Shown here: piece after piece, positions 1-22,366 of the stretch
Position numbering within the stretch: the first letter of the stretch is position 1
How the letters are laid out: every line of letters starts with the position of its first letter
Source: a virus
Virus record (IMG/VR): IMGVR_UViG_3300037278_000290
Location: 1 to 22,366 of that record
DNA length: 22,366 nt
Direction: 5' to 3' (one strand)
Translations under genes and position numbers: made by a program
The notes under the pieces: generated by a model
Seen by the model: the letters and a program-made list of their open reading frames with translations, nothing else
What the model was told of the DNA's origin: nothing
Database searches by the model: none

Positions 1-574
1 CATTAGCAAAATCTGAACGTGGAGCATCTCGAACCATATTATACACAGAGCCAAGAGGCACTTCCCTGTTTCTTCCAAATGCTATCTCGGTTCCTATCAC
101 TCGTATGCGTTCATTATCTGCACTAAAGCGACTTGCGTACTCTAAAAGCAAGGACGCAAACCCAGGTAAACCTCCTATTGTATTATACTCTTTATGATCC
201 CTGTGAAACTTCATGTTTGCCGCGATCCACTCCTCTTTCGCTATTTCAGTGGCCCACTTAATACGATCAAACCCCGGAGTTCTAAACTCTTTATAATAGA
301 TTTCTACCAGTTTGTGAAAGATAGTTCCAAAGTCTAAGATCCAACTTTTCCCTATCTTTGGCGCGAACCCTTCAACCCATGTCATCATAAAGAGGGAGGG
401 ACAGGTTCTAAAGCAACTCATGATAGAGTTGTCAAGAATAAGCTCATAGGTACCTTCATCAGTGAGCTTTATCCAATGGATTGAGGGATTTGACGCGAGG
501 AGAGATTCGAGTGCTCTCATTTCAAAAGCACTAAATCCCGCGTCTACGTAGAGAGGAATGTTAAGATCGGGCAT
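1..574 (-). CDS. RecB/Cas4-like PD-(D/E)XK nuclease, C-terminus cut by window edge
   Basis: The reading frame is open for 191 codons from an ATG at 572-574 to the left edge, so the C-terminus is missing. The N-terminal half fits the PD-(D/E)XK nuclease superfamily (RecB/AddB/Cas4 type). A segment around residues 50-62 reads SIMSCFRTCPSLF, the usual 'S-x-C-P' entry helix. It is followed by a W-x-E-G-F segment, then LDFGTIFHKLVE, the conserved helix with the FGxxxH motif. A later VIGTEIAFG strand matches the 'E-hydrophobic' strand before the catalytic D and E-x-K, which should lie outside the window. Such phage proteins act as DNA exonucleases or recombination and repair nucleases. It overlaps the preceding gene by 14 nt, so it is the last visible gene of the leftward operon. 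The fold assignment is fairly secure; the exact activity is inferred. Confidence 0.7.
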   Translation of the reverse strand, partial: MPDLNIPLYVDAGFSAFEMRALESLLASNPSIHWIKLTDEGTYELILDNSIMSCFRTCPSLFMMTWVEGFAPKIGKSWILDFGTIFHKLVEIYYKEFRTPGFDRIKWATEIAKEEWIAANMKFHRDHKEYNTIGGLPGFASLLLEYASRFSADNERIRVIGTEIAFGRNREVPLGSVYNMVRDAPRSDFAN

Positions 575-986
575 TCTTATTCCTCTTCTCAACTTGTTCG
601 CCTCGAATAGCCTGTTCTATATCTGCAATTGCATCATAAAGTACATCTGATACCATCGGAACATTATTCATCCGATTGAGCACATTTTGAATTGCTAATT
701 TACCTGCTGAAGAAGCTTCAAATTCCATCAGCATAGCAACTCCCGAAGCTACTGCGGAGAGGTTATCATCAGGATCAGCATATCCCCGAATAAAAAAGTT
801 AGACAAATGAAGTTTCAAATGATTTATTCGCTCTTGGATAAACTTTTCGTCTGTAATACCTTTACGGTAATTATACTCTCCGTAATTCTCGGCGCCAAGA
901 GTGAATCGTTCAGCAACTCTGCGTATAAAACATTCAGGCACAAGATCGAGTCTAAGTGCCACTTTTGATGACTTAGCTTTTTCCAT
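561..986 (-). CDS. dATP/dGTP diphosphohydrolase N-terminal-domain protein (DUF5664-like)
   Basis: A 141-aa protein whose residues about 8-95 follow the phage dATP/dGTP diphosphohydrolase N-domain pattern. RLDLVPECFIRRVAERFTLG is followed by AENYGEYNYRKGI, then a helix with a conserved His (HLKLHLSNFF), then D-x-D-N and a hydrophobic helix ending MLMEFE. MazG-like all-alpha members remove pyrophosphate from purine dNTPs. A characterised relative (MazZ) supplies dGMP for 2-aminoadenine synthesis in some phages, but the family is widespread in phages with ordinary bases. The start is ATG with AAGGAG seven bases upstream. It overlaps the nuclease gene downstream. No purZ-like gene is visible here, so base modification is not supported by this window alone. 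Confidence 0.65.
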   Translation of the reverse strand: MEKAKSSKVALRLDLVPECFIRRVAERFTLGAENYGEYNYRKGITDEKFIQERINHLKLHLSNFFIRGYADPDDNLSAVASGVAMLMEFEASSAGKLAIQNVLNRMNNVPMVSDVLYDAIADIEQAIRGEQVEKRNKNARS

Positions 987-1013
987 CTCAAAACTCCTTC
1001 TTTTTAATAAACA

Positions 1014-1045
1014 CCCCCATGCTTCGCATGTAGCGGAGCTTGGGG
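1014..1045 (-). terminator. GC-rich hairpin between two leftward genes, possible weak terminator
   Basis: On the minus strand the sequence starts CCCCAAGC and ends GCATGGGG, giving a stem with one A-A mismatch, followed by TGTTTATT. It lies between the stop of the zinc-ribbon gene (1059) and the ATG at 986. The U-tract is poor, so this may be an attenuator or an mRNA-stability hairpin instead. Confidence 0.35.
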
Positions 1046-1058
1046 TTACTTATTAGAG

Positions 1059-1661
1059 TTACTTCTTCGCTTGAGCTAGGAGCGCCATAATCTGCGCCGG
1101 GGTTAGGTTCGCCGCTAACATCGCTTTAAGCACTCCATCTGCTGTCGCGCTTGCTTTTGATGACTTAATGCTCTTTGTAACTTTGGTCGTTGTAGTGGTC
1201 GAGGTAGAGTAATCTTTTGCTGTAGACGCCTTAGGTAATGGAACTCCTGCGTATCTATGCGCATACTCAATCTTCCGAGTTTCTCTCTCTGCGAGCAGAC
1301 CTTGAAGAAGTGCTCTGTGATATTCTATCGCTAACTCTAAAGCGTCAGAGGACATTGTGGCTATTTTACGCTGTGCAAAAAGCCAGTCCATTCCTTCTAA
1401 GCGTATACTCTTCGCCCTACGTCTATAATGCGTCACTACGTCTGTTTCTTCATTATAGTGAGAATACTCTTTTGTTATGATCTCACGCAGAACCGAAACA
1501 TCTGAGCAACACTCTGTACACATAGAAGGGTCTATGTTTGACGCAAGATGCGTGCAATACATCAAAGAGCATTTAGTGCATCGAGCTATTTTGATCTCTT
1601 CTAGGAGATTTGACTCAAGACATGTGGGGCATACTTTATTTGATAAAGCTGATTCGGTCAT
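1059..1661 (-). CDS. Zinc-ribbon protein with low-complexity linker, function unknown
   Basis: 200 aa. The N-terminus carries a rubredoxin/zinc-ribbon-like set of cysteines: C11-P-T-C14, then C-T-K-C and a further C-T-E-C-C group before about residue 53. A helical middle (about 60-135) follows. A Ser/Thr/Lys-rich stretch with runs of Thr (about 150-172) then leads to a short C-terminal hydrophobic helix (AMLAANLTPAQIMALLAQ). The C-terminal helix after a flexible linker could be a docking tail. Its stop and start share bases with the neighbouring genes: the ATG at 1659-1661 overlaps the previous TAA. No specific family was recognised, and metal binding is inferred from Cys spacing only. Confidence 0.6.
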   Translation of the reverse strand: MTESALSNKVCPTCLESNLLEEIKIARCTKCSLMYCTHLASNIDPSMCTECCSDVSVLREIITKEYSHYNEETDVVTHYRRRAKSIRLEGMDWLFAQRKIATMSSDALELAIEYHRALLQGLLAERETRKIEYAHRYAGVPLPKASTAKDYSTSTTTTTKVTKSIKSSKASATADGVLKAMLAANLTPAQIMALLAQAKK

Positions 1662-2023
1662 TATCTAATCTCCTCAAAATCAACAGACTCACTGTAGTGT
1701 CCATTTGAGACTCCAAGCCAACGAAGAACTACTGTTCCTTTTATCGTACTAAGTCGGTAGAATGTCCATGTATATGATTTGTCAGATTCTAGTAAGGGTG
1801 TGAGAGGATACGAATTCGATTCTTCCGAAGCCATTAAAATTTCTGTCCCAATTAAATCTTCAAAATTCCCATTTACATCATTAAGACTCACACTCTCGCA
1901 ACAATTTTGCCAGTGGTATAGCATATGTCGCGTACCATCGGAAAGATGGAAGACAAGTTCATCACTATATTGTTGACCTGTAATTTTTGTGATTGTTTTA
2001 CCCACTAACTCTTCAAATTTCAT
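1661..2023 (-). CDS. DUF7448-family phage protein
   Basis: 120 aa from the ATG at 2021-2023, chosen because AGAAGGAG lies just upstream. The longer frame has a basic, unlikely N-terminus that overlaps the previous gene. The protein matches a common phage family recognisable by LVGKTITKI at the N-terminus, HLSDGTRHMLYHWQNCCESV in the middle, D-L-I-G-T-E-I-L-M-A, and the C-terminal YTWTFYRLSTIKG...VLRWLGVSNGHYSESVDFEE. The Cys-Cys-Glu-Ser core is a hallmark. The function is unknown. Members are usually encoded among small early genes, as here. Confidence 0.7.
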   Translation of the reverse strand: MKFEELVGKTITKITGQQYSDELVFHLSDGTRHMLYHWQNCCESVSLNDVNGNFEDLIGTEILMASEESNSYPLTPLLESDKSYTWTFYRLSTIKGTVVLRWLGVSNGHYSESVDFEEIR

Positions 2024-2060
2024 TTTGTACTCCTTCTTCTTTCGCGTTTGATTTAAACTC

Positions 2061-2285
2061 TTACGCCTTCGGTCCCAACGAAGCTGGAGGCATAGCCTTA
2101 TCCATCTCCTCTTGAACTGCAACCTCAATATTAAACGCAGCTAGGCGCCCATTAAGGTACAGTTCAAGCAACACTCGAATCAAAGGACTCATCTTATTTG
2201 CCGCTCGCACTTTACTTAGGAGCGCGAATTGCACCTTGGAGATACGAGTTGCGAGGATTACGGATTTAGTTGAGGAACCGGGCAT
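2061..2285 (-). CDS. Small ribbon-helix-helix-like protein
   Basis: 74 aa from the ATG at 2283-2285, which has AGGAG upstream within the end of the HNH gene. Residues about 10-45 (ILATRISKVQFALLSKVRAA, then SPLIRVLLELYLNG) have the strand-helix-helix pattern of Arc/MetJ-type repressors: a short strand with a basic residue, then two amphipathic helices joined by a short turn. The tail is acidic and Pro-rich. It follows the HNH gene without a gap and may regulate this or another phage operon. The assignment rests on pattern only. Confidence 0.5.
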   Translation of the reverse strand: MPGSSTKSVILATRISKVQFALLSKVRAANKMSPLIRVLLELYLNGRLAAFNIEVAVQEEMDKAMPPASLGPKA

Positions 2286-2289
2286 ATAA

Positions 2290-2745
2290 TTAATTCTCCT
2301 GTAGAATCTTTTTGTACTTGCTCTTATACAAGCCATATTTTTTCATAGATTCCTCAGGAGTTAATCCTGATTTTAAATCTTCTTCTAGCTTGCGTTTCAA
2401 AGACATTTGGCGAGCTTTCAACTTAATCATGTAGTCTGATCGTAAAAGATTCTCGGCATGAGTTATAGGCTCCATGTGATCTGGATTTACACAAGCTTTA
2501 TTCTTGCACTTATGATCTAACTCTAGTTTATAGTTAAATCCTTTATGCATTTGCCTATAGAACATAGCATGGGCCGCAAAAGTCAGGCCCATGAATTTTA
2601 TTCTTCCATAGCCTTTTACAGTCTGGCCTAGCCATATCCAGCAAGGTGTGCTATAACCTAGGTCGGTTATTCGGTAATTCTTTTGTCGCTCTAGTTCAAG
2701 AGCTTTTTCTTCCTGAGTCTCGTATGGAATCATTTGGTAGGCCAT
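2290..2745 (-). CDS. HNH endonuclease
   Basis: 151 aa. Residues about 33-103 match the phage HNH_3-type nuclease: CWIWLG, a G-Y-G-R-I strand, A-H-A-M-F-Y, LELDHKCKNKACVNPDHMEP and H-A-E-N. The first H of the motif is in LELDH, the Asn and Cys are in CVNPDH, and the final His is in DHMEP. The C-terminal 45 residues are a basic helical extension likely to contact DNA. It could be a free-standing homing endonuclease or a DNA-processing nuclease. It is the first gene after the promoter at 2775-2803. The SD (AGGAGG) lies 14 nt from the ATG, longer than usual, so the alternative Met5 start is possible. Confidence 0.85.
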   Translation of the reverse strand: MAYQMIPYETQEEKALELERQKNYRITDLGYSTPCWIWLGQTVKGYGRIKFMGLTFAAHAMFYRQMHKGFNYKLELDHKCKNKACVNPDHMEPITHAENLLRSDYMIKLKARQMSLKRKLEEDLKSGLTPEESMKKYGLYKSKYKKILQEN

Positions 2746-2774
2746 AAGTCGTTACGCACCCTCCTACATCTTCG

Positions 2775-2803
2775 AGTGTACGTGCCTGCCGACCCCAAGT
2801 CAA
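2775..2803 (-). promoter_or_regulatory. Sigma70-type promoter A for the HNH-to-nuclease operon
   Basis: Read on the minus strand: -35 TTGACT at 2798-2803, a 17-nt spacer, and -10 TACACT at 2775-2780. It sits 30 nt upstream of the HNH start and just after the terminator of the FtsK operon. The same -35/-10 pair recurs at 6960-6988 and 11019-11048. Confidence 0.75.
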
Positions 2804-2819
2804 GCCCTTTATTCCCCTT

Positions 2820-2837
2820 TGTTTTCAACGACTTACG
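2820..2837 (-). promoter_or_regulatory. Conserved GTTGAAAACA box, copy A
   Basis: The minus strand reads CGTAAGTCGTTGAAAACA. Its GAAAACA end lies 16 nt upstream of the -35 of promoter A. The core is shared with copies at 7012-7020, 11094-11111 and 11441-11455. It is probably a site for a regulator, though its position relative to each promoter varies. Confidence 0.5.
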
Positions 2838-2855
2838 AAAAAAGCCCGTAGGGGC
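2838..2855 (-). terminator. Rho-independent terminator after the FtsK operon
   Basis: On the minus strand GCCC-CTAC-GGGC is followed directly by six T residues. It sits 28 nt past the stop of the FtsK-like gene. A further CCCC/GGGG pairing just upstream may lengthen the structure. The stem is short, but placement and U-tract are good. Confidence 0.65.
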
Positions 2856-2882
2856 ACCCCCTCACCCGAAGGGGACACCTCT

Positions 2883-4082
2883 TCACGCTTCAGTTAAATG
2901 AAACTGCTCTCTCAACACTTCATGCTGGTCTAAAATCATATTTATATCCTTCATCGTCACAAATGCGCTGTGCGCTCGCTTTACAGCGTCGGAGCCGGCG
3001 ATTTTGTAGAGATAGTCTCCTTTCCCTAAGAGCTTTTCCGCTCCGTTCTCGTCCAAGACAACTCTCGAATCTTGCATTGAAGGTAGTTTAAAGGCGATAC
3101 GAGCAGGAAAATTAGTCTTAGCATCGCCTGATAAAATCTTAACACTGGGTCTTTGGGTTGCAAGGATAATATGTATACCTGCCGCTCTGCTGATCTGAGC
3201 CAATCGCTGTAGTAGGGTTTCAATAGCTTCTGGCCTCTCTTTCTTTGGTAAAGTGTTTAGCCACTCTCTATCAGATTGAATTACGTCTGCGAATTCATCT
3301 ACAATGAGGATTTTATAATTAAAAACCCCATGCCTATTATCTGAAGAGGGCACTCCGTGTCGAGAGTTCCACTCTTTAACATTTCTAGCCACTCCACTCA
3401 TTGTTGTAGTGCGGTATCTAACTTCTGCTATAAGTAACTCAAGACAATCCCGGACTTCGTGGATGTTTCGATTTACTTGTTTTACATGAGGGAGGCGCTC
3501 GAAAAGTACTAGATCGAGTTGTTTTGTATCACAGAGTATAAACTCCAACTCCTTCGGAGAGTGGCGAAGCGCCAAACTACAGATTGCCTGAGAGGTGAAG
3601 ATGCTTTTGCCTGAGTTAGTTGCTCCTCCTATGAGAAGGTGCGGTTGCTCAGATAGATCCATGTATAGCTTGGTGCCCTTCGTGCCCACGCCCATTAGGA
3701 TTGGGAGGGTCATAGCTCTTCCCTCGGTGGTGGAGAAGAGATTAAATAAACACTCATCAAATCGGACAATCTCCCTCTGAGAGCGAGGGACTGCGATAGT
3801 AATTGAACCTAAGTCCCTAGAGACGATGATTGACTCTACTGAGAGAGCTAGAGCTAGATCATCCTCTCTAGCATAAATCGTGCTGAGGTTAGACGCAGGA
3901 GAGGGTTTAAAGTAGTACGTAGTTACTACCGGTCCCTCTTCTGCGCGTTCAAACGTGGCTATAAAATCAAACGAAGTCATCTTCATTGATAAGAGGATGA
4001 CTTCTTTTTGAATAGACTCGGGGTATTTTCCTAGTTCTGTTCCGAGGAGTTTCTGGATGAAGGGATTAAGAGGTGGGTTCAT
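2883..4082 (-). CDS. FtsK/SpoIIIE-type DNA translocase ATPase, soluble short form
   Basis: 399 aa. The motor domain spans about 100-380. It has Walker A GGATNSGKS at 152-160, Walker B KILIVDEFAD at 257-266, and the FtsK-typical ISRAAGIHIILATQRPS with the R-P-S after it (298-313). It also has NFPARIAFKL and the late DENGAEKLLGKGDYLY block. Full-length host FtsK has N-terminal membrane helices and a C-terminal gamma winged helix; both are absent here. The first 100 residues are an unrecognised domain. Such proteins pump double-stranded DNA. Because a separate terminase exists, this one probably acts on intracellular DNA, for example in segregation, transfer or recombination. The start has GGAGGAG upstream. 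It overlaps the 67-aa gene by 4 nt and closes the VWA operon. Confidence 0.9.
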   Translation of the reverse strand: MNPPLNPFIQKLLGTELGKYPESIQKEVILLSMKMTSFDFIATFERAEEGPVVTTYYFKPSPASNLSTIYAREDDLALALSVESIIVSRDLGSITIAVPRSQREIVRFDECLFNLFSTTEGRAMTLPILMGVGTKGTKLYMDLSEQPHLLIGGATNSGKSIFTSQAICSLALRHSPKELEFILCDTKQLDLVLFERLPHVKQVNRNIHEVRDCLELLIAEVRYRTTTMSGVARNVKEWNSRHGVPSSDNRHGVFNYKILIVDEFADVIQSDREWLNTLPKKERPEAIETLLQRLAQISRAAGIHIILATQRPSVKILSGDAKTNFPARIAFKLPSMQDSRVVLDENGAEKLLGKGDYLYKIAGSDAVKRAHSAFVTMKDINMILDQHEVLREQFHLTEA

Positions 4083-4282
4083 TTATACTGCTCCTCCAAA
4101 ATCTTAATCACATCTTCATACGGTTTATTTACTGAATTTACGACACAAGCCTCGGCAGTGTGTATGAATATCGCTGTCATACGCACTTTTCCACTCTTGG
4201 TGTACCAAATAGTTATACTAATCGCATCAAGTTTATCACCCATGATAGAGCGCACTTTTCGTTCAAATTGAGAGCGGTTCAT
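4079..4282 (-). CDS. Small conserved-operon protein, unknown
   Basis: 67 aa, with no family recognised. It begins with a basic helix (MNRSQFERKVRSIMGDKLDA), then strand-like segments (ISITIWYT, VRMTAIFI), and ends in an amphipathic helix (PYEDVIKILEEQYK), suggesting a compact alpha/beta fold. The SD AAGGGGAG lies four bases from the ATG. It overlaps both neighbours by 4 nt (ATGA), so it is translationally coupled between the VWA protein and the FtsK-like ATPase and may serve as their partner. Confidence 0.6.
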   Translation of the reverse strand: MNRSQFERKVRSIMGDKLDAISITIWYTKSGKVRMTAIFIHTAEACVVNSVNKPYEDVIKILEEQYK

Positions 4283-5112
4283 ATTTCTCCCCTTTCTACT
4301 TTACCTTTAAAGCTACTGTCAGAAAGCATCAAGCGTTTAGAGGGTGCGAGATATTTAAGGCCACTTTTGATTGAGCCTCTCGTTAGATCAAGAAAAATGC
4401 CTCCTGTCATTTCAGCGATGTGTTTCATTTCAGAGATAGGACCAATGTGATAGTAAGAGGATTCATCCTTATCTGCAATAAAAACCGTATCAATTGGAAT
4501 ACCCATTTCTTTTGCAGTACGGAGGATTTGATCTTTCTTTGAGGTCTGTTCTGGAGAACCATCGCTGAATGCGATTAAGCGCGTGGCCTTTGGCTCTGCG
4601 CGAAGTGCCGCTTCAATTACTTGATAGAGTGGTGTTCCTCCTGTAGCTTCAACAGAAGGTTCTGTTATTTCAGAAGCGAGGAGAATTATATCTGAGGTTA
4701 GAGTGGCTGATTCTATGTTTTTTGGTAGTGATAGGGCGCAATTCTCTTTGTAATCGTATGCACCTTTAGGATTTAGAAGGTGCACCGCCACTGCGGTTGC
4801 GTTTGGGGTGCAATTTTTAAGAAACTCCACAACACCCTGCTTCGCAGCATCTAACTTAGGGCCGTCCATAGAGCCAGAATTGTCGAAGATAATCCGTAGT
4901 CTATCTGGAGCTTCGCTTGGGGAGATAAAGGACTTGGCTCTAGCGAGGGCCGCGTCTTCAGCTTTTACAGTGGAACTGGTCTCGAAGCCTTTGTTTTTAA
5001 AGGCTTCTGCTTTAAGTTGTGCTTCAGCCGCGGCTGCTTGAGCTTTACGTAATTCAATCATTGCAGCTTTAGCTAAGTTATTCCCCTTTGGGGGTGTGAA
5101 TGGAGCGACCAT
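4279..5112 (-). CDS. VWA (von Willebrand factor A) domain protein
   Basis: 277 aa. A helical, Ala/Lys-rich N-terminus (residues 10-65) precedes a VWA domain. The metal-ion-dependent adhesion site is complete: D77-x-S79-x-S81 in DNSGSM, the Thr in TGGTPLY (T160), and the Asp in FSDG (182-185). Strands RLRIIF, ATAVAVHLL, TRLIAFSD and PIDTVFI alternate with helices as expected. VWA proteins bind partners through the metal site and often work beside AAA+ or other ATPases. Here the gene is coupled to an FtsK-type ATPase and follows a J-domain gene, suggesting an assembly or remodelling role, which is inferred. SD GAAGG is present upstream of ATG. Confidence 0.85.
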   Translation of the reverse strand: MVAPFTPPKGNNLAKAAMIELRKAQAAAAEAQLKAEAFKNKGFETSSTVKAEDAALARAKSFISPSEAPDRLRIIFDNSGSMDGPKLDAAKQGVVEFLKNCTPNATAVAVHLLNPKGAYDYKENCALSLPKNIESATLTSDIILLASEITEPSVEATGGTPLYQVIEAALRAEPKATRLIAFSDGSPEQTSKKDQILRTAKEMGIPIDTVFIADKDESSYYHIGPISEMKHIAEMTGGIFLDLTRGSIKSGLKYLAPSKRLMLSDSSFKGKVERGEI

Positions 5113-5150
5113 TTTATACCTTCTTTCGTTTTAGAATGAAGATTTAACTC

Positions 5151-5180
5151 TTCCTCCCGCGCAGCAGAGCTACGGAGGAG
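5151..5180 (-). other. Hairpin between J-domain and VWA genes
   Basis: TCCTCC at 5152-5157 can pair with GGAGGA at 5174-5179, with an inner GCAGC/GCTAC pairing that includes one wobble. There is no U-tract, so it is more likely a processing or stability hairpin than a terminator. Confidence 0.3.
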
Positions 5181-5186
5181 ACTAAG

Positions 5187-5840
5187 TTAAGCTGGTGTGA
5201 GTGATTTTGTATAGAGCTGATAGAGGTAGTTTAACTCCGCCATCGCAGCTCCATTACCGTTGTTTCTATCTGGATGTAGTTCCATAGCTTTGCGGCGATA
5301 TACTTTCTTAAGCTCGTCGTTGGAAGCACTTTTTACCCAGATTACTTCTTCGTTCAGTTTGAGCGCCAAGGCGTTCCATAGAGCTTCCCCACTTAACTCG
5401 CCTATTGAAGCCGAAGGTTTATAAAAGAATTCTTCTTCTTTAAACTTAATCTCCACCTGCCCTTGGGCCTTCGGCTCTGGCTTCGGTGGGGGTTCCACCC
5501 AGTTTAAGGGAGTTTTATTTTTTACCTTCTCCTCAAGCTTTATAATTTGCTTGATCTGAAGATACTTTAAACCCCCTCCCACGTAGATAGAATTTATTAC
5601 CGCTAAAATCCTTTTCCCTTGTATCCCTAAGAGAGTGGTGATAAAAGTAGCTACGTCATACTCTCTGTTTGAAAGGTTGATTTCTTTAAAGAGTGAACTG
5701 ATAAAGTTAAAGGTAACTTTTTCAGTTTTGTCATAAAACCAAATTGTATTTGTTCTTCCGTCGGAGGACATGACAAATTGATACATATCTTCGTCTGGAT
5801 TTAGAGGGTTTTCATGCACAATTTCGTAATAAAGAACCAC
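5187..5840 (-). CDS. J-domain (DnaJ-like) protein with C-terminal J domain
   Basis: 217 aa from a GTG start; AAGGGG lies 10 nt upstream, and no better ATG is in frame. The C-terminus (about 153-212) is a J domain. LWNALALKLN corresponds to helix I. SNDELKKVYRRKAMELHPDRN gives helix II and the diagnostic H189-P190-D191 loop, followed by helix III (AMAELNYLYQLYTKSL). Residues 1-100 form an unrecognised alpha/beta domain, and about 108-130 is a Pro/Lys linker (PPPKPEPK). J proteins recruit and stimulate host Hsp70 (DnaK). The unusual C-terminal placement means the N-terminal domain would be the cargo binder. It precedes the VWA and FtsK genes in the same direction. Confidence 0.85.
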   Translation of the reverse strand: MVLYYEIVHENPLNPDEDMYQFVMSSDGRTNTIWFYDKTEKVTFNFISSLFKEINLSNREYDVATFITTLLGIQGKRILAVINSIYVGGGLKYLQIKQIIKLEEKVKNKTPLNWVEPPPKPEPKAQGQVEIKFKEEEFFYKPSASIGELSGEALWNALALKLNEEVIWVKSASNDELKKVYRRKAMELHPDRNNGNGAAMAELNYLYQLYTKSLTPA

Positions 5841-5876
5841 AGGGCCACAGCCCCTTTCCCCCTCTCGACGAGGGCA

Positions 5877-5902
5877 GAAAAAGATCTCCAGCTTCGCTGG
5901 AG
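5877..5902 (-). terminator. Rho-independent terminator upstream of the J-domain gene
   Basis: On the minus strand CTCCAGC-GAA-GCTGGAG forms a 7-bp stem (5886-5902), followed by ATCTTTTTC. It ends the transcript of the 205-aa gene (stop 6026) before the J-domain GTG at 5840. Confidence 0.7.
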
Positions 5903-5925
5903 GCTTTAACTTAGCAAAGCTTCCA

Positions 5926-5963
5926 CTCTTCCAGCGAAGCTGGTTTGCTTCTAACTGGAAGAG
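5926..5963. repeat. 9-bp inverted repeat carrying a second CCAGC/GCTGG hairpin
   Basis: CTCTTCCAG (5926-5934) and CTGGAAGAG (5955-5963) are perfect inverted repeats. The left arm overlaps TCCAGC-GAA-GCTGG, a mirror of the neighbouring terminator stem, so the two stems could form alternative structures. Confidence 0.45.
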
Positions 5964-6025
5964 GGATGCAATCCTAAATGCTAGGTGAGATTACAGCTTT
6001 GGCGGTCACCCGCCACATCTATGAT

Positions 6026-6643
6026 TTATGCCTGGAGATTCAGCCCAGCAATAAGCTTCGCCAAATCCTCTGCCGAAAGCTGTCCAAGCATACCAGCGAG
6101 CTTCTTCAGCGGGGAACCGCCAACCTTACGCTTGGGGCTTTCATTGAGATAATCACGAAGATCAATTGTCTCTCCGTCATGTGCAAACAGAGTTTCAGTC
6201 TCATCAAGCTCCGCCTGAAGCTGATTGGCTTTTTGCGTTTGCAGAGCTTGGATGCCCTTGTTTACAATAAAGAGTCTCTGCTCTTCATCAGGGATGAGTT
6301 CCGAAAATCCATCAAGAGTTTCAAGAGTATAAAACACGTAGGTGTTTTCAGAGAGGCGAGTGTTTCCATCCTCCTCCGCCTTTACCCAAGCTTTCTTATC
6401 CTGAGTCTCTGCGAGGATACGAGGAGTTTCGAGCAGCTTACCTGCGGTGCCGTCGGAGTTCTTGGTACCAAGAGCTTTATATTCATCCTTTCCTTTTTCA
6501 TTCGTTACAGCTACGCCGTAGGTGCGATAGGTCTTCTTATCCACAGATAGGTCTTTTGAAGACTGAGGCTGCGGCGCCGTATCGAGAGTGGTGGTGTCAG
6601 TTGAGGGAGCGGTTGTTTCCATCAGTTCCAATTCATTCGACAT
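6026..6643 (-). CDS. Unknown acidic phage protein
   Basis: 205 aa from the ATG at 6641-6643 (GAGGA upstream). A longer in-frame extension is Arg/Leu-rich, runs through a hairpin, and is rejected. The first 35 residues are Thr/Ser/Pro-rich and probably disordered. The middle has strand-like VKAEEDGNTRLSENTYVFYTLETLDGFSELIPD-type sequence, then a long helix (ALQTQKANQLQAELDETETL). A basic segment (ESPKRKVGGSPLKKL) precedes the terminal helix GMLGQLSAEDLAKLIAGLN. No family was recognised. It is the second gene after the promoter at 6960-6988. Confidence 0.65.
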   Translation of the reverse strand: MSNELELMETTAPSTDTTTLDTAPQPQSSKDLSVDKKTYRTYGVAVTNEKGKDEYKALGTKNSDGTAGKLLETPRILAETQDKKAWVKAEEDGNTRLSENTYVFYTLETLDGFSELIPDEEQRLFIVNKGIQALQTQKANQLQAELDETETLFAHDGETIDLRDYLNESPKRKVGGSPLKKLAGMLGQLSAEDLAKLIAGLNLQA

Positions 6644-6670
6644 TTGTAAATCCTCTTTAGCTAAAGATAA

Positions 6671-6682
6671 CCCCCGAAGGGG
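6671..6682 (-). other. UUCG tetraloop hairpin in the leader of the 205-aa gene
   Basis: On the minus strand CCCC-TTCG-GGGG is followed by GTTATCTTT. It is a very stable small hairpin 28 nt upstream of the ATG at 6643, and could be an attenuator or an mRNA-protecting element. Confidence 0.4.
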
Positions 6683-6707
6683 TGGAGTCGTTTTGAGGGT
6701 ACTCCTT

Positions 6708-6730
6708 CTAAACCACAATATGTGGTTTAG
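6708..6730. other. 10-bp perfect hairpin between the 59-aa and 205-aa genes
   Basis: CTAAACCACA and TGTGGTTTAG flank a 3-nt loop. TACTC and GAGTA outside extend it past a small bulge. There is no U-tract on either strand, so an RNA-processing signal or operator is as likely as termination. Confidence 0.5.
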
Positions 6731-6740
6731 GAGTAGGACT

Positions 6741-6920
6741 CTACGAGATAGAAACAAACGCACATCCTACATCTGCAAGGAACAGCAAAAGTTCTGACTT
6801 AAAATCTTCCTCATTAACAAACGCTTCGTCATCGGGGGTTTCAACTTTAAAGACGATGGTTTTGGTTATTTCCTTCGGATACCCTGTAGGGACCGTAGGT
6901 GTTGTAGATGTGTTAAGCAT
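6741..6920 (-). CDS. Small 59-aa protein, unknown
   Basis: An open frame of 59 codons from the ATG at 6918-6920 to TAG at 6741-6743. It begins MLNTSTTPTVPTGYPKEITK and ends in a helix with CAFVSIS. AGAAGGA precedes the ATG, and the promoter at 6960-6988 is 40 nt upstream, so this is the first gene of that transcript. An acidic centre (ETPDDEAFVNEEDFKSE) is the only notable trait. No family was recognised. The frame, SD and operon position support a real gene despite its size. Confidence 0.6.
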   Translation of the reverse strand: MLNTSTTPTVPTGYPKEITKTIVFKVETPDDEAFVNEEDFKSELLLFLADVGCAFVSIS

Positions 6921-6959
6921 AGTTTAAATCCTTCTGGGGCGAAACCCCTTCTATGTTTA

Positions 6960-6988
6960 AGTGTATAGGGCGCTCCGCGCCGTGTCAA
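6960..6988 (-). promoter_or_regulatory. Sigma70-type promoter B
   Basis: On the minus strand: consensus -35 TTGACA at 6983-6988, a 17-nt spacer, and -10 TACACT at 6960-6965. It drives the 59-aa and 205-aa genes, and the terminator at 5877-5902 would end this unit. A GAAAACA box lies 23 nt upstream of the -35. Confidence 0.85.
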
Positions 6989-7011
6989 GGGCAAAAAGGG
7001 CGCAAAGTGTG

Positions 7012-7020
7012 TGTTTTCAG
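7012..7020 (-). promoter_or_regulatory. Conserved GAAAACA box, copy B
   Basis: The minus strand reads CTGAAAACA followed by CACACTTTGCGCCC. This is a diverged copy of the GTTGAAAACA-ACTTAYGCCC element near the other two promoters. Confidence 0.4.
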
Positions 7021-7097
7021 GGGTTTATCCGGGCAACGACCCGGCTGCAATTCGAGCTGAGCGATCTTAGTTTTGTCGTTCCCAGTACTCAGATGAC

Positions 7098-7364
7098 TCA
7101 GTTGACGCAGCGATTCTTCCACCTTACATACACAGGTAACTCAGGTTCTTTATGGAGATCAGCCAAGTGACTACTTATATACTGAATCACATGTGCCTCG
7201 GAGCACATGCACAAAGCACAAGAGCATTCATATTCAATATCAAGTGCTCTAATTACAAAACCGTCAGTAATTCCAGGGGGTATTACGTGAAACCAATGAT
7301 TAGACGGTCCCCGAACTTGAGTGCATCCGGGGAAGTCACAGGTGAATTGGATTGTCTTAGCCAT
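7098..7364 (-). CDS. Cys-rich small protein, possible zinc binder
   Basis: 88 aa from the ATG at 7362-7364, which has GGAG upstream; the longer frame overlaps the previous gene. The N-terminus has C-D-F-P-G-C and later H residues (NHWFHV). The middle has the dense cluster CSCALCMCSEAH, and the C-terminus is helical with paired His. The spacing suggests one or two metal sites, but no family was recognised. The stop codon TGA lies within a copy of the dispersed TGCGTCAACTGA repeat, so the last codons (RCVN) are repeat-derived. Confidence 0.6.
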   Translation of the reverse strand: MAKTIQFTCDFPGCTQVRGPSNHWFHVIPPGITDGFVIRALDIEYECSCALCMCSEAHVIQYISSHLADLHKEPELPVYVRWKNRCVN

Positions 7365-7365
7365 T

Positions 7366-7761
7366 TCAAAGCTCCTTGAAATAGATTTCTGGTTTAGTTT
7401 CGAGTAGCTCACAGATCTCTGGCCAGGTGTCGCCTTTTTTGTCGTTGATAAAAGATAGCGACTTATAGAGTATAGATGCCTGAGCGGAAGTGCAGCCAGT
7501 TCTGGAGTTTAATTTTGCCCACTTTACAACTGTTTTTGTGGGATAGCTGTTTTCTTTTAAATTCTGCGCATCTGGAACTCCTGCTTTTACAGCTAGGAGT
7601 TCCAAAACTCCCAAGCAGCAGTGTTTTTCTTCAGGATTGTAGCGATCTATAGGAGTGTGTAGCTGCTCCTTACCTTGTTTATACTTCCCTGATCGTAGAG
7701 CTTTTACCCACTCCCTACGAATAGTTGCTGGTTTTGATTTTGGAGTTAATTTTGTACTCAT
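7366..7761 (-). CDS. Conserved phage protein of the 'WVKALRSGKYxQG...CCLGVL' family
   Basis: 131 aa. It shows the recurring phage pattern WVKALRSGKYKQGK near residues 18-31, then HCCLGVLELLAVKAGV around 47-62, and a V-V-K-W-A-K-L segment. Proteins with this signature are common among small early genes of unrelated phages. To my knowledge they have no established function. The adjacent Cys pair is a signature of the family. It overlaps the next upstream gene by 4 nt. Confidence 0.65.
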   Translation of the reverse strand: MSTKLTPKSKPATIRREWVKALRSGKYKQGKEQLHTPIDRYNPEEKHCCLGVLELLAVKAGVPDAQNLKENSYPTKTVVKWAKLNSRTGCTSAQASILYKSLSFINDKKGDTWPEICELLETKPEIYFKEL

Positions 7762-8384
7762 AACGCTTCATCCATCCCTTCCAATGCGTCAAGCGCATCT
7801 GCTGAGTTAGATACTTCGGTTAAAGAAGGAAAAGATGCTTCCCCTCTAAGGACGGCTGCTAAAAGCTGGGGGTCACTAAATTCTGAGTCAGGAATTGTAC
7901 TCATACGAAAGAGTGACCCTTCCAACGGTTTAAATTGTTTAGTGAGTTTTAAAGACTCCGCAACTATAAACGCGGCTAGAGCTTTGGCGTTTATTCGTAG
8001 ATCGGGTTTGTTTAAAGCTGCAGCCCGTTCTTTAGCGCGAAGAGCGTCGTGCTCTTTTAAAAGTAAGCGAGATTTTTGATCGCGCTCTGTTTTGAGGTAT
8101 TCTTGAAGATACTTACATCTTTTCGACATCCGACGCATTTCAAGGAAGAGAGCTTTTGGGTGATTTTTAATTTGCATCTCAAGATCATAAAGCTCTGCCT
8201 TAACTTGGGAGTATTCATTCTCATATTTCTCAGAACGAAGCTCGGTTATGGTTTTACATCCCCTAATCCTTCGGATGAGGAAGATTGTATTAGCGTTTTG
8301 CACATCTAAGCGTCCTGTGAAGAGTGCAAATGCGATTTTGTCCTCTCTTAGAGGAGAGTTAGTTTTTTTCGGTAAATGAGGCAT
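7758..8384 (-). CDS. Unknown helical/coiled-coil protein
   Basis: 208 aa from the ATG at 8382-8384; a TTG one codon earlier is possible. AAGGAG is 10 nt upstream of this ATG. Residues about 45-125 are strongly helical and charged (KYENEYSQVKAELYDLEMQI..., LQEYLKTERDQKSRLLLKEH), typical of a coiled coil. The C-terminal third is less charged and ends in an acidic Ala/Leu tail. No family was recognised. It overlaps the 75-aa gene by 26 nt, suggesting coupled translation and perhaps a complex. Confidence 0.6.
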   Translation of the reverse strand: MPHLPKKTNSPLREDKIAFALFTGRLDVQNANTIFLIRRIRGCKTITELRSEKYENEYSQVKAELYDLEMQIKNHPKALFLEMRRMSKRCKYLQEYLKTERDQKSRLLLKEHDALRAKERAAALNKPDLRINAKALAAFIVAESLKLTKQFKPLEGSLFRMSTIPDSEFSDPQLLAAVLRGEASFPSLTEVSNSADALDALEGMDEAL

Positions 8385-8586
8385 CAATCATAATCTCCTT
8401 TAGGGCAATGCGATTGAGTTCATACATGCGCTCTACCTCTTGGAGTTGCTCAAGCCAAGAGTCCATAAGTTCAGCGTATTGGTTTGCTATATCACAAATA
8501 ACCTGAGCTGTGGCGCCCTGCGCGTGAATGCGAGAAACATCGCGTGCATTTTTGATGTTTCCGATGATAAAACTAAGAGAGTTCAT
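8359..8586 (-). CDS. Small helical protein, unknown
   Basis: 75 aa with a good SD (GGAGG, ten bases from the ATG). It is almost entirely helical: an N-terminal segment (SLSFIIGNIKNARDVSRIHA) and then one long heptad-like helix (QVICDIANQYAELMDSWLEQ, followed by LQEVERMYELNR). It is probably an oligomerising small protein. It lies immediately downstream of the hairpin repeat at 8603-8677 on the minus strand. Confidence 0.55.
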   Translation of the reverse strand: MNSLSFIIGNIKNARDVSRIHAQGATAQVICDIANQYAELMDSWLEQLQEVERMYELNRIALKEIMIDASFTEKN

Positions 8587-8602
8587 TTATTTTATCCTCC
8601 AT

Positions 8603-8677
8603 CTAAAGCTTTATCAACTCAATCAGTTGACGCAGTTGACGCAGTTGAATCAGTTGACGCAGTTGATAAAGCTTTAG
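8603..8677. repeat. 17-bp inverted repeat enclosing five 9-bp tandem repeats
   Basis: Arms 8603-8619 and 8661-8677 (CTAAAGCTTTATCAACT and its exact complement) are perfect over 17 bp. From 8624 to 8668 run five contiguous 9-mers: CAGTTGACG, CAGTTGACG, CAGTTGAAT, CAGTTGACG, CAGTTGATA. The block lies between two leftward genes. It shares its core with repeats at 7095-7109 and 12973-13026. Confidence 0.85.
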
Positions 8678-8692
8678 GTGTAGAATAAAGTG

Positions 8693-8923
8693 TTACCACC
8701 TATATCCAAAAGTAGACGCACTCTCTCCAGAGTCTCGGCAAATTGACATAGATTGGTTTGAAAGACAATTAAAATCTCCACATGTTCCGTTTATACCTTC
8801 GTCTCGGATGAAGTTGCATCCACATTGGATGCAACGGGTATATGTTACGTCGAGAGTTTTTTGTTCTCTGTTTGCAGCGCGCCGAGCGGAGATTTGGCGG
8901 TGAGTTGAGTTAGAGTTTGGCAT
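8693..8923 (-). CDS. Small zinc-ribbon protein
   Basis: 76 aa with a very strong SD (GAGGAGG) that lies inside the end of the preceding gene. A basic N-terminus (HRQISARRAANREQK) is followed by C-I-Q-C-G-C and then C-G-D-F-N-C, the CxxC...CxxxxC spacing of a treble or zinc ribbon. It ends in a Ser-rich tail. It could bind nucleic acid through the basic N-terminus. No family was recognised. Confidence 0.6.
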   Translation of the reverse strand: MPNSNSTHRQISARRAANREQKTLDVTYTRCIQCGCNFIRDEGINGTCGDFNCLSNQSMSICRDSGESASTFGYRW

Positions 8924-9392
8924 TTAAAACCTCCTCGTCTGTTAAAGGTAGAAACTCGAATGTACTATTAGAGTATGCAGCGTTCTTTTGTAAAATAAGC
9001 GCCACTCCTGTAAAAGTACACTTAGTGATAGACCAAATGACGCTGCGCATATTTTTGATGGAAGCGTCTGCTAATTCGTAGGACATACCCATTGGAGATG
9101 AAGCAGCTTCGATGATAGAGAGGATGTTTTGAGTGATGTTTGACTCAGTTAAAATACCTTCTACATAAAGCTCTAGGTTTGGAGAGATAAAAGCACCAGT
9201 GATATGCCCGGTTATTCTACTGGTATCATGATTTATCCCATTATGGAAGTTTACGGGTTTTCCAGGTAACTCAGAGAGTGCAGCTTGAGCAGCTTCGAGA
9301 GTTAAAATTATGCAGTGCTCTCGCGCACCGGCTGGGGGTTTAGTAGAGGGTTGATCTAGTTGGCAAAGAATACCTCTAAAACGTTGTGACAT
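8910..9392 (-). CDS. Prohead-protease-like protein (putative head maturation protease)
   Basis: 160 aa. The layout resembles phage capsid maturation serine proteases. GKPVNFHNGINHD supplies a candidate catalytic His (H50 or H55). RITGHITGAFI and LELYVEGIL are the following strands. SSPMGMSYEL carries the candidate Ser (S104) in a G-x-S-Y-E context. FTGVALILQKNAAY at 127-140 matches the conserved late strand. Such proteases cleave scaffold and capsid during head maturation. It lies in the leftward early region, over 10 kb from the head genes, and no other protease is seen near the capsid. The assignment is by pattern only; an unrelated beta protein cannot be excluded. Confidence 0.5.
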   Translation of the reverse strand: MSQRFRGILCQLDQPSTKPPAGAREHCIILTLEAAQAALSELPGKPVNFHNGINHDTSRITGHITGAFISPNLELYVEGILTESNITQNILSIIEAASSPMGMSYELADASIKNMRSVIWSITKCTFTGVALILQKNAAYSNSTFEFLPLTDEEVLNAKL

Positions 9393-9908
9393 TTAAGTTC
9401 CTTTCTGAATTAAAGCTACGTCGATTAAAGCTAGTGCTTGTCGCACTTCTTCGAGAATAGAGCGTTCAAATTTTGTCAAAGCAGGTTTTGGGCTATGGCC
9501 GTTTAAGGTGTATAAAATCCTTCGCCCTATTCGTTCTATCTCTGTGCGTTGTGTTTGTGCCCTAGCTTTAGCTTTGAGATACTTAGGACTTAGAGGCTTC
9601 ACCATAGGTTTCGCCATAAGCGAGGATTCGGCTGTTTTAACGGCTGCGCCAATCTCTTCATCAGAAGAAAAGAGTGATTGATAAAGCTCTACTTTTGATT
9701 TGAGAGTTTGCGTTTTTGTTGCAGGTTTTAAAGCTGGTTGTGATACTGCATCAACGCTATCGTGCAGAGCACGGAGAGGGGCTTTTTTTACCGCGCCTTC
9801 GGCGCTACTCTCCTGACGCATTTTACGCAGCTCTAACGCCTCTAAAAGCTGAGTTAGTTGTAGAGGCGTTAAAGATGAGCAAATTTTATCTACGTTAACT
9901 TTAGACAT
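9393..9908 (-). CDS. Unknown basic protein, possible scaffold-like or regulatory
   Basis: 171 aa. A short N-terminal helix pair (NVDKICSSLTPLQLTQLLEA) leads to a long Lys/Ala/Pro-rich middle (about 35-115) that is probably disordered. The C-terminal helical part (RTEIERIGRRILYTLNG, SILEEVRQALALIDVALI) could oligomerise. Its stop abuts the ATG of the protease-like gene, so the two are co-expressed. No family was recognised. Confidence 0.55.
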   Translation of the reverse strand: MSKVNVDKICSSLTPLQLTQLLEALELRKMRQESSAEGAVKKAPLRALHDSVDAVSQPALKPATKTQTLKSKVELYQSLFSSDEEIGAAVKTAESSLMAKPMVKPLSPKYLKAKARAQTQRTEIERIGRRILYTLNGHSPKPALTKFERSILEEVRQALALIDVALIQKGT

Positions 9909-9912
9909 GACG

Positions 9913-10785
9913 CTACGCGCTTCCTTTTATTAAATGTAAGTACGCCTCCCGCGCCGCAGCTTGTTGCGCACGTTTTAAAGAGTTTCCAAGTCCCTCAAAA
10001 GAAAAGGAATTATCTTCAACTGAAGTATTCCACCTCACACACACACGAAACATCTTCGCATGATCCGGGCCTTGTTCGGAGAGAGTTGTATATTTCGGTA
10101 TTCCAAGTTTGGCGCCTTGGAGATACTCTTGTAAAAGTGACTTCCAATCTGAGCTTTTTCCGCCTTCGGCTCCTTCGGCGGGATTGAGATTGATAAATTT
10201 AGAAACAAAGTTATCTACAGGATTAGCACTACGCGTAGCACTACGCGTAGCGTCGGTGTTATCAACACAAGTAGCAAGGCGCGGGTTCCCCGACGCTACG
10301 CGGGACGCGATCCAGTCAAGATACATAGCACCTATAAGCGCCTCGACTGTATTAGCAAGCACATTTAGATTCGCCGCCTCACGTTGGACGAGTATATAAA
10401 TATACTGACCTAACTTGAGAGTGCGCCCTACTTCAGCGAGCGTTGTTCGTGATACGATCGAAGATCGTGCTTTAGTTAAAGCCGCCTCACTTGCCTGTGG
10501 CGAAGCTGCATAGAGCCGAAGGCTTACGGCACTCCCTATAAGAGAATCCCCCAGCCACTCCAAACGCTCGTTATCAAGCATAAAACCATCGTACATATCT
10601 GTACGATTGTCTTTAATTTGCTTGGACCTGTTATACGCATTTGCATATGAAGAATGTGTTAGTGCTTGTGTTAAGAGACTCTTATCCCTAAACACATACC
10701 CTAGCTCACTTTCAAGTCTCCTCATAGCATCCCATTGTTCGAGACCGCTTAAAAGTCTTAGAGGTTGTTGTTTGTGGTTATTCAT
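9913..10785 (-). CDS. rnc: Ribonuclease III with dsRNA-binding domain
   Basis: 290 aa from the ATG at 10783-10785 (AGAAGGTGG upstream). The RNase III domain spans about 20-150, with the signature N72-E-R-L-E-W-L-G-D-S81; E73, E76 and D80 match E. coli E38, E41 and D45. The last catalytic motif is A-N-T-V-E-A: E138 matches E117, but N135 stands where E. coli has D114. A 40-residue linker (about 150-190) replaces the usual short one and includes the DNA-repeat-encoded SATRSA. A typical dsRBD follows (192-288: LLQEYLQG...PKY...F...G.GNSLKRAQQAAAREA). It would cleave double-stranded RNA. RNase III is uncommon in phage genomes. It overlaps the 55-aa gene upstream by 8 nt. Confidence 0.9.
   Translation of the reverse strand: MNNHKQQPLRLLSGLEQWDAMRRLESELGYVFRDKSLLTQALTHSSYANAYNRSKQIKDNRTDMYDGFMLDNERLEWLGDSLIGSAVSLRLYAASPQASEAALTKARSSIVSRTTLAEVGRTLKLGQYIYILVQREAANLNVLANTVEALIGAMYLDWIASRVASGNPRLATCVDNTDATRSATRSANPVDNFVSKFINLNPAEGAEGGKSSDWKSLLQEYLQGAKLGIPKYTTLSEQGPDHAKMFRVCVRWNTSVEDNSFSFEGLGNSLKRAQQAAAREAYLHLIKGSA
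10225..10253. repeat. Two 12-bp tandem repeats inside the RNase III linker
   Basis: GCACTACGCGTA occurs twice in tandem (10226-10237, 10238-10249), followed by GCGTC. Each unit contains the palindrome CTACGCGTAG. Related GACGCTACGCG words lie at 10290-10300 and at the 3' end of the gene (9907-9917). The repeat is in frame and encodes the ATRS-ATRS part of the linker. Confidence 0.8.
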
Positions 10786-10945
10786 AAATCCACCTTCTCG
10801 CGCTTGTGCGCGGTGATACGCGAAGGATTGTTCCTGCGTTATTGACATAAACTGCACACACCTCGCGAGAGGCACGCAGTTCCCATATGATAAAAGCACA
10901 CGCTTCTGCTGTGCCGCTGAAGGTTATAGATTGAGTTTGATTCAT
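10778..10945 (-). CDS. Small 55-aa protein upstream of RNase III
   Basis: 55 aa from the ATG at 10943-10945 with GGGAG upstream. The strand-helix-strand pattern is SITFSG, then AEACAFIIWELRASREVCAVYVNNAG with the final strand in TILRVSP. Two Cys residues are present. The basic C-terminus overlaps the RNase III start by 8 nt, so RNase III is probably translated by coupling to this gene. It is the first gene after the promoter at 11019-11048. No family was recognised. Confidence 0.6.
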   Translation of the reverse strand: MNQTQSITFSGTAEACAFIIWELRASREVCAVYVNNAGTILRVSPRTSARRWIYE

Positions 10946-11018
10946 GTTAAAACTCCCTGCGCTTGCGCGCGCTTTTATCAATTAGCCAGCGTAAATGTGT
11001 GATTCTTCTCCTGTTAGA

Positions 11019-11048
11019 AGTGTACGCCGGCGAAGCCGGGTGCGTCAA
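11019..11048 (-). promoter_or_regulatory. Sigma70-type promoter C for the RNase III operon
   Basis: On the minus strand: -35 TTGACG at 11043-11048, an 18-nt spacer that is itself a CCGGCTTCGCCGG hairpin, and -10 TACACT at 11019-11024. It shares its -10 and most of its -35 with promoters A and B. Confidence 0.7.
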
Positions 11049-11093
11049 GCGAAAAGCGCCTAGGGGCGAAGAGCGCAGAGGGCATAAGTGTCC

Positions 11094-11111
11094 TGTTTTC
11101 AACGGCTTGCG
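11094..11111 (-). promoter_or_regulatory. Conserved GTTGAAAACA box, copy C
   Basis: The minus strand reads CGCAAGCCGTTGAAAACA, followed by GGACACTTATGCCC. It forms the left outer arm of the symmetric element and lies about 45 nt upstream of the -35 of promoter C. Confidence 0.55.
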
Positions 11112-11154
11112 GGCCGCACCTGTGCCGGGGGATGAAGTGTCTCCTAATTCCTAT

Positions 11155-11173
11155 GGGGGTATACCCCCTTTTT
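11155..11173 (+). terminator. Perfect palindrome followed by T-run
   Basis: GGGGGTATACCCCC (11155-11168) is followed by TTTTTG on the plus strand, the form of a short intrinsic terminator for rightward RNA. No rightward gene lies nearby, so it may instead limit antisense transcripts or belong to the origin structure. Confidence 0.35.
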
Positions 11174-11196
11174 GACCCCTTTTGAGTCTAAGGTGC

Positions 11197-11245
11197 CAAC
11201 TTATACCCTTGAACTATCTCTTAAATACCTCAAGGGTATAAGTTG
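11197..11245. repeat. 16-bp perfect inverted repeat
   Basis: CAACTTATACCCTTGA at 11197-11212 and its exact complement at 11230-11245 flank a 17-nt loop. It lies within the left half of the symmetric element, just before the polypyrimidine tract. It could be a cruciform, an initiator site or an RNA hairpin. Confidence 0.85.
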
Positions 11246-11247
11246 AT

Positions 11248-11280
11248 TCCTTCTCCTTCTTTATATCCTTCTCCTTCTTT
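11248..11280. repeat. Polypyrimidine direct repeat
   Basis: TCCTTCTCCTTCTTT occurs at 11248-11262 and again at 11266-11280, an 18-nt period. It is followed by an AT-only stretch with a run of ten T residues. Strand-biased tracts beside AT-rich DNA are common in unwinding elements. Confidence 0.7.
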
Positions 11281-11434
11281 TTCTTCTATCTATTACTTAT
11301 TATTATATATATATTTTTTTTTTATTTTCTATACATATAAATAACTATTAATAAGGAACATCTATAGGATTTGGCCGGGAGAGGCAGGGGGGCCATAGGA
11401 AATAGGAGACACTTGCGCTGAGCGCGGAGAGAGA

Positions 11435-11469
11435 GGGCGTAAAGCGTTGAAAACAAAGGACTTACGCCC
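11435..11469. promoter_or_regulatory. GTTGAAAACA box copy D within an 8-bp inverted repeat
   Basis: GGGCGTAA (11435-11442) and TTACGCCC (11462-11469) are perfect inverted repeats flanking CGTTGAAAAC. This copy is opposite in orientation to copies A-C, and no promoter-like sequence follows it. It forms the right outer arm of the symmetric element. Confidence 0.55.
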
Positions 11470-11528
11470 CTACGGGGCTGCCCCACTCGAACGTTTTATG
11501 CACCCACGCCCTGATTTCGCCAAATTCA

Positions 11529-11551
11529 CCTCTTTCATCTTACCGATGATA
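11529..11551. repeat. 23-bp direct repeat, copy 1
   Basis: Identical to 12116-12138 (core TTTCATCTTACCGATGATA). Copy 1 covers the stop codon of the 77-aa gene. Copy 2 encodes IIGKMKEA of the 178-aa protein. Confidence 0.85.
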
Positions 11552-11768
11552 CGCAGCTTGATTCACATTTTCTCCGTATTTGTTCCCAGATATAATTCGC
11601 CACAAATCTAGCATAAGGTGGCATTTGTTGCAACTCATCCCATAACTCAGGGAGAAATTCTCCTAGAGATTGTGTCCTGATTTTATCTACAATTGGTATT
11701 GTAGAATGGTTTAGATTCGACGCTCGCAATGCGCGAGCGCTGTGGATTGGATCGAATGCGCTACTCAT
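11535..11768 (-). CDS. Unknown 77-aa protein with a repeat-derived 3' end
   Basis: 77 aa from the ATG at 11766-11768 with GGAGG six bases upstream. A longer frame starts inside tandem repeats and is rejected. The N-terminus is polar (FDPIHSARALRASNLNHS). The rest is helical with aromatic residues (EFLPELWDELQQMPPYARFV). The last codons (CVSSVR, stop) lie in a 23-bp sequence that also occurs, in another frame, inside the upstream 178-aa gene. The original C-terminus may have been lost by recombination. No family was recognised. Confidence 0.5.
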   Translation of the reverse strand: MSSAFDPIHSARALRASNLNHSTIPIVDKIRTQSLGEFLPELWDELQQMPPYARFVANYIWEQIRRKCESSCVSSVR

Positions 11769-11782
11769 ATCATACCTCCATG

Positions 11783-11845
11783 CTAACCCATGAATCATTG
11801 ACTCATGGGTTAGAGTTGAGGTACTCATGGGTTAGAGTTGAGGTA
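11783..11845. repeat. Tandem 22-nt repeats and an 11-bp inverted repeat in the 77-aa gene leader
   Basis: A unit with core ACTCATGGGTTAGAGTTGAG occurs at 11801-11823 and 11823-11845. CTAACCCATGA at 11783-11793 is the exact complement of TCATGGGTTAG in both copies (11803-11813 and 11825-11835), so the leader RNA can form either of two hairpins just before the Shine-Dalgarno. The block starts a few bases after the stop of the 178-aa gene. Confidence 0.8.
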
Positions 11846-11849
11846 AGAC

Positions 11850-12386
11850 TTAGTTGTTGTCGAACACCTTCTGTACCTGCGCGATGCGTTCATCGCTTGA
11901 AGCGCAATCCAATGCATTCTTTGTTTGCAGCCATCCAATCACATCTTTATGCTTTGACTTGGGAATTTCCCCCGCGAGTTTCGCCAAAGACTTGATTGCG
12001 TGTTCTTGAATGGGTTTAACTTCGTGGAATACTTGCCGAGCGTAGCTCAGAGTTGAAGACTTCCATTCAACCCCACGACTACGCCATACACTCGCAACTC
12101 TTTCGTCTTCCGCTGCCTCTTTCATCTTACCGATGATAAAGAGTTCAGCGGAAGACGCAGAAGGATACTCTTTCGCCAAAGACTCAATTTCTTTGGCCTT
12201 ATACCGCACACTCAACAGTCCACTCAAGTATCCAATCTCAATCTCATTGAATACACTTAGTAGATTGAACACCGTAGCATCCTTCGAGGATGCAACCGCA
12301 TCCTTCGATGATACGATTGATACTGTTGACTGAGGTACACTCACGTTAGCCGATGCTAACGCATCTTTCAATGTTCCGTTTGACAT
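11850..12386 (-). CDS. Unknown 178-aa helical protein
   Basis: 178 aa from the ATG at 12384-12386 with GAGGAG upstream. The longer in-frame extension lies within the leader inverted repeat and is rejected. The N-terminus is Ser/Val-rich with two SSKDA repeats (about 25-38). The rest is helical and charged: FNEIEIGYLSGLLSVRYKAK, ELFIIGKMKEAAEDERVASV, HEVKPIQEHAIKSLAKLAGE, KHKDVIGWLQTKNALD. It is the first leftward gene from the strand-switch region and so could be an early regulator, but no DNA-binding motif is clear. Confidence 0.6.
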   Translation of the reverse strand: MSNGTLKDALASANVSVPQSTVSIVSSKDAVASSKDATVFNLLSVFNEIEIGYLSGLLSVRYKAKEIESLAKEYPSASSAELFIIGKMKEAAEDERVASVWRSRGVEWKSSTLSYARQVFHEVKPIQEHAIKSLAKLAGEIPKSKHKDVIGWLQTKNALDCASSDERIAQVQKVFDNN

Positions 12387-12403
12387 GATATTCTCCTCTT
12401 GCA

Positions 12404-12510
12404 TATGGGCAAGGATGGACCTAACAGGCGATACAGCTATCCACACGAATGGGCACGTCTAATATTACCGTGCATGGTATCTTTATCTGTTAGGTCCATC
12501 CTCACCCATA
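12404..12510. repeat. Long inverted repeat in the 5' leader of the 178-aa gene
   Basis: Arms 12404-12427 and 12487-12510 are complementary at 22 of 24 positions (core AGGATGGACCTAACAG). They enclose 59 nt that contains a further GCACG/CGTGC pair. One arm ends about 17 nt from the ATG, just before the SD, so the leader RNA of the 178-aa gene would carry a stem of about 24 bp at its ribosome-binding site. Confidence 0.8.
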
Positions 12511-12520
12511 GGTAAGGAAC

Positions 12521-12707
12521 AAACGTCGTGAGACGTTTATAGGTGTCACGCCAACCAAGTGTCATACACCGTTGGCTCTTTCGATTGTCAAAGTACCCTA
12601 TGCTCTACTTAACCATTACTGGTATCAGGAGTCATATCACCTAAGTGATGCCGGGAGTTTCTTTCGTCTCTCTCGACTGAATTAATCATACCATGAATTG
12701 AGTCGAG
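12521..12707. ncRNA. Possible structured RNA: hairpin, pseudoknot and stem pairs
   Basis: Several pairings lie in series. AAACGTC-GTGA-GACGTTT (12521-12538) has a GNRA loop on the plus strand. GGTGT/ACACC (12542-12546, 12566-12570) interleaves with GCCAAC/GTTGGC (12550-12555, 12571-12576) as an H-type pseudoknot. AAGTA/TACTT and ATCAC-CTAA-GTGAT follow. CTCGACT/AGTCGAG (12672-12678, 12701-12707) closes the set. No coding frame is convincing. The strand is uncertain: it could be the long leader of the leftward gene or a separate rightward RNA. No known ribozyme or riboswitch was recognised. Confidence 0.4.
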
Positions 12708-12729
12708 CGCAACAACTATTTTGAAAAAG

Positions 12730-12738
12730 TTTTCCACA
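12730..12738 (+). promoter_or_regulatory. DnaA-box-like site
   Basis: TTTTCCACA differs from the DnaA box TTATCCACA at one position. It lies in the gene-free strand-switch region beside hairpins and iteron-like repeats. A single site of this kind is weak evidence. Confidence 0.3.
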
Positions 12739-12760
12739 GCTATGTAGCATACTACATAGC
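12739..12760. terminator. 9-bp perfect hairpin
   Basis: GCTATGTAG and CTACATAGC flank a 4-nt loop. On the minus strand it is followed within ten bases by CTTTTTC, so it could stop leftward RNA. On the plus strand a CCCCTCCGGGG stem follows. Confidence 0.4.
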
Positions 12761-12777
12761 CCCTCCGGGGCGCTACG

Positions 12778-12853
12778 TAACTCATACGACTAACTACACT
12801 GAGTTACTAACTCATAACTCCAACTGACTTAGTAACTCCCTAACTCATAACTC
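12778..12853. repeat. TAACTC iteron-like array
   Basis: TAACTC occurs at 12778, 12808, 12815, 12833, 12841 and 12848, with one inverted GAGTTA at 12801. CTAACTCATAACTCC is repeated exactly at 12807-12821 and 12840-12854. It is likely a protein-binding array or a product of local duplication. Confidence 0.6.
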
Positions 12854-12941
12854 CTGATAAGTGGAGGGTACCCTTCTTAAAAAATCGAATCACGCATAAT
12901 TTGCTGGGGACTCAGCTTACAATTTTTTGGTAAATTTCACT

Positions 12942-12971
12942 TTATAGGTTATATTAAGAAATTAATATAAT
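12942..12971 (+). promoter_or_regulatory. Candidate rightward promoter for the packaging/head operon
   Basis: A perfect -10 TATAAT at 12966-12971 lies in AT-rich DNA. The -35 (TTATAG at 18 nt spacing, or TTTATA at 19) is weak. An alternative upstream pair is TTGGTA-17-TATATT. It lies about 175 nt before the first plus-strand gene. A phage late activator may be needed. Confidence 0.4.
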
Positions 12972-12972
12972 C

Positions 12973-13026
12973 AAATGCGTCAACTGAGTCAAATGCGTCA
13001 ATTGAGTCAAATGCGTCAACTGAGTT
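12973..13026. repeat. Three 18-bp tandem repeats
   Basis: Units at 12973-12990, 12991-13008 and 13009-13026 read AAATGCGTCAACTGAGTC with one or two changes. They start right after the -10 of the candidate promoter. The core GACTCAGTTGACGCA on the other strand is identical to 7095-7109. Confidence 0.9.
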
Positions 13027-13043
13027 AGGCCCCGCAGGGGCGC

Positions 13044-13089
13044 GGGGTATGACAGTGAGTTTTTAGGGATAAAGGGTGTCATACTCCCC
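13044..13089. promoter_or_regulatory. Operator-like inverted repeat in the leader of the first plus-strand gene
   Basis: GTATGACA (13047-13054) and TGTCATAC (13077-13084) are perfect inverted repeats, extended by GGG and CCCC outside. A GCTTGC/GCAAGC stem follows at about 13098-13121. It could be a repressor site or an RNA leader structure. Confidence 0.45.
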
Positions 13090-13146
13090 CTAAAAGGCTT
13101 GCGCCCCTTCTCAAGCAAGCGTATTCTTATATCAGAGGACACTCTT

Positions 13147-13317
13147 ATGTCATTTCAAACTAAAGACCCTTCGCCTCGTGAGATTAAAAGCACCCCTATC
13201 GGGCGGGCGTTCCTCAAACACTTTGAGGAGTTTAAAGATGTGTTTAAGAGCGGTCCTATAAATGAGCCTGATTTTAATCCAGATGAAATCCTCGCTCCGC
13301 GAGAGGAGGCAGCTTAA
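13147..13317 (+). CDS. Small protein preceding the terminase small subunit
   Basis: 56 aa from the ATG at 13147 with AGAGGA upstream; a TTG extension in the leader is unlikely. The sequence is polar, with PSPREIKSTPIGRAFLKHFE, a helical FKDVFKSG and an acidic tail ending PREEAA. The stop at 13317 abuts the next ATG, so it is coupled to the terminase genes. No family was recognised. Confidence 0.6.
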   Translation: MSFQTKDPSPREIKSTPIGRAFLKHFEEFKDVFKSGPINEPDFNPDEILAPREEAA

Positions 13318-14007
13318 ATGCCCAATCCTCACTACGGTGCATCTATAACTGCGAAGGGGGGCATAAGTTCGCGCCCAGCCAAAGGTTCGAATTTTAAACG
13401 CATGGCGCTTATTGAAAAGCTCGTGCGTTTAGACATGGGTATCGCCACCTCTGGTATCTTTGTCCCAGATGAAGATATAGCCCGAATGATCGGGCGCTCT
13501 AAGCAACTTGTTGTAGTAGCTCGCCGGGGTGTAGAGTATCTTCGTTTAAGAACTCAAATCGCTACAGGCGTAGCCCTCGGTAATGACCAAACTGCAAAAG
13601 ATCTTAAAAACTATCGGCTGCTCCAATTCAAGGAGATGCTCCCAGACGCGCTTAAAGCTATTGCTGATGAGATGACTCGTCCGGCGGTGACTTTAGCTGA
13701 GCGTAAGTTTAAGGTAGAACTTGTCCGAGACTTCCTTGACCGTGAAGGTACGTACCCCAAAATCTCTCGCACAGACTCTCACTTAAAGATCGAGCACAAC
13801 TATCACGAAGCTGATCAAGTTGCTGAAGACCTTCTAGCTGCACTAGATGCCCCCTCAGCGCAGTCTCAAAGCCTAACTGATCGCGCCAATTCTGTACTTA
13901 AAGCTAACCAAAGCTTCTCTCAAAGCGAAAGCCTAACAAGCGATAAACAAGAAGAAGCTCTTAAAACTTTAGAGAACCTTCAAATCGAGGGTGCTCCAGT
14001 TAACTAA
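13318..14007 (+). CDS. Putative terminase small subunit
   Basis: 229 aa with GAGGAGG upstream. Residues about 50-75 (VPDEDIARMIGRSKQLVVVARRG) have a helix-turn-helix pattern: an I-A-x-x-I-G helix, a turn, then a recognition helix. A helical region follows (about 95-150, with ERKFKVELVRDFLDREG) that would form the oligomer. The C-terminus is Ser/Gln-rich. The small subunit binds the packaging start site and delivers DNA to the large subunit. The call rests on the HTH and the position directly before the large subunit. Confidence 0.6.
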   Translation: MPNPHYGASITAKGGISSRPAKGSNFKRMALIEKLVRLDMGIATSGIFVPDEDIARMIGRSKQLVVVARRGVEYLRLRTQIATGVALGNDQTAKDLKNYRLLQFKEMLPDALKAIADEMTRPAVTLAERKFKVELVRDFLDREGTYPKISRTDSHLKIEHNYHEADQVAEDLLAALDAPSAQSQSLTDRANSVLKANQSFSQSESLTSDKQEEALKTLENLQIEGAPVN

Positions 14008-14072
14008 GAGGCGCGGCCCCGCCGCAACAGGTTGGGATTGCATCAGTTTTAAAGCAGCTAGTGTGATTTAGA

Positions 14073-15965
14073 ATGTTAATTCAAACTTCAACTCGTGTTG
14101 AAGAACAAGCGATTCGTGACGCGATGGCAGCGGCGATGAACGCAAAGATGGAGGCTTCTCAAACAGGGAGCCTCCATGTTCCACGTGCGGAGATTTTAAA
14201 CTACAAACTTATCCCAACTTCCGGCCTTCCAGATGCGAGGAAACCCTTAGCTCATAAGGTCAATTCCCTAATTGATATGTTCTACTTCGCAACTGTAACC
14301 CTTGGACGCACTCGCCTCCAACGAGGGCCGGATTATCAATATAAACTTCATTACCAAATGTGCCTTACAGTGATGAAGGATGGGCTTAAAGAAGTAATTG
14401 AGATTCCGAGGGATCACTTCAAAAGTGAAGTATATAGTGTAATTTTCCCCATGTGGCGCGCCCTCCCTTTTGGCCCTAAAGAGGAAGACCTCTTCACTCG
14501 TTTAAAGTATTCTGATCTCTTTATTGAATGGATGAAACGCACTCACTCCCAAGACATTCGTATCTTAGTAGTGTCGGAGACTATTAAAAATGCAATCAAA
14601 CTTGGCACACGTATTAGTAATCATTACGTCAATGGGAAGATGTTCCGTGATTTATTTCCTGAGATTCTTCCTTCAGCAAGTGAAACCTGGACCGCTGATT
14701 CCTTACATCAAAAGCGTACTGCGGCAGGAAGTGGTCAAGGTGAAGGCACCTTTGATTTCATCGGTGTAGGGGCTGCACTCCAATCTCGTCACTATAACCT
14801 CATCATCCAAGATGATCTAGTAGGTAAAGATGCCATCCAAACTGATTCGATTATGCAAAGCACGATTGAGTATCATCAGTTATTGGTTGGTGCCACAGAT
14901 TCAGATCCCAATAATCCTAATCGGGATTTTGATGAGATTGTTGTGGGTAACCGTTGGAGCCATAAAGACCTCAATTCTTACATTCGAGATAATGAGTCTT
15001 ACTTTGGCTTTACTACTCACTCCGCTCTTGGTGGGTGCTGCAATCTGCATCCTTTTGGGACTCCCATCTTCCCTGAAGAAATGGGAATGAATAAACTTCT
15101 TCAATGGAAGCGAAGACTTGGCACTTACTTTTTTACTTGTCAGTTTTTAAATTCCCCTATTGATCCATCTAAAGCTAAATTCAACATGAGCGACTTTCGC
15201 TTCTTCCACTTTGAAAACACAACAGGAGTTCTCACATCCCCAAAAGGAGGATATTCCAAACTAGATATAATACATAAAGTTGAAAACGGTAAACCGCAGC
15301 AGGTTAGGACAGTTATCCGGCACCATGTAGTAGATGGTGACGTAGAAAAAGATGTGTTTCCTCGGCATCTTGATAGATATATGGTCGTTGATCCTAATCA
15401 CTCTGGTCAACATAAAACTCTAGGTGGAGGTCGCTGCCGCCATGCTATAATAGTAAGCGGTGTCCAGCGTGATCCTCGTAGAGTATATCTCCTAGAAACC
15501 TGGGCCAAAGCCTCACTTATCGGTGACTTCATCAACCAGATGTTTAAAATGGCAATTAAGTGGAAGATCTCCACTATTCATGTAGAGGCAGTAGCTGCGC
15601 AAAAGTATCTCCTGTATCACTTGGAGTATTTCATCAACGAGCACCGCCTCGACATGCCTGAGATAGCTAATATAAAAATCGAACCCCTTAAAACCCCGCA
15701 AAGCGCCAATTCTAAACTTGAGCGTATAGATAACACCATACCCATAGTTGAGCGCGGAGAGGTTTGGCTTGATTCACGAGCTTCTCAAGACTTTAGAGAC
15801 GAAGCTGAAGCATACGGACAGAAAAAAGGTCTTATCGACCTTCTTGATGTTTTTGGCTACGGACCTCAAGTTTGGAAATTTGACACCATCTCCGAGGATG
15901 AGGTTAACTCATTCCTAAATCAGCGTCTTGCTAAATATAAACGCGGCATAGCTTCTGTTGCATAA
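14073..15965 (+). CDS. Terminase large subunit
   Basis: 630 aa. The ATPase domain has a deviant Walker A EIPRDHFKSEV (residues 110-120) of the R-x-H-x-K-S type and Walker B YNLIIQDDLV (D247-D248). The RNase H-like nuclease domain has MVVDP (D440), IHVEAV (E505) and a late Asp in LLDVFGYG (D592). It packages DNA into the prohead through the portal and cuts the concatemer. The ATG is the first after an in-frame stop. The SD is poor, so a slightly later start is possible. A GCGG/CCGC hairpin lies in the 65-nt gap before it. Confidence 0.92.
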   Translation: MLIQTSTRVEEQAIRDAMAAAMNAKMEASQTGSLHVPRAEILNYKLIPTSGLPDARKPLAHKVNSLIDMFYFATVTLGRTRLQRGPDYQYKLHYQMCLTVMKDGLKEVIEIPRDHFKSEVYSVIFPMWRALPFGPKEEDLFTRLKYSDLFIEWMKRTHSQDIRILVVSETIKNAIKLGTRISNHYVNGKMFRDLFPEILPSASETWTADSLHQKRTAAGSGQGEGTFDFIGVGAALQSRHYNLIIQDDLVGKDAIQTDSIMQSTIEYHQLLVGATDSDPNNPNRDFDEIVVGNRWSHKDLNSYIRDNESYFGFTTHSALGGCCNLHPFGTPIFPEEMGMNKLLQWKRRLGTYFFTCQFLNSPIDPSKAKFNMSDFRFFHFENTTGVLTSPKGGYSKLDIIHKVENGKPQQVRTVIRHHVVDGDVEKDVFPRHLDRYMVVDPNHSGQHKTLGGGRCRHAIIVSGVQRDPRRVYLLETWAKASLIGDFINQMFKMAIKWKISTIHVEAVAAQKYLLYHLEYFINEHRLDMPEIANIKIEPLKTPQSANSKLERIDNTIPIVERGEVWLDSRASQDFRDEAEAYGQKKGLIDLLDVFGYGPQVWKFDTISEDEVNSFLNQRLAKYKRGIASVA

Positions 15966-15987
15966 CCCATAAAAATAGGAGCATTAA

Positions 15988-16215
15988 GTGGCGCAAACTC
16001 AATCAGAATCTATGAAACAGGCGGTGGACAAGATGTATAAAGATCTATATCTTACCGAAGGTAGAGATAACCCTTCCATCGTTACGAGGATGGCGCTGAT
16101 AGAAGAACAACAAATTCGTATAAGTGCGAATCTAACCTGGCTTATGCGAGCAGTAATCGGAGAAGTCCTACTCGTATCTGGGGAGATTGTTCTAAGACTT
16201 CTCAAATTGTTCTAA
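15988..16215 (+). CDS. Small membrane-anchored protein, XhlA-like layout
   Basis: 75 aa from a GTG start with AGGAG six bases upstream. A polar coiled-coil N-terminus (SMKQAVDKMYKDLYL, RMALIEEQQIRISANLTWLM) is followed by a C-terminal hydrophobic helix (AVIGEVLLVSGEIVLRLLKLF). This coiled coil plus tail anchor resembles phage hemolysin XhlA-type or holin-accessory proteins. The anchor carries Glu residues, unusual for a simple transmembrane helix. Function is inferred from layout only. Confidence 0.5.
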   Translation: MAQTQSESMKQAVDKMYKDLYLTEGRDNPSIVTRMALIEEQQIRISANLTWLMRAVIGEVLLVSGEIVLRLLKLF

Positions 16216-16269
16216 GTGTCTGCGGCGAATGCAGAGCACTCAAAGATTCAAAAAGCGCGAGGTAATTAA

Positions 16270-16590
16270 ATGAATCTAAGTTTCCTAACAACACCTACCG
16301 CACAAACAGTAGAAACCACTTGGATATGTATGCTAGTGGCTTCAGCTTTTGTGCAATCTTTGCCTACACCGGCGGAAATTCCGGGGGTATGGTACAAGGC
16401 CCTATATAACTTTCTTAATGTTATTGTGCAAGACCTCAAGTCTTTTGTCAAAACTCCGACCTTCGCAACGACTACCTCAAGTTCCGCGGTCACTACAGTA
16501 CTCCCATCAGGGTCAATTGAAACTGTTAACACAGATGCTACAGCAACCTCAACCAGCGGCAGTGCCACAACCCCCAAAACTGGAGTTTAA
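16270..16590 (+). CDS. Small phage protein with one hydrophobic helix
   Basis: 106 aa with GAGGT upstream. Residues about 15-32 (VETTWICMLVASAFVQSLPT) are hydrophobic and may span the membrane. They are followed by the P-x-P-x-x-x-x-x-x-W-Y-K-A-L-Y-N-F-L-N pattern often seen in small cassette proteins of phage late operons. The C-terminal half is a Thr/Ser-rich tail, probably disordered. A holin-like role is possible but unsupported by a lysis gene in the window. Confidence 0.55.
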   Translation: MNLSFLTTPTAQTVETTWICMLVASAFVQSLPTPAEIPGVWYKALYNFLNVIVQDLKSFVKTPTFATTTSSSAVTTVLPSGSIETVNTDATATSTSGSATTPKTGV

Positions 16591-16591
16591 A

Positions 16592-16870
16592 ATGGCAAAT
16601 GCACAGATTACTACGAAAACGGGAAATGTGATTGAAGTGGCTTTTGAGGATATTCTTCATTGGCTTGTTAAAGCACAGAACCTTACCCTTAAAGGACCGG
16701 CGATTATTGCAGCGGTTACGGCTATCCTCAGTGCGGTGGATAAGGTTGTAGTTGATGCGTCTCTTGATGTAGCAGCGCCTGCGGATCTAATCAATATCCC
16801 TATGGATGTGCAGCAGCTTCAAGATGTTAAAGCTGTGTGGGCGGATATTAAGGCGCTTTTTAAAATTTAA
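16592..16870 (+). CDS. Small unknown protein
   Basis: 92 aa from the ATG at 16592, with TGGAG upstream and one base after the preceding stop. A longer frame through the previous gene is rejected. N-terminal strands (AQITTKTGNVIEVAFED) lead to a helix (ILHWLVKAQN). A hydrophobic Ala/Ile helix follows (GPAIIAAVTAILSAVDKVVV), then an acidic helical tail (LQDVKAVWADIKALF). No family was recognised. It is co-transcribed between the terminase and the portal. Confidence 0.6.
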   Translation: MANAQITTKTGNVIEVAFEDILHWLVKAQNLTLKGPAIIAAVTAILSAVDKVVVDASLDVAAPADLINIPMDVQQLQDVKAVWADIKALFKI

Positions 16871-16912
16871 GTGCAGCGAAGCTGCGTGCCCTACACACCT
16901 GAAGGAACTGCG

Positions 16913-17089
16913 ATGATCTTAGATATTCATGAGACCCCTGAAGGCGCGTTTTCTAAACCTGGATTTAATCAATGGGATGGGGATGAGGAATTTACATCTT
17001 TTCGATTGATTTATAAATCTGAGGGTACTAGTTGGTATTTTAGAATTCGCAATTTAATACAACCAAAATACATTTTTGAGTGGGATTAA
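16913..17089 (+). CDS. Small unknown protein upstream of the portal
   Basis: 58 aa from the ATG at 16913 with GAAGGA upstream. A GTG at 16871 would add 14 poor residues. Aromatic-rich and strand-like (FRLIYKSEGTSWYFRIRN, KYIFEWD), it looks like a small beta fold. It lies three bases before the portal gene. No family was recognised. Confidence 0.5.
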   Translation: MILDIHETPEGAFSKPGFNQWDGDEEFTSFRLIYKSEGTSWYFRIRNLIQPKYIFEWD

Positions 17090-17092
17090 AAA

Positions 17093-19057
17093 ATGCCCTT
17101 TCCAGCGCCAGCGAAAGTAGAAGCCTCGAAACTCTTCTCTTCAGATGATTTGGAGAGACTTGAGGCTTTTATTAAAGACAATGTAAAAAGCATTAACTCA
17201 AAGCTGGAGAGCTATCGCTCGAAAAAGCTTCCTGAGTATGTGCGACTTTATAAAGGTAAGCCGAAGAATGATGAAGTGGATTTTCCTTGGCCTGGGGCAG
17301 CGAATTTAATCATACAATTGATCGGCACATTCTGTGATGAACTTCTCTCCAGAGTGATGGCGATTTATATGTATGACCCGCTTTGGAAGATTGAGATTTC
17401 GGGAGATAACTCGGATCAAACAGGAGAAGATCAGAGGAAAATCTTAGAGAAGTTTCTAATGGATGAAGCGTATGATCCTTCCTCTCTTAATCTCTATCCC
17501 GTAGAGCAGGCGTGGTTTAATTCGGCCATCAAGTATGGAAACGGTATCATGGAGTTCCCCTGGGAGTATGATGTAGAGCAGATTTATAACTTCACCGGAG
17601 GGGGAACTTCTGATGAGGCGGAAGTACAGTTTGAGTTCAAAGATGTAGTCAAGCGAGATGGCCCCCATCCAAGGCTTGTGCCGTTAAATAAGTTCGGTAT
17701 TGATCCCTCGATTACGAACCTTTGTGATGCGAACTTTTTTTATACCATCGAGACTCTTGATTACTGGCAGGTTGAAGATTTGTCCCACCGCTCTAAGCTT
17801 TATGCTGATCTTGATGATAAAGTGCTAGAGGAGATACTTGATAATCCTGATAGAACTGAAGCTGATGAAATGCAGCGGGAAGTGCTTCAAGCTCTTTCAA
17901 TGAGTAATGGGGATGATTTTAGGGGGAACAGGGAGTATGACTTCTACACCTGCTATCTCAAGTTCCAAATAGGTTCAAAACGCTATTCTCTTATCTCTCG
18001 CTATCATCATAAAACTAAGAAAGTGCTTTTTACCATCTTTAATTTTTATCCTGAAAATGCCTTTCCAGTTGAAGATGTAAAGCTTACTCAAGATGAAGAA
18101 TCCTACTTCGTCCAGGGTTATGCACAAATGCTTCGCTCTTATCAGAAAGAAGTATCTCAAAACTCAAACTGGCGCACAAATAATAGAAACATGGCTATGC
18201 TTGGGGTGTGGAGAGTAGATCCCGGCTCCAAACTAAGTTCTGTGCTACAAATGTACCCCGGTGTTATGGCTCCAGCGAAAGATGGAGAAATTGAACTAAT
18301 TAAAGCCGGCTCCGATGTAGGCACCAACCCCGCGGATGACCAGTTTATCTGCGCTTTAGCCAAGGAGCGAGCTGGTATAGACCCATCCATAGGAGGAACC
18401 GGCGGTGGTCTGGTCAATAATAAGCGAGGTATCTATTCCGCATCTGGAACTTCGATGGTACTCATACAGCAGAACAACCGCAATAATCTGCGTATGTCGG
18501 ACATGCGATCGGGTCATGTACGTATTGGGATTAAACTTTTAAATATGTGGAGCACTTTTGGGGTAGGGGATAAGATAAGGAAGTATGGGGATAAGGCAGA
18601 GACGCTTAAAGATGCGCTTATTGCTTATACAAAGAAACAACTCGGCTTCCGCCTACGTCCTACTACAGCTTCTAATAACAAAGAACTCGATCGGCAGAAT
18701 GACATACTTTTGAGTGGCAAATTAGACGCAAGTGGCCAGATGATTGCGCAAATAGTCCAAGCCCTAGGTATGAACAAGGGCGCTATGTACACCGAACAAC
18801 CTGCCCTCGCTAAGTATTATGAAGACTACATCACTGCTATAGTCGCCCTCGATCGAACTATTGCCGGGAACTTTAACCACCCTGACATGGATAAACTCGT
18901 GGCAATGGTAGATTTCGACTTACTTAAACCAAAACAAAGCGGCGGAGCCGCAGGAGGAGCAAGTGGACAACCTGGGGGAGCTGGTCCCGGAGCTGGACTT
19001 AATCAAGGAACTATACCGACTGGAGGTGTTCAAACCTCTGGCGCTATTCCTCAATAG
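17093..19057 (+). CDS. Portal protein
   Basis: 654 aa. The N-terminal region has FPWPGAANLIIQLIGTF (about 61-77), typical of phage portals whose mature form begins with a 'W-P-G-A-S/A' loop. It is followed by LLSRVMAIYMYDPLWKI and a long alpha/beta body with the LNKFGIDPSI wing segment. Long helices in the last third (LKDALIAYTKKQLGF, ILLSGKLDASGQMIAQIVQA) fit the stem and crown. The last 40 residues are Gly/Ala/Pro-rich and overlap another gene. Portals form a dodecameric ring at one capsid vertex for DNA entry and tail attachment. The length fits. Confidence 0.85.
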   Translation: MPFPAPAKVEASKLFSSDDLERLEAFIKDNVKSINSKLESYRSKKLPEYVRLYKGKPKNDEVDFPWPGAANLIIQLIGTFCDELLSRVMAIYMYDPLWKIEISGDNSDQTGEDQRKILEKFLMDEAYDPSSLNLYPVEQAWFNSAIKYGNGIMEFPWEYDVEQIYNFTGGGTSDEAEVQFEFKDVVKRDGPHPRLVPLNKFGIDPSITNLCDANFFYTIETLDYWQVEDLSHRSKLYADLDDKVLEEILDNPDRTEADEMQREVLQALSMSNGDDFRGNREYDFYTCYLKFQIGSKRYSLISRYHHKTKKVLFTIFNFYPENAFPVEDVKLTQDEESYFVQGYAQMLRSYQKEVSQNSNWRTNNRNMAMLGVWRVDPGSKLSSVLQMYPGVMAPAKDGEIELIKAGSDVGTNPADDQFICALAKERAGIDPSIGGTGGGLVNNKRGIYSASGTSMVLIQQNNRNNLRMSDMRSGHVRIGIKLLNMWSTFGVGDKIRKYGDKAETLKDALIAYTKKQLGFRLRPTTASNNKELDRQNDILLSGKLDASGQMIAQIVQALGMNKGAMYTEQPALAKYYEDYITAIVALDRTIAGNFNHPDMDKLVAMVDFDLLKPKQSGGAAGGASGQPGGAGPGAGLNQGTIPTGGVQTSGAIPQ

Positions 19058-19256
19058 TTTGTATGAAGAAACCCTCAAAGAACTTCTACAGACAGATAAA
19101 GTAAGAGAGAATGAAGAAAAAGTAGCGGTATTACTCTCAAGAATGAATTTGGTAGGTACCCTCAAAGATTTACCTAAAGTGATAACAGATTTAAAAAGTA
19201 ACCTAGAAAAACGAGAAGCGTTTTTAAATCGAAGTCGAGCAGCGCGAGAGGATTAA
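18963..19256 (+). CDS. 97-aa helical protein overlapping the portal 3' end
   Basis: 97 aa from a GTG at 18963 preceded by GGAGGAG at ideal spacing. The first 95 nt overlap the portal gene in a different frame, so the portal's Gly-rich tail and this protein's acidic N-terminus (GELVPELDLIKELYRLEVF) are read from the same DNA. The rest is helical (LYEETLKELLQTDKVRENEE, DLKSNLEKREAFLNRSRA). An alternative TTG just after the portal stop has no SD. It may assist portal or scaffold assembly. No family was recognised. Confidence 0.6.
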   Translation: MDNLGELVPELDLIKELYRLEVFKPLALFLNSLYEETLKELLQTDKVRENEEKVAVLLSRMNLVGTLKDLPKVITDLKSNLEKREAFLNRSRAARED

Positions 19257-19259
19257 GAT

Positions 19260-19952
19260 ATGAAATGGTGGGAATCAAAAAAAGACGGGGAGACTGAAGA
19301 GATTAGGCTCCCTAATGAAATTCAAGAACAACTAGACCAGGTTAAAGGTCTCAAAACCACTGTTGATGAACAGGCGGCGAAGCTGAGTAAGCTAGATGGT
19401 ATCGAACAGATGCTAACTCAGATGCGTACTGAGCAGCAGGATAGAAATAAGCCCAAGCCAACGGCCAAGACTGATGAAGAAGTTACGGCTGAGAATGAAG
19501 AGATTTCAGCTTTGCTCTTGACTAATCCTCGTGAAGCATATGCTCGTCTCGCGGCTCATACCAACGCGGGATATATGACCCTCGCGGCGCAGAATGCAAA
19601 GCGTGAAGTGTTTACAGATCAACCAGAGCAGTTTAAATATTACACTGGAGAGATCAAGGATGAAGTAGATAAGATCCTCAGTGCTCAGACTCTTGCTTTT
19701 CAAGCTAATCCAGAAGCGATTAAGAACACGTATTTTACGGTTCTTGGTAGGTTTCAGGATAAGATTATGGAAGGAAAGATTAAGGATAGGTTTGCGGTTT
19801 CTTCTATGAGTCGGGGTTCTACTGTGGCGCCGGAAAAGGATAAGAAGAAAATCGATTCCAACGACGACATTCGTAAGATCGCTCGTCAACTTGGGATGAA
19901 AGAAGAAGATTATATCAAGCTTCTTGAAGAAGACGCGGAAAGGTATATTTAA
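19260..19952 (+). CDS. Probable scaffold protein
   Basis: 230 aa with GAGAGG upstream. It is highly charged and helical: a coiled coil at about 17-60 (EIQEQLDQVKGLKTTVDEQA) and a Lys/Pro/Glu linker. A helical body with LTNPREAYARLAAHTNAGYM follows. The acidic C-terminal helix (DDIRKIARQLGMKEEDYIKL) carries the terminal EEDAERYI. This composition and the place between portal and capsid fit a scaffold that guides prohead assembly and is then removed. It overlaps the next gene by one base (TAATG). Confidence 0.65.
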   Translation: MKWWESKKDGETEEIRLPNEIQEQLDQVKGLKTTVDEQAAKLSKLDGIEQMLTQMRTEQQDRNKPKPTAKTDEEVTAENEEISALLLTNPREAYARLAAHTNAGYMTLAAQNAKREVFTDQPEQFKYYTGEIKDEVDKILSAQTLAFQANPEAIKNTYFTVLGRFQDKIMEGKIKDRFAVSSMSRGSTVAPEKDKKKIDSNDDIRKIARQLGMKEEDYIKLLEEDAERYI

Positions 19953-20635
19953 TGTCTGAGCAGATTAAAACGAATGGAGTTATCGCAGGAGTTAGTGATA
20001 AAATGACTTCAGCTCCAGTGCCTCCGGTAGCCGTACCGGAGGCTAAGGCTGCTTCTGTAGAACAAGTGCTTGAGCTTCTTAAAGATGTAGCAGCACTTAA
20101 AGCTAAGGTCGAAGCAAAAGAACCTAAACGGGAGGCCGCCAAACCTCAGGAGCCGATTGATTGGACTAAGATCAATGAGACTCACGTAGCCGATCTCAAC
20201 TTCCCAATCCCGGTTTATGAGCATGAACTTCCTGCTTATATGACAGTGTATCTTTCAGACAATAACTACGTAGCTAAGTGGGTGCATAGGTCTGCGGCCC
20301 ATCTTGGTACAATGTTGGCCTCTGGCTACGAGTATATTACTGCTAGTGATTGGGACCCAACTAAACCCCGAGTCCTCGCTTTCAACCCCGATGGCCATCT
20401 TATCTACGACGATGTTATAGCTCTTAAAGTGCATAAATCTCGTTACTTCGGTAAACTTCGGCGCGAGCAGTTAAAAAGCACTCAGATTCGTGGAATTTCT
20501 GGATACAACAAAGTTAAGGGTATGGTTGGAAATGCTATTGTTAACATCCCAGGCATGGCATCTGCCATGGAGAAAGGTGCTATGAGCTTCTACGGAGAGT
20601 CTGCTGAAAGTGCTGTAGAGCAGATTTCAATCTAA
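19952..20635 (+). CDS. Unknown head-module protein
   Basis: 227 aa. The first 60 residues are Ala/Val/Pro/Lys-rich with a short coiled coil (VEQVLELLKDVAALKAKVEA). A compact domain (about 70-175) follows, with ITASDWDP, VLAFNPDGHLIYDDVIALKV and SRYFGKLRREQLKSTQI. The C-terminal 50 residues are Gly/Ala-rich and end in a helix (GESAESAVEQIS). It lies between scaffold and decoration genes and may be a capsid-associated or second scaffold-like protein. No family was recognised. Confidence 0.6.
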   Translation: MSEQIKTNGVIAGVSDKMTSAPVPPVAVPEAKAASVEQVLELLKDVAALKAKVEAKEPKREAAKPQEPIDWTKINETHVADLNFPIPVYEHELPAYMTVYLSDNNYVAKWVHRSAAHLGTMLASGYEYITASDWDPTKPRVLAFNPDGHLIYDDVIALKVHKSRYFGKLRREQLKSTQIRGISGYNKVKGMVGNAIVNIPGMASAMEKGAMSFYGESAESAVEQISI

Positions 20636-20646
20636 TACATAAAAAG

Positions 20647-20663
20647 CTCCGGCTCTGCCGGGG
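20647..20663 (+). other. Stem-loop before the decoration gene
   Basis: CTCCGGC-TCT-GCCGGGG forms a 7-bp stem with one wobble. It lies just upstream of the AAAGGA ribosome-binding site at about 20665. There is no U-tract, so it is probably an mRNA 5'-end or processing hairpin rather than a terminator. Confidence 0.45.
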
Positions 20664-20678
20664 GAAAGGAATACAAAA

Positions 20679-21320
20679 ATGGCAGGGCCAAATACACAAA
20701 ACCATGGACCGATTATTAGTGTGCAGAACACTACTAATTCTACTCCTTTAACGGGCGCGGTACTTGAGGCTGCGTCACAGACGTTTAAATTCGGAACCCC
20801 CGTTCAGATTAACGCTGCAGGATTTATGAAAAACTGGGATGGGGCCACAACTACGAATGGGATTGCAGGTATCGCGGAAAGCTTTGGGCAGAATCTTGCC
20901 TCAGCTGGCGCGGGCTTTCCAACTGCGGCATTTGCTCCAGTTTCAGGGCCAATCGCTATCCAAACGTATGGGTTTGTACCAAATGAGGCTTCGGCGGTTA
21001 ACACTGCGCTGGGCACTCCAGTAGCAGAAGGACGAACTTTATTCGTAGAAGCTGTGGATCAGAACTACTTCCTTGGAGTGTTTGATAACTCTGCTGGATT
21101 GGTGGCCGCTGATTATACTCCTACGCAAGCTGACTTTGCCCCAGGTACCAATACCTTCGGTCTTACTATTGATACGAATGGTTTCTGGTACGTGGATTTT
21201 AATAAAACTGGAGCCTCGGCTGTAGTTCAGCTGCTCCAGGTTTATCCCCAAGATGGCTTTATTGTAAACGCCCGAGTTATCTTCAAGTTCCTCGCGGCTG
21301 CATCACAAATTAACGCTTAA
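20679..21320 (+). CDS. Putative head decoration/stabilising protein
   Basis: 213 aa with AAAGGA upstream. It is rich in Gly, Ala, Thr and Asn with short alternating strands: TFKFGTPVQINAAGFM, GIAGIAESFG, GPIAIQTYGFVPNEA, TLFVEAVDQNYFLGVF, GFWYVDFNKTGA, FIVNARVIFKFLAA. This all-beta, 'GTPV...I.GIA' layout is typical of small proteins encoded just before the major capsid that bind the outer head surface. Function is inferred from composition and position; a minor capsid protein is an alternative. Confidence 0.55.
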   Translation: MAGPNTQNHGPIISVQNTTNSTPLTGAVLEAASQTFKFGTPVQINAAGFMKNWDGATTTNGIAGIAESFGQNLASAGAGFPTAAFAPVSGPIAIQTYGFVPNEASAVNTALGTPVAEGRTLFVEAVDQNYFLGVFDNSAGLVAADYTPTQADFAPGTNTFGLTIDTNGFWYVDFNKTGASAVVQLLQVYPQDGFIVNARVIFKFLAAASQINA

Positions 21321-21343
21321 TCTAAGGAAGGAGGTTCTTTTAA

Positions 21344-22300
21344 ATGGCACAAGTAAGGGCAAAATACCCACAGCTAATGCAGCCGGGAATGTCTAAGATT
21401 TGGTTTGATTCGTTTATGTATCAACTCAAGTCCTCTGATTATCCTAAAGTATTTCACGAAGATTCTTCTACACGTGAGTATGAGCAGGAAATGGAAATGG
21501 CGGGAATCTCAGTGCTGCAAGAGAAGCCTGAGAATGCTCCTACGATGTACACCGAGATGATTCAGGGTGGATCGAAGCGATTCTACCACCTTACATACTC
21601 TCTAGGACTTCGTACATCCAAGGAGTTGATGGATGACGATCAGTACGGGCTTATTAAAAAGGGTCCAACGCTTCTGGCTCGTAGTGCGGCATTTACGCAA
21701 GAGATTATTGCGTGGAATGTCTTCAACCTCGGGTTCACCTCTGCCATCACTACTGTGGATGGACTTACTTTGTTTAATAACCAGCATCCTCTCCTTGGAG
21801 GCGTGGCTGCTACTAACCTTGCACCTGGTGCAGCTAATGTCATCTCTTTGGCAGGGACTTGGCCTAATCGTCCTGCTACAGATATTGACTTTAGTGTTGC
21901 TGGATTGCAGTTGGCTACTAACCATGCTGCTCGGATGGTTGATAATCAAGGCTTTCCAATTAGACTCCGATGGAAGTATCTAATTGTTCCTCCTGAGTTG
22001 AGGTTCTTGGTGAGGGAGGTTCTTGGGTCTTCAGGGAAACCGTACACTTCGGATAATACTATTAACTCGCTGCTTCCAGAAGATTACAAACACATGGAAG
22101 TGCCGTGGCTTAATAGTGCATCTAACTGGTTCCTCGCGGCGGAAAAAGAAGATCATACCCTTCGGGTATATCATCGCGAACGCCCCAAGTCTGATTTCGA
22201 TGATGAGTTTGATACCGACGCGCTGAAGCAAAAAACACGCTTTAGAATGAGCGCGGGAGCAACTCGTTGGCAGGGTGTATGGGGCACCAGTGGCCCTTAA
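21344..22300 (+). CDS. Major capsid protein (Mu gpT-like)
   Basis: 318 aa with a very strong SD (AAGGAAGGAGG), fitting the highest expressed phage protein. Segments match the HK97-fold, Mu-type family. The N-arm contains KYPQLMQPGMSKIWFDSF. The E-loop region follows (REYEQEMEMAG...PTMYTEMIQGGSKRF). RTSKELMDDDQYG and the spine helix (LLARSAAFTQEIIAWNVFNL) come next. The diagnostic GLTLFNNQHPLLGG and A-domain strands (KYLIVPPELRFLVREVL) lead to a C-terminal RMSAGATRWQGVWG. It builds the icosahedral shell. Confidence 0.85.
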   Translation: MAQVRAKYPQLMQPGMSKIWFDSFMYQLKSSDYPKVFHEDSSTREYEQEMEMAGISVLQEKPENAPTMYTEMIQGGSKRFYHLTYSLGLRTSKELMDDDQYGLIKKGPTLLARSAAFTQEIIAWNVFNLGFTSAITTVDGLTLFNNQHPLLGGVAATNLAPGAANVISLAGTWPNRPATDIDFSVAGLQLATNHAARMVDNQGFPIRLRWKYLIVPPELRFLVREVLGSSGKPYTSDNTINSLLPEDYKHMEVPWLNSASNWFLAAEKEDHTLRVYHRERPKSDFDDEFDTDALKQKTRFRMSAGATRWQGVWGTSGP

Positions 22301-22302
22301 GT

Positions 22303-22323
22303 AATAGGTAGAAATTATCTATT
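22303..22323 (+). terminator. Weak stem-loop after the major capsid gene
   Basis: AATAGGTA and TATCTATT pair with one G-U wobble around GAAAT, followed by ATTTGTTTTGATCTTT. It is AU-rich and weak. It could lower readthrough after the capsid gene or protect its mRNA end. Confidence 0.35.
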
Positions 22324-22359
22324 ATTTGTTTTGATCTTTGAAACAGGAGCTACTCTTCA

Positions 22360-22366
22360 ATGGCAC
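22360..22366 (+). CDS. Start of the next late gene, cut by the window edge
   Basis: The ATG at 22360 is followed by GCA; ACAGGAG lies about ten bases upstream. Only the first two codons are visible, so nothing can be said of the product beyond its place after the capsid gene. Confidence 0.4.

Follow-up and report, generated by a model that had tools for sequence, protein, structure and literature searches.

A self-complementary noncoding element at a fixed address in a family of uncultured soil phages: a putative structure-dependent replication-initiation region

Introduction

For most uncultured phages, to our knowledge, the way in which DNA replication starts is unknown. Archaeal and bacterial origins of the oriC type have an AT-rich unwinding region accompanied by initiator boxes. 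Phages are also associated with large RNAs collected in Rfam, for example ROOL and GOLLD, which are long, noncoding and structured.

Other described systems rely on noncoding DNA of different designs. The sso is folded single-stranded DNA used by host RNA polymerase, and its sequence is replaceable if the structure is kept (PMC4595007). In the mitochondrial OriL, priming begins in the T-stretch of a hairpin loop (PMC4256270). The origin of phage c2 is a noncoding region lying beside early promoters (PMC7150918).

Here we describe a noncoding element found in the window, that is, the whole stretch of DNA analysed (22,366 bases, a fragment of a tailed phage), and in related uncultured phages. 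From its architecture we tentatively read it as a putative cis-acting, structure-dependent replication-initiation region of the phage family.

Results

On the plus strand of the window, from 13.3 kb onward, lie genes for terminase, portal-like and major head proteins, and to the left of these lie minus-strand genes. The element is a single imperfect 77-nt inverted repeat whose copies enclose a 236-nt interior with a 32-nt AT-only core (Table 1). A sequence-only reading of this DNA had reported two inverted words with equal spacing on either side, and both are present: GTTTTCAACG returns inverted as CGTTGAAAAC at 11445-11454, and the 22-nt arm ending the left copy recurs inverted at 11393-11414 with 95% complementarity, the gap being exactly 30 nt on both sides and its filler nearly unrelated. 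The additional words that it placed outside the arms also exist (GGGCATAAGT at 11080-11089 and ACTTACGCCC at 11460-11469), but they belong to the same arms, as their outer ends. All paired words have the coordinate sum 22549 and so share one axis with zero indels; equal spacing therefore only restates one inverted repeat and is no independent fact. The two protein-binding modules deduced from that spacing are not supported, since the arms form one inverted repeat and arm letters are swapped wholesale among close relatives. The core features described earlier, an AT-only stretch, an inner inverted repeat and a pyrimidine tract from 11248, were recovered, and the general idea of a noncoding functional element with matched inverted arms around an AT core holds up. 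Arm-to-arm local alignment in the window scores 59, whereas 200 shuffles reached 45 at most. The minus strand of the element folds at -154 kcal/mol (z -9.1), a value that 0 of 100 shuffles equalled, and the plus strand has z -6.1. Both arm matching and folding are far beyond those of shuffled sequence, i.e. above chance.

Table 1. Features of the element and its surroundings in the window.
Feature	Position	Strand	Description
Left repeat copy (3' arm on minus strand)	11080..11156		GGGCATAAGT; GTTTTCAACG at 11095-11104; 30-nt diverged filler; AAGTGTCTCCTAATTCCTATGG at 11135-11156
Right repeat copy (5' arm on minus strand)	11393..11469		Axis shared with left copy
AT-only core, 32 nt	11297..11328	-	Minus strand AAAATAAAAAAAAAATATATATATAATAATAA; polar A-run/TAA core common to relatives
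Inner hairpin	11190-11217 / 11225-11252		28 nt, 82% complementary; placement relative to core varies in relatives
CT tract	11427..11436	-	Minus strand CCTCTCTCTC; -124 from core
Sigma70-like promoter (predicted)	11019..11048	-	TTGACG 11043-11048, 18-nt spacer, TACACT 11019-11024; immediately outside left arm
RNase III gene	9913..10899	-	Encodes catalytic domain plus dsRBD; lies downstream of the sigma70-like promoter
orfA	11535..11828	-	97 aa; next minus-strand gene upstream of element; L008 homologue, 45%
orfB	11850..12446	-	Start probably 12386; homologue or position forms upstream border of noncoding gap in relatives

The predicted sigma70-like promoter of the window is the counterpart of the CTTGACA promoters of relatives, and we infer that it drives the RNase III operon. 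RNase III was not found in ten related records, and the slot that its gene occupies holds, in relatives, a conserved protein of 120-200 aa with no assigned function. Autoregulation of RNase III by the hairpin was considered and is weakened, given that the promoter sits between element and gene and that relatives lack RNase III. Elsewhere in the window, a perfect tandem 22-mer (ACTCATGGGTTAGAGTTGAGGT) spans the start of orfA (11801-11845), and minus-strand genes at 4279-5112 and 5187-5840 encode VWA-domain and DnaJ-like proteins adjoining an FtsK-like ATPase, an order kept in G006.

Relatives were collected by TerL scans of uncultured viral contigs. In some 20 related uncultured phages, with TerL identities as low as ~52%, the corresponding interval is occupied by a single noncoding element built to the same plan. 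Read along the minus strand, it consists of a CTCTCTC tract, a 5' arm, a core of poly-A and TAATAATA, a 3' arm complementary to the 5' arm of the same phage, and a CTTGACA promoter ~200 nt from the core. It lies on the minus strand ~1.5-2.9 kb upstream of terS, in a noncoding gap (mostly 510-640 nt in the family) between an orfB-like gene and the next gene. Five genomes (G005, G006, G008, G011 and G012) are complete, with ends that self-overlap by 123-127 nt and lengths of 48-50 kb; the family is one of ~48-kb, circularly assembling uncultured soil phages. A DNA search of named phage genomes gave no match, and the nearest TerL relatives among annotated phages are remote (20-27% identical). When the arms and their spacing were sought in similar phages, the sequence-only reading was upheld in part: the letters are absent, but the architecture is present at the same address.

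The bacterial-genome search gave only one MAG-binned phage contig, and so no host was learned. This contig, L094 (JARLJL010000016.1, 47.7 kb), is a circular family phage with a 141-nt end overlap that was probably binned with the Sulfuriferula MAG by chance; its element has arms and promoter but, by the rule applied, lacks a CT tract. In four records (L006, L008, L010 and L081) a contig end falls inside the element, within an arm or the A-run. A physical genome end at the element was nevertheless rejected: the L010 contig breaks in the A-run yet overlaps itself by 127 nt, so that the genome is circular or permuted and the break appears to be an assembly effect.

Word counts on the minus strand of 20 elements, compared with dinucleotide shuffles, define a signature around the core. 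CTCTCTC occurs in 18 of the 20 (0.8 expected), CTTGACA in 14 (0.5 expected) and GTTTTCA in 8 (0.5 expected), and A-runs with TAATAATA also belong to the signature; an A-run of at least 10 is found on the minus strand in 11/19 elements and on the plus strand in 1/19. Relative to the core, the CT tract of relatives lies mostly at -200 to -285 (closer in the window; Table 1), a second CT tract often at +37 to +67, and a recurring module (GTTTTCA/TGAAAAC or TGATTC) near -150 and at +140 to +210. TTGACA falls at +172 to +230 in relatives and the TTGACG of the window at +264. Core, CT tract and promoter are strand-polar in most elements, but in L011 the core is inverted and the CT tract missing. A rule based on this signature picks the interval once per genome, and almost nothing else, in 670 kb, a measure of specificity within the phages on which the rule was built and not an independent test; the elements of G006, with its inverted core and no CT tract, and of G011 escape it. 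The architecture was also sought in other viruses by a spacing scan of all viral contigs, and the non-family matches, which have poor arms, look like chance.

The polarity of core and CT tract indicates that one strand matters. The same polarity, shared by the promoter, counts in favour of a ~400-nt structured noncoding RNA read from the minus strand, whose long imperfect hairpin would have an A-rich loop (the A-run and AAUAAUAA repeats) and CU-rich single strands and which would act in trans or as a replication primer. Own-arm complementarity and strong folding in nearly all elements (minus-strand mean z -7.8) also agree with such an RNA, which we consider less likely than a replication start but take seriously as a competing explanation. 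The plus strand folds almost as well (mean z -6.5), and composition may account for the slightly better folding of the minus strand. Upstream of the 5' arm no TTGACA-type promoter was found in the elements, most of which have the downstream CTTGACA promoter, and Rfam contains no family matching the element.

Mismatches within the arms bear on the same question. In an RNA helix under selection, G.U mismatches should far outnumber A.C mismatches, a general expectation that is not calibrated for these elements. Here, isolated arm mismatches comprise 25 G.U and 18 A.C, or 11 and 10 with stricter flanks, and the 101 G.U mismatches observed compare with 94 expected from composition. A G.U:A.C ratio of 5:1 is excluded at ~1e-4, and one of 2:1 is compatible with the counts. 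A raw G.U excess (148 vs 97, p 7e-4) disappeared after composition control and removal of the low-complexity L011. Because G.U shows no excess over A.C beyond composition, RNA pairing is not an evident constraint, and we lean towards a structure used at the DNA level over an RNA helix.

Arms agree within a phage and share little between phages. The arm-to-arm score is above all 200 shuffles in 14/19 elements; L026, L070 and L077 reach only the 95% level of the shuffles, and L060 and L021 fall below it. When all left arms were compared with all right arms over 25 elements, a set that includes close relatives and so does not amount to 25 independent events, own pairs averaged 58 and foreign pairs 23, and 0 of 20,000 permutations reached the own total.

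The L033 clade displays this pattern at short evolutionary range. OrfB, TerS and TerL are 83-98% identical across most of the clade, while both arms are replaced and core, CT tract and promoter are retained. One arm type is carried by L116 (the L033 phage), L119 (the L046 phage) and L050, a second by L122, L123 and L081, and L126 (the L038 phage) is a mosaic; each type folds into its own long-range helix. In L122 and L081, pairing of the 5' arm is better with the L126 3' arm than with the 3' arm of the same phage, which suggests that recombination shuffles arms and that perfect pairing is not strictly needed. Arm mosaics of this kind, as though recombination had shuffled the arms, are seen at L126:3044-3444, L122:3055-3444 and L081:1-374.

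The protein encoded downstream also follows arm type, with ~63% identity between types and 81-89% within a type. It could be a co-evolving binder, or it could simply lie in the same exchanged block. The first possibility belongs to a reading in which a phage protein (initiator, repressor or partition-like) would bind inverted sites paired in the arms, on either side of an AT-rich unwinding region, and would change along with these sites. The matching blocks with equal-length diverged spacers and the recurring GTTTTCA/TGAAAAC or TGATTC module fit such sites. However, block sequences are unconserved between phages, only a single short module is found again, in roughly half of the phages, the joint difference of arm type and downstream gene may reflect a linked recombination block, and the downstream gene of the window phage encodes RNase III instead. 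We regard a binding-site array as distinctly unlikely.

More improbable still is a transcription boundary, a terminator plus insulator that would separate the orfB transcript from the early operon and have no part in replication. In most relatives hairpins do follow orfB and the promoter follows the element, but a terminator would require neither arms of 100-200 nt nor a polar A/T core nor strictly one copy per genome. We consider it very improbable that the element is a pac site for packaging, recognised by the small terminase subunit. Such a site would accord with the distance of 1.5-2.9 kb from terS in all phages; arms replaced despite near-identical TerS (95-97% between L033 and L081/L122) make a single conserved, sequence-specific binder such as TerS an unlikely arm reader, although the core or CT tract could still be read. 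The miniature mobile element that the sequence-only reading had named as its main alternative has inverted ends around a noncoding interior and can be dismissed: the address is the same in all relatives with one copy per genome, no target-site duplication flanks the arms (AGAGCGCAGA on the left, CTACGGGGCT on the right), the inner arm is found in no other phage, and arms differ between phages.

Replication was approached through skew, sequence boxes and proteins. Cumulative GC skew had been suggested as an origin marker; its turning points follow gene orientation and give no independent mark. In 8 complete or near-complete genomes the skew minimum falls to the right of the core, at a distance of 0-5.8 kb, and the maximum tracks the gene-orientation switch and not the core antipode; the element itself lies near the divergence of two gene blocks. 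Skew is therefore compatible with a nearby origin and does not point to the element. No DnaA boxes are conserved near the element across relatives. Iteron-like tandem repeats occur in the divergent orfB/terS intergenic region of the window (12791-12846, a 25-mer x2.2; 12971-13025, TCAAATGCGTCAACTGAG x3.1); as a candidate for the real origin, the repeats at 12791-13025 were rejected because they are not conserved in relatives.

Proteins of the family include a family-A DNA polymerase, an exonuclease encoded by a separate gene, a DUF3987 protein, an AAA_24 ATPase and a PD-(D/E)XK nuclease. At L092:882-4515, DNA polymerase A is split over two genes, one for the exonuclease and one for the polymerase, next to HNH endonuclease genes. 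Among the G006 and window proteins that were searched against Pfam, none could be recognised as a Rep, a relaxase or a known initiator.

Discussion

If the element is a replication start, the region would become single-stranded through unwinding of the AT core or strand displacement. Folding of the single-stranded arms could then produce a long, imperfect hairpin with a plus-strand T-run exposed in its loop. At the folded site, RNA polymerase or primase would synthesise a primer for use by the family-A DNA polymerase of the phage. Arm complementarity would count for more than arm sequence, which would explain why both arms change together.

This replication reading is favoured by the same architecture and address across the family, by own arms that match around a polar A/T core, and by joint replacement of the arms while core, CT tract and promoter stay, with no G.U excess. 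The family-A DNA polymerase, exonuclease and DUF3987 protein, the nearby skew minimum and the precedents of sso, OriL and c2 also speak for it. Against it count skew maxima at the orientation switch, the failure to recognise an initiator in the searched proteins, weak arms in L021, L026, L060, L070 and L077, mosaics that self-pair poorly, and the inverted core and missing CT tract of L011. A bolder proposal, possible if somewhat doubtful, is that a replication start (or an RNA) is set across the family by architecture alone, recognised by its shape, with near-free arm letters, coordinated change and a polar A/T loop.

As an origin candidate, the element is concrete and clonable: it is single-copy, has a fixed address and carries a simple signature of an AT core, a CT tract near -200, CTTGACA near +200 and arms that complement each other. 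It also illustrates that architecture can reveal a conserved noncoding element to which sequence search is blind.

Among known systems, origins of the oriC type resemble the element in having an AT-rich core flanked by inverted sequence and differ from it in their boxes, as the element contains neither DnaA boxes nor conserved initiator boxes. With ROOL and GOLLD it shares a long structured noncoding region in phages; unlike them, it is a single long hairpin and not multibranched, lacks an Rfam match and shows no RNA-type mismatch bias. The sso, OriL and c2 origins are analogies of mechanism and not memberships, each having at least one defining feature that the element lacks or shows only doubtfully. 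Like the sso of rolling-circle plasmids and ICEBs1, the element is a noncoding region that folds into imperfect stem-loops and has a sequence replaceable with structure retained. An sso is orientation-specific, and core, CT tract and promoter are polar in most of the elements, though the core is inverted in L011; the arms of the element, however, are longer, and a rolling-circle Rep or relaxase was not recognised in the proteins searched (PMC4595007). OriL shares with it a hairpin whose loop carries a T-stretch on one strand; in contrast to the short stem of OriL, the arms of the element measure 80-200 nt, and no single-subunit RNA polymerase was seen in the examined proteins (PMC4256270). Finally, c2-type origins have two flanking promoters, whereas in the element the downstream promoter alone is recognisable, yet the origins of lactococcal c2 and other Ceduovirus phages are, like the element, noncoding, placed beside early promoters and variable in sequence between phage groups (PMC7150918).
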